Positions 1-64,000 of a DNA stretch of 64,000 nucleotides are shown piece by piece. The stretch is from positions 1-64,000 of the forward strand of contig CACNSS010000002.1 of the NCBI GenBank assembly GCA_902623215.1. Direction: 5' to 3'. Each line of letters starts with the position of its first letter. Position 1 is the first letter of the stretch. A program made the translations under genes and the position numbers. The notes under the pieces were generated by a model. The model saw only the letters and a list, made by a program, of their open reading frames with translations. It ran no database searches and was not told where the DNA came from. The DNA comes from an uncultured Pelagibacteraceae bacterium (lineage in GTDB: Bacteria; Pseudomonadota; Alphaproteobacteria; Pelagibacterales; Pelagibacteraceae).

Positions 1-413
1 TGACAGATAAATTTGAGCAAATTAGTCTAAAAACAGGATTTATGAAACACAATGGTGGAGTTTTATTTAGACAAATTTCTGAAAATCATTATGAGTTTAA
101 ATCTACAATAACAAAAAACCATCTAAATTCAGCTGGTATCACTCACGGTGGTTACCTTGCGGCTTTAATTGATGCTGGTGCTGGTTCAGCTGCTCACAGA
201 TCAGCTAAAACTTCACCATGTGTAACAATTTCATTGGATTTAAAATTTATTGGCACATCTAAAGTTGGAGATGAAATTATAGGTCATGTCAGAATTTTAA
301 AAAAAACTAAAACACTCGTGTTTTTATTTTGTGAGCTTAAGTGTAACGATGAAATAATTACTGCCGCAAACGGTATTTGGAAAATCTTAAAAAATAAAAC
401 TATTAATATTTAG
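1..413 (+). CDS. PaaI-family hotdog thioesterase (start probably 1 base outside the window)
   Basis: ORF 42..413 extends in frame to position 3 (TDKFEQISLKTGFMKHNG...), preceded by '?TG' at the window edge; hotdog motif HGGYLAALIDAGAGSAA. Confidence 0.8.
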   Translation, partial: TDKFEQISLKTGFMKHNGGVLFRQISENHYEFKSTITKNHLNSAGITHGGYLAALIDAGAGSAAHRSAKTSPCVTISLDLKFIGTSKVGDEIIGHVRILKKTKTLVFLFCELKCNDEIITAANGIWKILKNKTINI

Positions 414-619
414 TATGTATTTGGCTAATTAGTTAAAGATGAAATACTAGAAGAATAAATTTTAATTGTTATATAAATTTTATATATGTGCTAAAATAAA
501 ATTACTTATTTTTGAAATGAGAACTTTTTAACTTCCGATTCGGTCTTGTTTTAGTCTATTTTTGTTCTTTAGTGCTAACAATATCTGGTAGGTGAAAAAA
601 AAAGTATACTAAACATAGA

Positions 620-3106
620 ATGTCTAAAAATAAAATATCTGCAATTCTAGGTCCAACCAATACTGGAAAAACCCATCTTGCGATAGAGACAATGTTGTCT
701 TTTGAAAGTGGTATGATTGGTTTTCCGTTAAGACTGTTAGCACGTGAGGTCTACGACAAAGTAATAAAAAAGGTAAACACTGACAAAGTAGCATTAATAA
801 CTGGTGAAGAAAAAATTATTCCATCAAACGCTAAATATTTTTTATGCACTGTTGAATCTATGCCAATTGATAAACAATTGGACTTTGTTGCTGTTGATGA
901 AATTCAAATGTGCTCAGATCATGAACGAGGCCATATTTTTACGGATAGACTTTTAAATATGAGAGGTGAAAAATTAACAATGTTTATGGGTTCAAATACA
1001 ATTAGGAATATTGTTACTAAATTAGATGCCGATGTAGAATTTATTAATAGAAATCGTTTGTCAAAACTTTCTTACTCTGGCCATAAAAAAATTTCAAGAA
1101 TAGATCGAAAAACAGCTATAATTGCATTTTCAGCAGAGGAAGTTTATGCAATAGCTGAACTTATTAGAAGACAGAAAGGGGGAGCCTCAATCGTTATGGG
1201 GTCTCTTAGTCCAAAGACTAGAAATGCTCAAGTAGAATTATATCAATCTGGTGATGTTGATTTTTTGGTTGCGACTGATGCTATAGGTATGGGAATTAAT
1301 ATGGATTTAAACCACGTTTACTTTTCAAATCTAAAAAAATTTGATGGAAAAAAATTGAGACGGTTAAATTTATCTGAGATGGGTCAAATTGCTGGTAGAG
1401 CGGGTAGGTATATGAATGACGGTAGTTTTGGTATTACTGGGCAATGTAGAGAAATTAGCCCTGAGGAAGTGGAATTACTTGAAAATCACAAATTTGAGGA
1501 AATAAATTTTTTATTTTGGAGAAATTCAAATTTAAATTTTAATAGTCCATCTTTATTAATAAAATCACTTGATGAGAAGCCTCAGAGTGATTGGTTAAGA
1601 AAAATTTATGAATGTGAAGATGAAAAAGCCTTAAAGTTTTTTTTGAGAGACAAAAACTTTGAAAATAGTGAATTTGATCAAAAAAAATTAAAACTTTTAT
1701 GGGAGTGTTGCCAAATTCCTGATTTTGTAAAAAAAACTTACGGTAATCACTATGAGGTAATTGGAAATGTTTTTAAATATTTAAATAGCAAAAAAGGCAA
1801 AATTACTGATGATTATATGCGAATACAATTGATGAAACTTGATAAATTAGAGGGAAATGTAGATTCTTTATCAAATAGAATTGCAAATGTAAGAACTTGG
1901 TCATATGTTTCAAATAAAAATAATTGGGTAGAAAATCAAAACTACTGGATTGAAAAAACAAAATTATTAGAGGATAGACTTTCGGAAAAATTACATGAAG
2001 AACTTACAAAAACTTTTATTGATAAACGTGCAAGTGTTCTTGCAAGGGGCTTGAAGCAGGATATGGAGTTTAATACGAAAATTTTGGAAAATAATGATGT
2101 AATGATTGATAATCAGTTTATTGGTAAAATAAACGGGCTTAAACTACAATTAGATTTAAAAAAAGGAGCCTTAGAAACGGATATTAAATCTCTCAAGAAA
2201 GCAGCGAGACAAACTGTAGGACCTGAGCTCGAAAAAAGAATTAAAATTATTATTGATACTGGTCTGATTGAACTTAAAGAAGATTTTAAAATTTACTGGA
2301 GCAACTCCGCTATAGGTAGATTATCTTCAGGTAAAGATTATCTTAATCCCAATTTAGAATTAATAGTTGATGATATCTTGGAGCAAAATCAAAAACAAAA
2401 ATTATTAGATTTTATGAATAAATGGTTAAAAAATAAAATTAACACAGTTTTAAAAAGTTTAGTTGATCTAAAAAATATCAAAGAGAAAAATTCTTCAACA
2501 AAAGCTTTAGCATACCAACTCTATGAAAATAATGGTGTTATTAAAAGAGAACAAGTTACTGAATATTTAAAAAGTTTAGGTCAAAATGAAAGAAAAATTT
2601 TACGTGACTTAGGAGTAAAATTTGGAAGATATCATGTTTTTTTATATAAACTAATAAAACCAGATGCAGTTTCTTTGAGAACTCTACTGTGGAAAAATTA
2701 TCACCAAAAATATTATAGTTTAAAACCTCCAACGTTTGGATTAAATTTTTTAGAAAATAAAGAATTCAAAAATAAAAACTTCATGCTGTTGTGTGGATTC
2801 GAGAAATTTGACACCTTTTTTGTAAGGATTGATATTCTTGAAAGACTATTTGTTCAGATATTGAATTCTAGTAACAATAACAACAAAGAAAAGATGATCA
2901 AAATGGTCCCTGAGATGATTAATCTACTAGGTTGTAATAGAGAAAATTTTAAAAAGTTACTTAAAATGATGAATTATAAAATTTTTGATAAAGATGATGA
3001 AATTTTTTTTAAATATAGCCCACCCAAAAAAAATATTAAAACATTTGTTAAAAAATCTAATAAGGAAAGTCCTTTTAAAATTCTCAAAAATCTAAATTTA
3101 AATTAA
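620..3106 (+). CDS. SUV3-like superfamily 2 RNA helicase
   Basis: Walker A GPTNTGKT, DEIQM, QIAGRAGRY; length and architecture of alphaproteobacterial/mitochondrial SUV3-type helicases. Confidence 0.85.
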   Translation: MSKNKISAILGPTNTGKTHLAIETMLSFESGMIGFPLRLLAREVYDKVIKKVNTDKVALITGEEKIIPSNAKYFLCTVESMPIDKQLDFVAVDEIQMCSDHERGHIFTDRLLNMRGEKLTMFMGSNTIRNIVTKLDADVEFINRNRLSKLSYSGHKKISRIDRKTAIIAFSAEEVYAIAELIRRQKGGASIVMGSLSPKTRNAQVELYQSGDVDFLVATDAIGMGINMDLNHVYFSNLKKFDGKKLRRLNLSEMGQIAGRAGRYMNDGSFGITGQCREISPEEVELLENHKFEEINFLFWRNSNLNFNSPSLLIKSLDEKPQSDWLRKIYECEDEKALKFFLRDKNFENSEFDQKKLKLLWECCQIPDFVKKTYGNHYEVIGNVFKYLNSKKGKITDDYMRIQLMKLDKLEGNVDSLSNRIANVRTWSYVSNKNNWVENQNYWIEKTKLLEDRLSEKLHEELTKTFIDKRASVLARGLKQDMEFNTKILENNDVMIDNQFIGKINGLKLQLDLKKGALETDIKSLKKAARQTVGPELEKRIKIIIDTGLIELKEDFKIYWSNSAIGRLSSGKDYLNPNLELIVDDILEQNQKQKLLDFMNKWLKNKINTVLKSLVDLKNIKEKNSSTKALAYQLYENNGVIKREQVTEYLKSLGQNERKILRDLGVKFGRYHVFLYKLIKPDAVSLRTLLWKNYHQKYYSLKPPTFGLNFLENKEFKNKNFMLLCGFEKFDTFFVRIDILERLFVQILNSSNNNNKEKMIKMVPEMINLLGCNRENFKKLLKMMNYKIFDKDDEIFFKYSPPKKNIKTFVKKSNKESPFKILKNLNLN

Positions 3107-3109
3107 AAG

Positions 3110-3520
3110 ATGTTTTTTAAAAAAAAAGAAAAAAGGAATATTCAAATTGATTTAACTAAAATATGTGCACTTTTAATTCATGCAGCAAAAATTGATGAAA
3201 ATTTCTCTGAAAAAGAAGAGGAAATAATCAAACAAACGATGCTAAAAATTGGAGCAAATAATGTTAATTTAGATGAATTATTTAATGATGCAAAGAAAAT
3301 TGAAGATCATTCTAATCAAATTCTTGCCTTTACAAAAGAAGTCAAAAATATGAATGAAGAAAGCAAAATTCAGATTATTGAAGCATTGTGGAGAATTATA
3401 TATTCAAATAAAGAAGCTGATATTTATGAAACAAGTTTAATGAGAAGACTTGCAGGATTACTGTACATAGATAATAAATTAATGGGAGATATCAAAGAAA
3501 AGATCAAAAATGAGAATTAA
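3110..3520 (+). CDS. TerB-family protein
   Basis: [19 protein letters not shown]...[15 protein letters not shown] pattern of TerB-like proteins. Confidence 0.7.
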
Positions 3521-3522
3521 TA

Positions 3523-3849
3523 ATGACTTATTTGGTAAATGATAAATGTATTAAATGCAAACTGACTGACTGTGTTGATGTTTGTCCAGTCGATTGTTTT
3601 TATGAGGGTAAAAATATGCTTGTAATTAAACCCGATGAGTGTATAGATTGTGGCGTTTGCGAACCTGAATGTCCTGTCAACGCTATTCAAGCTGATACAG
3701 AACCAGGAAGCGATAAATGGTTGGAGATCAACAAAAAATATTCTGAAATCTGGCCAAACATAAGTGAAAAAAAGGATCCACCATCGGACCACGAAGATTA
3801 TAAAGATGAGCAAAATAAGTTTGAAAAATATTTTAAAGAAAACGTTTAG
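3523..3849 (+). CDS. fdxA: 7Fe ferredoxin (3Fe-4S/4Fe-4S)
   Basis: [18 protein letters not shown] and [16 protein letters not shown] cluster motifs. Confidence 0.95.
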
Positions 3850-4675
3850 AAAAAAAGCAAAAAAAGCAAAAAAAGTATTAAAAAAAAATGTTACCAAAAA
3901 CTTAAAAAAACAAACTAAGAATATTAAAAAATCTGTAAAATCAAAATTAAAAAAAGTCTCTTTAAAAAAACAAGTTAAAAGTGCTCAAAAGAATATTGAA
4001 TTAAAAACCGAAAATCTTCGGATTTCTAAAGGATCTGAAATTAAGCCTGAAATAAAAAAAGTAAATAAACAAGCTACAGAAAAAAGGGAATATAAAATTA
4101 AAGACCACGTAGTTTATCCAAAACATGGTGTGGGACAGATATGTGAATTTAAGAAAGTTAACATTGGTGGAATAGATGTTGAGACATATGTGATTAAATT
4201 TGAAAAAGATAAAGCGAATGGGATGGTACCAGTTAACAAACAATCTCATCTCCGTCCATTAGCTACTATAAATCAAGTCAATAAATGTATATCAATTTTA
4301 AAAAGTAAGCCAAAAATTAAAAGATCGATGTGGAGTAGAAGAGCCCAAGAATATGAAGCTAAGATTTCATCAGGAAAAATATATGAACTAGCTGAAGTGG
4401 TAAGGGACCTTAACAAAGGTGATGATTTGATGGTCGATCAATCTTATAGTGAGAGACAACTTTTTGAAAAAGCTTATGAGAGAATTTTGTCTGAATTTAA
4501 AATAATATTGAATATTTCTTTAGAAGATACACAAAAAAAATTAGATAAAGCACTAAAAAGAAATTTAGATGGCCAAGCTAAACAAGAAACTGCTGCAGTT
4601 AAAAGTCCAGCACCTGAAATCCAAGATGAGGAACCAATCTCAGAAAGTGATAATGACGAAGGTATTGAGGACTAA
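3806..4675 (+). CDS. CarD/CdnL-family transcription regulator with Lys-rich N-terminal extension
   Basis: [14 protein letters not shown]...[11 protein letters not shown] core of CarD; start at internal Met (3806) is better than 3764; overlaps fdxA. Confidence 0.85.
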
Positions 4676-4716
4676 AAAAAACGCCTCTCATACGTCACGT
4701 AATGAGAAGCGTTTTT
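4676..4716. terminator. Bidirectional intrinsic terminator between carD-like gene and convergent 25-aa ORF
   Basis: AAAAACGC-c-TCTCAT / ATGAGA-a-GCGTTTTT stem, A-run on the left and T-run on the right. Confidence 0.85.
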
Positions 4717-4735
4717 AATAAAGAATACTAAGTAA

Positions 4736-4813
4736 TTATCTTCTTCTTCTTTTCTTAGCTTTTTTCTTAGCTTTTTTCTTAGCCTTCTTCGCTTTTTTTC
4801 TTCTTTTAGCCAT
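4736..4813 (-). CDS. 25-aa hyperbasic Lys/Ala/Arg peptide [25 protein letters not shown]
   Basis: Manual translation of the minus strand; AAAAGGGAG Shine-Dalgarno 6 nt upstream of ATG; promoter-like TTGACA upstream and terminator downstream. Confidence 0.75.
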   Translation of the reverse strand: MAKRRKKAKKAKKKAKKKAKKRRRR

Positions 4814-4835
4814 CTTTAGCTCCCTTTTTAGTTAA

Positions 4836-4855
4836 ACGAATCAAAATTGATTCGT
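4836..4855. promoter_or_regulatory. Perfect inverted repeat ACGAATCAA-AA-TTGATTCGT in the 5' leader of the 25-aa ORF
   Basis: 9-bp perfect arms, 2-nt spacer. Confidence 0.7.
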
Positions 4856-4864
4856 AATAACTTA

Positions 4865-4893
4865 TTTTTATTTTTTTATGTACGTTATGTCAA
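4865..4893 (-). promoter_or_regulatory. Predicted sigma70-type promoter for the 25-aa ORF (TTGACA-N17-TAAAAA)
   Basis: Perfect -35 (4888-4893, minus strand), 17-nt spacer, A/T-rich -10. Confidence 0.55.
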
Positions 4894-5001
4894 TTCTTTA
4901 ATTAAAGAAAAAAATTTTAAAAAAAGATTTTAAATAAAAAAAATTGAAAAAAATTAAATGTATAAAAAAGTTAATGTTTATGCGCTTAATAGACAAATAT
5001 T

Positions 5002-6756
5002 TTACTTCAACGAGTAAAGTTTTTCTAAATCATCTTTATATTTTTGTAAAATTTTTTTTCTTTTAAGTTTTAAAGTTGGCGTTAACATTCCATTTTCAAT
5101 TGTAAATTCTTCTTTTATAACTTTAAATTTTTTCACTTTTTCAACTGATGATAAAGTTTTATTCAAACTTTCTAAATAAGTTTCTATTTCTTTATTATTT
5201 TTATCACTGTCACTAACAATTAATGCAACTAAATAGGTTTTTTTATCTCCATAAACAAAACTTTGTTTAATTTTTTCATTTAAACATAATAAATTTTCAA
5301 TTTTGGAAGGTGATATGTTATCTCCACCAAGATTGATAATTATTTCTTTTTTTCTATCTGTTATTTTTAAATTTCCCTCTTTTGTAATTTCACCTATGTC
5401 CCCAGTATTTAACCAGCCATCTTTAATTACTTCATCTGTTTCTTTCTTTTTATTCCAATAACCTAGCATAATGTTTTCACCTTTAACTAAAATTTCACCA
5501 TCTTCAGCGATTTTTACTTGGTTTGTTTTGAAAGGGGGGCCCACTGTTTCAATCTTAATTTTTCCAGGAATATTACAACTAACAACAGGAGAGGCTTCAG
5601 TTAATCCATAACCTTGTAAAGTTGGTAATCCTATAGAATTTAAAAATTCCCCAATTTTTTGATCTAAAGCACCCCCTCCGGAAACAAAGGCCTTTAACTT
5701 GCCACCAAATTGATTTTTAATTTTTCTTCTTACCAATTTTTCACAGAAAATATTAATTAAACTTTCTTTCAAACTTAATTTACCTTTATTTTGTTTTTTA
5801 ATCCCAAGTGAGATGGTATATGAAATCAACTTCTTCTTAAGACCCTTTTGTTTTGTGAAATTCATATAAATTTTACTGTATAAATTTTGATAAAATCTAG
5901 GGACTGCTGTCATTATTGTTGGTTTTGCAACTGACATATTGGATAATAATTTTTCCAAACTTTCAGCGTAATAAACTTTTGCTCCAAGTGAAATTTGAAC
6001 AAATTGAACTGTATGTTCATATGAATGAGATAATGGTAACCATGTTAGAAAGACTGGTTTTTCATTTTTAAATAAAGGTACTAAAATATCTAGTGCTCCC
6101 TCGCAATTGGATAAAATTCCTCCATGACTCAACATTACTCCTTTTGGGTTTCCAGTTGTTCCAGAAGTATAAATAATACACGCAAGATCATTTCTTTTTA
6201 GATTGGTGTTTATAGAATGTTGGATCTTAAAGTTCTGATCAATCATTATAGTTTGCAGATCAGTAAAAATTTTTTGAAAAAAATCCAATTCTTCATTAAA
6301 ACCATCCATTGAAATAACTTTAATGTCTTTTGTTAAATATTTTTTAATTTTATTAAATTGTTCTTGAGTAGAGACAATACAAACTTTTGGCATACAATCT
6401 TTAATTATATATTCATAATCCTTATCAGAATAAGTCGTAAATAAAGGTACAGTCACTCCACCAGCATTCATAATTGATAAATCAGAAATTAGCCACTCTG
6501 GTCGATTTTCTGAAAGTAACAAACACCTATCTCCTCTAGATAATAATTTTTTTAAATAAGTAGTTAATATCCTAATTTGTCCATCAACTACTCTCCACGA
6601 ATAATTAGTTGGTTGTCTTAATTCTGGTAACTCATGTTCTTTTGATTTTAAATTTGTCAAAAACGCAGACTCATTAGTACTAAATTTTTTTGGTATATTT
6701 TTTTCAGATTTTCTAAAAAAAAGTTCTACAAGACTATTGATATTTTTTAATTCCAT
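5002..6756 (-). CDS. Long-chain acyl-CoA synthetase / AMP-dependent ligase
   Basis: IIYTSGTTGNPKGVMLSH, GYGLTEASPV, TGDIGEITKEGNLKITDRKKEII; start moved to internal Met because the upstream part is tRNA. Confidence 0.9.
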   Translation of the reverse strand: MELKNINSLVELFFRKSEKNIPKKFSTNESAFLTNLKSKEHELPELRQPTNYSWRVVDGQIRILTTYLKKLLSRGDRCLLLSENRPEWLISDLSIMNAGGVTVPLFTTYSDKDYEYIIKDCMPKVCIVSTQEQFNKIKKYLTKDIKVISMDGFNEELDFFQKIFTDLQTIMIDQNFKIQHSINTNLKRNDLACIIYTSGTTGNPKGVMLSHGGILSNCEGALDILVPLFKNEKPVFLTWLPLSHSYEHTVQFVQISLGAKVYYAESLEKLLSNMSVAKPTIMTAVPRFYQNLYSKIYMNFTKQKGLKKKLISYTISLGIKKQNKGKLSLKESLINIFCEKLVRRKIKNQFGGKLKAFVSGGGALDQKIGEFLNSIGLPTLQGYGLTEASPVVSCNIPGKIKIETVGPPFKTNQVKIAEDGEILVKGENIMLGYWNKKKETDEVIKDGWLNTGDIGEITKEGNLKITDRKKEIIINLGGDNISPSKIENLLCLNEKIKQSFVYGDKKTYLVALIVSDSDKNNKEIETYLESLNKTLSSVEKVKKFKVIKEEFTIENGMLTPTLKLKRKKILQKYKDDLEKLYSLK

Positions 6757-6762
6757 AAATAA

Positions 6763-6847
6763 TGGTGGGCGAAGAGAGAATCGAACTCTCACTTCTTGCG
6801 AAACACGATTTTGAGTCGTGCGCGTCTACCAGTTCCGCCATTCGCCC
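6763..6847 (-). tRNA. tRNA-Leu(CAA)
   Basis: GGGCGAA/TTCGCCC acceptor stem, encoded ACCA, anticodon loop CTCAAAA, long variable arm, T-arm GTTCGATTC. Confidence 0.95.
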
Positions 6848-6906
6848 CTAATTGTTTAATAATTTATTAAATAGTATAAGAACTAAAATTATATTAAAAC
6901 CAAAAA

Positions 6907-7512
6907 ATGTTTAATAATCTTTATAAAAAGTGTTTAGACTTAGCAGCACACAAAAGTTCAAAGTACTACTTGGCAATTGTATCTTTTGTTGAAAGTTCTT
7001 TTTTTCCTATTCCTCCTGATGTTATGATTATACCAATGGTGATCTCCAAAAAGAATGATTTTTTCAAAATATTTCTTATAACTACGATTTTTTCTGTTTT
7101 GGGTGGTATACTAGGTTATTTAATTGGTGCTTTCTTTTTTGATTTTGGATCACAAATTATGAGTTTTTATGGATATGAAAATAAATTATCTAATATTAAA
7201 AATAATTTAGTTAATAGTGATGGTTTTTATGCCTGGCTAGGTATACTTTTTTTAGCAGGATTTACACCTCTTCCCTATAAAGTTTTCACTATTGCAAGTG
7301 GCCTAATAAGTTTTAATTTTTTTGTATTCATCTTTATTAGTTTGGTTTCAAGAGGGTTGAGATTTTTTATAGTCTCATACCTCTCTTATAAGTTTGGGCA
7401 ATTATTTACCGAATTTATGGAAACGCACGGGTCAAAATGGTTTACAATAATTGGATTATTAATTGTTATAATTGGCTTATTGATTTATCTAATTATAAAA
7501 TTTTATGTTTAA
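6907..7512 (+). CDS. YqaA/DedA-like membrane protein (SNARE-associated/VTT)
   Basis: ESSFFPIPPDVMIIPMV and GFTPLPYKVFTIASG motifs. Confidence 0.85.
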   Translation: MFNNLYKKCLDLAAHKSSKYYLAIVSFVESSFFPIPPDVMIIPMVISKKNDFFKIFLITTIFSVLGGILGYLIGAFFFDFGSQIMSFYGYENKLSNIKNNLVNSDGFYAWLGILFLAGFTPLPYKVFTIASGLISFNFFVFIFISLVSRGLRFFIVSYLSYKFGQLFTEFMETHGSKWFTIIGLLIVIIGLLIYLIIKFYV

Positions 7513-7990
7513 TTTCAAAAACGAATTTTATCTAAAAATTATTTTAATTATTAGCTGTACTGCATTAATTTTTGCATATTTCGTAGAATATATTTTAGGT
7601 CATCAACCATGTAATTTATGCATTATTGAGAGAATTCCTTATGGGATAAGTATAATCTTAATTACAATAATTTTTATCATAAAGAAAAATCAAAAATTTT
7701 TAACTTTGTTGTTAATTCTTACCTTTGCCTTTTCGTTTATAATTTCTATTTACCATTATGGGATTGAACAAGGTTTTTTTGAGGAATCAACAGTATGTAA
7801 TGCGAGGAATTTTAGAGAAAATATAACCAAAGAAGATTTACTTAGAGAATTAAGTAAAAAAACTATAAGCTGTAAAGATGTGACATTTAGGATTTTAGGA
7901 TTGTCACTTACAAGTATTAATATTGTAATAAGTTTGTTATTTATTATAACCTTTATAAAAATTTTTGTTAAATATGAAAAAAACAAGTAA
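7505..7990 (+). CDS. DsbB-family disulfide bond formation protein
   Basis: HQPCNLCIIERIPY CxxC plus second periplasmic Cys pair; four TM segments. Confidence 0.85.
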   Translation: MFNFKNEFYLKIILIISCTALIFAYFVEYILGHQPCNLCIIERIPYGISIILITIIFIIKKNQKFLTLLLILTFAFSFIISIYHYGIEQGFFEESTVCNARNFRENITKEDLLRELSKKTISCKDVTFRILGLSLTSINIVISLLFIITFIKIFVKYEKNK

Positions 7991-8504
7991 TAAAGTTGAA
8001 GAATTTATAAGAGTTGATCATGCAGGTGAAAGAGGTGCTGTCAAAATTTATGAAGGTCAGCTGTTGGCTCTAAATACAATTGTCAAGAATGAGAATCTAA
8101 AAAAGACAATCGAAGATATGAAAGAACATGAGATAGAACATTGTCAATTTTTTGAAAATGAAATAAAAAAAAGAAATATTAAACCTACAAAATTTTTACC
8201 TTTATGGGACTTAATGGGTGTAGGTTTAGGATTTGGATCAACGTTATTAGGAAAAAAAGCAGCGATGTTGTGTACTGCATCAGTTGAAGAAGTAATAGAC
8301 AAACATTATTTAGATCAAATTAATCAGTTGGGCCCAGAAGAAAAAGAATTGAAAAAAAAAATAACTAAATTTAGACAAGATGAGCTAGATCATAAAGATA
8401 TAGCCTATGAGGAGGGTGCTTCAAAAAAAGGTTTTTACTCAATTATGGACAAAATAATTAAAACAGGTTCAAAAATAGCTATTCGTATCTCAGAAAAAGT
8501 TTAG
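7974..8504 (+). CDS. coq7: Demethoxyubiquinone hydroxylase Coq7
   Basis: RVDHAGERGAVKIYEGQL, EHEIEHC, DELDHKDIA di-iron motifs. Confidence 0.92.
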   Translation: MKKTSNKVEEFIRVDHAGERGAVKIYEGQLLALNTIVKNENLKKTIEDMKEHEIEHCQFFENEIKKRNIKPTKFLPLWDLMGVGLGFGSTLLGKKAAMLCTASVEEVIDKHYLDQINQLGPEEKELKKKITKFRQDELDHKDIAYEEGASKKGFYSIMDKIIKTGSKIAIRISEKV

Positions 8505-8507
8505 AGA

Positions 8508-9077
8508 TTAAGCTTCAAGCTCAACATCCCAATACAAATAATCCATCCAACTTTTATGTAAATAATTTGGAGGAAAATTTTTTCCGTTACGATGTAAATC
8601 TTCTGTTGAAGGTTGATAAGGGTACTGACTTAACTTCATTCCTGATGTTTTTAAAAGTTTACCACCCTTTTTAACATTACATTCAGAACAAGCTGTTACA
8701 ACATTATCCCAATTAGTTTCTCCCCCTTTAGATCTTGGCAACAAGTGATCAAAAGTTAGCTCTTCACCACTACCACAATATTGACAAGAAAATTTATCTC
8801 TTAAAAAAACGTTAAATCTTGTAAAACTTGGTTTAGTTTGGGGCACAATATAATTTTTTAATGCAATAACGCTCGGTAGCTGCATATTAAAAGATGGACT
8901 CCTAATTAATCTGTCATAACTACTTACTATAATGACTCTGTCTAAAAATACCGACTTTACAGTATCTTGCCAAGACCATAAAGATAAAGGATAGTAGCTT
9001 AGAGGTCTATAATCTGCATTTAAAACTAATGCAGGACATTTTTCTAAAGAAACATTTTGTTCAACAAAATTATTCAT
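8508..9077 (-). CDS. HNH endonuclease
   Basis: CQYCGSGEELTFDHLLPRSKGGETNWDNVVTACSECNVKKG. Confidence 0.9.
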   Translation of the reverse strand: MNNFVEQNVSLEKCPALVLNADYRPLSYYPLSLWSWQDTVKSVFLDRVIIVSSYDRLIRSPSFNMQLPSVIALKNYIVPQTKPSFTRFNVFLRDKFSCQYCGSGEELTFDHLLPRSKGGETNWDNVVTACSECNVKKGGKLLKTSGMKLSQYPYQPSTEDLHRNGKNFPPNYLHKSWMDYLYWDVELEA

Positions 9078-9115
9078 TAAGTAATAGTAGCTTAATTAAA
9101 AAATTATTTCAATAA

Positions 9116-9775
9116 TTAGCGATTATTAAATTTTTCTAAAATATAATTTAATCCTATGCTTGAAGCTTCTACTGGGATATGATGTCCACAATTTTTTATG
9201 AGTTGAGTTTCTACATTAACATTATTCCTAATAAAAAAGTCCTTAGCCTCAAGTAAAAAGTTGGGTGACACTATTTCATCTGCGTCACCATGAATCATCA
9301 AAATATCTGCATCAACATTTTTTTTTTTTATCAAATATTCTTGATTAATTATTTTTCCTGAAAAACCCACTATACAGCTATATCTTTGATCAGAGATTAA
9401 TCCCAAGTTTAATGACATCATACACCCCTGGCTAAAACCAGATAAACAAATTTTATTATTCTGTAAGTTAAACTCATTTTTTATTTCATTTATAAATTTA
9501 TTTAGTTTAGTCTCTGCTTTTTTAGACTCATCTAGAATATATTGAGGATCATCCTTTGATAAATCAAACCACTGATAACCTGAAGGGTTTATTTTGCATT
9601 TTTCATGACCGTTTGGGCAAATAAAAATTGTGTTAGGCAAATGACGTCTCCAGCCTAAAGATAAAATACTAATGTCTTGACCATCGCCCCCATATCCATG
9701 GAGTAAAATTATTGCATTCTCAATTTCTAAACCCTTCTCAGGTTTCAATATTATTGAATCAAGACAAAATGTCAT
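9116..9775 (-). CDS. Phospholipase/carboxylesterase (alpha/beta hydrolase)
   Basis: LHGYGGDG, GFSQGCMMSL, HGDADEIV, CGHHIP. Confidence 0.85.
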   Translation of the reverse strand: MTFCLDSIILKPEKGLEIENAIILLHGYGGDGQDISILSLGWRRHLPNTIFICPNGHEKCKINPSGYQWFDLSKDDPQYILDESKKAETKLNKFINEIKNEFNLQNNKICLSGFSQGCMMSLNLGLISDQRYSCIVGFSGKIINQEYLIKKKNVDADILMIHGDADEIVSPNFLLEAKDFFIRNNVNVETQLIKNCGHHIPVEASSIGLNYILEKFNNR

Positions 9776-9823
9776 AGTTTGTAATTAATGTTTTTTTAAT
9801 GTAGAACACCCTACAATAAACTG

Positions 9824-10027
9824 ATGATTTCTGAAATAATTTTAAAAGTATTATCAATAGCACTATTAATTGTAGTTGGAGTAGTCCTTATTCTTGGAAT
9901 TGGAACTTTATTTAAAGGTGGAGAGACTAGTAAAAAATATTCAAATAAGTTAATGCAGTTGAGAGTGATATTACAATTTATAGCTATTATCGTATTAGTG
10001 GGATTTGCATATTTTTTTAAAAATTAG
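9824..10027 (+). CDS. HIG1-domain (hypoxia-induced) two-TM protein
   Basis: 67-aa, GGETSKKYSNKLMQLRVILQFIAI pattern typical of the HIG_1_N family. Confidence 0.75.
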   Translation: MISEIILKVLSIALLIVVGVVLILGIGTLFKGGETSKKYSNKLMQLRVILQFIAIIVLVGFAYFFKN

Positions 10028-10533
10028 TTGTAATTTTTTAGCCACTGAATAAATTTTTCTTCATTAAAATCTATCGAACCAATAATCCTTGCAAACTCTT
10101 TGCCATTTTTATTTATTAAAATTGAAGTCGGAATTCCTCTTAACCCAAATTTTTTTGTTAAATTAATATTTTCATCAAAATATAAATTTAAATTTTTTAT
10201 ATCTAGATCATCAAAAAATTTTTTTGCTTTTTTAATATTATCCTGTCCAACATTTACAGGAAAAATTTTAAGATTATTTAAATCTTTATTTGATTTCAAT
10301 AAGTCTAATGATGGCATCTCCTCTTTACATGGAGCACACCAAGTTGCCCAAAAATTTAATAATAAAATATTTCCTTTGTAATTACTTAAATTTAATTGAT
10401 TATTTTGATCATCTAAAAAGGTTAAATTTGTATATTCTCTTAATTCTTTATTAATTATAAGGTTTTTAATATTTGGGGTTTCGTTTGCAAAAGTATTTGA
10501 AATTAAAAATATAAATATTAGTAAAAATCTCAT
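10024..10533 (-). CDS. TlpA/ResA-like thioredoxin-fold protein, periplasmic
   Basis: LLLNFWATWCAPCKEEMPSL; N-terminal signal peptide. Confidence 0.88.
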   Translation of the reverse strand: MRFLLIFIFLISNTFANETPNIKNLIINKELREYTNLTFLDDQNNQLNLSNYKGNILLLNFWATWCAPCKEEMPSLDLLKSNKDLNNLKIFPVNVGQDNIKKAKKFFDDLDIKNLNLYFDENINLTKKFGLRGIPTSILINKNGKEFARIIGSIDFNEEKFIQWLKNYN

Positions 10534-10557
10534 ATTAAAAAGGTATAAATAGTTATC

Positions 10558-11949
10558 ATGGTAAAAAATAAAAACAATAAGGCAATTTGGAATAGCCGAA
10601 TTAAAACAAAGACATCTGTTCTCTATAAAAGATATGGGAGCTCAATTAACATTGATAAAAAACTTTTTAAAGAAGATATAATCGGATCTGTTGCTCACGT
10701 AGAAATGCTTTTTAAACAAAAGATTATTTCTTTTAAAATTAAAAATAAAATTATCTATGGCCTTAATAAAATTGAAAAAGAAATACTAAATAAGAAGTTT
10801 GAATTTAATGAAGAATTTGAAGATATTCATATGAACATAGAAAAAAGACTCACACAATTGATAGGTGACGATGCAGGCTACATTCACACGGCCAGATCAA
10901 GAAATGATCAAGTTATTACAGATTTAAAGATATGGATGAAATCAGCAACTCAAAATATAGACTCAAATTTAAAAAAATTGATCAAAACCAATCTTAAGAT
11001 TGCTGAAAAAAATATTAAAACTATTATGCCAGGTTTCACTCACTTAAAAAACGCTCAAGCTTTATCTTTAGGTCATTACTTAATGTCTTATGTTGAAATG
11101 TTTACTAGAGATAGAAAAAGATTTTTAAATAATTTCGAAAGTCTTAATGAAAATCCTCTTGGTGTATGTGCATTAACAGGAACTTCTTTCAATATTGATA
11201 GAAAATTTACAACAAAAAAATTAGGTTTTAAAAGCCCTACCAATAATTCTGTAGATACGATATCAGACAGAGATTTTGTTACAGACTTTTTATATAGTTG
11301 TTCTGTATGTGCAATGCATATATCTAGAATAGCTGAGGAATTAATAATTTGGAACTCTGATGGTTTTAATTTAATAAATTTATCAGACAAAATTGTAACA
11401 GGATCTTCCATTATGCCTCAAAAAAAAAATCCAGATATGCTAGAATTTTTGAGAGGAAAGACGGGTGGAATGTACGGAAATTTATTTTCAATGTTAACTG
11501 TGCTTAAAGGTTTGCCGTTATCTTATTATAAAGATCTTCAGGAAGATAAAGAGATAATTTTTAAAACTAACGATACTTTAAATAACTGTTTAAAAATTCT
11601 TGATGAAATTTTAAATAATTTTAGCCCTAATAAAAAAAGAATGTTAGAACTGGCCAGCAGTGGTTACATTACTGCGACCGATTTAGCTGACTATATTGTT
11701 AAAAATCATTCTAGATCTTTCCGAGAAGCTTATCAAAAAACAGCTGCTATAATAAATATGGCTGAGAAAAGAAAAAAAAGGCTAGATGAGTTATCATTAT
11801 ATGATTTAAAAAAAATTGAACCAAATTTGACAAAGGATGTTCTAAAAGTATTTGATTTAAATAATTCTGTAAATTCAAAGAAATCATATGGAGGAACTGC
11901 TTTTGCTAATATTAAAAAAATGGTAATAAAATATAAGAAACAATTATGA
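10558..11949 (+). CDS. argH: Argininosuccinate lyase
   Basis: HTARSRNDQVITD, GSSIMPQKKNPD. Confidence 0.97.
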   Translation: MVKNKNNKAIWNSRIKTKTSVLYKRYGSSINIDKKLFKEDIIGSVAHVEMLFKQKIISFKIKNKIIYGLNKIEKEILNKKFEFNEEFEDIHMNIEKRLTQLIGDDAGYIHTARSRNDQVITDLKIWMKSATQNIDSNLKKLIKTNLKIAEKNIKTIMPGFTHLKNAQALSLGHYLMSYVEMFTRDRKRFLNNFESLNENPLGVCALTGTSFNIDRKFTTKKLGFKSPTNNSVDTISDRDFVTDFLYSCSVCAMHISRIAEELIIWNSDGFNLINLSDKIVTGSSIMPQKKNPDMLEFLRGKTGGMYGNLFSMLTVLKGLPLSYYKDLQEDKEIIFKTNDTLNNCLKILDEILNNFSPNKKRMLELASSGYITATDLADYIVKNHSRSFREAYQKTAAIINMAEKRKKRLDELSLYDLKKIEPNLTKDVLKVFDLNNSVNSKKSYGGTAFANIKKMVIKYKKQL

Positions 11950-12071
11950 CGAAAAAATTTTATCTTTTAATAATAATTTGCCTACTAGTAATGTCTTGTG
12001 GAAAAAGGGGAGATCCTACTTATAAAGAACCAACTTCCAAAATGCCTTATTATGTTACAAAATATTCATGA
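11946..12071 (+). CDS. lptM: LptM (YifL)-like small lipoprotein, 41 aa
   Basis: Manual translation MTKKFYLLIIICLLVMSCGKRGDPTYKEPTSKMPYYVTKYS; lipobox LVMSC, CGKRGDPTY resembling LptM CGLKGPLY; between argH and lysA, ATGA overlaps both sides. Confidence 0.75.
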   Translation: MTKKFYLLIIICLLVMSCGKRGDPTYKEPTSKMPYYVTKYS

Positions 12072-13282
12072 GATATGTAAACAAAAATTTTTTTATTGAA
12101 GGTATTAAAGCATCTTATTTAGCCAAGAAATTTGGAACTCCACTTTATTGTTATTCATTAAAAAGGCTTAAGAATAACATTAGGAATTTAAAAAATGATT
12201 TTAAAAAAATTGACCCAATTATATGCTTTTCTGTAAAATCTAATCCCAATATAAATTTGCTAAGCGAAATTGGCAAACAAGGTTTGGGTGCTGATGTTGT
12301 TTCAATTGGCGAACTAATGAAAGCCCTTAAGGCTGGTATAAAACCAAAAAATATTGTTTTTTCAGGAGTTGGTAAAACTAAATTTGAAATTGAATACGCA
12401 ATTAAAAAAAAAATTTTTCTTATAAATGCAGAGTCTAAAAATGAAATTTTACAAATAGAAAAAATTGCTAGGAAGCACAAAACTAAAGTTAATGTAGGCA
12501 TAAGATTAAATCCAAATACTGACGCAAAAACTTTGAGCCAAATATCAACGGGGAAAAAAGAAAATAAATTTGGGGTTTCAGACAAAGTATTCCTGACACT
12601 TGTTAAATATGTGAAAAAATCAAAAAATTTAAATTTGAAATGCTTAAGTGTCCATATAGGAAGTCAAATCTTAGACTCTAAGCCATATGAGAAAATGCTG
12701 AGGATACTTGATAAAATTATAAAAAAAACCAAGTTCAATTTTGAATACGTTGATTTAGGCGGCGGAATGGGAATTAGTTACAATAATAAGGAGAAAACTT
12801 TAAATCTAGATAAATATTCTAATAGTATAAAAAAATTTATAAAAAAAAATAAATCAAAAATTATTCTAGAACCAGGTAGATCTATTATTGGTAATACAGG
12901 GGTTTTAATATCAAGAGTAATTTACAATAAAGAAGGATACAAAAAAAATTTTATAATATTAGATGCAGCCATGAATGATCTTATGCGGCCAGCCTTATAT
13001 AATGCAAAACATGAGATTAAACCAGTTGTAAAAAATAATGGCTACGCAAATAAAGTTTATGAGTTTGTTGGTCCAATTTGTGAAAGCACTGATAATTTTG
13101 GATCATATAGAAAATTTCAAAAATTAAAAGAGAATGATTTAATTATAATTTGTGATGTTGGAGCTTATGGGATATCCTTAAGCTCAAATTATAATTTAAG
13201 ACCCAAGCCAGCAGAAATATTAATTAAAAAAACAAAAGCTAGTGTGATCTCAAAAAGACAAAAACTTATTGAAATAATATAA
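12068..13282 (+). CDS. lysA: Diaminopimelate decarboxylase
   Basis: CFSVKSNPN, HIGSQI, GGGMGISY, EPGRSI. Confidence 0.96.
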   Translation: MRYVNKNFFIEGIKASYLAKKFGTPLYCYSLKRLKNNIRNLKNDFKKIDPIICFSVKSNPNINLLSEIGKQGLGADVVSIGELMKALKAGIKPKNIVFSGVGKTKFEIEYAIKKKIFLINAESKNEILQIEKIARKHKTKVNVGIRLNPNTDAKTLSQISTGKKENKFGVSDKVFLTLVKYVKKSKNLNLKCLSVHIGSQILDSKPYEKMLRILDKIIKKTKFNFEYVDLGGGMGISYNNKEKTLNLDKYSNSIKKFIKKNKSKIILEPGRSIIGNTGVLISRVIYNKEGYKKNFIILDAAMNDLMRPALYNAKHEIKPVVKNNGYANKVYEFVGPICESTDNFGSYRKFQKLKENDLIIICDVGAYGISLSSNYNLRPKPAEILIKKTKASVISKRQKLIEII

Positions 13283-13294
13283 AGTTATCTGAAT

Positions 13295-13996
13295 ATGATA
13301 AGAAACTTTTTGTTTTCGTTTTTATTTTTCTCAGGAATTATCTTCATATCAATAATTTTTTTACCCTCACTTTTTTTACCACAAAAAATTACCTTATTTG
13401 GGGGAAAACTTATGGGTTATTGGTCTAAATATTGTCTGAAAATCATTCTATCAACTAAGATAGTTGTTAAAGGAAAAGATAATATGATAAATGATAAAAA
13501 ATTTTTTATCGCTTGTTCACATCAATCAATGTTTGAAACTTTTTTCCTTCAAACAGTTTTTAATTCACCAGTTTTTATTTTGAAAAAGGAACTTACTAAA
13601 ATTCCTGTTTTTGGATGGTATTTAAAAAAGATTGGCTCTATCTCAATAAAACGAGATAAGATTACCAGAGATAATCTCAATTTTTTTGAGGATATTTCAG
13701 AAACAATTCAGAATTCTGAGAGACCAATAGTTATTTTTCCACAGGGGACAAGAGTATTACCAGAAGATCGACCACCCTTTAAAAAAGGAGCATCACGAAT
13801 TTATGAGAAATTAAATATTTTCTGTCAACCAATTGCAATCAATTCTGGTTATGTATGGCCTAAAAACGGTATTAAAAAAACTAATAAAGTAATTACTATA
13901 TCTATACTTGAACCAATTAAACCTGGATTACAAAAAGAGGAATTTTTACAAGTACTTGAAAAAAAAATTTACAATGAACTAGACTTAGTTAGCTAG
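13295..13996 (+). CDS. plsC: 1-acyl-sn-glycerol-3-phosphate acyltransferase
   Basis: CSHQSMFET (HX4D-like variant) and FPQGTRV. Confidence 0.88.
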   Translation: MIRNFLFSFLFFSGIIFISIIFLPSLFLPQKITLFGGKLMGYWSKYCLKIILSTKIVVKGKDNMINDKKFFIACSHQSMFETFFLQTVFNSPVFILKKELTKIPVFGWYLKKIGSISIKRDKITRDNLNFFEDISETIQNSERPIVIFPQGTRVLPEDRPPFKKGASRIYEKLNIFCQPIAINSGYVWPKNGIKKTNKVITISILEPIKPGLQKEEFLQVLEKKIYNELDLVS

Positions 13997-15105
13997 CCTT
14001 TCATTGGCATTACAATAAAAATACTATCAAAGTCACTAGGATCTTTAATTAAAACAGGTGAACCAGTATCATTAAAATGTAATTCAATTCTTTCACCCTC
14101 TAGCTGCGATGCTACATCTATCAAGTATCTTGAGTTAAAACTAATTTCTAAATCATAATCAAATTTTGTCACTAATGTTTCATTACCATCACCACTATTA
14201 GTATTGTTAACTGATAAATTCAGCGTATCTTTTGATAAATTGAATTTTACACCATCTTTTTTATCAAGAGACACAGATGCAACTCTATCAACAGAGTTTA
14301 AAAATAACTTTAAATCAATTTCTAACTTTTTTTGATTATTTTTGGGGATTACTTGTATGTAATTTGGGAATTTACCATCGATAAGCTTTGAAATAAGAAT
14401 ACTGTTACTTAATTCAAATTTAATTTTTGATTTCATATTTGAAATTTTTACTTCGCCATCATAATTATCTAGGATAGTGCATAACTGAAAAATAGTTTTC
14501 TTGGGTAAAATAATAGGCTCAAAATCAACTTGTTTTTCTAATCTTATTTTAGAAATAGACATTCTATGACTATCAGTTGCAACTGCGGTTAAATATTTTT
14601 TTTCATCAACCTCGGTTTGATGAAGATATATTCCACTTAAATAATGTCGTGTCTCATCGTTTGAGACTGAAAACTTACATTTATTTAATAACTTAAGAAA
14701 TTGTTTTGATTTTATCGAAAATTCGTTATGATTAAAGTTTTCATCTGTGGCGGGATATTCAGAGTGACTTATACAATTAAGATTAAAAATAGATTTATCC
14801 GATTCTAGGTGAAGTTTATTTTTATCATTTAGAGTTAAATTTATTTTTTTTCCAGATGAAATTTTTCTCACTATATCATACATAATTGATGATGTAGTTG
14901 TAGTTTTACCTTCCTCAACTACCTCAATATTATTAATTCGATGAATAAAAATTAGGTCTAAGTCCGTCGCAGTCAAAATTAATTTAGAGTTATGTGCGCT
15001 TAAAAGAATATTAGATAAAATTGGTAATGTGCTTCTTTTCTCAATAACTCCTTGGCAATAATTTAACGCTTGTTGTAAATCCTGTTGGTTTACACTAAAT
15101 TTCAT
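13993..15105 (-). CDS. dnaN: DNA polymerase III beta clamp
   Basis: Full-length beta-clamp, C-terminal VIMPMKG; next to dnaA. Confidence 0.96.
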   Translation of the reverse strand: MKFSVNQQDLQQALNYCQGVIEKRSTLPILSNILLSAHNSKLILTATDLDLIFIHRINNIEVVEEGKTTTTSSIMYDIVRKISSGKKINLTLNDKNKLHLESDKSIFNLNCISHSEYPATDENFNHNEFSIKSKQFLKLLNKCKFSVSNDETRHYLSGIYLHQTEVDEKKYLTAVATDSHRMSISKIRLEKQVDFEPIILPKKTIFQLCTILDNYDGEVKISNMKSKIKFELSNSILISKLIDGKFPNYIQVIPKNNQKKLEIDLKLFLNSVDRVASVSLDKKDGVKFNLSKDTLNLSVNNTNSGDGNETLVTKFDYDLEISFNSRYLIDVASQLEGERIELHFNDTGSPVLIKDPSDFDSIFIVMPMKG

Positions 15106-16510
15106 TTTCTTTATTATTGTACAATATTTGGTTTTTTAACTTATCAATATTTTCAGCCATCTCTTTGTCGTTCTCTTTTAGTTTCTCAATAGTTTTTACA
15201 GAATGAATTATAGTAGTGTGATCTCTATTTGAAAATTCTCGACCTATCTCTGGTAAAGATTTTGGTGTTAGTATTTTTGTGAGATATATAGCTGTTTGTC
15301 TGGGTCTTACTAAATATCTTGATCTTCTCGAGGATAACATTTCGTTTTTACTAATTTTAAAAAATTTGCACACCAAAGTTTGTATCAAATCAATTGTAAC
15401 TTTATTTTCATTTATGTTTAGAAGGTCTTTTAAAACAACTTTTGCCTCTGCTAAATTGGGTAATTTGTTGTAAATTCTTGAAAAAGAAATTAAACGATTA
15501 ATAGCCCCAACTAACTCCCGTATACTGTTAGAGATTTCAAGACTGATAAAATCTCTAATTTCCCCCGGAATATCTATCTTATCTGGATAAAGTTTATTCA
15601 ACTCTTCAATTTTTCTCTCAATTATATTTTTTCTTAATTCAAGATCGGGTTTTTGAATGTCAACAACTAACCCACCAGAAAATCTTGATTTTATCCTCTC
15701 TTGAATTCTAGATAGTTTATTTGGAGGTCTATCTGCAGATACTATAATTTGACTACCTTTTTCTAATAAGGCATTAAAAGTATGAAAAAACTCTTCTTGC
15801 ATGGCTTCTTTTCCGTTCATAAACTGTATATCATCAATTAGTAATATATCTGTATTTCGAAAATATTCTTTGAATTTTACCATATCATTTGCCTTTATAG
15901 ATTTAATAAATTGGTACATAAATCTTTCGGCTGGAATAAACATTACTTTCTTACTCTTTTTTAATTCAAAGCCTATGGCATTCAAAAGGTGTGTTTTTCC
16001 CATCCCAACACCACCATAAATATACAAAGGATTATACTGTGAAATATTTTCTGTAACTTTTAATGAAGCCTCGTAAGCAAGTTTATTACTTCTGCCAGTT
16101 ATAAAATTTTCGAATCTTTTGTTATAATCAACACGATTATATTGAAGAAGAGAGTCCTTTAAAAAAGATATATTCTCACTTTTTCTCGGTGGTATGTTAA
16201 CGTCATCCTTTTCAGAATTTTGATTTTTTTCTATAATTCTAAATTCAATTCTAGTTAAATCTTTTTTAAATCTTTTTACAATTTTTAAAATCTGGTCTAA
16301 ATATCTCGAAGTTATCCAATCTCTTATAAATCTAGTCGGTACCGATATTAATATATAGCTGCTAAATTCCTCAATAAAGTCAATTTTTTTTAACCAACTT
16401 TCATAAACTTCAGAGCCTAATTTTTTTCTCATCTCATTTTGAACTAGTTCCCAATCTAACTTGTTTAATTTTGATTTGTTTAAATCTTGATTTTTGTAGG
16501 TATTTTCCAT
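15095..16510 (-). CDS. dnaA: Chromosomal replication initiator DnaA
   Basis: YGGVGMGKTHLLNAIG, LLIDDIQF, RDHTTIIHSV. Confidence 0.98.
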   Translation of the reverse strand: MENTYKNQDLNKSKLNKLDWELVQNEMRKKLGSEVYESWLKKIDFIEEFSSYILISVPTRFIRDWITSRYLDQILKIVKRFKKDLTRIEFRIIEKNQNSEKDDVNIPPRKSENISFLKDSLLQYNRVDYNKRFENFITGRSNKLAYEASLKVTENISQYNPLYIYGGVGMGKTHLLNAIGFELKKSKKVMFIPAERFMYQFIKSIKANDMVKFKEYFRNTDILLIDDIQFMNGKEAMQEEFFHTFNALLEKGSQIIVSADRPPNKLSRIQERIKSRFSGGLVVDIQKPDLELRKNIIERKIEELNKLYPDKIDIPGEIRDFISLEISNSIRELVGAINRLISFSRIYNKLPNLAEAKVVLKDLLNINENKVTIDLIQTLVCKFFKISKNEMLSSRRSRYLVRPRQTAIYLTKILTPKSLPEIGREFSNRDHTTIIHSVKTIEKLKENDKEMAENIDKLKNQILYNNKENEI

Positions 16511-16825
16511 ATTTGTGAAGAGACATTAGTAAGGCTATAATAAAAATTATTTCAACAAAATATTTTATAAATTTAAAAAAAAATAAAATCTACGATTGTG
16601 CAGTGTCAAAAATTTAAAAATGAAAAATTAAAATCTACGATTGTGTAAAATTATTCAAATAAAAAATTTTTTTTGTTTTTTAAAAAAAAGTTTATTAATA
16701 AAATTTATGATTGAATTAAAATAGTTCGCAATATTTACTAAATCTAAATATTGTGTAGTATGTAGTTCTAGTTATAGATTTTGTAGATCCTGAGGTTGTA
16801 TATTTCAAACAACTTTCAATATAAA
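16511..16825. other. Candidate oriC / dnaA control region
   Basis: 315-bp noncoding gap between rpsT and dnaA; exact 17-bp direct repeat TAAAATCTACGATTGTG (16584-16600, 16629-16645); TGTGTAAAA (TTTTACACA) matches the DnaA box; AT-rich tract. Confidence 0.6.
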
Positions 16826-17086
16826 CTATATTGATGATATTTTTTTCGTAATTCTTGAAATATTCCTTGAGGCATTTTGTTTTTTAATTATCCCAGTTTT
16901 GGCGATCTTCATTAATTCAGAATTCAACTTGGGTAAGAATTTCAAAGCTTCTGACTTATCTTTTTTCTCAATTAGAAGACTCATCTTCTTTATTGCGTTT
17001 TTATATCTGCTTTTTCTAATTTTGTTCACAGAAGTTTGTTTTGATATCCTTCTTATTCTTTTAATTGCAGATTTAGTATTAGCCAT
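16826..17086 (-). CDS. rpsT: 30S ribosomal protein S20
   Basis: MANTKSAIKRIRRISKQTSVNKIRKSRYKNAIK. Confidence 0.95.
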   Translation of the reverse strand: MANTKSAIKRIRRISKQTSVNKIRKSRYKNAIKKMSLLIEKKDKSEALKFLPKLNSELMKIAKTGIIKKQNASRNISRITKKISSI

Positions 17087-17138
17087 TTTCGAAGGGGGTA
17101 TAGCTTGTGAAATAGTATCGGTCAATCAAATAATTCAT

Positions 17139-18002
17139 TTATTTTTGACATATATTACAAAAGAATGTTGATCTGTTTGAAATATTTTTTTTTAGAATAA
17201 TACCATTACAATCTCCTCTTTTACATTTAAACCCCTCTTTTTGATAAACTTTAAATTTTTTTTGAAATGATCCTTTGTTCCCGGTGATATGTTTAAAGTC
17301 TCTTATTGAAGACCCGCCTCTTTTTATAGCATTTAAAAGAACTGACTTTGTATTTTTAAGAATTTTTTTACACTCAACTTTATTGATAGATTTACCCTCT
17401 TTGACAGGGTTTATCTTGCTAAGATAAAGAATTTCACTAGCATATATATTTCCAATCCCAGATACAAAATTTTGATCTAAAAGAAGATTCTTAATTTTTT
17501 TTTTTTTATTTCTTAAATTATCATAGATATAACTTATATCAAAGTTGGGGTTAAAGGGTTCGGGACCTAATTTTTCAAATCTTTTTTCTAAAGAGTATTG
17601 ATCTTTTATAATTTCAAAGAAGCCAAACCTTCTAGGATCATTATATACCAATTTGAATTTATCAAAAAAAATTTCAATATGATTATGTTTATCAGGTAAT
17701 TTTGGAGAATTATAAAAACTTGTATTAGTTAAAAAATTTTTTTTATCAAGTTTCAAAAGATGAATTGTACCACTCATACCAAGATGAATTAACAATTTAT
17801 TGCTTCTAGATAAAAAAAGAATTAAATATTTCGAAAATCTATTAACATCTAAAATTGTTTGGTTTTCTAGAATTTTTTCAAAATTTTTAGGTACTTTAAT
17901 CCTTAAATTTCTATTCCTTACTATTACCTTTTTTATAGTTTTTTGTATTATTTTTTTATTTAATGATTGTCTTATAATTTCTACTTCTGGTAATTCTGGC
18001 AT
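17139..18002 (-). CDS. mutM: Formamidopyrimidine-DNA glycosylase
   Basis: MPELPEVEIIRQ N-terminus, C-terminal zinc finger CKRGDC...CNICQK. Confidence 0.96.
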   Translation of the reverse strand: MPELPEVEIIRQSLNKKIIQKTIKKVIVRNRNLRIKVPKNFEKILENQTILDVNRFSKYLILFLSRSNKLLIHLGMSGTIHLLKLDKKNFLTNTSFYNSPKLPDKHNHIEIFFDKFKLVYNDPRRFGFFEIIKDQYSLEKRFEKLGPEPFNPNFDISYIYDNLRNKKKKIKNLLLDQNFVSGIGNIYASEILYLSKINPVKEGKSINKVECKKILKNTKSVLLNAIKRGGSSIRDFKHITGNKGSFQKKFKVYQKEGFKCKRGDCNGIILKKNISNRSTFFCNICQK

Positions 18003-18034
18003 TTCATACTATATTATTTGTATATTTAAATTTT

Positions 18035-18739
18035 ATGCAACAAGATCTTCAAAATAAAAAAGGACTAGTTCAAAGTGTCTTTAATCAAGTTTATGATCAA
18101 TATGATCTTATGAATGACCTAATGTCATTGGGTATTCATAGAATATGGAAAAAAAACTTATTAAATATGATGAATCCGTCTATCAACCAAAAGTTAATAG
18201 ATGTTGCCTGTGGAACTGGAGATATAGCCAAAATTTATCTAGATAATGTGGGAAAAAATGCTGATGTAACTTGTATTGATCCAAATAAAGGAATGATAAA
18301 TATTGCTAAAAAAAAATTACCTAAATATAAAAATCTAAAATGGTATATATCGTCAGCAGAAAGTTTACCTGTTTCAAGTAACTCTTTTGATTTTTATACG
18401 ATTAGCTTTGGATTAAGAAATACAAAAAATATAAAAAAATCATTGAAAGAAGCATACAGAGTTTTAAAACCAGGAGGCCGATTTTTATGTCTAGAATTTT
18501 CAAAAATTCAAAACACTAATTTAAATAAACTCTATAAAAATTATTCAAAGCTAATTCCAGAGATTGGAAAAATCGTTGTTGGAAAAAAAGAGCCTTACCA
18601 ATATTTGATTAAAAGTATTGAAAATTTTGTTAATCAATATGAGCTCATAGACTTAATGCACGAAAGCAAATTTGATAAGTGTGATTATACAAATTTGTCT
18701 GGTGGTATAGTTTCAATTCATAGTGGTTGGAAGATATAA
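18035..18739 (+). CDS. ubiE: Ubiquinone biosynthesis methyltransferase
   Basis: NQVYDQYDLMNDLMSLGIHRIWK, DVACGTGDIA. Confidence 0.95.
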   Translation: MQQDLQNKKGLVQSVFNQVYDQYDLMNDLMSLGIHRIWKKNLLNMMNPSINQKLIDVACGTGDIAKIYLDNVGKNADVTCIDPNKGMINIAKKKLPKYKNLKWYISSAESLPVSSNSFDFYTISFGLRNTKNIKKSLKEAYRVLKPGGRFLCLEFSKIQNTNLNKLYKNYSKLIPEIGKIVVGKKEPYQYLIKSIENFVNQYELIDLMHESKFDKCDYTNLSGGIVSIHSGWKI

Positions 18740-20307
18740 TGATCAAAAAATTAATAACATTATTTAAACTTGGAAGAAAAGTCGCAAAATCAGATATTTT
18801 GGATATAACCTCAAAATTTCAAAAGCCACCTTTGTCTATAAGAATTTTATTTAGAATTTTATCTTTCTCTTTTTCATCTAAAAATAATGAACGAGCAAAC
18901 AGTAATGAAGGAAAAGGGTTATCTAAATCTTTAGAGTCAATGGGTACAACTTTTATAAAACTAGGTCAATTCTTAGCAACAAGACCAGACATTATTGGCG
19001 AAACTTTATCGAAGGAACTTGAAAATCTTCAAGATAAATTGCCCGCTTTTTCCCAAGATCAAGCAAAAAGAATTATTAATGATGATTTGGGAGTTGATAC
19101 TTACAACTCAATTATTGATTTAAGCGAACCTGTTGCAGCTGCATCTATAGCTCAAGTCCATAAAGCTAAAATAGACGATAATGGGATAATAAAAGATGTT
19201 GCAATAAAAATTTTGCGCCCTGATATTAAAAAAATTTTCAATGATGAAATTGATGCTATTATGTTATTTGCATTCTTAATTGAATCTTTAATAAAAAAAA
19301 CAAAAAGATTAAAACTTGTAGAGGTAGTTTTTTTACTTAAAGAAATTACTAACCTTGAAATGGACCTAAGATTTGAGGCAGCTGCTGCAAATGAATACGC
19401 AGAAAACACAAAAAATGATATTGGTTTTAATGTTCCAAAAATTTACTGGAATTATACTAGTGAAAATGTAATGACACTAGACTGGGTAGAGGGTATTTCA
19501 ATTAGAGAAACTGAAGAGTTAAAAAAAAGGGAAGTAAATACAAAGAAATTAGCAGAAGATATTATTCAAAATTTTCTCAGACATGCTGTTAGAGACGGTT
19601 TTTTTCATGCTGATATGCACCAAGGAAACATTTTGATAGACAATGATGGCTATATTGTTCCTATTGATTTTGGAATTATGGGCAGGCTGGATAAAATGAG
19701 TAAAAGATTTTTAGCTGAAATACTCTTTGGTTTTATTCAAAGAGACTACAAAAAAGTTGCTGAAGTCCATTTAATTGCAGGTTTAGTGCCGAAAGATGTC
19801 CCCATAAATGATCTTGCTCAAGCTTTAAGGTCTATTGGTGAACCAATTTTTGGTCAAGCAGTTAAAGATATATCTGGTGGAAAATTACTAAAACAACTTT
19901 TTGATGTTACAGAAAAATTTAATATGCAAACACAACCACAATTATTAATGTTACAAAAAACAATGGTAGTAGTTGAAGGAGTAGCAAGAAAATTAAATCC
20001 TGAAACAAACATTTGGACTACATCTAAACCTATTCTTGAAAACTGGTTGAAAGAGACAAAAAACCCTATGACCACAATTAATGAAACAATTAATAGCACG
20101 TCAGAAGTAATAAAAAGATTACCAGAATTTCCAGAAATAATGGATAAAGCTAATCAGGCTCTTACCTTTCTAGCTAGTGGACAAATTCCTCAAAACTCAA
20201 ATTCTTATAATGCATTGAGCGACAAAAGATCTGAAATGGTGGCTTTCAGAAATCAATCTGTAATAGGTTTTTTATTGCTTGTAATTCTTGGTCTTCTAGT
20301 ATTTTAA
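18739..20307 (+). CDS. ubiB: Ubiquinone biosynthesis kinase-like protein
   Basis: KLGQFLATRPDI, PVAAASIAQVHKA, ADMHQGNILID, DFGIMGRL. Confidence 0.95.
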   Translation: MIKKLITLFKLGRKVAKSDILDITSKFQKPPLSIRILFRILSFSFSSKNNERANSNEGKGLSKSLESMGTTFIKLGQFLATRPDIIGETLSKELENLQDKLPAFSQDQAKRIINDDLGVDTYNSIIDLSEPVAAASIAQVHKAKIDDNGIIKDVAIKILRPDIKKIFNDEIDAIMLFAFLIESLIKKTKRLKLVEVVFLLKEITNLEMDLRFEAAAANEYAENTKNDIGFNVPKIYWNYTSENVMTLDWVEGISIRETEELKKREVNTKKLAEDIIQNFLRHAVRDGFFHADMHQGNILIDNDGYIVPIDFGIMGRLDKMSKRFLAEILFGFIQRDYKKVAEVHLIAGLVPKDVPINDLAQALRSIGEPIFGQAVKDISGGKLLKQLFDVTEKFNMQTQPQLLMLQKTMVVVEGVARKLNPETNIWTTSKPILENWLKETKNPMTTINETINSTSEVIKRLPEFPEIMDKANQALTFLASGQIPQNSNSYNALSDKRSEMVAFRNQSVIGFLLLVILGLLVF

Positions 20308-20315
20308 TTCACAAA

Positions 20316-21521
20316 ATGAAAAATTTAGCTAACAAAAAGATTTTATTTGTAATTTGTGGAGGAATCTCCGCATATAAAAGTTTAGAATTAATAAGATTAT
20401 TTAGGAAAAATAAAGCCGATATAAAAACAATTTTAACAAAGAGTGCTAAAAAATTTGTAACTCCCTTGTCGATCGCTTCATTATCACAAGGGAAAGTTTA
20501 CGAAGACCTTTTCAGCATAGAAAATGAGTTAGAAATGGACCACATTGCTTTATCAAGATGGGCTGATGTAATTATTGTTGCTCCTGTAACTGCAAATACT
20601 ATTTCAAAACTTGCCTCTGGAAATGCTGAAGATTTAGCTTCAACTGTTATTCTAGCATCTAATAAGCAAGTTTATTTGGCTCCAGCAATGAATGTAAGAA
20701 TGTGGGAACATCAATCTACTAAAAACAATTTAAAAAATTTAACAAGTTACGGTTATAAAGTTATAGGTCCTATTAATGGTGATATGGCATGTGGAGAGTA
20801 TGGTGAGGGCAAAATGTCTGAACCAATCGAAATATTTAATGAAATCCAAAATTTTCTTGAAATTAGGGATAAAAATAAGAAGATTAAAGCTTTGATTACC
20901 GCAGGTCCAACAAATGAATACATCGATCCAATAAGATTTATTTCAAATAAATCAAGTGGTAAGCAAGGTTATGAAATTGCAAAATCCTTACATAAGAGAG
21001 GATTTGATACAACTTTAATATCAGGTCCAACTAATCTAGATATAGATCAAGAAATTAAACTTATAAAAGTCGAAACAGCAGATGAAATGTTTAAAGCTAC
21101 TCAAAAAAATTTACCAACGGATATTGCAATATTTTCAGCTGCAGTTGCTGATTTTAAGATTGATGTAAAAAGTAAAGATAAAATAAAAAAAAAAGAAAGC
21201 ATAAATATCAAATTAGAAAGAAATGTTGATATCCTGAATTATATTTCAAATCATAATTCAATGAGACCAAAACTAGTTATTGGTTTTGCAGCTGAAACAA
21301 AAAATTTAGACTCGTATGCCATGAAAAAACTTAAAAATAAAAACTGTGATTGGATTGTCGCAAATGATGTGTCTAAAAAAAATATTGGTTTTGATAGTGA
21401 TTATAACGAAGTTACAATTCATTATAATGATCCTAAAAAGAAAAGAGAGATACTTTCATACAAAAAAAAATCTGAAATCTCAGAGGAGATTGTTGATAGA
21501 ATTGTCAATCACATAATTTAA
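20316..21521 (+). CDS. coaBC: Bifunctional phosphopantothenoylcysteine decarboxylase/synthetase
   Basis: PAMNVRMWEH, ITAGPTNEYIDPIRFISNKSSGKQG. Confidence 0.96.
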   Translation: MKNLANKKILFVICGGISAYKSLELIRLFRKNKADIKTILTKSAKKFVTPLSIASLSQGKVYEDLFSIENELEMDHIALSRWADVIIVAPVTANTISKLASGNAEDLASTVILASNKQVYLAPAMNVRMWEHQSTKNNLKNLTSYGYKVIGPINGDMACGEYGEGKMSEPIEIFNEIQNFLEIRDKNKKIKALITAGPTNEYIDPIRFISNKSSGKQGYEIAKSLHKRGFDTTLISGPTNLDIDQEIKLIKVETADEMFKATQKNLPTDIAIFSAAVADFKIDVKSKDKIKKKESINIKLERNVDILNYISNHNSMRPKLVIGFAAETKNLDSYAMKKLKNKNCDWIVANDVSKKNIGFDSDYNEVTIHYNDPKKKREILSYKKKSEISEEIVDRIVNHII

Positions 21522-21958
21522 TGGTCAAAGTATTAATTAAAAAACTTGATCCTAAGGTTACTCTTCCATCTTATAAGACTAAAGGAGCTTCGGGTGTGGA
21601 TCTAATTGCTTTTGTGAAGGAAAAAATAGTAATTAAACCACAAACCTCAGCCTTAATTCCAACAGGATTATCCGTCGCTTTCTCTGAGGATTATGAGATA
21701 CAAATAAGGCCGCGTTCTGGCTTAGCAGCTAAAAATAATATTAGTGTCTTAAATAGCCCTGGAACTATTGATAGTGATTATAGAGGTGAGTTAAAAATTA
21801 TCATATTTAATCATAGTAATCATGATTTTATTGTTAATAATAATGATAGAGTCGCACAAATGGTTTTAACCCCTATTGCAAAGATGGAATTAGAGGAAGC
21901 AAATGAATTGCCCGAGACTTTAAGAGGAGAGGGTGGATTTGGCTCAACAGGTAAATGA
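21521..21958 (+). CDS. dut: dUTPase
   Basis: RPRSGLAAKN, GTIDSDYRGE, RGEGGFGSTGK. Confidence 0.97.
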   Translation: MVKVLIKKLDPKVTLPSYKTKGASGVDLIAFVKEKIVIKPQTSALIPTGLSVAFSEDYEIQIRPRSGLAAKNNISVLNSPGTIDSDYRGELKIIIFNHSNHDFIVNNNDRVAQMVLTPIAKMELEEANELPETLRGEGGFGSTGK

Positions 21959-22701
21959 GTCAAAATTTAAATAAAAGCCAGGTTGCGAGATACTCAAGAC
22001 AAATAATCTTAAAGAATATTGGTGCTTTAGGTCAAAAAAAAATAATTAAATCTAAAGTTCTTATCATTGGAATAGGGGGTTTAGGTTGTTCTGTTGCAGA
22101 ATTTCTTACTAGAGCAGGTGTGGGTAATCTTGGGATAATTGACTTCGATAATGTAGATATAACCAATATTCATCGTCAAAGCCTTTATGATGTAAAAGAT
22201 ATCAGAAAGTCAAAAGTTATAGTGGCAAAAAAAAAATTACATAAAATTAATTCAAATACAAAAGTTAATTGTTACAAAGTTAAACTTAATAAGGGCAATA
22301 TTAAAAATATAATAAGTAAATATGATTATATCATAGATGGATCAGATAACTTTAAAACTAAATTCTTAGTAAATGATTATTGTAAAAAAACAAAAAAATT
22401 TCTTGTTGTAGGAGCTATAAGTAAATTTGATGGACATATCTTTACTTTTAATTTTAAAAATAAAAACACGCCATGCATAAGATCCTTTTTTCAAGAAAAA
22501 GAAATCTCAGATGATATTTTAAATTGTGAATATGGGGGTGTTTTAGGAACAGTTGCTGGTATAATTGGTACAATTCAAGCTAATGAGATATTAAAAAAAA
22601 TTTTAAACATTGGTAAAAATTTAAATGGATATATTCTAATACTTGATTTACTAAATCTAAGTTTCAGAAAGGTTAAATTAAAAAAAATTAAAGATATCTA
22701 A
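21955..22701 (+). CDS. ThiF/MoeB-family adenylyltransferase
   Basis: GIGGLGCSVAEFLTRAGVGNLGIIDFDNVDITNIHRQ. Confidence 0.9.
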   Translation: MSQNLNKSQVARYSRQIILKNIGALGQKKIIKSKVLIIGIGGLGCSVAEFLTRAGVGNLGIIDFDNVDITNIHRQSLYDVKDIRKSKVIVAKKKLHKINSNTKVNCYKVKLNKGNIKNIISKYDYIIDGSDNFKTKFLVNDYCKKTKKFLVVGAISKFDGHIFTFNFKNKNTPCIRSFFQEKEISDDILNCEYGGVLGTVAGIIGTIQANEILKKILNIGKNLNGYILILDLLNLSFRKVKLKKIKDI

Positions 22702-22704
22702 ATA

Positions 22705-23151
22705 ATGCTACAAAAAATAATATTATTACTTATTTTAACATTTTTTTATTTATCTAATTCTTTTGCGAATGAAATTTTTCTATCTTTAAAAAAAAATAAG
22801 GTCAATGTCAGATATGGACCTAGCTTAGAGTCACCTATAAAATATATATATAAGAAAGTTAATCTCCCAATAAAACAAATTGATAAAAATGAAAACTTTC
22901 GAAGGATTATTGATGTAAAAAATAATAGCGGCTGGATACATGTTTCACAACTAAAACAAGTAAATTCAATTATACCCCTTAAGGATAAAATTTTATTTCA
23001 AAAACCATCTAACTTTTCAAAACCTTTAGCAAAAATCAAAAAAGATAGAGTATTAATTGTTAAAAGATGTAATGAAAATTGGTGTCAGATTAAAACATCC
23101 AAATTTAAAGGATGGATTAAAAACACCGATATTTGGGGAAAAATTAAATAA
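22705..23151 (+). CDS. Exported SH3-domain protein
   Basis: Signal peptide and VNVRYGPSLESPI / GWIHVSQL bacterial SH3-like pattern. Confidence 0.75.
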   Translation: MLQKIILLLILTFFYLSNSFANEIFLSLKKNKVNVRYGPSLESPIKYIYKKVNLPIKQIDKNENFRRIIDVKNNSGWIHVSQLKQVNSIIPLKDKILFQKPSNFSKPLAKIKKDRVLIVKRCNENWCQIKTSKFKGWIKNTDIWGKIK

Positions 23152-23166
23152 CTTTAAAATATTCAG

Positions 23167-23346
23167 TTATTTTTGTTGCACACACACGTCTTTGATTACT
23201 GGCATATTTGCACAATCGCCACATTTAGTTTTTTGCACAATACAACCATCATCAAGAACTTCAACATCAACAACTTTATCACATTTGGAACAAGTTGAAG
23301 AGATTGTAAGCCCACATTTTTTACAATTATAATTTTCAATTTGCAT
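23167..23346 (-). CDS. 59-aa Cys-rich zinc-ribbon-like protein
   Basis: Manual translation MQIENYNCKKCGLTISSTCSKCDKVVDVEVLDDGCIVQKTKCGDCANMPVIKDVCVQQK; three CxxC motifs, 8 Cys; the track lists a different frame here. Confidence 0.75.
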   Translation of the reverse strand: MQIENYNCKKCGLTISSTCSKCDKVVDVEVLDDGCIVQKTKCGDCANMPVIKDVCVQQK

Positions 23347-23422
23347 GTGTACAAAAATAATATGATGAAAAATGCTTTCAAGAAAAATCTATGAGAACAA
23401 TTATCATTAGCACATTTTTTTT

Positions 23423-23441
23423 GATAATGATAATTATTATC
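23423..23441. promoter_or_regulatory. Fur-box-like palindrome GATAATGATAATTATTATC
   Basis: 18/19 match to the classical Fur box GATAATGATAATCATTATC; 77 bp upstream of the 59-aa Cys-rich ORF. Confidence 0.5.
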
Positions 23442-23484
23442 AAGAATTATCTTAAAAAACGAATTATGATTTTTTTAAAAATCT

Positions 23485-23724
23485 TTAATTTTTCGACTTG
23501 CTTGCCCACCATTTATCTAAAATGAAATACCAAACGGAGTTAGCTATTGGTTCAACAATCGCATCAGTCAATGCAATCATAAAAGAAACGTCAGCGACTA
23601 ACATTAAAACAGTTATAGCTATCGCAAAGTGACCAATTGTATAGATTATTGTTCTAAGGATAGAACCTTTATTATTTTGGTAAATATTACCTGCTGCTTT
23701 AAATATTCCGCTAGTTATTTCCAT
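23485..23724 (-). CDS. DUF2061-like small membrane protein
   Basis: SILRTIIYTIGHFAIAITVLMLVADVSFMIALTDAIVEPIANSVWYFILDKWW. Confidence 0.7.
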   Translation of the reverse strand: MEITSGIFKAAGNIYQNNKGSILRTIIYTIGHFAIAITVLMLVADVSFMIALTDAIVEPIANSVWYFILDKWWASKSKN

Positions 23725-24322
23725 TTTGTTCCTTAAAAGGGCTTTCTAGAACGCAAGCTACTAAGTGAATCCTAGCCTGTTCCCCACCATTAAAGAAATT
23801 ATGATATTTTGTGTTGTTGGTTATCCAAACTTTACCATCAGCAGGGAGATGTTTTGCAACATTCTCGATTACCATCGAACAACCCTTGTTGGTAATAATT
23901 GGTACGTGCAGCCTACACTCTGGGTCTTTATGCCAGCTGAGTGTTGACCTTGGCTCTTTTAACAAAAGTCTTACTCTACCCAGTTTAAATCTTTTACTTA
24001 ACGTGTCATAAACTTCCTTAAAATAAGTATTCTCAAATTCAGGGATTAATTGAGTATATTTAGACTCGTCTATATCAACATCTCTACAAACTTCTTTTCC
24101 AGTTTCATCTGCTATAGTCCAATATTTACCTCGAATATTATTTCCTTCAATAGAGCTTTTGTCGTTTGGAATTTGGTTTAATGATATTGCACCAAAGTGT
24201 GTTACTCCAGGAGAGTTAAATTTTTTAGCTTTTAAAATTTTATCTAAATCTTCCCTTAATCTTGTGATATCAAAATTAAGGTCTGGGACCTCATAAAAAT
24301 CATCGAAAGTTACTGATGGCAT
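23711..24322 (-). CDS. Aspartyl/asparaginyl beta-hydroxylase-like 2OG-Fe(II) oxygenase
   Basis: LSWHKDPECRLHVPI and YHNFFNGGEQARIHLV motifs. Confidence 0.75.
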   Translation of the reverse strand: MPSVTFDDFYEVPDLNFDITRLREDLDKILKAKKFNSPGVTHFGAISLNQIPNDKSSIEGNNIRGKYWTIADETGKEVCRDVDIDESKYTQLIPEFENTYFKEVYDTLSKRFKLGRVRLLLKEPRSTLSWHKDPECRLHVPIITNKGCSMVIENVAKHLPADGKVWITNNTKYHNFFNGGEQARIHLVACVLESPFKEQNGNN

Positions 24323-24343
24323 AAAATAATCATATAGTCTTTG

Positions 24344-26581
24344 TTAATTCAATTTCAAATCAAATCTGTCCGAATTCATTACTTTAACCCACGCTGCGAT
24401 AAAATCGTTAATAAATTTATCACCTGAGTCCTCACATGCATAAACTTCTGCTAATGCTCTTAATTGAGAATTTGACCCAAAAATTAAATCAACTCTTGTC
24501 GCTTTCCATTTAATTTTTTGAGTTTTTCTGTCTTTCCCGACAAAAGTCTGCTCTGATTTATCTTCTTCTTCCCAAGTGGTATTCATATCTAGTAAGTTTA
24601 TGAAATAATCATTTGTCAGGTAACCAGGTCTTTTTGTAAAAACACCATGTTCTGAATTGTCATAATTAGTGTCTAAAACTCTCATTCCACCTATTAGAGC
24701 TGTCATTTCAGGCGCTGTTAAACCCATCAACTGAGCCTTATCTACTAATTTTTCTTCAGCAGAAACATTTGAAGCTCCACCATTCAAGTAATTTCTAAAG
24801 CCATCTGCTTGTGGTTCTAGAAGGCCAAATGAATTAATATCAGTTTGGTCTTGTCTAGCATCTCCTCTTCCTGCTGAAAATGGAACTTTAACTTTATAAC
24901 CAGCTTTTTTTGCGGCCATTTCGACTCCAACACCACCTGCTAGTACAATTAAGTCAGCCATTGAAACACTTTTTTTATTACTGTCAAATTTACTTTTGAT
25001 TTTACTCAAGGCTTTAATCACATTTGATAACTTCTTAGGATTATTAACTTTCCAATTTTTTTGGGGCTCTAACATTATCCTTGCACCATTAGCACCACCT
25101 CTTTTATCTGATCCTCTAAAAGTTGACGCTGATGCCCAAGCGGTTGATACTAAATCTGAAATTGATATTTTTAATTTAGAAATTTTATTTTTCAAATCTT
25201 TAATATCTTTTGACTTGAGTTTATATTTTGGTTTATCTATTGGGTCTTGCCAAATTAACTGTTCTTTTGGAACTTCACTACCAAGATAACAAACTCTGGG
25301 ACCCATATCTCTGTGAGTTAACTTGAACCAAGCTCTTGCAAAAGCATCATGAAACTCTTTTGGGTTTTGATGAAAATGTTTTGTAATAGGGCCATAACTT
25401 GGATCAACTTTCATTGAGATATCAGTTGTTTGCATCATTGGTGGGTGTAGCACACCTTTCTTATGTGCATCAGGAACCATTTTAATTTCTTGACCATTTT
25501 TCTTAGGCGTCCATTGGTGAGCACCAGCAGGGCTTTTTGTAAGCTCCCATTCATGTCCATATAAACAATCTAAATAGCCCATGTCCCATCTAATGGGATT
25601 TTGAGTCCAGGCACCCTCAATACCACTGCTTATTGTATCAACACCTTTTCCAGATTTGTAACCACTATTCCATCCAGTAGACTGGTCTTGAAGTTTTGAG
25701 GCCTCAGGATCAGGACCCTTAAATGATTCAGATGCTGCACCATGCGATTTTCCAAACGTATGTCCTCCAGCAACTAATGCAGCTGTCTCATAATCATTCA
25801 TAGCCATTCTGCCAAATGTCTCTCTAATATCATGTGCTGCAAGTTTTGGATCTGGATTAGCATCAGGACCTTGGGGGTTAACATAAATTAAACCCATATG
25901 TGAAGCACCTAATGGTTGTTCTAAATCTCTTTTTCCACTATACCTCTCAACACCTAACATTTCTTTTTCCGAGCCCCAATAGATATCATCTTCTGGCTCC
26001 CAAATGTCTGTTCTACCAGCTCCAAAACCAAAAGTTTTGAAACCCATTGAGTCTAACGCAACATTACCAACAAGTATAAATAAATCAGCCCATGAAATTT
26101 TTCTTCCATACTTCTTTTTGATCGGCCATAAAAGCAATCTAGCTTTATCCAAATTCACATTATCTGGCCAAGAATTAAGAGGAGCAAATCTTTGATTACC
26201 TGTTCCAGCTCCACCTCTACCATCACCAGTTCTGTAAGTTCCTGCAGCGTGCCAAGCAAGCCTAATAAAGAGTGGTCCATAATGACCGTAATCAGCTGGC
26301 CACCACTCTTGTGAGTCAGTCATTAATTTTTTTAAATCTTTTTTCAGTGCTTTATAATTGAGTTTTTTAAACTCTTTAGCGTAACTAAATTTTTTATCCA
26401 TAGGGTTAGATAAATTTGAGTGCTGACTAAGAATTTTAAGATTTAGGCTATTAGGCCAAAAATCTCTCACCGTTTGTCCCCGACCTGCAGAAAACTTTGC
26501 AGGTGTTCCTGTCCCCGTAAAAGGACATTTGCTCATTTGATTTGCTTTAAAAGATTTATCTTTAAAATTTTCAGTACTCAT
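24344..26581 (-). CDS. katG: Catalase-peroxidase
   Basis: [50 protein letters not shown]; full-length two-domain KatG. Confidence 0.98.
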
Positions 26582-26614
26582 TATTTTTCCTTAGATTAGT
26601 TCGTTATAAAGTGT

Positions 26615-26643
26615 AGTTTATAATGATTCTAAAAAGCTGTCAA
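26615..26643 (-). promoter_or_regulatory. katG promoter (TTGACA-N17-TAAACT) with embedded Fur-family operator TTTAGAATCATTATAAA (26617-26633)
   Basis: Perfect -35; 17-bp near-palindrome in the spacer and -10. Confidence 0.6.
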
Positions 26644-26678
26644 TTGGTTTAAAATGACGCTAAAGTAAAAGCAAATAA

Positions 26679-27077
26679 TTAGCCTTCTAGCTTAACAAGA
26701 ACTTCGACAGATTTAATCTTTTTACCGTTTATTTTTTTTAAGATGTTTATTGGGCCTACATCAGAATTTTCTAAATCGATCAACTTTTCATCTTTTAAAT
26801 CATAAAAATGATGGTGATCGGTAACATTTGTATCAAAATAAGTTTGGTTTGAATTAATCGGGATCTGTTTAAGGTATCCTTTTTTTTCAAAAGCATGAAC
26901 AGTATTATAAATTGTTGCTAATGAAATTTTGTTATTTTTTTGCTTCTTAATTTTCTGATCTAGCTCATTAATCGTGAAATGAAATGTCTTTTCTGTATCA
27001 AATAAAACCTCACATATTTGAAGTCTTTGTTTAGTTGGTCGTAATCCAGAATTTCTTAATTTATCGATATATTTCAC
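26679..27077 (-). CDS. irr: Irr-type Fur-family regulator
   Basis: GLRPTKQRLQICEVLF, YFDTNVTDHHHFYD (Irr-type HHH motif); adjacent to fabA-fabB-fabI as in other alphaproteobacteria; GTG start. Confidence 0.82.
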   Translation of the reverse strand: MKYIDKLRNSGLRPTKQRLQICEVLFDTEKTFHFTINELDQKIKKQKNNKISLATIYNTVHAFEKKGYLKQIPINSNQTYFDTNVTDHHHFYDLKDEKLIDLENSDVGPINILKKINGKKIKSVEVLVKLEG

Positions 27078-27095
27078 TATTTAACCGTATTGTTA

Positions 27096-27112
27096 TTTAA
27101 AATTATTCTAAA
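27096..27112. promoter_or_regulatory. Second Fur-family operator-like site TTTAAAATTATTCTAAA in the irr/fabA intergenic region
   Basis: Same TTTAWAATNATTCTAAA pattern as upstream of katG. Confidence 0.5.
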
Positions 27113-27171
27113 CTGATATTAAATTTATATTATATAATGGTAAAATCAAGTAAATAAGGATACTCAATTCT

Positions 27172-27672
27172 ATGAAAAAAAACTCATACTCGTATGATGA
27201 ACTTATAAATTGTGGAGAAGGAAAATTATTTGGCCCAGGTAATGCTAAATTACCACTTCCACCAATGCTGATGTTTGATAGAATTACAGAAATTAATGAT
27301 GACAAAGGAGCATTTAAAAAAGGTTCTTTAAAAGCTGAATTAGATATTAAAAAAAATCTTTGGTTTTTCGATTGTCACTTTAAAGAAGATCCTGTTATGC
27401 CTGGCTGTCTTGGTCTTGATGCTATGTGGCAGTTGGTAGGTTTTTTTTTAGGTTGGATTGGAAATCCAGGAAAAGGAAGGGCTTTGGGTGTAGGCACAGT
27501 GAAATTTACAGGAGAAGTTTTGCAAAATATTAAATTAGTAAAATATGAAATTGATATGAAAAAAATTATGTCTCCTGGAGGTACTACAGTAGGTCTTGCT
27601 AATGGTATAGTTTTAGCTGATGATAAAAAAATTTATTCAGCAGACAATTTAAAAGTAGGATTATTTAAATAA
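27172..27672 (+). CDS. fabA: 3-hydroxydecanoyl-ACP dehydratase
   Basis: [34 protein letters not shown]. Confidence 0.96.
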
Positions 27673-28883
27673 TGAAAAGAGTCGTAATTACAGGTTTAGG
27701 AATTGTTTCGTGTTTAGGAAACAACCAAGATGAGGTATACAATTCTCTTTTAAACTCAAAGTCTGGAATTTCTTTTAGTCCAGAATATAAAGAACATAAT
27801 CTTAAAAGTCATATTCATGGTAAACCAAATATAAAACTTGAGGATTTTATTGATAGAAAAACAATAAGGTTTATGGGATCAGGCTCAGCATATAATTATG
27901 TTGCAATGAAAGAAGCTATCGAGGACTCTGGGCTTGAGGAGAAAGAGGTGAGCAATTTTAAAACTGGAATAGTAATGGGCTCAGGTGGCCCATCGATTGA
28001 AAATGTGATTTTGGCTGCAGATAAAACTAGAGCTAAAACTCCTAAACTTATGGGACCATTTATAGTTCCAAGAACAATGGCAAGCACTGCTTCGGCAACT
28101 TTGGCCGTGCCCTTTAAAATAAAAGGGACTAATTATACAATGAGCTCAGCATGTGCAACTAGTGGGCATTGTATAGGAAACTCTATGGAGTTAATTCAAA
28201 TGGGGAAACAAGATATTGTCTTCGCTGGTGGAAGTGAGGAAATTCATTGGGCCATGACAGCAATGTTTGATGCAATGACTGCCTTGTCCTCAAAATATAA
28301 TGATACACCTGAAACTGCTTCAAGAGCTTATGATAAAACAAGAGATGGTTTTGTTATTGCTGGTGGTGGTGGTGTGTTAGTGCTCGAAGAATATGAACAT
28401 GCCAAGGCCAGAGGTGCCAAAATATATGCTGAACTTACAGGATATGGAGCAACCTCTGATGGTTATGATATGGTAGCTCCTTCTGGGGAGGGAGCTGTAA
28501 GATGTATGAAGATGGCAATGGCAACAGCAAAAAATAAAATTGATTATATTAATACTCACGGAACATCTACTCCAGTTGGAGACATAACAGAACTAAATGC
28601 TGTAAAGGAGACTTTTGGGGAAGAAATTCCAAAAATTAGTTCAACAAAATCTTTATCAGGACATCCTTTGGGTGCAGCATCGGTGCACGAAGCAATATAT
28701 TGTTTAATTATGATGAAAAATAATTTTATTGCTGGTTCAGCTAATATCAAAGAAATGGATGAGCAGGCTAAAAAATTTCCAATCGTTGCAAAATCAGAGA
28801 AAAACATTTCTTTAAATGCAGTTATGTCAAACAGTTTTGGTTTTGGTGGAACCAATGCTGCACTTATTTTTGAAAAGGTTTAG
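27672..28883 (+). CDS. fabB: Beta-ketoacyl-ACP synthase I
   Basis: [35 protein letters not shown]. Confidence 0.96.
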
Positions 28884-28885
28884 TC

Positions 28886-29671
28886 ATGAGCTTGATGAAA
28901 GGTAAAAAAGGATTAATCATGGGAGTTGCTAATGAAAGATCTATTGCTTGGGGTATCTCTCAAAAACTTTCAGAGGCTGGCGCTGAATTAGCTTTTACGT
29001 ATTTAGGTGATGCTCTTAAGAAAAGAGTGGTCCCTCTAGCAGAAAAATTAAATTCAAAATCAACTTTTAGCTGTGATGTTGAAAAAAAAGAAGAGGTTGT
29101 AAAATTATTTGAGAATATCAAATCTCAATGGGGAGAAATTGATTTTGTAGTTCATGCAGTTGCATTTTCAGATAAATCAGAATTATCAGGCGAATATTTA
29201 AATACAACTAGAGAAAACTTTTTAAGAAGTATGTTAATTTCATGTTTTTCATTTACAGAAGTTGCAAAAGAAGCATCAAAAGTGATGAAACAAGGTGGAA
29301 GTCTTCTTACATTAACTTACGAGTCTACCAAAGCTATTCCAAATTATAACGTAATGGGTGTGTGTAAATCAGCTCTTGAGGCTAGTGTAAAATACTTAGC
29401 TAGAGATTTGGGCGTTAAAGGCATGAGAGTTAATGCGATAAGTGCTGGCCCTATTAAAACCTTAGCAGCTTCTGCTATTGGAGATGCAAAATTTTTATAT
29501 AAATGGAATGAAGATCATTCATTCCTAAAAAGAAATGTTGATATTCATGATGTTGGCAATTCAGCATTATATCTTCTAAGCGATCTTGCAAATGGTGTTA
29601 CTGGTGAAATTCACTATGTAGATGCGGGATACAACAAAGTTGGAATGCCTGATCCAAAAAATATAACTTAA
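28886..29671 (+). CDS. fabI: Enoyl-ACP reductase
   Basis: GVANERSIAWGI, YESTKAIPNYNVMGVCKSALEASVKYLA. Confidence 0.96.
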   Translation: MSLMKGKKGLIMGVANERSIAWGISQKLSEAGAELAFTYLGDALKKRVVPLAEKLNSKSTFSCDVEKKEEVVKLFENIKSQWGEIDFVVHAVAFSDKSELSGEYLNTTRENFLRSMLISCFSFTEVAKEASKVMKQGGSLLTLTYESTKAIPNYNVMGVCKSALEASVKYLARDLGVKGMRVNAISAGPIKTLAASAIGDAKFLYKWNEDHSFLKRNVDIHDVGNSALYLLSDLANGVTGEIHYVDAGYNKVGMPDPKNIT

Positions 29672-29673
29672 TT

Positions 29674-31908
29674 TTAATATAAGTTTTGTCTTGATTTAAC
29701 AGCTCTTAGCTCTATTAAGTTTTCGTGTCCAACACCATCTTTATCAATTCTGCTAAATACAGATTTAATATTCCAGCCATTATCTAAAAACCAATCAAAT
29801 CCAGTTTCCAAAATAATCATTGAGTTATATTTTTTTTCAATAGTAGTATTATATTTGGTTGTTTCTCCAACAAAGTTAGCTTGTACATCTGATCCATCTG
29901 TAAGATCCTTATTAAAATCTAACTTAAAATAAGGAATAAATAATGAGTCGGTAAGGTAAATTTCTTTCTCAACGGCAGATCCTAAAGAAATTGATGATGT
30001 TTCAAGTTCTCTTTTGTCAAATTTTAGCTTTGAACTACTGCTACCTGTCTCAGAATATCCATCAAAATTTACAAAACCGAGATCAAATTTGGAATAATTG
30101 TGAAATTTATAATTTTTACGGACATTCTTTAAATTATATTTAACCGAACCAAAAATTTGATTTGCTTTAAATTTACCTTTTACAACATTGGAAGGGTTTG
30201 AGGTATCAGTAATACGTGTTGTGGCATAAGTAGTTTTTCCAAACCCTAAAAAAGAATCGATATAATTTTTTTCAGATCCTTGCCAGGTATTATATAGGGA
30301 AAAATTATTTGATCTTGCTAAAAATCTAGTGCTATCTTTAGTGCCTATATTAGATTGATCATCTTCGCGCCTAAAAACAAGTCCAAATAAAGAACCTTTA
30401 TTATAATTAACATCTGCACCTAATAAAAAACTCTCAGTTCTATTTATTATTCCTAAATCGCCACCTGAGCTAAGATTAAGTCTTCCTTTATTAATTGAGC
30501 CAGCTGTCCAAAATGCCCAATCTTTTGGTGTCATATTATAATTTTCTTTTAAATATTTTGTTAATGGTAGTTCACTAATTAAATCATCAATATTTTTTGA
30601 GGATAAATTTTTATATTTATCAATGTAATAATCAAATAATTCTGGGGGTATTTGTTCTTTGTAATTATTTTGATTAGAAAGAGTCAATTTCATATCTTTA
30701 ATTCGAGTTGATTTATTAATTCCAACTCTTCTAAACTGTTCCATTCTACGCATAACTTGATTGGTAGTATTGAACATAAATCTTTTAGCATGTTCTGTTT
30801 GTGCGTTTGCCATTCCACTTACTTGTTTGTCATCGAACGCATTGAAACCGCTAACTTCTGTTGATCTAATTGTTAATGTAGTTTGACCACTTACGGTTGC
30901 ACTTTCACCAGCTGTTCCACCATATTCAATTACATACGCTCCAGTTGTATCATTTGTGCAATGTAAGTCATTCCATTTACCTTTTCTGCCTGATGGAGAA
31001 CCGTACATATGAGCACAATTTTCATCCCCGTCTTCTGCAGATGGGTGATCGTTAGGTTCATTAGTTAACCAATTTGCATAAGAATAACCTGATGCAACTG
31101 TGCAATCCTCATGTGCAGGATCTGCCTTATTAACTCCTGGTGTTGCACTCTCAATTGCTACTTGACAAAAAAAAGTCTTTCCGTTTTCAGGTCCTGAAAC
31201 CCATTCCCATGTACCTTCTCCTGCTAGAGCAGTACCTTGTCCTAAATCAAGACTTATAGCTGGATGGGTATTAGATGTATGTGTTGCATCATCAGATCCA
31301 CCAATCCAAGTATTGGTACCAATTTTATTTTTAATAAAATTATTCTCAGCTTCACTTGTAATTGTTACGAGATAACCTGTAAGACCTAAGTAAGTTGAAG
31401 CTTCTGCAGCAGTTTTTGCGTCTTCCCAATTAATAGTTCCAGTTACAAGTTCATAGTAATGACCATTTCCTGAAAAATAATTAGTACCAGCTGGAGTTAC
31501 AGCAACAGTAATAGTAGGAGATCCAGCAACGCCATCGCCTTTAAATGATAATGTTGCAAGTGCGTTATTAATATCATCTTGAGTTCCTCTAAAACCTATT
31601 TCAGTAAGAGAACTACCTGTACACTTAGAAGGGACACTTGAATTATCACTTGTATAATCACAATAGCCCTGTGCCTGCATTAGATTTGTAACAGAAGTTA
31701 CCTTTATATTTCCATCCGATGCTACTGCTGAAACGAGGAGAGTTCCTGTATAACCGCTAATACTAGGTGTTGTTCCTGAACTTGATAATAAAACGAAATC
31801 AGTTGTATCAGTTGTTAAAGTTGAAGGCATAGTAACTGTGCCCGAATAAGCTTTATTACCGTTTAAAAGAAAGATAAAAATTATTAAACTCAAAACAGCT
31901 ATTCTCAT
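29674..31908 (-). CDS. Exported C-type-lectin-domain protein with autotransporter-like C-terminal beta-barrel
   Basis: Signal peptide; CTLD with NEPND and KWNDLHC; C-terminal ~280 aa of alternating beta-strand character (FLLGADVNYNKGSLFGLVFRRE...). Confidence 0.8.
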   Translation of the reverse strand: MRIAVLSLIIFIFLLNGNKAYSGTVTMPSTLTTDTTDFVLLSSSGTTPSISGYTGTLLVSAVASDGNIKVTSVTNLMQAQGYCDYTSDNSSVPSKCTGSSLTEIGFRGTQDDINNALATLSFKGDGVAGSPTITVAVTPAGTNYFSGNGHYYELVTGTINWEDAKTAAEASTYLGLTGYLVTITSEAENNFIKNKIGTNTWIGGSDDATHTSNTHPAISLDLGQGTALAGEGTWEWVSGPENGKTFFCQVAIESATPGVNKADPAHEDCTVASGYSYANWLTNEPNDHPSAEDGDENCAHMYGSPSGRKGKWNDLHCTNDTTGAYVIEYGGTAGESATVSGQTTLTIRSTEVSGFNAFDDKQVSGMANAQTEHAKRFMFNTTNQVMRRMEQFRRVGINKSTRIKDMKLTLSNQNNYKEQIPPELFDYYIDKYKNLSSKNIDDLISELPLTKYLKENYNMTPKDWAFWTAGSINKGRLNLSSGGDLGIINRTESFLLGADVNYNKGSLFGLVFRREDDQSNIGTKDSTRFLARSNNFSLYNTWQGSEKNYIDSFLGFGKTTYATTRITDTSNPSNVVKGKFKANQIFGSVKYNLKNVRKNYKFHNYSKFDLGFVNFDGYSETGSSSSKLKFDKRELETSSISLGSAVEKEIYLTDSLFIPYFKLDFNKDLTDGSDVQANFVGETTKYNTTIEKKYNSMIILETGFDWFLDNGWNIKSVFSRIDKDGVGHENLIELRAVKSRQNLY

Positions 31909-31949
31909 AAAATAATCTAATTATTTTAATAATTTTTCAATTTTACATA

Positions 31950-34022
31950 TTAAACCAAAGCTTGTTTGATCGAAAGTTTTACTTTACCTCTATCAAAACC
32001 AATTACTTTTACTTTTACTTCATCACCTTCTTTGACAACATCAGTTACTTTAGCAACTCTTTTATCTGCAAGTTCTGATATATGAACAAGTCCGTCTTGT
32101 TTTCCGAGGAAATTAACAAATGCACCAAACTCCATAATCTTCATAACTTTTCCAGAATAAATTTTATTTAACTCAGCTTTGGCAGTGATATCCTTGATCA
32201 TTTGCATAGCAATGTTTCTAGACTCTTCATCTGGAGCAGCAACTGTTACTATACCCTCATCATTTACATCAACTTTAGCACCTGATTTTTCAACTATCTC
32301 TCTTATGGTTGCTCCACCTTTTCCAATCACAGCAGCAATGTCTTTTTTATCAACATTAATTTTTTCCATTTTTGGAGTGTGTTTTCCAACATCAGCTCTT
32401 GAGGCTGATAATGCTTTATTCATCTCTCCTAAGATATGAACTCTTCCATCTTTAGCTTGGCTTAATGCTTGCTCCATTATTTCAAATGTAATACCTGTAA
32501 TTTTGATATCCATTTGAAGAGAAGTAATTCCATCCTTAGTTCCGGCAACTTTAAAGTCCATATCACCTAAATGATCTTCATCACCTAAGATATCTGATAA
32601 GACACTAAAATCATCACCTTCTTTGATCAAACCCATTGCTATACCTGCAACTGGTTCTTTTATAGGGACACCCGCATCCATTAGTGCTAATGATGTTCCA
32701 CAAACAGTAGCCATTGAAGATGAGCCATTAGATTCTGTAATCTCAGAAACTACTCTAAAAGTATAAGGGAATGCCTCTTTTGATGGCAATGAAGAATGTA
32801 TTGCTCTCCACGCTAATTTACCATGTCCTATTTCTCTTCTACCAGTTCCAATTCTTCCTGTTTCTCCAACTGAAAAAGGTGGAAAATTATAGTGAAGCAT
32901 GAATCTTTCTCTTTGTAATCCATCTAAACTTTCAATTCTTTGCTCATCATCCGATGTACCTAAAGTAGCTGTCACAATTGCCTGTGTTTCGCCTCTGGTA
33001 AATAATGCAGAACCATGGGTTCGTGGTAGGACACCAACTTCACAAGATATAGGCCTTACATCAGATAATCCTCTGCCATCAATTCTGTTTTTATTTTTTA
33101 AAATGTCTGTTCGAACTATTGATTTTTCTATTTTTTTAAGTTCAGAATTTACATCAAGATCTGTATAATTTTCATCCTCTTCATAAAGTTTTTTAGCTTT
33201 ATCAGTAATTTCTGAAATTTGATTTGATCTATCTTGTTTATCTCTTGTCGCAAAAGCTTTTTTAAGATCTTCTGTGAAAGTTCCCTCAAGTTTTTTCTTA
33301 ACTTCTGATAGGTCTTTCTTTTCAACGATCCATTCAGGTTTTCTACATTCTTTTGCAAGTTCTTCGATCATTTCAATCACAGGAACAAAACCTTCATGAC
33401 CAAATTTAACTGCATTTAACATCTCTTCCTCTGTTAAACCGCTCGCTTCAGACTCAACCATTAGCACTGCATCCTTAGTACCCGCTACTACTAAGTCTAA
33501 TTTTGATTTTTCAAGCTCAGCTTTTGATGGATTTAAAACATATTTTCCATCAATAAAACCAACCCTAGAAGCTCCAACAGGACCCATAAATGGCATTCCT
33601 GATATAGCCAAAGCTGCTGATGAAGCTGTAATTGATAAAATATCCGCTTCATTTTCTTTATCGTAAGAAATTACAGTTGGTAATAACTGAACTTCATTTT
33701 TAAATTCATCGGGAAATAACGGTCTGATTGGTCTATCAATTAATCTAGAGATTAATGTTTCACTCTCGGTTGGTCTTGCCTCTCTTTTGAAATACCCACC
33801 TGGAATTTTTCCTGCAGCATAGTATTTTTCCTGATAATTTACGGATAGTGGAAAATAATCAACATCAGGATTTACTTTTTTTGCTCCCACCACTGTTGCT
33901 AAAACAACTGTCTCTCCACATGTCGCGATTATTGCACCGTCTGCTTGTCTTGCTACTTTTCCTGTTTCTAAACTTATCTTCTTTCCTGCTACTTCAATTT
34001 CCTTCGTATATACTTTAAACAT
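31950..34022 (-). CDS. pnp: Polynucleotide phosphorylase
   Basis: [16 protein letters not shown] ([12 protein letters not shown]) and S1 ([19 protein letters not shown]) domains. Confidence 0.98.
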
Positions 34023-34075
34023 TTCATTTCCATTTCGTTTCGTTTCATTTCATTCCGTTCTATCTATTTTGATTT

Positions 34076-34324
34076 TTACTTTCTCAATTTCAATTTCGAC
34101 AGTACATTTTTGTAAGAATCAACCTTATTTCTTTTAAGGTAATCTAACAATTTTTTTCTCTTATTAACTGCTTTCAGTAAGCCAACTGAGGAATGTTTAT
34201 CCTTTTTAAACTGCTTAATATGTTTAGATAAATTCTCAATTTTTTCGGTTAATAAAGCTATTTGAATCTCGGATGATCCCGTATCCTTATCATGAATAGC
34301 TAATTCTGTTGTTTTTTTACTCAT
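34076..34324 (-). CDS. rpsO: 30S ribosomal protein S15
   Basis: DTGSSEIQIALLTEKIENLSKHIKQFKKDKHSSVGLL. Confidence 0.97.
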   Translation of the reverse strand: MSKKTTELAIHDKDTGSSEIQIALLTEKIENLSKHIKQFKKDKHSSVGLLKAVNKRKKLLDYLKRNKVDSYKNVLSKLKLRK

Positions 34325-34334
34325 ATTTATTTTC

Positions 34335-34703
34335 CTACTCGTTTGCTTGTTTAATTAAATTTTCTATTTTTTCTGCGTATTCAAAAGAGTCGTCTTTTCT
34401 AAAAAGGATTTTTGGTAAAAATTTTGCTATTATTTTTTGTGATAATATTTTTCTTATTAAAAAAGAGTATTCTTTTAATTTTTTGATGGTCTTATCAGCA
34501 TCTTTCCCACCTAAGGGTAGCACATAAGCTTTAGCAATTTTTAAATCTTGGCTCATTCTAACTTCTGTTACAGTTATGTTTTTAGTTTCCAAATCTGGAA
34601 TTTTTGCTTCATTCCTAATAAAAATCATACTCAAAGACTGTTTTACCATTTCTCCAAATCTGAGCTGCCTTTGAGTTATTTGCTTTCCTATTCTATCGGC
34701 CAT
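34335..34703 (-). CDS. rbfA: Ribosome-binding factor A
   Basis: RIGKQITQRQLRFGEMVKQSL..., position between infB and rpsO. Confidence 0.9.
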   Translation of the reverse strand: MADRIGKQITQRQLRFGEMVKQSLSMIFIRNEAKIPDLETKNITVTEVRMSQDLKIAKAYVLPLGGKDADKTIKKLKEYSFLIRKILSQKIIAKFLPKILFRKDDSFEYAEKIENLIKQANE

Positions 34704-36919
34704 TATATTGATCTCTCGGTAGATGTAACATTAAAAGCTTCAATTGTATCGTTCTTTTGAAAGTCCATGTAGTCTTTTAAAGCGATACCACATTCTTGGC
34801 CATTATCTACTTGTTTTACTTGATTTTTTTCTCTAAATATCGTCGCTATTTTACCTGTATAGATAATTGCGCCATCTCTTATAATCCTAACACTAGAGTT
34901 AGCAAGAATTTCACCATCAGTCACTTTAGAACCTGCAACTTTGCCCGCACCGGAAACCTTAAAAATTTCAAGAATTTGGGCTGTGCCAGTAATATTTTCT
35001 TGCACATCAGGAGCTAGTAAACCTGACATACTTTTTTTAACAAAATCTAGAACTTCATAAATTATATTATATGAAGATATCTTAATATTTTCTTCTTCAG
35101 CTAGTTTTTTTGCTTCTTTACTTGGTTTTACATTAAAAGCTATTAAGACTGCTTTTGATGCTTTTGCTAGAGTTACATCGGTTTCTGTTACCATACCTAT
35201 ATCAGCCAAAATAATTTTAGGTTTCACCTCATCGTGTTTAATATGGTTTATTGCACTTTTAATGGCCTCTGAAGACCCATGAACATCTGATTTAATAATT
35301 AAATTCAAATCTTGAGTCGAATTATTTGAAAATGCAGACTCTTGAGTTGCGAATGATAATGGATTCTTTATATCTTTATTTTCCTCTGCTCTATTCTCAC
35401 TAAGATTTTTTGCTTCTTTTTCATTGTTTAAAACAATAAAATCATCTCCTGATTTGGCAGCACCGTTAATTCCTAAAATTTCAACAGGTGTTGATGGTAT
35501 TGCTTTCTCAATATTTTTACCTTTATCATTTATTATTGCTCTAATTTTACCCCATTTAATTCCACAGACGAAAAAATCCCCTTTTTTTAAAGTTCCGCTT
35601 GTTACAATAATGTTAGCTACTGGTCCTCTACCCGTATCGATCTTGGATTCCAAAACTACACCAGTTGCTTTAGACTCAAAATCAGTTTTTAAATCTAAGA
35701 TTTCTGCTTGTAAAGTTATTGCTTCAAGAAGTTTATCCAAGTTTAATTTAGTTTTAGCTGATATCTCAACCATCAAAGTATCCCCTGATAGGTCCTCAGC
35801 AATCAATTCATGCTCCAGCAATTGATTTTTTATTTTTTGAGGATCGGCATCAGGTAAATCACATTTATTTATTGCAACGACTATTGGAACTTTTGCCGCT
35901 TTAGCATGCTTTATAGACTCAACAGTCTGAGGTTTTACACCATCATCTGCAGCAACAACTAAAACTACTATATCGGTCAATTTTGATCCTCTCGCTCGCA
36001 TTTCTGTAAAAGCAGCATGACCAGGAGTATCGATAAAAGTTAAATCATTATTACCGTTTTTAATTTGATAGGCTCCAATATGCTGTGTTATCCCACCGAA
36101 CTCTCCTGATACAACATTTGCACTTCTTAGAACATCTAATACAGATGTTTTACCATGATCAACATGACCCATTACGGTTATTATTGGTGCTCTACTTTTC
36201 AAGTTTTCAGGTCTAGAATCTTTTATTTTTTTAATAATCTCTTCAGCCTTTTCCTCCCGAATTGGGTTATGTCCAAATTCCTTAACGAGATATTCCGCAG
36301 TGTCCGCGGCTAAAGTTTGATTGATTGTTACAGTCACTCCCATACCAAATAAATGTTTAATCACATTACTAGATTGCTCTGCCATTTTATTTGCTAATTC
36401 TCTCACCGTTATAGCTTCAGGTATATTTATGTTTCTTTTGATTGGTTTTTGATTCTCACCATTGTCTTCTTTATTAATATTTTTTAATTCTTTTTGCCTA
36501 GCTCTTTTAACTGATGCTAGACTTCTTTCTCTTGTTTCTATTTCATCACTTAAGGCTCTTGAGACTGTCAATTTTACATCTCTTTTTTTTGAGCTTAATT
36601 TAGATTTTTTATCTTTATCATCCTCCCTTTTAAATTTTTTAGTAGCTCTTTGCTCTGCTAGCTTACGTTTTTCAAAATCACTTATACCTAAATTAGAATT
36701 ACTTGTTTTAAGGTTCGCCTTATAACTAACCCCTTTTTTAAAAGAAGTTGATGAAGATTTATAACCACTACCCTTAAAAGTTTTGCTCTTACCTGAGAAT
36801 TTAGATTGCTGCTTATTAATTATAACTGTTTTTTTTCCTTGATTATTGAGACTGTCAATACTTTTAAAAGACTTTTTAGGACCACCAGAAATTGTAAGTT
36901 TTGTTTTTTTGCTCTCCAT
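34703..36919 (-). CDS. infB: Translation initiation factor IF-2
   Basis: GHVDHGKTSVLD, DTPGHAAF, NKCDLPDAD. Confidence 0.98.
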   Translation of the reverse strand: MESKKTKLTISGGPKKSFKSIDSLNNQGKKTVIINKQQSKFSGKSKTFKGSGYKSSSTSFKKGVSYKANLKTSNSNLGISDFEKRKLAEQRATKKFKREDDKDKKSKLSSKKRDVKLTVSRALSDEIETRERSLASVKRARQKELKNINKEDNGENQKPIKRNINIPEAITVRELANKMAEQSSNVIKHLFGMGVTVTINQTLAADTAEYLVKEFGHNPIREEKAEEIIKKIKDSRPENLKSRAPIITVMGHVDHGKTSVLDVLRSANVVSGEFGGITQHIGAYQIKNGNNDLTFIDTPGHAAFTEMRARGSKLTDIVVLVVAADDGVKPQTVESIKHAKAAKVPIVVAINKCDLPDADPQKIKNQLLEHELIAEDLSGDTLMVEISAKTKLNLDKLLEAITLQAEILDLKTDFESKATGVVLESKIDTGRGPVANIIVTSGTLKKGDFFVCGIKWGKIRAIINDKGKNIEKAIPSTPVEILGINGAAKSGDDFIVLNNEKEAKNLSENRAEENKDIKNPLSFATQESAFSNNSTQDLNLIIKSDVHGSSEAIKSAINHIKHDEVKPKIILADIGMVTETDVTLAKASKAVLIAFNVKPSKEAKKLAEEENIKISSYNIIYEVLDFVKKSMSGLLAPDVQENITGTAQILEIFKVSGAGKVAGSKVTDGEILANSSVRIIRDGAIIYTGKIATIFREKNQVKQVDNGQECGIALKDYMDFQKNDTIEAFNVTSTERSI

Positions 36920-36929
36920 TGCTCATCTC

Positions 36930-38483
36930 TCAATCTTTATAAATTATATCTCTAGCCGACATTATTAGATCATCTGCTTCAGATTTCGACAATGCAAAAT
37001 CTTCCAGGTATCCCTGGATTCTAATTCTTTCACCTTTTATTACATCAAAACCCCCTGTTAATTCATCAGATGCTAAGTCAGCAAAATCCTCAAGTTTTAA
37101 AATCTTTTGCTCACCTAAAGTTAATAACATTCCAGGTGTTAAACCTTTTAGGTTGACTAAATCATCAGAAATTCCCAAGTCTTTTATTCTTTGTGAAATA
37201 TCTTCTTGATCTTTTTTATGAAATTCTTTTGCTCTTTCAATCAAAGCTTTGGCTGTATCTTCCTCGATACCTTCAATTTTTTTGAAATTATCCAAAGAGC
37301 TATCTTTGATATCATCAATAGTTGAAAAACCTTCCGCCACAAGTAGTTGTCCTAAAGTTTCATCTAACTCCAAATTCTTAACAAAATTTTCTGTTTTTTC
37401 TTTAAATTCTTGTTGTCTTCTCTCAGAGTCTTCTTGATCTGTCATTATATTGATTTCAAAATTTAACAATTTTGTTGCAAGTCTTACGTTTTGACCTCTT
37501 CGTCCTATGGCTTTACTCAAATTTTCCTCAGTTAAAATCACGTCCAATTTTTTTCTTTCAATATCAACGTTTACTCTCTGAACCTCAGCAGGAGATAATG
37601 CATTTGAAACTAAAATTGCTGGATCCTCTGACCAATTTACTATATCAATTTTTTCACCTTGTAATTCATTGACCACTGCTTGCACCCTTGATCCTCTCAT
37701 TCCAACACATGCACCAACTGGATCTAATGAGGTATCAATAGCTTTAACACAAATCTTTGCTCTACTTCCAGGATCTCGAGAAGATGATTTAATCTCAATT
37801 AATCCATCATAAATTTCTGGTACCTCTTGAACAAAAAGTCTTTCCATAAATTTCGGATGAGCTCTGGATAAAAATATTTGCTGACCTTTGTTTTCTCTCC
37901 TCACATCATAACAATAAGCCTTGATCCTATCTCCAGCTTTTATATTTTCTCGAGGAATAAGCTCATTTTTTTGAATTATTGCCTCAGTTCTACCTAAGTC
38001 TACAATAACATTTCCGAACTCAAGTCTTTTCACTATTCCGCTTAAAATAGTGTCTTTTTTATCCTTAAAATCATTGAATTGTCTTTCTCTTTCTGCCTCA
38101 CGAACATTAAAGCTGATTACTTGCTTGGCAGTTTGAGCAGCTATTCTTCCAAAATCAAATGCTGGAAGTGGTTGCAAAACTTCGTCACCAATTTTTTTAT
38201 CTTTATTTTGCTCATTTAAAATTATTGCATCTTTCAATTTAATTTCTGTATTAGAATTTTCAGGATTATCTGAGATTGTTAACTTTCTAAAAATTTCAAT
38301 ATCTCCATTCTCTCTATTAATAGCAACTTTTATTTCATTATCTTGGCCAAACTTTGACTTAGCGGCTTTAGCAATACCAGTTTCCATGGAATTGATAATC
38401 AATTCTTTGTCTATAGCTTTCTCTAAAGCAACTGCTTCAGCAATTCTTAATAGTTCTAGTTTATCAGCTCTTTTATTTAACAT
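36930..38483 (-). CDS. nusA: Transcription termination/antitermination protein NusA
   Basis: S1 and KH domains (CVGMRGSRVQAVVNELQGEKIDIVNW; GRRGQNVRLA); ATG 38483 has GGAGGT upstream, better than the TTG-initiated ORF start at 38513. Confidence 0.97.
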   Translation of the reverse strand: MLNKRADKLELLRIAEAVALEKAIDKELIINSMETGIAKAAKSKFGQDNEIKVAINRENGDIEIFRKLTISDNPENSNTEIKLKDAIILNEQNKDKKIGDEVLQPLPAFDFGRIAAQTAKQVISFNVREAERERQFNDFKDKKDTILSGIVKRLEFGNVIVDLGRTEAIIQKNELIPRENIKAGDRIKAYCYDVRRENKGQQIFLSRAHPKFMERLFVQEVPEIYDGLIEIKSSSRDPGSRAKICVKAIDTSLDPVGACVGMRGSRVQAVVNELQGEKIDIVNWSEDPAILVSNALSPAEVQRVNVDIERKKLDVILTEENLSKAIGRRGQNVRLATKLLNFEINIMTDQEDSERRQQEFKEKTENFVKNLELDETLGQLLVAEGFSTIDDIKDSSLDNFKKIEGIEEDTAKALIERAKEFHKKDQEDISQRIKDLGISDDLVNLKGLTPGMLLTLGEQKILKLEDFADLASDELTGGFDVIKGERIRIQGYLEDFALSKSEADDLIMSARDIIYKD

Positions 38484-38501
38484 TTTAGTTACCTCCAAAA
38501 A

Positions 38502-38523
38502 AAAATGGGCCAAAGCCCATTTT
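38502..38523 (-). terminator. Terminator/attenuator hairpin immediately upstream of the nusA Shine-Dalgarno
   Basis: Minus strand AAAATGGGC-TTTG-GCCCATTTT continuing into a 9-T run, then GGAGGT. Confidence 0.75.
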
Positions 38524-38544
38524 AGAAATCGAGAATTTAAACGA

Positions 38545-38572
38545 AATATATTAAAGTTTTTTAATTATTCAA
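38545..38572 (-). promoter_or_regulatory. Possible nusA promoter TTGAAT-N16-TATATT between metK and the hairpin
   Basis: Sigma70-like hexamers upstream of the hairpin on the minus strand. Confidence 0.4.
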
Positions 38573-38578
38573 TAAAAA

Positions 38579-39748
38579 CTATCTCGTAAAAACAGTAATT
38601 TTATCAGTATTTTCCCAAGAAAAAGCTCCATCACTTTCAGGAGTTCTTCCAAAATGACCGTAGGCAGCTGTTTTTTCATAAATAGCCTTATTCAATCCCA
38701 ACATCTCCCTAATCCCTCTAGGGCTCAAATCAAAATTTTCTTTAATTCTTTCTGTAACAAACTTATTTTTTTCCAAATCATCATCAAAAAGATTTACGTA
38801 AATTGATAAAGGTTTTGATACTCCAATCGCATATGCCAACTGAATTAAACATTTTTCAGAAATCTTTGAAGCTACAATATTTTTTGCAATATACCTTGCA
38901 GCATAAGCGGCTGATCTATCAACCTTGGTTGGATCCTTTCCTGAAAACGCTCCACCTCCATGAGGAGCAGCACCCCCATATGTATCTACAATAATTTTTC
39001 TTCCTGTCAGTCCACAATCTCCATCAGGACCTCCAATTACAAAATTTCCAGTTGGATTTACATAAAATTCATCATCATTAAAATCTTCCATAAATTCTTT
39101 TGGTATTGACTTTAACATATATGGCCTAAGTATTTCTCTAACCTCTTTTTGAGTCACGTTGGCTGAATGCTGAGAAGATATAACCACTGACCTCACTTTT
39201 GCTGGTTTTCCGTTTATATATTCAAATGTGACTTGGCTTTTAGAGTCAGGTTCAATATTTTTTAATTTTCCAGATTTTCTATCCTCAGCCATTAGTCTTA
39301 AAATTTTATGTGAGTAATGAATTGGAGCTGGCATTAAAACGTCAGTTTCATCACATGCATATCCGAACATTATTCCTTGATCTCCAGCCCCTTCATCTTT
39401 ATTTCCCTTGGAATCTACTCCCATTGCAATGTCTGAAGATTGTGAGTGAAGATGAGACTCTATTTTTGTAGCTTCTTTCCAAGTGAAACCTTCTTGATCA
39501 TAACCAATATCTTTAATGCAGTCCCTAACCTTTTTAATAAGATCTTCTTTATTGATCTCTGGTGCTCTCACTTCTCCAGCTAAAACAACCTTGTTAGTAG
39601 TTGTAAGAGTTTCACAAGCAACTCTTGCATAAGGATCTTTAGATAAATAAGTATCTACAACCATATCAGATATCCTGTCAGAAACTTTGTCTGGATGTCC
39701 CTCAGAAACCGACTCACTAGTAAAAAGAAAATTTTTTAAATTACTCAT
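38579..39748 (-). CDS. metK: S-adenosylmethionine synthetase
   Basis: [48 protein letters not shown]. Confidence 0.98.
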
Positions 39749-41285
39749 CTTTGATCCTATTAAATGAAAAAATTAATAAAATATACAACAAAATTAATAA
39801 GATAAATATTTTGTTTCCATATAAAGAAAATATAGTTGGATTAAAGTCTCTTCTATTTTCAAAATCAATAAAACCATCTTTATTATAATCAATTTTTTTT
39901 TCAATCTCACCTAATGGATTAATTATTGCCGTCATACCATTATTTGATGACCTTAAGATATATTTTCCAGTTTCTATAGCTCTAAATATACTGTGAGAGA
40001 AGTGTTGCTTTGGCCCAACAGATTTACCAAACCATCCATCTTCTGATATATTTATTATAAAATCGTAATCATTATCTTTTGTCAGATTGCCACTATAAAT
40101 TATCTCATAGCAAATTAATGGTAAAAATTTTAACTCGGGAAAGTTATTTTTTATATGGACAATCTTTCTTTCACCTCCCTTAGTAAAAGATCCGATGTTA
40201 TTTGTGATTGTTTTTAAACCAATTTTATTAAGTAAATTTTCAAATGGGAGAAATTCACCAAAAGGAACTAAATTTATTTTATTATAGTTTTGAACTAAAT
40301 TTAATTTATTATCAATAAGTGAGAGTGAATTAAAATATTTATAATTTTCTTTTATTAATGATCTACTAGAAATACCGAGACCTATTAAATGATTTTCATT
40401 AAAGTTTTCAGCAAATAAACTCTCATATAACTTTAATTCATCTAAATACGTATTTGGTATGATTCCTTCTGGCCACAAAAAAAAAGTTTTTTGGTAAGGT
40501 TCAGGTGAACTTAAATTTATTAACTCATTAATGATTTTTTCTGCTTGATTATCACTGTAAAATCTATCTAAACTTATATTTGATCCAATTATCCTTATCA
40601 AGTAAGGATTTTTTACAATTTTTTCATTTAAAAAACTTTGCTTATATAATTTTCCATAAAATAAAAATAATATTGGAATTAATAAAATCAAAATAAAAAT
40701 AAAAACTTCAACTTTTGATTTTCTTAAAATATAAATTGCAGGTGCAGAAAAAAAACTAATTATTAAAAGATTTAGTGTGTACGTTCCGATAATGGATACA
40801 AAACTTATAAAAGTTAAACTCTCCGAAAAACTGTAAACAAATAAGTTCCAAGGAAAACCTGTAAGAATATTTCCCCTTAAAAATTCGACTAATCCAAAAA
40901 GAAGAGAAAATAGAAAAAAAGAGCTTAATAATTTTTTTAATCCAAATTTATAGAAAATAAATGTTGCTAATCCATAGAATAGACCCAAAAAAGATGGGAT
41001 AAGAATTAAAGCAACTGGTATTAAAAATTTAAAATTTGGGTCAAAAGTAAGTGATATGGTTATCCAATATAAATTGCTTGAAAAATAACTTAAACCAAAT
41101 AGCCAACCATAAAGAAAAAAAAAATTTCCATTCTTTTGATCATCAAGTTTTTTAAATAAAAAAATAAAGAAAAAACTCAATGTAAAAAAATTTATAAAAA
41201 AATAATTCAAAGGTGGAAGACTTAAAGACGTTAGTCCTCCTAAGATTAATAAAAGTAATATTTCTAATAAAAATTTTTTATTCAA
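39741..41285 (-). CDS. lnt: Apolipoprotein N-acyltransferase
   Basis: [33 protein letters not shown]-terminal multi-TM. Confidence 0.93.
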
Positions 41286-41286
41286 C

Positions 41287-41748
41287 TTAAATTAAAATTT
41301 TTTTAACTGATCTAAATATTTTTTGTTCTTCACGAAACATTATCTGATATTCCTTTTCTTTTATATGATTAAAATTTAGTAAGTGTAAAAAACCATGAAT
41401 AAAAATTTTTGTAACTTTTTCTTTAAAATCATAATTATTTATATTTTTAGGTTTATTCATATAATTAAAACTTATAATAACATCTCCTAAATAAACTTCT
41501 TTGAAATTCTTTATTTTTTTTTGTAATGGAAAAGATAACACATCTGTATGTTTATCTTTTTTCCTAAATTTTTTATTTAATCTTTTAATATTTCTATTGT
41601 TAGAAAGTAATAATGTTAAATAAACTTTTTTATTTATAAATTTAAATTTTTTTGGAAAATGTCTACATAGTTGGTTAAAAAAAAATTCCTTTTTCTTAAT
41701 TTTTTTTGACCAAGATTTTTCCTCAGTGAGGACATTAACTTTGATCAT
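41287..41748 (-). CDS. ybeY: Endoribonuclease YbeY
   Basis: DVLSFP, HGFLHLLNFNHIKEKEYQIMF. Confidence 0.93.
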   Translation of the reverse strand: MIKVNVLTEEKSWSKKIKKKEFFFNQLCRHFPKKFKFINKKVYLTLLLSNNRNIKRLNKKFRKKDKHTDVLSFPLQKKIKNFKEVYLGDVIISFNYMNKPKNINNYDFKEKVTKIFIHGFLHLLNFNHIKEKEYQIMFREEQKIFRSVKKILI

Positions 41749-42739
41749 TGTCGCTAGAATATGCTTTTACAATTTTTGATACTAAAGGATGTCTTACAAC
41801 ATCTGAATGATCAAAATCTATAACTTTAATTTCATCTAAATGGGATAATAATTTCTTAGCTCTGTCCAAACCTGACATATGTTTATTTGGAAGGTCTATC
41901 TGTGAGGGATCACCATTAACTACTATTTTTGAATTTTCGCCAATTCTTGTTAAGAACATTTTAATCTGAGTATCTGTTGCATTCTGAGCTTCATCTAGAA
42001 TTGCAAAAGAATTTTTAAGAGTTCTACCTCTCATAAATGCCAAAGGAGCAATCTCAATATCTCCTATTTCAATCATCCTTTGGATTTTTTCAAAATGAAA
42101 TAAGTCGTAAAGTGAATCGTACAAAGGTCTTAGATAAGGATCCACTTTTTCTTTCATATCTCCTGGTAAGAAGCCTAATCTTTCACCCGCCTCAACAGCT
42201 GGTCTTGATAGAATTATTCTCTCAATCTTTTTTTCTAAAAGCATAGTAAGGCCAACAGCAACAGCAAGAAAAGTTTTTCCTGTTCCTGCTGGACCAGCAG
42301 AAATGACTATTTCACTTTCCCTTAAAGCTCTAACATATCTTTTTTGTTTTTCAGATCTTGGAATAATAGATTTTTTAGGTGTTTTAATAATATCAGTGAT
42401 ATTTGAGTTTTTAACTTTTTCATTAATCATAAATTGATCTACAGATGATAAGATATCTTTGTTTTCAATATTTCCATTATTTAAAAATTGGTTTACTAAA
42501 AATTGAATAGCATTTTTAATAATTTCATTTTTTTCATCAGTAGACTTAATAAGTATTGAATTTCCTCTAGAATACAAGCTTGCTCCAGTAATTTTCTCTA
42601 ATTCTTTTAAATTTTTATTAAATTCACCTACGATGCCCATTAGAAGGTTGTTATCACTGAATATCACACTTAATGAGTTATTGTCTGAATAAACAAATTT
42701 TAAAAGCGCTTGAGTGTCTTGTTTAATTGAATTATTCAA
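41735..42739 (-). CDS. PhoH-family ATPase (YbeZ)
   Basis: GPAGTGKTFLAVAVG, DEAQNATDTQIKMFLTRIG. Confidence 0.95.
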   Translation of the reverse strand: MNNSIKQDTQALLKFVYSDNNSLSVIFSDNNLLMGIVGEFNKNLKELEKITGASLYSRGNSILIKSTDEKNEIIKNAIQFLVNQFLNNGNIENKDILSSVDQFMINEKVKNSNITDIIKTPKKSIIPRSEKQKRYVRALRESEIVISAGPAGTGKTFLAVAVGLTMLLEKKIERIILSRPAVEAGERLGFLPGDMKEKVDPYLRPLYDSLYDLFHFEKIQRMIEIGDIEIAPLAFMRGRTLKNSFAILDEAQNATDTQIKMFLTRIGENSKIVVNGDPSQIDLPNKHMSGLDRAKKLLSHLDEIKVIDFDHSDVVRHPLVSKIVKAYSSDNDQS

Positions 42740-42741
42740 AT

Positions 42742-44070
42742 TTATGCAACTCTCAATTTTGAAATTTCTAAAGTTTCACCAAAAAGTGTATTTTGATTAC
42801 TACTGTTAATTTTAACTTTTACAAGCTTTCCTACATCCTCATCTTTACCATCAAATATTACTGAGGTCATATAACCAGTTCTGCCAAAATACTTTGCACT
42901 TTCAGAGACTCTATTTTCTACTAACACCTCTATTACGTTACCCTCTAAAGATCTATTCATTTTTTTTTGAAAATTAAATAATTCTTTTTGGACGATTTTT
43001 AGTCTATCATTACTTAACTTTCGATCAATTAATGGTAGATGAGAGGCTTTTGTCCCTGGCCTTGGACTAAATACAAAAGAAAAAGAATTTATAAATTTTA
43101 TCTTTTTTATAAGATCAAGTGTCGAATTAAAATCAGTCTCTTCCTCACCAGGATAACCAATTATAAAATCACTTGAAAATTTGGCAGAAGAATTTTTTTT
43201 AATTATTTTTTCGTAAATTTGAAGATAATATTCAATATTGTGATTTCTATTCATCAACTTTAAAATTTTATTTGAACCGCTTTGGACTGGCAAATGAACA
43301 AGAGGCATTAATTTTTTCGAGGTCCCATATAAGTCAATTAGATCATCACTCATGTCAATTGGATGTGAAGTTGTATATCTAATTCTTAAAATTTCAGGAA
43401 TTTTTTCTATTTCTAAAATCAAATTAGACAACTTGTAATTTTCATTATTGTAAGCGTTAACATTCTGTCCTAATAAAGTAATCTCCCTAACTCCATTTCC
43501 TGCAAGGATTTTGGCCTCATTAACTATTTCATTAAATGGTCTGGAGTATTCAGGACCTCGTGTGTAAGGAACAACACAAAAGTGACAAAACTTATCACAG
43601 CCTTCTTGTATAGTTAAAAAAGAAGATATTTTTGTGGATGAGTTTTTTATTTTATCCAAATAATTGAACTTTGAAACAGCATCAAAATCAGTTTCATCCA
43701 ATCTCCTTTGATTATCTAGGTATTCCTCAATCTTGTCATTAATTTTATGGTATGCTTGGGGACCAATAACTAGATCAATAAAAGGTTCTCTTTTTAACAT
43801 CTCTTCGTTTTCGGCTTGAGCAACACATCCAGCAACTATGACAAAAGGTTTTTTTTTTAATCTAAATCTTTTTTTTACTCTACCTATCTCATGATAAACT
43901 TTTTCTTTTGCCTTATCTCTTATGTGACAAGTGTTTAGCAAAAAACAATTCGTATCGTCAAGATTTTCGGTTTTTGTAAATCCTATCTTTTTTACAGTAT
44001 CAATTATTCGATTAGTGTCATACTCGTTCATTTGGCAACCAAATGTTTTGGCGAATATTTTTTTATTCAT
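42742..44070 (-). CDS. miaB: tRNA-2-methylthio-N6-dimethylallyladenosine synthase
   Basis: TFGCQMNEYDTNRI, EGCDKFCHFCVVPYTRG. Confidence 0.97.
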   Translation of the reverse strand: MNKKIFAKTFGCQMNEYDTNRIIDTVKKIGFTKTENLDDTNCFLLNTCHIRDKAKEKVYHEIGRVKKRFRLKKKPFVIVAGCVAQAENEEMLKREPFIDLVIGPQAYHKINDKIEEYLDNQRRLDETDFDAVSKFNYLDKIKNSSTKISSFLTIQEGCDKFCHFCVVPYTRGPEYSRPFNEIVNEAKILAGNGVREITLLGQNVNAYNNENYKLSNLILEIEKIPEILRIRYTTSHPIDMSDDLIDLYGTSKKLMPLVHLPVQSGSNKILKLMNRNHNIEYYLQIYEKIIKKNSSAKFSSDFIIGYPGEEETDFNSTLDLIKKIKFINSFSFVFSPRPGTKASHLPLIDRKLSNDRLKIVQKELFNFQKKMNRSLEGNVIEVLVENRVSESAKYFGRTGYMTSVIFDGKDEDVGKLVKVKINSSNQNTLFGETLEISKLRVA

Positions 44071-44494
44071 TTTTTTTATCTACTTTGACACCATAGAGTT
44101 CCAGCTTGTGGTCAACTAATTTATATCCATATTTGTTTGCAATTTTTTTTTGGAGTTCTTCTATCTCTTCATCAACAAACTCTATAATATCACCAGTTTT
44201 AATATCAATTAAATGATTATGATCATCATTTATTTCATATCTTGCCTTACCACCTTTAAAATCGTGTTTTGTCAGAATGCCAGCTTCTTCAAAAAGTTTT
44301 ACAGTTCTATAAACTGTTGCGATGCTAATTTTAGGATCAATTCTTGAAACTCTATTATACAGCTCATCAACATCCGGATGATCAGACTCACCATAGGCTT
44401 TTTTTGACTCAGAAATAACCTTAGCAATAATTCGTCTTTGATCAGTGAGTTTTACTCCTTTAGATTGACATTTTTGTTCAATTGTTTCTGACAT
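44063..44494 (-). CDS. fur: Fur-family regulator
   Basis: LTDQRRIIAKVI, ISIATVYRTVKLFEEAGIL, DDHNHLID. Confidence 0.88.
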   Translation of the reverse strand: MSETIEQKCQSKGVKLTDQRRIIAKVISESKKAYGESDHPDVDELYNRVSRIDPKISIATVYRTVKLFEEAGILTKHDFKGGKARYEINDDHNHLIDIKTGDIIEFVDEEIEELQKKIANKYGYKLVDHKLELYGVKVDKKNE

Positions 44495-44502
44495 AAGTAT
44501 TT

Positions 44503-44889
44503 TTAACCCGAATAGATAGGATTAATCAAATTTTTTTCGACTTTAAATTTCTTACATAAATCTGGGATAAATTCATATTTTATGAGTTTTTCTCCATTGA
44601 AATCTCTGAAACTAAAACAATAATAATCAATTTTATTAACTAAATTAATAGCTTTAACGACTGATAATGAATTTCTGATACCTGCAAAACTACCAGGTCC
44701 TCTATTAATATATATATCTGAAATTTTTTTTAAATCTAAATTTTTTGACGTTAAAAAATCGTTTAAAAGTATTATTAATCTCTCATAATTTTTTTTGCTA
44801 TTTTCATGGCTAACATTATAATTGTTACCGTTTACAATAATCATGAAAAAAACTTTATCACTCGCCGCATCTATTATTAGTTTTGTCAT
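44503..44889 (-). CDS. tsaB: TsaB-like tRNA threonylcarbamoyladenosine protein, short (128 aa)
   Basis: LIIDAASDKVFF, INRGPGSFAGIRNSLSVVKAI; position next to fur. Confidence 0.8.
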   Translation of the reverse strand: MTKLIIDAASDKVFFMIIVNGNNYNVSHENSKKNYERLIILLNDFLTSKNLDLKKISDIYINRGPGSFAGIRNSLSVVKAINLVNKIDYYCFSFRDFNGEKLIKYEFIPDLCKKFKVEKNLINPIYSG

Positions 44890-45898
44890 AATTCAACTAT
44901 TTATTTTTACCAATTCTAATTCAGAAGAAAACAATACCAAATATTATGCAAAAGATAATGGTATTTTATCGATAATGTATCATAGATTTAACGAAAATAA
45001 GTATCCTTCAACAAATATCAAAATGGATATTTTTCAAAAACACATAAAAATAATTAAGGAACTTGATTATGAATTTTATAATCCAAAATTTTTTATAAAA
45101 GAATTTAAGAAACCAAAAAATAAGAAAAAAATTTTGATAACCATAGATGATGGTTTCAAGTCTTTCTACAATAATGCTTGGCCATATTTAAAGGAAAATA
45201 AAATTCCATTTATTTTATTCGTATCTACAGAACCAGTTGGTAAAAATGGTTATATGACTTGGGATGAAATAATTGAGATTGACAAATCTGAATTTGGTTA
45301 TATTGGCCATCATTCTCATTCACATGACTACCTAATTGATAAAAGCGAGGAAGAATTTATTAATGATATAGAGCTTGCATCAAAAATTTTCAAAAATAAA
45401 TTAGGATATGTCCCTGAAATATTTTCATATCCATTTGGCGAATATTCTCTTTTTATGAAACAATATATAGCTAAAAATTTTAAAATAGCTTTTGGGCAAC
45501 ATTCTGGAATTATTGATGTGAATAAAGATAAATTTGAACTACCAAGGTTTCCGATAAATGAAAAATATGGTGAATTAAAAAGATTTAAATCTATAATTAA
45601 TTATTTACCACTTGAGTATAGATCTTTAGAGCCAGAGGAAAAAAAAATAAATAAAAAGAACAATCCCCCACTAATGATAGTTGAATTTTTTAATGAACAA
45701 AAAAATATAAAGAATATTAATTGTTATTCTAATGATGGTGGTAAATGGAAAAAACCAAATTTAAAATTTGATATCAATAAACTTATCGTGAATTTTGAAG
45801 ATCCATTTATACCAAGAAGAGGAAGAATTAATTGTTCACTAATGGATAATGGAAAATGGCGTTGGTTTGGAACTCAATTTATCGTAAGCGAGAATTAG
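44843..45898 (+). CDS. Exported polysaccharide deacetylase (NodB-like)
   Basis: ILSIMYHRF, ITIDDGFKSFY, GHHSHSHDYL; signal peptide from Met at 44843. Confidence 0.88.
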   Translation: MKKTLSLAASIISFVIIQLFIFTNSNSEENNTKYYAKDNGILSIMYHRFNENKYPSTNIKMDIFQKHIKIIKELDYEFYNPKFFIKEFKKPKNKKKILITIDDGFKSFYNNAWPYLKENKIPFILFVSTEPVGKNGYMTWDEIIEIDKSEFGYIGHHSHSHDYLIDKSEEEFINDIELASKIFKNKLGYVPEIFSYPFGEYSLFMKQYIAKNFKIAFGQHSGIIDVNKDKFELPRFPINEKYGELKRFKSIINYLPLEYRSLEPEEKKINKKNNPPLMIVEFFNEQKNIKNINCYSNDGGKWKKPNLKFDINKLIVNFEDPFIPRRGRINCSLMDNGKWRWFGTQFIVSEN

Positions 45899-46974
45899 AT
45901 TAAACTTTCTAATTCTATACTTGAAGGAAGCAATTTTGCGTCGTCGAAATCCTGAAGATTATTTTGTTTAATAATTTTTTGTAAAACTTCAACATACTTT
46001 TCACCTGTTTCTGCATATTTATTTAAAAATTTGGATAGTATCATGCTATCTAAAGGTTTTCCCTCATCTCTCAATTTACCTCTCTCTTGTCTAAAATCTT
46101 TATAAGTTGAGTGTGTATTTAGATTTCTTTGATATGCTCTTACAGAGGCTTGAAGAACATTGAACTTCATTACTTTATGTCCCTCACTTTTATCAGCATC
46201 CTTTGGTTTTAATCCTTCACCCGACCAAGTCCACTGCCCAAATAATGCATTACCCTCTTGAGCAAATCTTGATGTTCCCCAACCTGTCTCTTTAGCAGCT
46301 TGTGCTAATGCAAGTGAAACAGGGATTTCATCCATTCTAATTTTAAGAGTTGATAAATCTCTCGAGGTAACACCGTATTGTTTATACTTTTTTTCAAGCC
46401 ACTTCTTTTCTAACTCTGTATTGTTGCTCTTATTTATAATACTAAAAAGTCTTTTCCTATCAATTTTTATATTACTATTTTCTTTTAAAATTAATGGAAG
46501 AACAATCTGAATAAAAAATTCTTTTCTCTTAGATGTGTTTTCAATCATTTTTATTTCATTTGGTAGCAAGGTTAAAGCAACTGGTTTTACCAATTTAGTT
46601 TCTCTTACATCTTTTAAAGTATATTTTGTGTCTTCAAATAATTGTTTTATAGTTGATGCATTTAGTCTTACGGTGTCACTTTCCAAATCATTTAAACTAA
46701 AAATATCAACCAATAAATCTTGCTCATTTAAAATGGTATCATTTCTCTCATTTTCACTTGAACCATTTTTAAGGGTGTAAGCTAAAACAGCTTTTGATTT
46801 ATTTTGAAAAGCCATATTCTTATTATTGGCAAAGTTCACTACTATTGGCATTGCATAAAAAAAAGTGATTAACAATATGGATGATATAAAAATTCTTGGT
46901 AATGAACCAATATGACTTCTTCTGTTAAAAAAATTTATTGATTTTACTTTTTTAGTAAAATTTCTTTTATACAT
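45895..46974 (-). CDS. Bax-like glucosaminidase
   Basis: PVSLALAQAAKETGWGTSRFAQEGNALFGQWTW. Confidence 0.88.
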   Translation of the reverse strand: MYKRNFTKKVKSINFFNRRSHIGSLPRIFISSILLITFFYAMPIVVNFANNKNMAFQNKSKAVLAYTLKNGSSENERNDTILNEQDLLVDIFSLNDLESDTVRLNASTIKQLFEDTKYTLKDVRETKLVKPVALTLLPNEIKMIENTSKRKEFFIQIVLPLILKENSNIKIDRKRLFSIINKSNNTELEKKWLEKKYKQYGVTSRDLSTLKIRMDEIPVSLALAQAAKETGWGTSRFAQEGNALFGQWTWSGEGLKPKDADKSEGHKVMKFNVLQASVRAYQRNLNTHSTYKDFRQERGKLRDEGKPLDSMILSKFLNKYAETGEKYVEVLQKIIKQNNLQDFDDAKLLPSSIELESLI

Positions 46975-46977
46975 AAC

Positions 46978-47517
46978 TTATATTGCCTCAACTTGTTTTA
47001 CCTCAGGTATATAATGACATAGAAGGTTTTGAACACCTTGTTTTAATGTCATTGTAGAACTCGGGCATCCTGAGCAACTTCCTTGTAATTGAACTTTAAC
47101 TATACCATCTTTAAATTCCTTAAATTTAATATCCCCTCCATCTCTTGCAACAGCAGGTCTAATTTTTTGGTCTAGAATTTTAATAATCTTTAATTCTATC
47201 TCCTCTAGATTTTCAGAGTTCTCATTTAAGTCTTTTTCCACGACGTATTCTTTACCTGCCGAATAAAAATCATTTATTAATGATATAATAATATGTTTTA
47301 TTTCCTCCCACTCAACTTCATCTTGTTTATTGACTGAAATAAAATCTTTTCCTAAAAAAATACTTTCTACACCACTAACAGAAAATAAATTTTTAATTAG
47401 TTCATTATTGGTCTCATCTTTTTTTGTAACTTCGAAAGAACCACTTTTAGAAACAGTCTTGCCAGGCAAGAACTTGATCGAGTTTGGATTGGGTGTAAAT
47501 TCAGACTGTACAAACAT
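46978..47517 (-). CDS. NifU-like Fe-S scaffold protein (Nfu)
   Basis: FTPNPNSIKFLPG N-domain; GDIKFKEFKDGIVKVQLQGSCSGCPSSTMTLK. Confidence 0.93.
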   Translation of the reverse strand: MFVQSEFTPNPNSIKFLPGKTVSKSGSFEVTKKDETNNELIKNLFSVSGVESIFLGKDFISVNKQDEVEWEEIKHIIISLINDFYSAGKEYVVEKDLNENSENLEEIELKIIKILDQKIRPAVARDGGDIKFKEFKDGIVKVQLQGSCSGCPSSTMTLKQGVQNLLCHYIPEVKQVEAI

Positions 47518-47569
47518 AATTTATATATAGTCAATAATTTTTAAAATGAAACTTGTTTGTATTTTATAT

Positions 47570-48571
47570 TTAAAAACCCATGATTTCTTGAATTTTTTTA
47601 ACCTTTTCTGATGCAATCTTATCAGCTTTTTGACGTCCACTATCCAATATCTGGTCTAAAAAACTTTTTTCTTTTAAAAGTTTTTTAATTTCATTCGATA
47701 TAGGGATAATTTTATCAACTAAAACTTGTGATAAATTTTCTTTGAATTCAGAAAAATTTTTTCCAGAAAATTTATCAATTGTATCATCTAAATTTACGTC
47801 AATTATACTAGAATAAATACTCATCAAATTTTTAGCCTCAGGTCTTTTTTCTAAATCTGCGCTTGTAGCTGGTAATGGCAAAGTATCAGTTTTTGCTTTT
47901 TTGATTTTATTAATTATTTGATCTTTATTATCAGTTAAATTTATTCTACTCAGATCTGATAATTCAGATTTACTCATTTTTTTTGTTCCATCTCTTAAAC
48001 TCATAATTCTAGAAAACTTTTTTTGAATTAATGGCTCAGGTATTTTGAAAAACTCATCAACATTGAAATCATTATTAAATTTTTGTGCGATATCTCGACA
48101 AAGTTCTAAATGTTGCTTTTGGTCGTCTCCAACAGGTACGTGAGTGGTGTCATATAGTAGGATATCCGCTGCCATTAAAACAGGATATGAGTATAGACCA
48201 ATACTTGCTTTTTCTTTATCTTTGCCAGCTTTCTCCTTAAATTGTGTCATTCTGTTAAGCCATCCCATCCTAGCCACACAACTTAGTATCCAAGCAGTTT
48301 CTGAATGAGCGCTCACGCTTGACTGATTAAATATAATACTTTTTTTGGGATCTATACCGCTTGCAATAAAAGTTGCAGCAGTTTCATAGATATTATCTTT
48401 CAATTTTTTTGGATCTTGAGCAACTGTGATAGCATGAAGATCGACAATACAAAATATACACTCATTTTGGTCTTCGTTATTTAGCTTAACAAAATTTTTA
48501 ATCGCACCCAAATAATTTCCAAGATGGAGATTCCCGGTAGGCTGTACACCTGAAAAAATTTTTTTTCCCAT
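47570..48571 (-). CDS. trpS: Tryptophanyl-tRNA synthetase
   Basis: [23 protein letters not shown]. Confidence 0.97.
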
Positions 48572-48573
48572 AG

Positions 48574-50103
48574 CTAATACTTTAGTTTAATATCACCATA
48601 TTTAAAAGCTTTGATAAATAATGAAAAACTCAAATAAAATACAAGACTTAAAAAGGATGATAATATTAAATAAATAGATTTTAAATTATATTGATATATC
48701 AATTTATTTTCAAAAAATAAAATTAAATAATTAAAAAATATTCCCATAAGGATAGAAGCCAGAAGTATCTTTAAAAATTTAACAAAAAATAAATCATTGA
48801 AACTAAATAAATTATTATTTTTTAAATAAACAAATAATACAATTGCATTAAACCAAGATGAAATTGTCGTAGCTATAGGAATTATTATGAAACCAATGTC
48901 TCTGAAAAAATAAATACTTATTAATATATTTAAAATTACAGAGATTAATGAAATATAAAAAGGTGTTTTAGTATCCTGATTTGCGAAAAAAAATGTTGAG
49001 AATACTTTAATTAATGCGAATGCTGGCAGTCCTAAACCAAAATAGTAAAGTGCGTTTGCTGAGTTAGTTACTGAAAGTTCGTCAAAAAAACCATAACCAA
49101 ATAATGCAGAAATAATTTGTTCTGATCCTACAATTAAAGCAACTGAGGCAGGTAAACTTAAAAACATACTAAGCTCAAGTGCTTTATTTTGAAGTAAAAG
49201 TATTTTGTTTTTTTTTTTTAAAAAAACATGTTTAGAAAGTTGTGGTAAAACAACAACTCCAATTGCTATTCCAGCTATTGCTAGGTTTATTTGATAAATT
49301 CTATCAGCATAGTATAGATAAGATACGGCACTAGCTTGAAAAGATGCAATTATAGTGCCTACTAAAATATTAATTTGCGTAACACCAGATGAGAAAATAC
49401 TAGGTAAAAGTTTTTTAAAAAAAAATCTAACCTTATTATTAATTTTGAAATTAAAACTAAATTGAATAGTATAAAATTTTTTTGTAAATTGATATAAGAA
49501 AACAAGCTGTAATATTCCTGCTCCTGAAACTCCATATGATAGATAATAAACCAGTTCATCGTTGAGAAATTTACCAAAAAATAAAATAGATATTAAAACG
49601 ATATTAAGAATTATTGGTGCTGCAGATGCAGCAGCAAATTTGTTGTGTGAATTAAGAATTGCTGCAAAAAAAGAGGATAAGCTCACGAACATTAAAAATG
49701 GAAGAGTTATCCTGGTTAAATTTACAGCTAATTGAATTTTTTCGGAATTATCAGCAAAACCTGGTGCTATTAATCTCACAAAAGCTGGCATGAAAACTTC
49801 AATAATTAAAACTAAAAACAATAGACCTAAAAATAATAAATTAAAAATTTCGCTTGCAAATTTTTGTGATCCGGATTTTTTTTTCACCAATTCTGAAGTA
49901 TAGCTTGGTATAAAAGCTGCATTAAAAGTTCCCTCTGAAAATAATCTTCTAAAAGTATTAGGTATTCTGAATGCCACAAAAAAAACATCTGCTAAAAAAC
50001 TTGTTCCAAGAAAAATTGCTATCAAAACATCTCTTAAATAACCAAGTAATCTGCTGATAATAGTATAAAAACCAAAAGTCCCTGTTGACTTAACTAAATT
50101 CAT
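48574..50103 (-). CDS. murJ: Lipid II flippase MurJ
   Basis: [42 protein letters not shown]. Confidence 0.96.
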
Positions 50104-50153
50104 AAATCATATTAGTCTTAATTTTACCCCATTTGTACACCTAATTAACATAA

Positions 50154-52436
50154 ATGAAAAAAACAAAAATTGATCATTACACTGATAAAGAAGCTTTAGA
50201 TTTTCATAAAGAAAAAAAGCCGGGCAAGATCGAGATATCTTCCTCAAAAAATATGACCACAAAAAGAGATTTGGCTTTAGCATATTCTCCTGGGGTAGCA
50301 GCTCCTGTAAGGGCGATAAGTGAAAATCCAGAAGCAGCATTTGATTATACTAGTAAAGGAAACCTCGTTGCAGTTATTAGTAACGGGTCTGCAATTTTAG
50401 GCATGGGAAATTTAGGTGCATTAGCATCTAAACCAGTTATGGAAGGAAAGGCTGTTTTATTTAAAAGGTTTGCCGATATAGACTCTATTGATTTAGAGAT
50501 AGATTCAGAAAACACAGAAGAGATCATAAATAGCATAAAAAATTTTGCTCCTAGCTTCGGTGGCATCAATCTGGAAGATATTGCTGCACCTGATTGTTTT
50601 ATTATTGAGGATAAGCTGAAAGAAATTCTAGATATACCTGTATTTCATGATGATCAGCATGGTACCGCAATTATCACAACCGCAGCATTAATTAATGCAT
50701 TAGATATCAGTAAAAAAAAAATTGATAAAGTAAAAATAGTTGTAAATGGTGCTGGTGCTTCAGCAATGGCTTGTGCAAATTTATTTAAAAAATCTGGTGT
50801 ACCAAATGGAAACATCACCATGGTAGATAGAAAAGGTGTAATTTACAAAGGTAGAGAAAATTTAAACCAATGGAAATCAAGTCATGCAATTGAGACAGAA
50901 CACAGAACTTTAAGTGATGCGATTGATAATGCTGATGTTTTTTTAGGATTATCTGCAAAAGGAACATTAACAAAAGCGATGGTAAAAAAGATGGCAAAAA
51001 ATCCAATAATATTTGCCTGTGCAAATCCTGATCCTGAGATTACACCTGAGGAAGTTGAGGAGGTTAGAAATGATGCGATAATAGCTACGGGAAGATCGGA
51101 TTACGCGAACCAGGTTAATAATCTTATAGGTTTTCCTTATATATTTAGAGGAGCATTAGACGTAAGAGCAAAAACAATAAATGAAGAAATGAAAGTTGCC
51201 GCTGCACTTTCGATTGCAAATTTAGCAAAGGAAGATGTACCAGATGAAGTCGTTGCAGCGATGGGAGGTGAAAGACCTCATTATGGAAAAGATTATATAA
51301 TACCATCAACCTTTGACCCAAGATTGATAAGTGTTATCCCGGCAGCTGTAGCTAAAGCTGCGATGGAAACTAAAGTCGCTAGAATTAATATTAAAGATTT
51401 TGATGTTTATAAAGATCAACTCAAACAAAGGCTAGATCCAACTGTTACAATTTTACAAGGTGTAAATAATTATATTAAGAAAAAACAAAAAAAAGTTGTA
51501 TTTGCAGATGGTGAAGATGAAAATATGTTGAAAGCTGCAATTGCATTTAAAAATTCTAAATTGGGAATTCCAATTTTAGTTGGAAAAGAAGAGCTAATTA
51601 AAAACCAGATTAAAAAAATTGGTTACAATGAAGATTTTGATATTGAGGTTGTAAACTCTAAAGATAAGGAGAAAAGAGAGAAGTATGTAAAATATCTTTT
51701 TAAAAGACTCCAAAGAGAAAAAGGAATGTTGGAAAGGGACTGTGATAGACTAATTAGAAATGACAGGGTAATTTGGGCATCTTGCATGGTTGCTAGCAAT
51801 GATGCAGATGCAATGGTTACAGGTAATACAAGACGATATTCCTCATCACTTGAAAAAATTATCCAGGTAGTAGATCCAAGACCTGGGGAAATCATGTTTG
51901 GCTTAAATTTGGTTGTTAATAGAGGTAAAACAATTTTTATTTGTGATACGTCAGTTATTGAATATCCCGACTCAAAACAATTAGCTGAAATGGCAAAATC
52001 TGCAGCAAGAGTTGTAAAACTTTTCGGATTTGACCCAAAAGTAGCTTTTTTATCACACTCTACTTTTGGTGAACCAGCTACAGAAAGAACAAAAAGATTA
52101 AGCGATGCAGTTGAAATTCTTAAAAAAGATAAAGTCGATTTCAAATTTGACGGAGAAATGCAACCAGATGTGGCTTTGGAAGAAATTTATAAAGAATTAT
52201 ATCCATTCTCTGAAATAGTTGGGAATTCAAATGTCTTAATAATGCCTAGTCAACATAGCGCAGCAATTTCATACAAAATGATTAAATCTATGAGCAGGGC
52301 AAAAGTAATTGGACCATTGCTGATTGGTTTAGGTTTACCAATTGAGATAGCCCCATTGAGATCATCTACGTCTGAAATTTTAAATTTAGCATCGATAGCT
52401 GCTTATTCTGCCGATGTTATTAAATATAATAAATAA
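50154..52436 (+). CDS. maeB: NADP-dependent malic enzyme with C-terminal phosphotransacetylase-like domain
   Basis: LALAYSPGVAAPV, DDQHGTAI, plus PTA domain. Confidence 0.96.
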   Translation: MKKTKIDHYTDKEALDFHKEKKPGKIEISSSKNMTTKRDLALAYSPGVAAPVRAISENPEAAFDYTSKGNLVAVISNGSAILGMGNLGALASKPVMEGKAVLFKRFADIDSIDLEIDSENTEEIINSIKNFAPSFGGINLEDIAAPDCFIIEDKLKEILDIPVFHDDQHGTAIITTAALINALDISKKKIDKVKIVVNGAGASAMACANLFKKSGVPNGNITMVDRKGVIYKGRENLNQWKSSHAIETEHRTLSDAIDNADVFLGLSAKGTLTKAMVKKMAKNPIIFACANPDPEITPEEVEEVRNDAIIATGRSDYANQVNNLIGFPYIFRGALDVRAKTINEEMKVAAALSIANLAKEDVPDEVVAAMGGERPHYGKDYIIPSTFDPRLISVIPAAVAKAAMETKVARINIKDFDVYKDQLKQRLDPTVTILQGVNNYIKKKQKKVVFADGEDENMLKAAIAFKNSKLGIPILVGKEELIKNQIKKIGYNEDFDIEVVNSKDKEKREKYVKYLFKRLQREKGMLERDCDRLIRNDRVIWASCMVASNDADAMVTGNTRRYSSSLEKIIQVVDPRPGEIMFGLNLVVNRGKTIFICDTSVIEYPDSKQLAEMAKSAARVVKLFGFDPKVAFLSHSTFGEPATERTKRLSDAVEILKKDKVDFKFDGEMQPDVALEEIYKELYPFSEIVGNSNVLIMPSQHSAAISYKMIKSMSRAKVIGPLLIGLGLPIEIAPLRSSTSEILNLASIAAYSADVIKYNK

Positions 52437-52437
52437 T

Positions 52438-53031
52438 CTAATTTTTTTGAATTCTTAAGTTATCGACAAGTAATATACTTGCGATTACATTTTCTACGTC
52501 TAAAATTTCATTTGCTTCTTTAATTACTGCATCCTTTTCATCTTTTGTCGTTGCTATACCATAGATATAAATTTTTTTCTTATACGTATCTATTTGGTAA
52601 TTGGTAGCCTTTATTATATCATTAAATATCAATGCTGTTCTTAATTGTGAAGTAATGAGTAAATCTTTTGCAGATTGTTTAAAATTAAAATCTTCTTTAA
52701 TTTTTAAATCATTTTTTACAGATCTCACTCCTTGAGTTTCCCATGCAAGCTTTGTTAATTTAAGTTTTTCCTCTGGATCTTCAACTTTACCAGTTATAAA
52801 TATTCTACCATCTATAACCTTTGTTTTAACAGACAAAAAATAATTTTTGTCTAATAGTAAAATTCTCGCACTTAAATTTTTCTGCATTATTGAGTCATCA
52901 ATTTGTGTTCCAAGAGATCTTGGGTCTATTGCTACGCTAACTCCAGTTCCAAATATTCCAGTCGACGATACTCCAACACATCCACTAAAAACAAGTCCAA
53001 TCAAAAAAATTAATACAATTTTAGCTTTCAT
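52438..53031 (-). CDS. BON-domain lipoprotein, DolP/YraP-like
   Basis: Lipobox LVFSGC; two BON repeats; neighbours rsmI and LpoA-like gene as in the dolP locus. Confidence 0.8.
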   Translation of the reverse strand: MKAKIVLIFLIGLVFSGCVGVSSTGIFGTGVSVAIDPRSLGTQIDDSIMQKNLSARILLLDKNYFLSVKTKVIDGRIFITGKVEDPEEKLKLTKLAWETQGVRSVKNDLKIKEDFNFKQSAKDLLITSQLRTALIFNDIIKATNYQIDTYKKKIYIYGIATTKDEKDAVIKEANEILDVENVIASILLVDNLRIQKN

Positions 53032-53881
53032 TCTTAATATCAACACAATACTTATAAATTATTTTTTTTGAAATTGGATTATTTTGATAGATAAGGTTAG
53101 TGATTTCTTTTATGCTAAGTTTATTAATCATCTTTTTAATTGTTCTTTTATCTGATTCACTCAATTCATGCGATTTTTTTTTGTTTAATTTCTCTGAAAT
53201 TACAATTGTTAATTCACCCCTTAAATTTTTCTCAAAAAGTTTTAATTCATCAATATCTAGTCTAATAAATTCCTCATATAATTTTGACATTTCTCTACAA
53301 ATTAAAATTTTCCTACCAGAAAATTCCTTTTTTAAATAAGGTATTATCTTGTTAATTTTTTTTGCCGAAATGAAAAAAATTATAGAACTATCTAATTTTT
53401 TTGTAGTCTCTATGATCTTTAATATTTCACGATTTTTTTCTGGAAAAAAACCGTAGAAAAAAAATTTATCTGAAAACCCACTCACCGACAATGCTGTTGT
53501 AACTGCAGATGGACCTGGTAACGGAATAATTTCAATCTCATTTTTCACGCATTCCTTTACCAATAAGCTTCCTGGGTCTGAGATGTTTGGTGTTCCAGCA
53601 TCTGAGATCATCGAAACTGTTGAGCCTTTTTTCAATATTTTGATAATTTTTGGTAAATTTTTTCTTTCATTAAACTTATGATTTGTAATTAATTCTGCAT
53701 CAATCTTATATTTATTTAATAAATTTTTGGAAACTCTAGTGTCTTCACATAATATAAAATCAGATTTTTTTAAGGTTTCTAAGGCTCTAAAAGTTATATC
53801 GTTTAAATTACCTATTGGGGTTGGTACTAAATATAAGCCTTTTTTAAATTCTTTGTTAGTTGTTTTAGAATTTACAATCAT
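53021..53881 (-). CDS. rsmI: 16S rRNA (cytidine-2'-O)-methyltransferase
   Basis: GLYLVPTPIGNLNDITFRALE, SDAGTPNISDPG, LPGPSA. Confidence 0.96.
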   Translation of the reverse strand: MIVNSKTTNKEFKKGLYLVPTPIGNLNDITFRALETLKKSDFILCEDTRVSKNLLNKYKIDAELITNHKFNERKNLPKIIKILKKGSTVSMISDAGTPNISDPGSLLVKECVKNEIEIIPLPGPSAVTTALSVSGFSDKFFFYGFFPEKNREILKIIETTKKLDSSIIFFISAKKINKIIPYLKKEFSGRKILICREMSKLYEEFIRLDIDELKLFEKNLRGELTIVISEKLNKKKSHELSESDKRTIKKMINKLSIKEITNLIYQNNPISKKIIYKYCVDIKNES

Positions 53882-53911
53882 ATTTATGTATAAATAATAT
53901 AATATCATTAA

Positions 53912-55072
53912 ATGTTTAAAATTTTTAAAATAATTTTAATTAGTCTGACTATTGCTTTATTCATTTCAAAATTTGGGCACTCCAACGAAGAAAAAATCAA
54001 GATAGGTTTATTGGTTCCAATGTCAGGTGAAAAAAATAAGTTAGGGCAATCAATTATCAAGTCCACAAGATTGGCCCTTAAAGATATTGGCACTAATAAA
54101 ATAGAAATATACCCAAAAGACACTGGTTCAAGTCCTGCTAAAACACTTCAATCAGCTCTTGAGCTAAAAAGGTTAGGTATTAGAATTATAATAGGACCAG
54201 TTTTTTTTGAAAATCTTGAGTATCTAAATGAGATGGATGATATTATTTTTTTATCACTTACTAATAAAACAGAAGGTATACCCAGTAACGTTATAAGTAG
54301 TGGAGTAAATTCTGTTTCACAGTTAAATGCAATTAAAAAATTTGCAGAGCTTAATGAATTAAAAAAAACAATTTTATTAACTCCTGACCTTAATTATAAA
54401 AATGAAATTAAAAGGGCAATAGGAAAATCAAAATTAAAAATATCAAAGCATTATATTTATGATATTGAACCTACAAAACTTACACAACAAATTGAAGAAA
54501 TTACAAATTATAAAACGAGAAAACAAAATTTAGATGATGAGATAAAAAGAGTTGAATTATCTAATATAGATGAAGAAATAAAAAAAAGAAAAATAGAAAA
54601 ATTAAGTAAAAAATATACCATTGGAAATGTGAATTTCGATTCTTTAATTATCTCTGATTTTGACGAAAGTTTAAAAAGTGTAATTACTTCATTCTTATAT
54701 ACTGATGTGTCTCCACAGGAAAAATATTTTATTACATTAAATCAGTGGTTTGACAAAAGTTTACTCTCTGAAAAAAATATTCAACCCCTATATTATCCTT
54801 CAATCAATAAAAAAAATTTTGATAACTTTTCGATGAAATTCCTAGAATTTTATAATGAAAAACCTAATCATTTATCACTACTTAGTTATGATCTTATTGG
54901 ACTAATTTATTACTTGTCTTTAAAGGCTAACTTGTCTGATGCCAAGCTAATTTTTAAAAAACAAAATTCTTTTAAAGGTAAAATTGGAATTTTTGATATC
55001 AAAGATAACAAGATAAATCATAGATTAAATTTTTATTTAATCCAAGACGGATCTCTTAAAGAAATTTTTTAA
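53912..55072 (+). CDS. Periplasmic binding-like protein, penicillin-binding-protein-activator (LpoA C-domain) type
   Basis: IGLLVPMSGEKNKLGQSI; gene neighbourhood with rsmI. Confidence 0.75.
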   Translation: MFKIFKIILISLTIALFISKFGHSNEEKIKIGLLVPMSGEKNKLGQSIIKSTRLALKDIGTNKIEIYPKDTGSSPAKTLQSALELKRLGIRIIIGPVFFENLEYLNEMDDIIFLSLTNKTEGIPSNVISSGVNSVSQLNAIKKFAELNELKKTILLTPDLNYKNEIKRAIGKSKLKISKHYIYDIEPTKLTQQIEEITNYKTRKQNLDDEIKRVELSNIDEEIKKRKIEKLSKKYTIGNVNFDSLIISDFDESLKSVITSFLYTDVSPQEKYFITLNQWFDKSLLSEKNIQPLYYPSINKKNFDNFSMKFLEFYNEKPNHLSLLSYDLIGLIYYLSLKANLSDAKLIFKKQNSFKGKIGIFDIKDNKINHRLNFYLIQDGSLKEIF

Positions 55073-55654
55073 TTTTTTAAAGGCTTTGGAACGATGATCC
55101 ATTTTATATTTTTTAGAAAAAGGTATTTGACCAAAGGTTTTCTTCTCATTTTTTGGAATGAATATTGGATCATAACCAAAACCATTTCTTCCCTTAGCTT
55201 TACAAGCAATACTTCCCTCTACTTTGCCTATGACGCATACTAAATTTTTGTTTAGATAACTTATTGAGAGAGCACAAATGAACCTTGCACTAATCTTTTT
55301 TTTTTTCCAATTTTTATCTTTCTTGTTTAATTCCTTGAAAACTTTTTTTATTGCAATTTTAAAATCTTTATTTTTTCCAGCCCATCTAGCAGAATAAATG
55401 CCTGGTTTTTTGTCTAAAATATCAATCTCAAGACCAGAGTCATCCGCTATACAAACTAAATTTGTTTTTTTGGAAAAATACTTTGACTTTATAATTGAAT
55501 TTTCCTTAAAAGTTTTGCCATTTTCCTTAGGACTTTTAAGCTTAAAATCCTTTGTTGAAAAAGTCTTTATATAATATGGAAGTAAATTCTTAATTTCCCT
55601 TAATTTTCCTTTATTATTGCTACCGATCAATAATTCTTTTATTTTTTTATTCAC
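55037..55654 (-). CDS. rdgB: Non-canonical purine NTP pyrophosphatase
   Basis: GSNNKGKLREI, ADDSGLEID, PGIYSARWAG, GFGYDPIFIP. Confidence 0.95.
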   Translation of the reverse strand: MNKKIKELLIGSNNKGKLREIKNLLPYYIKTFSTKDFKLKSPKENGKTFKENSIIKSKYFSKKTNLVCIADDSGLEIDILDKKPGIYSARWAGKNKDFKIAIKKVFKELNKKDKNWKKKKISARFICALSISYLNKNLVCVIGKVEGSIACKAKGRNGFGYDPIFIPKNEKKTFGQIPFSKKYKMDHRSKAFKKLKNFFKRSVLD

Positions 55655-55692
55655 ATCTAGAAATTTAAAATTTACTTACCATATATCTCCAT

Positions 55693-56325
55693 ATGGAAAA
55701 AGAAGAAAACAAAACTACCATCGACAATCAAGAGATAAAAGAACAATTGGATGATAATAAGACTGATCAACCAGAAGATAAAGAAATTAAAAAAGAGAAA
55801 GATAAAGAGGAAAAATCACCAGAAGAAAAAATTACTGAGCTTGAGGATAAGCTAGCGAGAACTTTTGCAGAAATGGAAAATCAAAGAAGAAGGTTCGAAA
55901 AAGAAAAGATAGATGCTTTTGAGTATGGAGGTTATTCTTTTGCGAAAGAAGCATTGAACTTGATCGATAATTTAGAAAGATCAAAAAATATTTTGGAAAA
56001 TGATGAAAAATTAAAAAATACTGAAGCTTTAAAGAAAACTTTGGATCATTTTGATATAATATATAAGGATATAATCTCTATTTTTAGCAAAAATAATATT
56101 ACACCCATAGAAAGTATAAATAAAAAACTTGATCCAAATCTTCATCAAGCAATGATGGAAATAGAGGATGACAACAAAGAGCCCGGAACAATTATACAGG
56201 AAATACAAAAAGGATTTATGTTGAAGGATCGACTGTTAAGACCCTCCTTGGTTGGTGTTGCAAAAAAAACAACCTTAAAAAACGAAAAAAATGAAGAAAA
56301 TAAACAAAATTTAGAGGACAAATAA
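55693..56325 (+). CDS. grpE: Nucleotide exchange factor GrpE
   Basis: FAEMENQRRRFEKEK, LDPNLHQAMMEIED; upstream of dnaK. Confidence 0.94.
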   Translation: MEKEENKTTIDNQEIKEQLDDNKTDQPEDKEIKKEKDKEEKSPEEKITELEDKLARTFAEMENQRRRFEKEKIDAFEYGGYSFAKEALNLIDNLERSKNILENDEKLKNTEALKKTLDHFDIIYKDIISIFSKNNITPIESINKKLDPNLHQAMMEIEDDNKEPGTIIQEIQKGFMLKDRLLRPSLVGVAKKTTLKNEKNEENKQNLEDK

Positions 56326-56385
56326 TGTTTTATACAACTTGTAGATTTAAAATTAACACTTATATGAGTTTTGGAGAATTTAATT

Positions 56386-58314
56386 ATGAGTAAAATTATA
56401 GGAATTGACCTTGGTACGACCAACTCATGCGTTGCGATTATGGAAGGTAGCCAAGCTAAAGTTTTAGAAAATACAGAAGGGGCGAGAACCACACCTTCGG
56501 TTGTAGCTTTTACTGATGAAAATGAAAAATTAATCGGTCAACCAGCTAAAAGACAAGCAGTAACCAATCCTGAAAATACAATATTTGCAGTAAAAAGGCT
56601 AATCGGAAGAAATTTTGAAGATCCAACTGTAAAAAAAGATGTTGAGACTGCACCTTTTAAAATTATTAATTCCGAAAAAGGTGATGCGTGGATAGAAGCA
56701 AAAGGGCAGAAGTATTCACCATCTCAAATATCAGCGTTTATTTTACAAAAGATGAAAGAAACTGCTGAAAAATATTTAGGGCAAGCGGTTACTAAAGCTG
56801 TTATTACGGTCCCAGCTTACTTTAATGATGCACAAAGACAAGCTACAAAAGATGCTGGTAAAATTGCAGGGTTAGAAGTTTTAAGAATTATTAATGAACC
56901 AACTGCTGCTTCATTAGCTTATGGTTTAGACAAAAAACAAAATAAAAAGATTGCCGTTTATGATCTGGGTGGTGGAACATTTGATGTTTCAATACTTGAG
57001 CTTGGAGATGGTGTCTTTGAGGTAAAATCTACAAACGGTGATACCTTTTTAGGTGGGGAGGATTTTGATAATACAATTGTTGAATATTTGATTAATGAAT
57101 TTAAAAAAGACAACGGTATCGATCTGAAATCGGATAAACTTGCATTACAAAGATTAAAAGAAGCGGCTGAAAAAGCAAAGATTGAACTTTCATCTGCTGA
57201 ACAAACAGACATAAATTTGCCTTTTATAACAGCGGATAAAACTGGACCAAAACATATTAACCTCAAAATGACAAGAGCAAAGCTAGAAGCTTTAGTTGAG
57301 GATTTAATAGCCAAAACAATGCCTCCATGCAAAACAGCTTTAAAAGACGCGGGTATATCTGCCAATGAAATTGACGAAGTTGTCATGGTTGGTGGTATGA
57401 CTAGGATGCCAAAAGTTATTGAGGAAGTTAAAAACTTTTTTGGTAAAGATCCAAATAAAAGTGTTAATCCTGATGAAGTAGTAGCTATGGGTGCTGCTAT
57501 TCAGGCTGGTGTATTGCAAGGGGATGTTAAAGATGTTCTTTTATTAGATGTAACGCCTCTATCATTGGGTATTGAGACATTGGGCGGAGTTTCTACAAAG
57601 CTAATAGATAAAAATACTACAATTCCAACAAAGAAAAGTCAGGTTTTTTCAACTGCTGAAGATAACCAACCTGCTGTCTCTATCAGGGTTCTTCAGGGTG
57701 AGAGAGAAATGGCGACAGATAATAAGTTACTAGGTAATTTTGAATTAGTTGGTATTGCTCCAGCACCAAGGGGTGTACCTCAAATTGAGGTAACATTTGA
57801 TATTGACGCTAATGGAATTGTAAATGTTTCTGCAAAAGACAAAGGAACTGGTAAAGAACAAAAGATTCAAATTCAGGCCTCAGGAGGATTAAGTGAGGCA
57901 GAAATAGAAAAAATGGTTAAAGAAGCTGAAGCAAATAAAGAAGCTGACAAAAAGAAAAGAGAGTCAGTAGATGTAAGAAATCAGGCAGATACTTTAATTC
58001 ACTCGACTGAGAAAAATTTAAAAGAACATGGCTCAAAAATATCTGATGCTGATAAAAAAGCTATCGAGGATTCTTCAGCAGCTTTAAAAGAAACTTTAAA
58101 AAGTGAAAATACAGAAGAAATTAAGAAAAAAACTGAAGCTTTAGTGCAGGCCTCTATGAAGCTTGGAGAAGCTATCTATAAGTCACAACAAAATGCTAAA
58201 CCAGATTCTAATAAAGATGATGGCAAAGACGATGATAAAGAAAAAAAAGACGATAATGTTGTTGATGCGGATTTTGAAGAAGTAAAAGACGAGAATAAAG
58301 AAAAAAGCGCTTAA
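56386..58314 (+). CDS. dnaK: Chaperone DnaK
   Basis: [21 protein letters not shown]. Confidence 0.99.
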
Positions 58315-58341
58315 CTGACATCTATTTGTCCGAGTTAATAA

Positions 58342-59475
58342 ATGGCTAAAAGAGATTATTATGATGTTCTGGGCGTTAACAAAAGTGCTTCACCTGAAGA
58401 ATTAAAATCTGCTTATAGAAAACTCGCTGTAAAATATCATCCTGACAAAAACCCTGGGGACAAGAACGCAGAAGATAAATTTAAGGAGGCTAGTGAAGCT
58501 TATGGCGTTTTGTCAGATAAATCAAAAAAAGAAAATTATGACAACTTCGGTCATGCTGCTTTTGAGAATGGTGGTGGAGGAAGAGGTGGCTTTGGCGGCT
58601 TTGGAGGTTTTAGTGGCGCTGACTTTTCAGACATATTCGAAGATTTCTTTGGTGATTTTGGTGGTGGAAGAAGAAGTTCAAGAAGAAGCTCAAACAATAG
58701 AGGCTCAGATTTAAGATATGATTTATCTATAACTCTTGAAGAGGCTTACACTGGTAAGAAACAAAATATTCAATTTTCATCATCAGAAAAATGTACTTCG
58801 TGTAAGGGTAGTGGGTCTAAAGCAGGATACAGTCCTGATAGATGTACTTATTGTGGAGGAAATGGTCGTGTTAGAACAAACCAAGGATTTTTTACTGTTC
58901 AACAAACTTGCCCTCAATGTGCAGGCAGTGGTGAGGAAATAACTAACCCATGCAATGATTGTAATGGGCAGGGAAACAAACAAACCTCAAAAAAATTATC
59001 AGTAACGATTCCTAAAGGTGTCGATGATGGCACAAGAATAAGACTTGCTGGCAAAGGTGAGGCGGGAACAAGAGGTGGAACAACTGGTGACTTATACATA
59101 TTTGTTAATGTAAAATCTCACGAACTTTTCAAAAGATCTGAAGTTAATTTGTTTTTTGAATTTCCAATTTCTATTGCTGATGCTGCTCTTGGAACAACGA
59201 TTGAGATCCCAACTATTGATGGAAAAAAAGCTAAAATAAAAATACCTGATGGAACACAAAATGGTAAACAATTTCGATTAAAAGGTAAAGGAATGCCTTT
59301 CATGCGTAGAGGAGATTTTGGTGACCTGTACGTACAAGTTAAAACAGAAGTTCCCATTTCTCTCAATAAAGAACAAAAAGAATTGTTAGAAAAGTTTAGA
59401 AAAATTGAAAATGAGAGATCTAATCCAAGTATCAAAAAGTTTTTTCAAAAAGCTAAGGAATTTTGGAACAATTAA
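58342..59475 (+). CDS. dnaJ: Chaperone DnaJ
   Basis: J-domain HPD, G/F region, four CxxCxGxG repeats. Confidence 0.98.
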
Positions 59476-59478
59476 AAA

Positions 59479-59649
59479 ATGGATTTAGAAGAAATTATAC
59501 CCGCAATCGCTTTGATTGCCATACTGATACTGATACTACCTGAATTTATAAGCACTAACATAAAAAAAAATCGATTAATTAAAAATCTCTCTATTTGGGG
59601 TATTATTGTTTTATTACTTGTGGTACTTCTATATTTTGTCTTCAAATGA
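59479..59649 (+). CDS. 56-aa two-TM membrane protein
   Basis: Manual translation MDLEEIIPAIALIAILILILPEFISTNIKKNRLIKNLSIWGIIVLLLVVLLYFVFK; 3 nt after dnaJ stop, ATGA overlap with dapB. Confidence 0.7.
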   Translation: MDLEEIIPAIALIAILILILPEFISTNIKKNRLIKNLSIWGIIVLLLVVLLYFVFK

Positions 59650-60422
59650 AAAAGATTAATTTAGCTGTAACTGGGTGTTTGGGAAGAATGGGGCAACAGA
59701 TAATTAAATCTGTCAAATCAAATAAAAAATTTAAGTTAGTAGCTGTAACCGAAAATAAAAAAACTCATAAAAAGCTTCAAGGTTTAAACATATCAAAAAA
59801 TAATTTAGAAGTTTTTAAGAAAACAAATCTAATTATAGATTTTACAATCCCAAAATGTACGATGGAAATATTAAAAATTGCTTTGAAATTGAAGAAGAGA
59901 GTAGTTATTGGTACTACTGGTTTTACAGTAAAAGAGGAAAGTTTAATTAAAAAATACTCAAAAAAAATACCAATTTTAAAAGCAGGAAATATGAGCTTAG
60001 GTATTAATCTGCTGATGTACCTAACAGAAATAACTTCGAAATCGCTAGGAGATAATTTTCAAAGTAAAGTATTTGAAGTACATCATAAACACAAAAAAGA
60101 TTATCCTTCAGGAACTGCTTTAATGCTTGGAAAAGGAATTGCAGATGGAAAAAATAAAAATTTATATAACTTAATTGGAAAAAAATACCTAAACAAAAAA
60201 ACTTTCCCATATGGAAAAAAAATCAATTTCAATTCAATTAGAAAAGGTGAGATAATAGGTGAACATGAAGTTAAATTTTCAAGCGGAAAAGAAATAGTGA
60301 CATTAAATCACGAGGCTTTCGATAGAGCTTTATATTCTGAGGGTGCATTGTCTGCTGGTGAATGGTTAATGACCAAAAAACCAGGTCTTTATTCAATGCG
60401 AGATCTTATGAATTTCAAGTAA
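59646..60422 (+). CDS. dapB: 4-hydroxy-tetrahydrodipicolinate reductase
   Basis: LAVTGCLGRMGQQI, VFEVHHKHKKDYPSGTA; start at internal Met. Confidence 0.96.
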   Translation: MKKINLAVTGCLGRMGQQIIKSVKSNKKFKLVAVTENKKTHKKLQGLNISKNNLEVFKKTNLIIDFTIPKCTMEILKIALKLKKRVVIGTTGFTVKEESLIKKYSKKIPILKAGNMSLGINLLMYLTEITSKSLGDNFQSKVFEVHHKHKKDYPSGTALMLGKGIADGKNKNLYNLIGKKYLNKKTFPYGKKINFNSIRKGEIIGEHEVKFSSGKEIVTLNHEAFDRALYSEGALSAGEWLMTKKPGLYSMRDLMNFK

Positions 60423-61075
60423 TGACTGAAATTCAGAGAGCAAAAATTATTTTAAAACATCTTAATAAAATATATCCAAATATTAGAGTTCCTCTAAAGA
60501 GTCGCAATATTTTTACATTATTAATCTCTGTTTTATTATCTGCACAATGTACTGATGTAAATGTTAATAATGTTACAAAAAATATATATCCTAAATATTA
60601 TAAACCACGTCACTTTTTAAAATTAGGAAGAAAAAAAATTGAAAAACTTATAAAAAAAATCGGTATTTTTAGAATAAAGGCAAAAAGTATATACAATCTT
60701 TGCCATATATTAGAAAAAAACTATAATGGCAAAGTTCCACAAACATTTGATGAATTAGAACAACTACCTGGAGTAGGTCATAAAACGGCTAGTGTAGTTA
60801 TGTCTCAAGGATTTGGTTTTCCAGCATTTCCTGTTGATACTCACATTCATAGATTAGCTCAAAGATGGGGATTAACTAACGGTAAGAACGTTGTGCAAAC
60901 CGAAAAAGATTTAAAAAGATTATTCCCAAAAAAATATTGGAATAAACTTCATCTACAAATTATTTATTACGGTAGAGAATATTGTAAAGCACGAGATTGT
61001 TATGGATTATCTTGTAAAATATGCACTAGTTGCTATCCTGGTAGAAAAAAACCAATCAAAACAAAAAAACCATAA
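60422..61075 (+). CDS. nth: Endonuclease III
   Basis: LLSAQCTDVNVN, LPGVGHKTASVV, C-x6-C-x2-C-x5-C Fe-S loop. Confidence 0.96.
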   Translation: MTEIQRAKIILKHLNKIYPNIRVPLKSRNIFTLLISVLLSAQCTDVNVNNVTKNIYPKYYKPRHFLKLGRKKIEKLIKKIGIFRIKAKSIYNLCHILEKNYNGKVPQTFDELEQLPGVGHKTASVVMSQGFGFPAFPVDTHIHRLAQRWGLTNGKNVVQTEKDLKRLFPKKYWNKLHLQIIYYGREYCKARDCYGLSCKICTSCYPGRKKPIKTKKP

Positions 61076-62005
61076 ATGAAAGTTTTAGGTATAGGAAATG
61101 CTATTGTAGATGTGATCTGTAAAGTAAATGATGATTTTTTAATAAAAAACAATCTTACTAAAGGACTAATGAAGCTAATATTTGATGAAACTGAATTTTC
61201 AAATTTGTTGTCTAATTTGAAAATTGAAAAAACAATTTCAGGGGGTTCTGTTGCAAACTCGATAGTGGGTTTATCACAATTAAAAAATAATGTTGGTTTT
61301 ATCGGTAAAATATCTGATGATGATTTTGGTGCAAGATATGAGGAAGGTTTAAAAAAAGAAAATGTAAATTTTCTTTATACAAAAAAAAAAGAAATTCTTC
61401 CTACAGGAACGTGTTTAATTTTGATTACTCCTGACTCAGAGAGAACTATGTGTACTTTTTTAGGCACCGCAGGAAAAATAAATAAGAACGATTTAGATAT
61501 TAACGCAATAAAACAGAGTGAATTAATCTTTCTAGAGGGTTATTTGTGGGATAAAGGAGAACCCAAAGAGGCTTTTGAAAAAGCTATCAATTTATCAAAT
61601 AAAACTGCGATGTCTTTATCTGATAAATTTTGTGTCGATAGACATAAAACAAATTTTTTAAACTTAGTGAAAAATGATCTAGATTTAGTTTTTGCAAATG
61701 AAGGTGAAATTACATCCTTAATTGATACTACAAATTTTGATGAAGTAATTTCCTTTTGTAAGGAAATAAAAAAACATTTAATCATAACCAGGGGCGAGAA
61801 AGGTGCAATCTCAATTTATAGAAACGAAGTAGCAGAAATCAGTGCCAAAAAAGATCTAAAGATTGTAGATCTTACAGGTGCAGGAGATTTATTTGCATCT
61901 GGTTACTTACATGGATATATTAACAATTTTTCCCAAAAAGAATGCTTAGTGAAGGCAACAGAAATGGCCTCTAAAATAATACAACAAATTGGGGCACGGA
62001 TTTAA
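61076..62005 (+). CDS. PfkB-family sugar/adenosine kinase
   Basis: GGSVANSIVGLSQL, DLTGAGDLFASGYL. Confidence 0.92.
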   Translation: MKVLGIGNAIVDVICKVNDDFLIKNNLTKGLMKLIFDETEFSNLLSNLKIEKTISGGSVANSIVGLSQLKNNVGFIGKISDDDFGARYEEGLKKENVNFLYTKKKEILPTGTCLILITPDSERTMCTFLGTAGKINKNDLDINAIKQSELIFLEGYLWDKGEPKEAFEKAINLSNKTAMSLSDKFCVDRHKTNFLNLVKNDLDLVFANEGEITSLIDTTNFDEVISFCKEIKKHLIITRGEKGAISIYRNEVAEISAKKDLKIVDLTGAGDLFASGYLHGYINNFSQKECLVKATEMASKIIQQIGARI

Positions 62006-62124
62006 ACTTTTTTCAATCTTTTAAAGCTTCCTTTGCCTTTTTTTGGTTTTATTACTCTTGGCTTAAATTTTTTAGTAAATAGTTCCTTAGCAAACTTATT
62101 TTTTTTTTGAAATTTGGTAACCAT
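62002..62124 (-). CDS. arfA: ArfA-like alternative ribosome-rescue factor, 40 aa
   Basis: Manual translation MVTKFQKKNKFAKELFTKKFKPRVIKPKKGKGSFKRLKKV; aligns with ArfA core 'LF..RVxKxKKGKGSYxRK'. Confidence 0.72.
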   Translation of the reverse strand: MVTKFQKKNKFAKELFTKKFKPRVIKPKKGKGSFKRLKKV

Positions 62125-62668
62125 TTTTCTTACTAATTATTAGATTATCATCAAAAAACTTCTCTTTAATCTTTTTTCTTAATCTATGAATATGAGTTTC
62201 TACTGTATGGGTTTCTAATTTAGATTGATATCCCCAAACTTTTTCTTGTAACTCATGTACTCTGGTCGGTAATTTATTTTTAGATAAAAAGATAATTGTA
62301 TCTATTTCTTTTTCTGTTAGTTTGAGTTTTTGATTTTCTAGAATCATCTCTCTAGAATTTATATTTATTATATATTCACCAACATTTATATTAGATTGTT
62401 TGATGAAATTTTTTTTTAAAAACTCAACATTTATTTTTTCTAAAAGTTTTGTGAGTTTGATTGGAGAATTATCAACTAAAATCAGATTAGGCAGATTTGA
62501 ATGTTTCTTATCAGATAAAACAAGAAAGTGATCATGGTCTTTAAATTGAGCATTTAAGATTTCTTTTTTTGTAAAACTAGTAATTTTAAAATTTAAATGT
62601 TCTTCTATCTCTTTAAAAATATCATAAAGTATGGGTAATTCAAAAATAAACAAAGTTTGATTATTCAT
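62096..62668 (-). CDS. OmpR-type winged-helix regulator with degenerate receiver-like domain
   Basis: LTEKEIDTIIFL, VWGYQSKLETHTVETHIHRLRKKI; start at internal Met. Confidence 0.82.
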   Translation of the reverse strand: MNNQTLFIFELPILYDIFKEIEEHLNFKITSFTKKEILNAQFKDHDHFLVLSDKKHSNLPNLILVDNSPIKLTKLLEKINVEFLKKNFIKQSNINVGEYIININSREMILENQKLKLTEKEIDTIIFLSKNKLPTRVHELQEKVWGYQSKLETHTVETHIHRLRKKIKEKFFDDNLIISKKNGYQISKKK

Positions 62669-62681
62669 ATATAAATACAAT

Positions 62682-63176
62682 ATGATAATTATTTTAAAAA
62701 ACAAACATTCTCTTAAAATTGATGATTTTAACTTTAAATGTTGTATTGGAAAAAATGGTCTGAGTAATAAAAAAAGAGAGGGTGATAAAAAAACTCCAAT
62801 AGGTATTTTCAACCTAGGAAATTTATATTATAGAAATGACAGATTAAAGAAACCTTTTACGAAATTAAATTGCATTAAGATCCATAAAAGAATGGGATGG
62901 TCAAATAACACAAAAGATAAAAAAAATTATAACAAATTAATCGATATTAAAAATCAAAAAAAATACGAGAAACTTTTTAGAAGAGATTATAAATATGATT
63001 TAATAATTCCAATTAAGTATAATTGGAAAAAAAATATTTTAAATAAAGGAAGTTGTATCTTTTTACATTTGACAAAGACATATAAACCAACAGCTGGGTG
63101 TATCGCATTAAAAAAAAAGGATTTTTTAATTATGTTAAAACTCATTAATAAGAAAACAAAAATTAAAATCTGTTAA
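62682..63176 (+). CDS. L,D-transpeptidase (YkuD) family protein
   Basis: KKTPIGIFNLGNLYYR and IFLHLTKTYKPTAGCIALKKKD. Confidence 0.85.
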   Translation: MIIILKNKHSLKIDDFNFKCCIGKNGLSNKKREGDKKTPIGIFNLGNLYYRNDRLKKPFTKLNCIKIHKRMGWSNNTKDKKNYNKLIDIKNQKKYEKLFRRDYKYDLIIPIKYNWKKNILNKGSCIFLHLTKTYKPTAGCIALKKKDFLIMLKLINKKTKIKIC

Positions 63177-63832
63177 GCTCTTTCACCAAAAATAGCTGAA
63201 CCAATTCTCAAATAAGTTGAGGAATTTTCAACTGCTTCAGTGTAATCTGAAGACATTCCCATACTTAATTCTTTCAAATTAAGACTTTTATTTAATTTAT
63301 TTAATTCTTGGAAAAAAGGAGTTGGATTTTGGTTAATTGGTGGAATACACATCAGACCAATAATATCTAATTTTAAATCTTTGCAATATAAATAAAAATC
63401 TTTGAGATTATTCTTTGATATTCCAGATTTTTGTTCTTCTTCTCCAAGATTTACTTGTATAAATATTTTTACCTTTTTATTTAATTTTACCTGCTCGTCA
63501 GCAATTTTTTTAGCAAGTTTCTTATTATCAACTGAATGAATATAATCAAAAATTTTTATGGCAAATTTAACTTTGTTTGTTTGAAGTTTACCTAACAAAT
63601 GAAGTTTCAATTCTGATTTTTCAGATTTAATATTGCTCCATTTATCTAGTGCCTCTTGAACTTTGTTTTCACCGTAATCTATATGTCCATGATTGATCAA
63701 CGGCATTATTTTCTCTAATGGGAAAGTTTTAGAAACAGCAATAATAGTTAACGCTTTCAAATCATCTGAGTCAACTATTTTGGATTTTACAAGTTTCTCA
63801 ATATATAATAATTTTTGTACAGATTCATGCAT
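63173..63832 (-). CDS. YggS-family PLP homeostasis protein
   Basis: IIAVSKTFPLEKI, DYGENKVQEALDKW, LSMGMSSDYTEAVENSSTYLRIGSAIFG. Confidence 0.94.
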   Translation of the reverse strand: MHESVQKLLYIEKLVKSKIVDSDDLKALTIIAVSKTFPLEKIMPLINHGHIDYGENKVQEALDKWSNIKSEKSELKLHLLGKLQTNKVKFAIKIFDYIHSVDNKKLAKKIADEQVKLNKKVKIFIQVNLGEEEQKSGISKNNLKDFYLYCKDLKLDIIGLMCIPPINQNPTPFFQELNKLNKSLNLKELSMGMSSDYTEAVENSSTYLRIGSAIFGERA

Positions 63833-64000
63833 AAGCTTAATTATGAAAAATATTACTTTATTAGTGAATACGATACAAATTTAATTAAACATCAAGATAA
63901 AAAAACTAATATCATTTTTAGAAATTACAGTGGCCAATTAAACATTAAAAAATTAACTATTTTGAGAGATTTTTGTAAAAAAAAAGGATGTCGCTTTTTT
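63827..64000 (+). CDS. Probable thiamine-phosphate-synthase-like protein, truncated by window end
   Basis: Manual translation MHKLNYEKYYFISEYDTNLIKHQDKKTNIIFRNYSGQLNIKKLTILRDFCKKKGCRFF...; weak resemblance to ThiE-like N-termini. Confidence 0.5.
   Translation, partial: MHKLNYEKYYFISEYDTNLIKHQDKKTNIIFRNYSGQLNIKKLTILRDFCKKKGCRFF

Follow-up and report, generated by a model that had tools for sequence, protein, structure and literature searches.

A lysine- and arginine-rich mini-gene beside carD in the order Pelagibacterales

The chlamydial protein Hc2 (HctB) is described with lengths of 165-237 aa, the size variation arising from lysine-rich repeats (PMC2848022). In the AlgP protein a tail of 195 aa follows a helical N-terminal domain, and peptides containing the KPAA repeat bind DNA (PMC9239181). 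The mini-gene described here was found beside carD in a window of 64 kb from a SAR11 bacterium, the window being the whole stretch of DNA that was analysed. SAR11 bacteria are among the most abundant cell groups of the ocean, and their minimal genomes contain few regulators. The CarD protein of Myxococcus contains an HMGA-like AT-hook domain. Known ribosomal peptides are constant in length and make specific contacts, the short basic ones being placed in rRNA grooves.

Layout of the locus

The original prediction described a minus-strand ORF with a Shine-Dalgarno (SD) sequence, a perfect 9-2-9 inverted repeat, a TTGACA-N17-TAAAAA element and a terminator, and inspection of the sequence located every one of them where it had been placed. 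The features are listed below by position, where g1 denotes the Pelagibacter-type genus; the family f1 includes g1 and its sister genera, and f2 is the second family.

3764 to 4675, forward strand: carD, the convergent neighbour (Pfam CarD_TRCF_RID and CarD_C)
4677 to 4716, both strands: bidirectional intrinsic terminator common to carD and the mini-gene, from folding and conservation
4736 to 4813, reverse strand: ORF of 25 aa (ATG at 4813-4811, TAA at 4738-4736), kept as an ORF in relatives
4820 to 4826, reverse strand: Shine-Dalgarno sequence AAGGGAG, 6 nt 5' of the ATG
4836 to 4855, reverse strand: perfect 9-2-9 inverted repeat ACGAATCAA-TT-TTGATTCGT, an RNA hairpin and two head-to-head TGATTCG
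4838 to 4842, no strand assigned: GANTC site of the 3' arm, kept in g1 but missing from g5-g7 and from several of the g8-g10 units
4849 to 4853, no strand assigned: GANTC (CcrM) site of the 5' arm, part of the order-wide invariant CGAATC
4865 to 4870, reverse strand: putative -10 element TAAAAA, N17 from TTGACA
4888 to 4893, reverse strand: putative -35 element TTGACA, with conserved spacing to CGAATC

Apart from the ORF at 4813..4736 (-), no ORF in the 64 kb window combines a length of 20 aa or more with a K/R/A content of 90% or more, and none occurred in 20 simulated Markov-1 windows. The neighbours of the mini-gene are carD (itself after a ferredoxin gene), an acyl-CoA synthetase gene and tRNA-Leu, which was the sole match in an Rfam scan of the window. 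On its 3' side lies the convergent carD and no co-directional gene, and this orientation is the same in all 11 genera. The terminator stem (4716-4677) reaches -21.1 kcal/mol (z -7.8) on the mini-gene strand and -17.7 kcal/mol (z -6.0) on the carD strand; since the fold is strong on both strands, the terminator is bidirectional, as had been claimed. The context of the SD, AGGGAGCTAAAGATG, is near-invariant within g1 (53/55).

Conservation and coding character

Neither the peptide nor its longer orthologues matched any entry in sequence searches of Pfam, NCBIfam and PDB, in line with the earlier remark that no named family could be recognised; the HMMER bias filter suppresses low-complexity queries. 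A class-wide protein search with the low-complexity query did not recover even the query's own order. Because family searches are uninformative for low-complexity sequence, synteny anchored on carD was relied upon. This search is blind to the peptide and recovered 27 loci from 11 Pelagibacterales genera of two families, while three of the 30 genomes had no carD match and are hence uninformative. A K/R/A-rich ORF, convergent to carD and just downstream of it, is present in all 27 loci and thus in all 11 genera sampled. No comparable ORF was found beside carD in 28 loci from other alphaproteobacterial families. All SAR11 bacteria appear to carry a tiny gene beside carD.

The mini-gene unit was recovered by DNA similarity in same-genus genomes, and 110 of the 298 Pelagibacterales genomes contain the exact hairpin-plus-SD pattern. 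In a public genome collection, the pattern of the 5' unit gave SAR11/Pelagibacterales records only, among the 80 loci listed; carD adjoins the unit in 72 of these, seven have too little sequence and one (L189) is without a carD motif. This distribution bears out the original guess that the DNA comes from SAR11. The same pattern is absent from the IMG/VR viral contigs, which leaves a phage origin unsupported.

The substitutions at codon positions 1, 2 and 3 number 33, 49 and 145, and omega is about 0.12 over comparable pairs that are not independent of one another (55 Pelagibacter-type units, 40 distinct ORFs). The spacers between hairpin and SD and between stop and terminator contain indels of every phase in 122 distinct Pelagibacter-type units; the ORF is always in frame, and its 3' end is a K/R-rich tetrad. 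Neither frameshifts nor stops were found in any of the relatives. The coding constraint, together with the conserved own promoter, SD and terminator, upholds the proposal of a real gene, and the alternative of a small RNA with conservation of RNA structure only did not hold given this omega. The locus is a monocistronic protein-coding mini-gene that is conserved throughout the order Pelagibacterales; in the loci of the carD search it is always convergent with carD. The original prediction mentioned neither this orientation nor the order-wide conservation.

The peptide has 20-35 aa in the Pelagibacter-type genus, 21-58 aa in the other f1 genera and 40-91 aa in f2. The size differs between relatives by the number of repeats, and the composition is stable. 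The residues over 72 distinct peptides are K (1275), A (499), R (405), P (81) and T (62); others are few and placed mostly at the f2 N-terminus. Peptides no longer than 36 aa carry a net charge of +12 to +25 and lack acidic and aromatic residues as well as Cys, His, Asn and Gln. The f2 members have H1/Hc2/AlgP-style KKAAPKKK repeats (MEELKVIFAKARKKAKKKAAPKKK-type sequence), and these longer orthologues strengthen the initial guess of an H1/Hc-like protein.

Other H1-like sequences were observed in the same bacteria. SAR11 CarD (3764-4675 (+) in the window; L081-L107) has a long Lys-rich, H1-like N-terminal extension. The CarD of g1 also has an acidic C-terminal tail and that of g6 an RGRP AT-hook-like core, which recalls the HMGA-like Myxococcus CarD. 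K/A-rich CarD extensions are not specific to SAR11, since four of the 28 other alphaproteobacterial loci contain one (L120, L129, L135, L139). The idea that the peptide pairs with the acidic tail of CarD was abandoned: among the genera read only g1 has this tail, whereas the peptide is order-wide. A second H1-like candidate, a protein of 250 aa (MRPGAVLVGNNLGQTLLDNPYSMTS...) with a long KKA-rich tail, is encoded at L108:906-1658 (-) (G000:C10); it is conserved in SAR11 (relatives L109 and L110) and has no Pfam match.

Promoter, 5' hairpin and GANTC sites

Taken alone, the promoter-like match is at chance level (1 found and 1.1 expected from local shuffles of this AT-rich DNA), and its credibility comes from conservation and not from single-sequence significance. 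The motif TTGAC is placed 38-42 nt 5' of CGAATC in each of the 156 units with enough upstream sequence. The combination of TTGAC and CGAATC gives about one match per genome at the mini-gene promoter in 8/8 genera tested, and matches elsewhere are no more frequent than those of the reversed-pattern control.

The 5' hairpin of the window is moderate in strength (-8.4 kcal/mol, z -2.4), and all 157 units fold a hairpin that starts in the CGAATC element. Of nine g1 genomes tested, eight contain the inverted repeat at a single place, and the remaining one (G012) has one additional palindrome at another position. The stem is CGAATCA/TGATTCG in g1, includes G-U pairing in several of the g8-g10 units, and reads TCACTTAAA/TTTAAGTGA in g6 and g7, ATCACATAA/TTATGTGAT in g5 and GAATCA(C)/(G)TGATTC in f2. 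That the fold persists while the stem bases differ speaks for an RNA stem-loop. In the stretch from the 5' hairpin to the start codon, the f2 and g5/g7 units (L100-L107, L091-L098) also have an upstream CCTC/CTCC with which the SD can pair, for example ACCTCTAACTAAACCC...GGGGGGAG, a pairing that is absent in g1. Where it occurs, this potential pairing suggests translational or autogenous control.

The original reading of the inverted repeat as a structure of the transcript stands insofar as it folds as an RNA hairpin; beyond the hairpin, the repeat carries the invariant CGAATC, a GANTC element. This hexamer is present in 27/27 carD-anchored loci, which were not selected for it, and does not vary in units that leave CGAA unpaired (g5, most of g6, g7), which argues for a second constraint at the DNA level. 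A simpler view of the regulation takes the repeat as a plain RNA stabiliser hairpin in which GANTC is incidental. The universal fold and the genus-specific stems are what such a hairpin would give, but RNA pairing leaves the invariance of CGAATC at unpaired positions unexplained. Moreover, GANTC is about twofold depleted in the window (95 seen and 188 expected, Markov-1), and yet the only two sites within 15 bp of each other are the pair at 4838/4849. The plain hairpin is consequently given somewhat less than an even chance, an estimate that covers the GANTC sub-question only and stands outside the sum of the readings of function.

The depletion of GANTC in the window accords with an active methylation system of the CcrM type. 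In related bacteria, DNA marks of this kind set the timing of genes within the cell cycle. GANTC is methylated in Pelagibacter (PMC9516812) and a CcrM homologue is present in SAR11 (PMC3973325). GcrA (PF07750 above the cut-off) is encoded in 15 of 16 SAR11 genomes, and a 17th genome, from another alphaproteobacterium, was positive too. Both arms of the g1 repeat match TGATTCG, the extended GcrA activation motif of Caulobacter (TGATTCG / YGAKTCK; PMC7987155). The argument from the motif is suggestive only, since B. subvibrioides has no such extended preference (PMC7987155). Two observations count against a role of GcrA: the GANTC pair is located just 3' of the putative promoter instead of in the spacer from -35 to -10, and several other genera lack the second site. 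The transcription of the mini-gene is possibly timed by methylation. It is rather doubtful that the full scheme applies, in which CcrM and GcrA at the TGATTCG palindrome would time the shortest known histone-H1-like chromosomal protein and so link the replication state to nucleoid packing, beside a CarD with an H1-like tail.

Possible functions and relation to known systems

Judged from sequence, the product of the mini-gene is probably an H1-tail-like polycation that acts on nucleic acid or the nucleoid, with a probability of roughly 0.6. It would be a free-standing and probably disordered polycation, equivalent to the C-terminal tail of histone H1 as found in Hc2 and the tail of AlgP. Such a peptide may neutralise and bridge the phosphates of nucleic acids, most likely those of chromosomal DNA. 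RNA polymerase, together with GcrA acting at the CcrM-methylated GANTC near the start, would transcribe from the sigma70-type promoter, the 5' stem-loop would protect the short and abundant mRNA, and the mini-gene would be abundantly expressed. Against this reading, no H1-like protein known to us is nearly as short as the 25-mer, and composition alone cannot separate DNA from RNA, the ribosome or polyphosphate as the partner.

The size and charge of the peptide, its invariant SD context and its stand-alone wiring would also fit a very abundant ribosomal or rRNA-binding protein such as eL41, bTHX or the actinobacterial bS22/bL37. The short members of several genera share an MAKRRKK start and an RRRR-like end, and the tiny bS22 and bL37 are described in bacterial ribosome structures. 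However, repeat expansion gives the orthologues lengths of 20-91 aa, no specific residues are fixed among them, and the PDB holds no sequence match. Charge and simple repeat are mainly kept while the length drifts fourfold, as H1-like tails such as those of Hc2 and AlgP do, and unlike a ribosomal protein that occupies one fixed site; the ribosomal function is regarded as unlikely. The partner could likewise be polyphosphate or another target that is not a nucleic acid. The low-complexity Lys/Ala/Pro repeats resemble the tail of AlgP, which is found at polyphosphate granules (PMC9239181), but AlgP is also a DNA-binding protein and the locus, with carD, ferredoxin and acyl-CoA synthetase genes as neighbours, contains no polyphosphate gene. 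A polyphosphate-binding peptide is consequently improbable.

An inert peptide, translated as a Lys/Arg leader within an attenuator or a regulatory RNA, is the least probable of these explanations and has a very small chance of being correct. Nearly all codons specify Lys or Arg, the terminator is placed directly 3' of the stop, and read-through would run antisense into carD. On the other hand, the next feature is convergent in all genera, so nothing co-directional is available for attenuation, and for this reason the attenuator was rejected; an alternative terminator/antiterminator pairing is not evident. The selection on the amino acids and the sister-lineage versions of up to 91 aa also speak against an inert peptide.

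An order-wide gene below the usual length of gene callers would be a missing part of the SAR11 core genome. If the product is an H1-tail-like chromosomal protein, its 20-35 residues would mark a lower limit for a functional histone-like polycation in bacteria, and its GANTC-marked promoter would be a specific CcrM/GcrA target in a lineage from which ctrA is reported to be missing (PMC2877005). In earlier work on SAR11, Meyer 2009 (PMC2704228) mentions neither carD nor ferredoxin. At least three unnamed sORFs of strain HIMB5 are indicated in Stav 2019 (PMC6429828), and these may include the ORF beside carD.

H1-like polycations of bacteria are already known; what is new is a stand-alone version of 20-35 aa whose place beside carD is fixed throughout the order and whose start is marked by a GANTC palindrome. 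As in chlamydial Hc2, the mini-protein is a Lys/Ala-rich, low-complexity polycation whose size varies with the number of lysine-rich repeats, but the SAR11 members have 20-91 aa, belong to a different bacterial class, occupy a fixed place beside carD and show no detectable profile homology. The H1-tail-like KPAA tails of AlgP and PhaF in Pseudomonas share AAP/KPA-type repeats with the longer SAR11 members, whereas the mini-protein consists of the tail only. The proteins eL41, bTHX, bS22 and bL37 are likewise about 25 aa long, very rich in Lys and Arg and encoded by a stand-alone gene; in contrast to them, lengths within the SAR11 family differ fourfold, mainly the composition is conserved and the PDB contains no match. 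Like the CarD of Myxococcus, SAR11 CarD has a basic extension, although it is N-terminal in SAR11, and the mini-protein differs from both in being the product of a separate gene without a CarD domain.

Follow-up and report, generated by a model that had tools for sequence, protein, structure and literature searches.

Do SAR11 bacteria encode an ArfA of their own? In published descriptions the ribosome-rescue factor ArfA occurs only in beta- and gammaproteobacteria (PMC8012679, PMC6881298); in 2024, a survey recorded arfA in 0 and arfB in 2,022 of 2,376 Alphaproteobacteria (PMC11633108). The preliminary description of the window, a 64,000-nt stretch of Pelagibacteraceae DNA, nevertheless read a 40-residue open reading frame as an ArfA-like factor from a SAR11-like host. 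The host assignment agrees with the contigs of close homologues, which are named Pelagibacteraceae and in some cases labelled Candidatus Pelagibacter ubique. The interpretation of the frame as ArfA is supported, and the preliminary description was right on the essentials. To these we add the spread of the gene through the order and its losses, the missing ArfB, a measured lack of the hairpin, altered RF2 contacts and copies in phages. The survey used nucleotide profiles (PMC11633108), which may explain why it missed the SAR11 gene.

Organization of the arfA locus

The arfA frame (MVTKFQKKNKFAKELFTKKFKPRVIKPKKGKGSFKRLKKV) lies on the minus strand at 62002..62124 and was delineated by the ORF list, PF03889, a SAR11 profile and its pN/pS. 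In the ORF list of the window it begins with ATG, and its 40 codons encode exactly the sequence quoted earlier. The KKGKGS motif (residues 28-33, corresponding to E. coli ArfA 33-38) is encoded at 62026..62043, and Phe20, the equivalent of the RF2 pocket contact Phe25, at 62065..62067, both assigned from the sequence and alignments and both on the minus strand.

As first described, the frame overlaps two genes. Its start extends by 29 nt (62096..62124, minus strand) into the 3' end of the upstream winged-helix regulator gene, which encodes an OmpR/PhoB-type C-terminal domain (62096..62668, minus strand; PF00486, E=7.7e-12) and is syntenic in relatives. This overlap is consistent with translation of both genes from one shared mRNA. 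On the other side, the stop codon of arfA shares 4 nt (62002-62005) with that of a convergent pfkB-family sugar kinase gene (61076..62005, plus strand; PF00294, E=2.1e-42). Immediately upstream of pfkB lies nth, coding for an HhH-GPD DNA glycosylase (60362..61075, plus strand; PF00730/PF00633), which synteny identifies as a conserved flank of the site.

By sequence, the SAR11 protein belongs to the ArfA family

ArfA acquires its fold on the ribosome, and family membership was assessed here by sequence. The window protein matches PF03889 with E=1.4e-5 and 24.9 bits, 0.6 bits short of the curated cut-off of 25.5, and aligns only to positions 23-42 of the 44 in the model. It is the sole PF03889 match in the source genome (0.96 Mb, 78% complete assembly). 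Other SAR11 orthologues push the match N-terminally, to positions 8-18. Throughout Pelagibacterales, PF03889 matches were found in 201 of 297 genomes, in 113 of them above the cut-off, bearing out the ArfA signature noted in the preliminary description. Weak matches in a second family of the order (E about 1e-4) were not counted as ArfA. No NCBIfam model matches the 40-residue protein, PHROGs returns a weak match to a family of unknown function, and a single-sequence search of the window protein against E. coli ArfA reaches E=0.05 only.

A profile of 28 aligned SAR11 orthologues (A1) recovers the window protein with E=5.5e-17, a value to be read with the window sequence itself being part of the profile. 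Among PDB sequences, A1 matches six E. coli ArfA chains with E between 2e-6 and 5e-6, mostly from cryo-EM entries of ArfA/RF2-ribosome complexes, while the next match has E=0.57. The 32-column alignment to E. coli ArfA contains no gap and takes in N14, the RF2-contact segment and the basic tail. In it, SAR11 residues N9, L15, F20, R23, V24, K26, K28-S33, F34 and R36 pair with N14, L20, F25, R28, V29, K31, K33-S38, Y39 and R41. Compared profile to profile with 14 gammaproteobacterial ArfA proteins, the SAR11 orthologues reach a probability of 97.3 and E=2.3e-11. The PKKGKGS core is invariant in 28/28 aligned orthologues. The two features whose lack would have spoken against the preliminary description, a PF03889 match and conservation of KKGKGS in syntenic frames, are both present, the match being significant although just below the cut-off. 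By sequence, the ORF at 62002-62124 is almost certainly a member of the ArfA family.

Two other rescue factors were considered as identities and rejected. The 40-residue protein lacks the RF-1 domain with the catalytic GGQ and is not ArfB (YaeJ). ArfT of Francisella tularensis resembles the SAR11 protein in its length of about 40 residues, its basic tail, the lack of a truncating hairpin and its origin from a small, neglected ORF (PMC6299226). However, the ArfT tail reads KKGGSTNKK and an aromatic equivalent to F25 is absent, whereas the SAR11 tail is KGKGS and the aromatic is present; the ArfT features are known here by their published description.

Distribution, synteny and selection in SAR11

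Profile A1 finds arfA in 204 of the 297 Pelagibacterales genomes and in 117 of the 150 near-complete ones; about a fifth of the latter are without the gene. The order pfkB> <arfA-<regulator LDt> yggS (arrowheads give orientation) is found in 28 of 31 search loci, with nth mostly beside pfkB, and pfkB and the regulator flank arfA in all 80 genome-contig loci. In two genomes of one genus (G001 and G007), arfA is relocated and has a 4-nt overlap with the stop of an unrelated gene upstream. Directly 3' of the relocated gene in G001, before a transporter-like gene, a TPP-riboswitch-like sequence (CTGAGA...ACCCTTTAAACCTGAT; L008:1410-1500, minus strand) was noticed by eye.

The gene is under strong purifying selection. 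Across 81 SAR11 loci the arfA frame has a pN/pS of 0.116, and four of the other five frames have values of at least 1.8. The fifth (0.27) is the antisense frame with codon positions that mirror those of arfA. The ArfA core is near-invariant across these loci, at which the regulator retains only 34-55% identity. In nine arfA-free genomes, pfkB and the regulator are adjacent with no arfA between them, so arfA is a discrete unit and no by-product of its neighbours. In a pfkB tree, the absence of arfA maps to three changes on well-supported branches nested among arfA-bearing lineages. The pattern reads as that of a gene present in the ancestor and lost three times or more, a lower-bound estimate from a single-gene tree with only nine arfA-absent rows.

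Beyond Pelagibacterales, ArfA-like frames are sparse in Alphaproteobacteria: a sample of some 370 genomes contained them in about a dozen. These scattered frames (L038-L044, L284-L297) include those of G575 (NPIARALRTPTFRQRKIRPKKGRGSYSR) and G628 (ADPKYRKRVIKAKKGKASYTRKGRQ).

Release factors and other rescue systems

The preliminary description had named ssrA/smpB and arfB as genes to look for. A full alpha-type tmRNA is present in 19 of 20 SAR11 genomes, and SmpB likewise in 19/20; the incomplete assembly of the source genome holds tmRNA fragments only. A search for RF-1-domain proteins in 155 genomes found no ArfB: at most two such proteins occur in 154 of them and three in one. In G000, G001 and G003 the two are RF2 and RF1, and prfB is present. 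The prfB match in G000 (L046) is open except for two TAA codons that lie in frame close to the 5' end, a pattern consistent with either a programmed frameshift or an error in the sequence.

The residues of E. coli RF2 that contact ArfA have been described (PMC5378476). SAR11 RF2 keeps RHTSF (213-217) and W319, with V198 replaced by isoleucine. On the ArfA side the contact surface is kept only in part. Leu19, Leu24 and Phe25 of E. coli ArfA together touch Trp319 of RF2, the KKGKGS region sits in the mRNA tunnel (PMC5378476, PMC6299226), and the A18T mutation inactivates the protein (PMC5378476). The Phe25 equivalent, position 20, is F or Y in 28/28 SAR11 orthologues. In the ungapped alignment Leu19 corresponds to D/E14, Leu24 to K19 and Ala18 to K13. 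Among 14 aligned gammaproteobacterial ArfA proteins, positions 19 and 24 are variable and A18 is invariant; the three positions are E. coli contacts and no published criterion for ArfA membership. With their equivalents changed, activation of RF2 through the same contacts is not assured.

SAR11 arfA ends at an ordinary stop codon

E. coli makes ArfA from an mRNA that is cut upstream of the stop codon (PMC8012679). We folded sliding 60-nt windows around the gene end and found a strong hairpin in 30/30 gammaproteobacterial arfA loci, with a median best MFE of -31.4 kcal/mol (z -6.6), versus -8.6 kcal/mol (z -0.65) for 81 SAR11 loci. A stable hairpin is thus not typical of the 81 SAR11 loci folded, and a terminator scan of 61500-63200 detected nothing. 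The SAR11 frame runs on for about five codons past KGKGSF and closes with an ordinary stop. These results extend the earlier remark that the ORF contains no strong hairpin, and the difference between the 81 and 30 loci supports the suggestion that its regulation departs from that of E. coli arfA. Hairpin-based nonstop control appears to be absent in SAR11; truncation by other routes is possible. An RNase III/terminator hairpin of this kind concerns how E. coli controls the gene rather than what the protein does.

If its message is ordinary and ends in a normal stop, SAR11 arfA should be made constantly and not only when trans-translation fails. Judging from the gene ends, expression of SAR11 arfA is probably constitutive and independent of a nonstop message.

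Proposed function and alternatives

We propose that the chromosomal gene encodes a minimal ArfA that corresponds approximately to residues 6 to 45 of the E. coli protein and would rescue ribosomes stalled at the 3' end of mRNAs that lack a stop codon. The empty mRNA tunnel would be occupied by the basic tail (KPKKGKGSFKRLKK), and the segment from L15 to V24, including the aromatic residue 20, would hold RF2 in the A site, where RF2 would release the nascent chain. Such a factor would back up tmRNA-SmpB in an order without detected ArfB, and its gene, which probably shares a transcript with the upstream regulator, would be read from a message with a normal stop. Taken as a whole, a chromosomal minimal ArfA that serves as an RF2-dependent backup to tmRNA is a well-favoured reading. 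Of its parts, ribosome rescue is very likely the job of the protein, and RF2 is likely its partner.

The relationship to the E. coli, gamma- and betaproteobacterial proteins (YhdL, PF03889) rests on the 32 ungapped residues, the KKGKGS-type tail and the presence of the RF2 gene. In contrast to the 72-residue E. coli protein, the 40-residue SAR11 version has a shortened N-terminal extension, an ordinary stop without a truncating hairpin, and no conservation of L19, L24 and A18. BrfA of Bacillus subtilis is likewise a rescue peptide that recruits RF2 and has a basic tunnel tail (PMC6881298), but its sequence is unrelated to ArfA and its message is truncated (PMC6881298, PMC11633108).

The altered contacts raise the question of whether the SAR11 protein is an ArfA homologue with another partner range, which like ArfT activates RF1, alone or in addition to RF2, while its KKGKGS tail still reads the tunnel. 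Rescue factors are in many cases specific for a release factor (PMC6881298). ArfT works with RF1 or RF2, has the same length of 40 residues and likewise has no hairpin that would truncate its message (PMC6299226), and the patch on which RF2 dependence relies in E. coli, L19, L24 and F25 (PMC5378476), is reduced to one aromatic in SAR11. Yet that aromatic is kept in every one of the 28 SAR11 sequences, at a position where ArfT has no hydrophobic residue, the ArfA-binding surface of SAR11 RF2 is conserved, and the tail is of the ArfA type, KGKGS and not KKGGSTNKK. We regard a changed partner range as improbable.

Considerably less probable still is that the protein is a basic micropeptide whose binding to the ribosome or RNA serves other ends, for instance in assembly or in the tuning of translation, and which has just the tunnel tail in common with ArfA. 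It is true that the best similarity lies in the basic tail, where Pfam aligns just positions 23-42 of 44 of the model to the window protein. However, the alignment of the SAR11 profile with E. coli ArfA is uninterrupted from N14 across the RF2-contact segment, the Pfam match of other orthologues reaches back to positions 8-18, and the profile-profile probability is 97. The AT-rich composition of these genomes, in which short lysine-rich ORFs abound, and the existence of arfA-free SAR11 genomes might suggest a chance or decaying ORF with a look-alike motif. The invariant core, the conserved site and the pN/pS of 0.116 speak against this, as does the direct adjacency of the regulator and pfkB where the discrete arfA unit is missing; selection and synteny together lead us to reject an AT-rich artefact, the chance of which is negligible.

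On the minimal-ArfA reading, the most abundant cells of the ocean probably own a ribosome-rescue backup that has been overlooked. ArfA is a standard gene in SAR11, the dominant surface-ocean bacteria, in genomes without detected ArfB, and it closes a gap in the picture of ribosome rescue in these streamlined cells. The protein represents a naturally minimal ArfA that lacks the regulatory tail of the E. coli factor, and SAR11 offers natural strains with and without the gene.

ArfA in marine phages

The same ArfA core occurs in at least 245 viral contigs of IMG/VR, and the host-type site was found in 0 of 80 viral contigs fetched. Several arfA-bearing contigs carry phage genes, for instance for a clamp loader, DNA polymerase, endolysin or tail proteins. 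On contigs with T4-type replication genes, arfA lies right behind the clamp-loader gene (L097:3055-4102) or upstream of the DNA polymerase gene (L152/L155:3048-4105); this replication-gene neighbourhood is recurrent. A tblastn search of phage and plasmid records with the 40-residue protein gave no match, perhaps owing to the BLAST low-complexity filter; a longer viral version recovered the phage copies. Matches of 22 residues in Acinetobacter phages (E=4-5) were not counted as ArfA.

Among phage isolates, HTVC027P, HTVC034P and Cr30 carry the core. The records of HTVC027P gp30 and HTVC034P gp63 say only hypothetical protein. A passage of PMC12753301 names HTVC027P gp30 ArfA for its PF03889 domain, and within that passage the host copy goes unmentioned. 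The gp30 region of the phage genome has 69% identity to the viral-contig ArfA query. It differs from the SAR11 gene in being a phage gene adjoining that of the terminase small subunit and in its longer N-terminus.

That many marine phages carry this peptide suggests a benefit to the phage from ribosome rescue during infection. Thirty-five residues are too few to settle the direction of transfer between phage and host. In a more speculative and rather unlikely scheme, one minimal ArfA, constitutive and hairpin-free, would be common to the whole order SAR11 and its phages; it would have taken over from ArfB, be unchecked by trans-translation, move between phage and host and have a rebuilt release-factor contact, possibly with both RF1 and RF2.

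Further ArfA-like frames were seen in phages of other hosts. Caulobacter phage Cr30 (KF301602.1, L252:2459-2620) has an unannotated ArfA-like ORF (...RNPIAKALRSSHLQPKIVKPRKGKGSFTRKGK) between two annotated genes; Caulobacter, its host, has no ArfA (PMC11633108). In Roseobacter phage CRP-212 (MZ892988.1, L253:2477-2611), an ArfA-like ORF (MRQKNPVAKILRTPRYRQRKVMPKKGKGSYKRNTKHRKETT) overlaps the annotated gp38 near its end, and a weak ArfA-like match in CRP-13 resembles it. The Pfam family DUF7230 (PF23876, unknown function) weakly resembles two viral ArfA-like proteins over the same stretch (E about 0.01) and may be a relative of ArfA.
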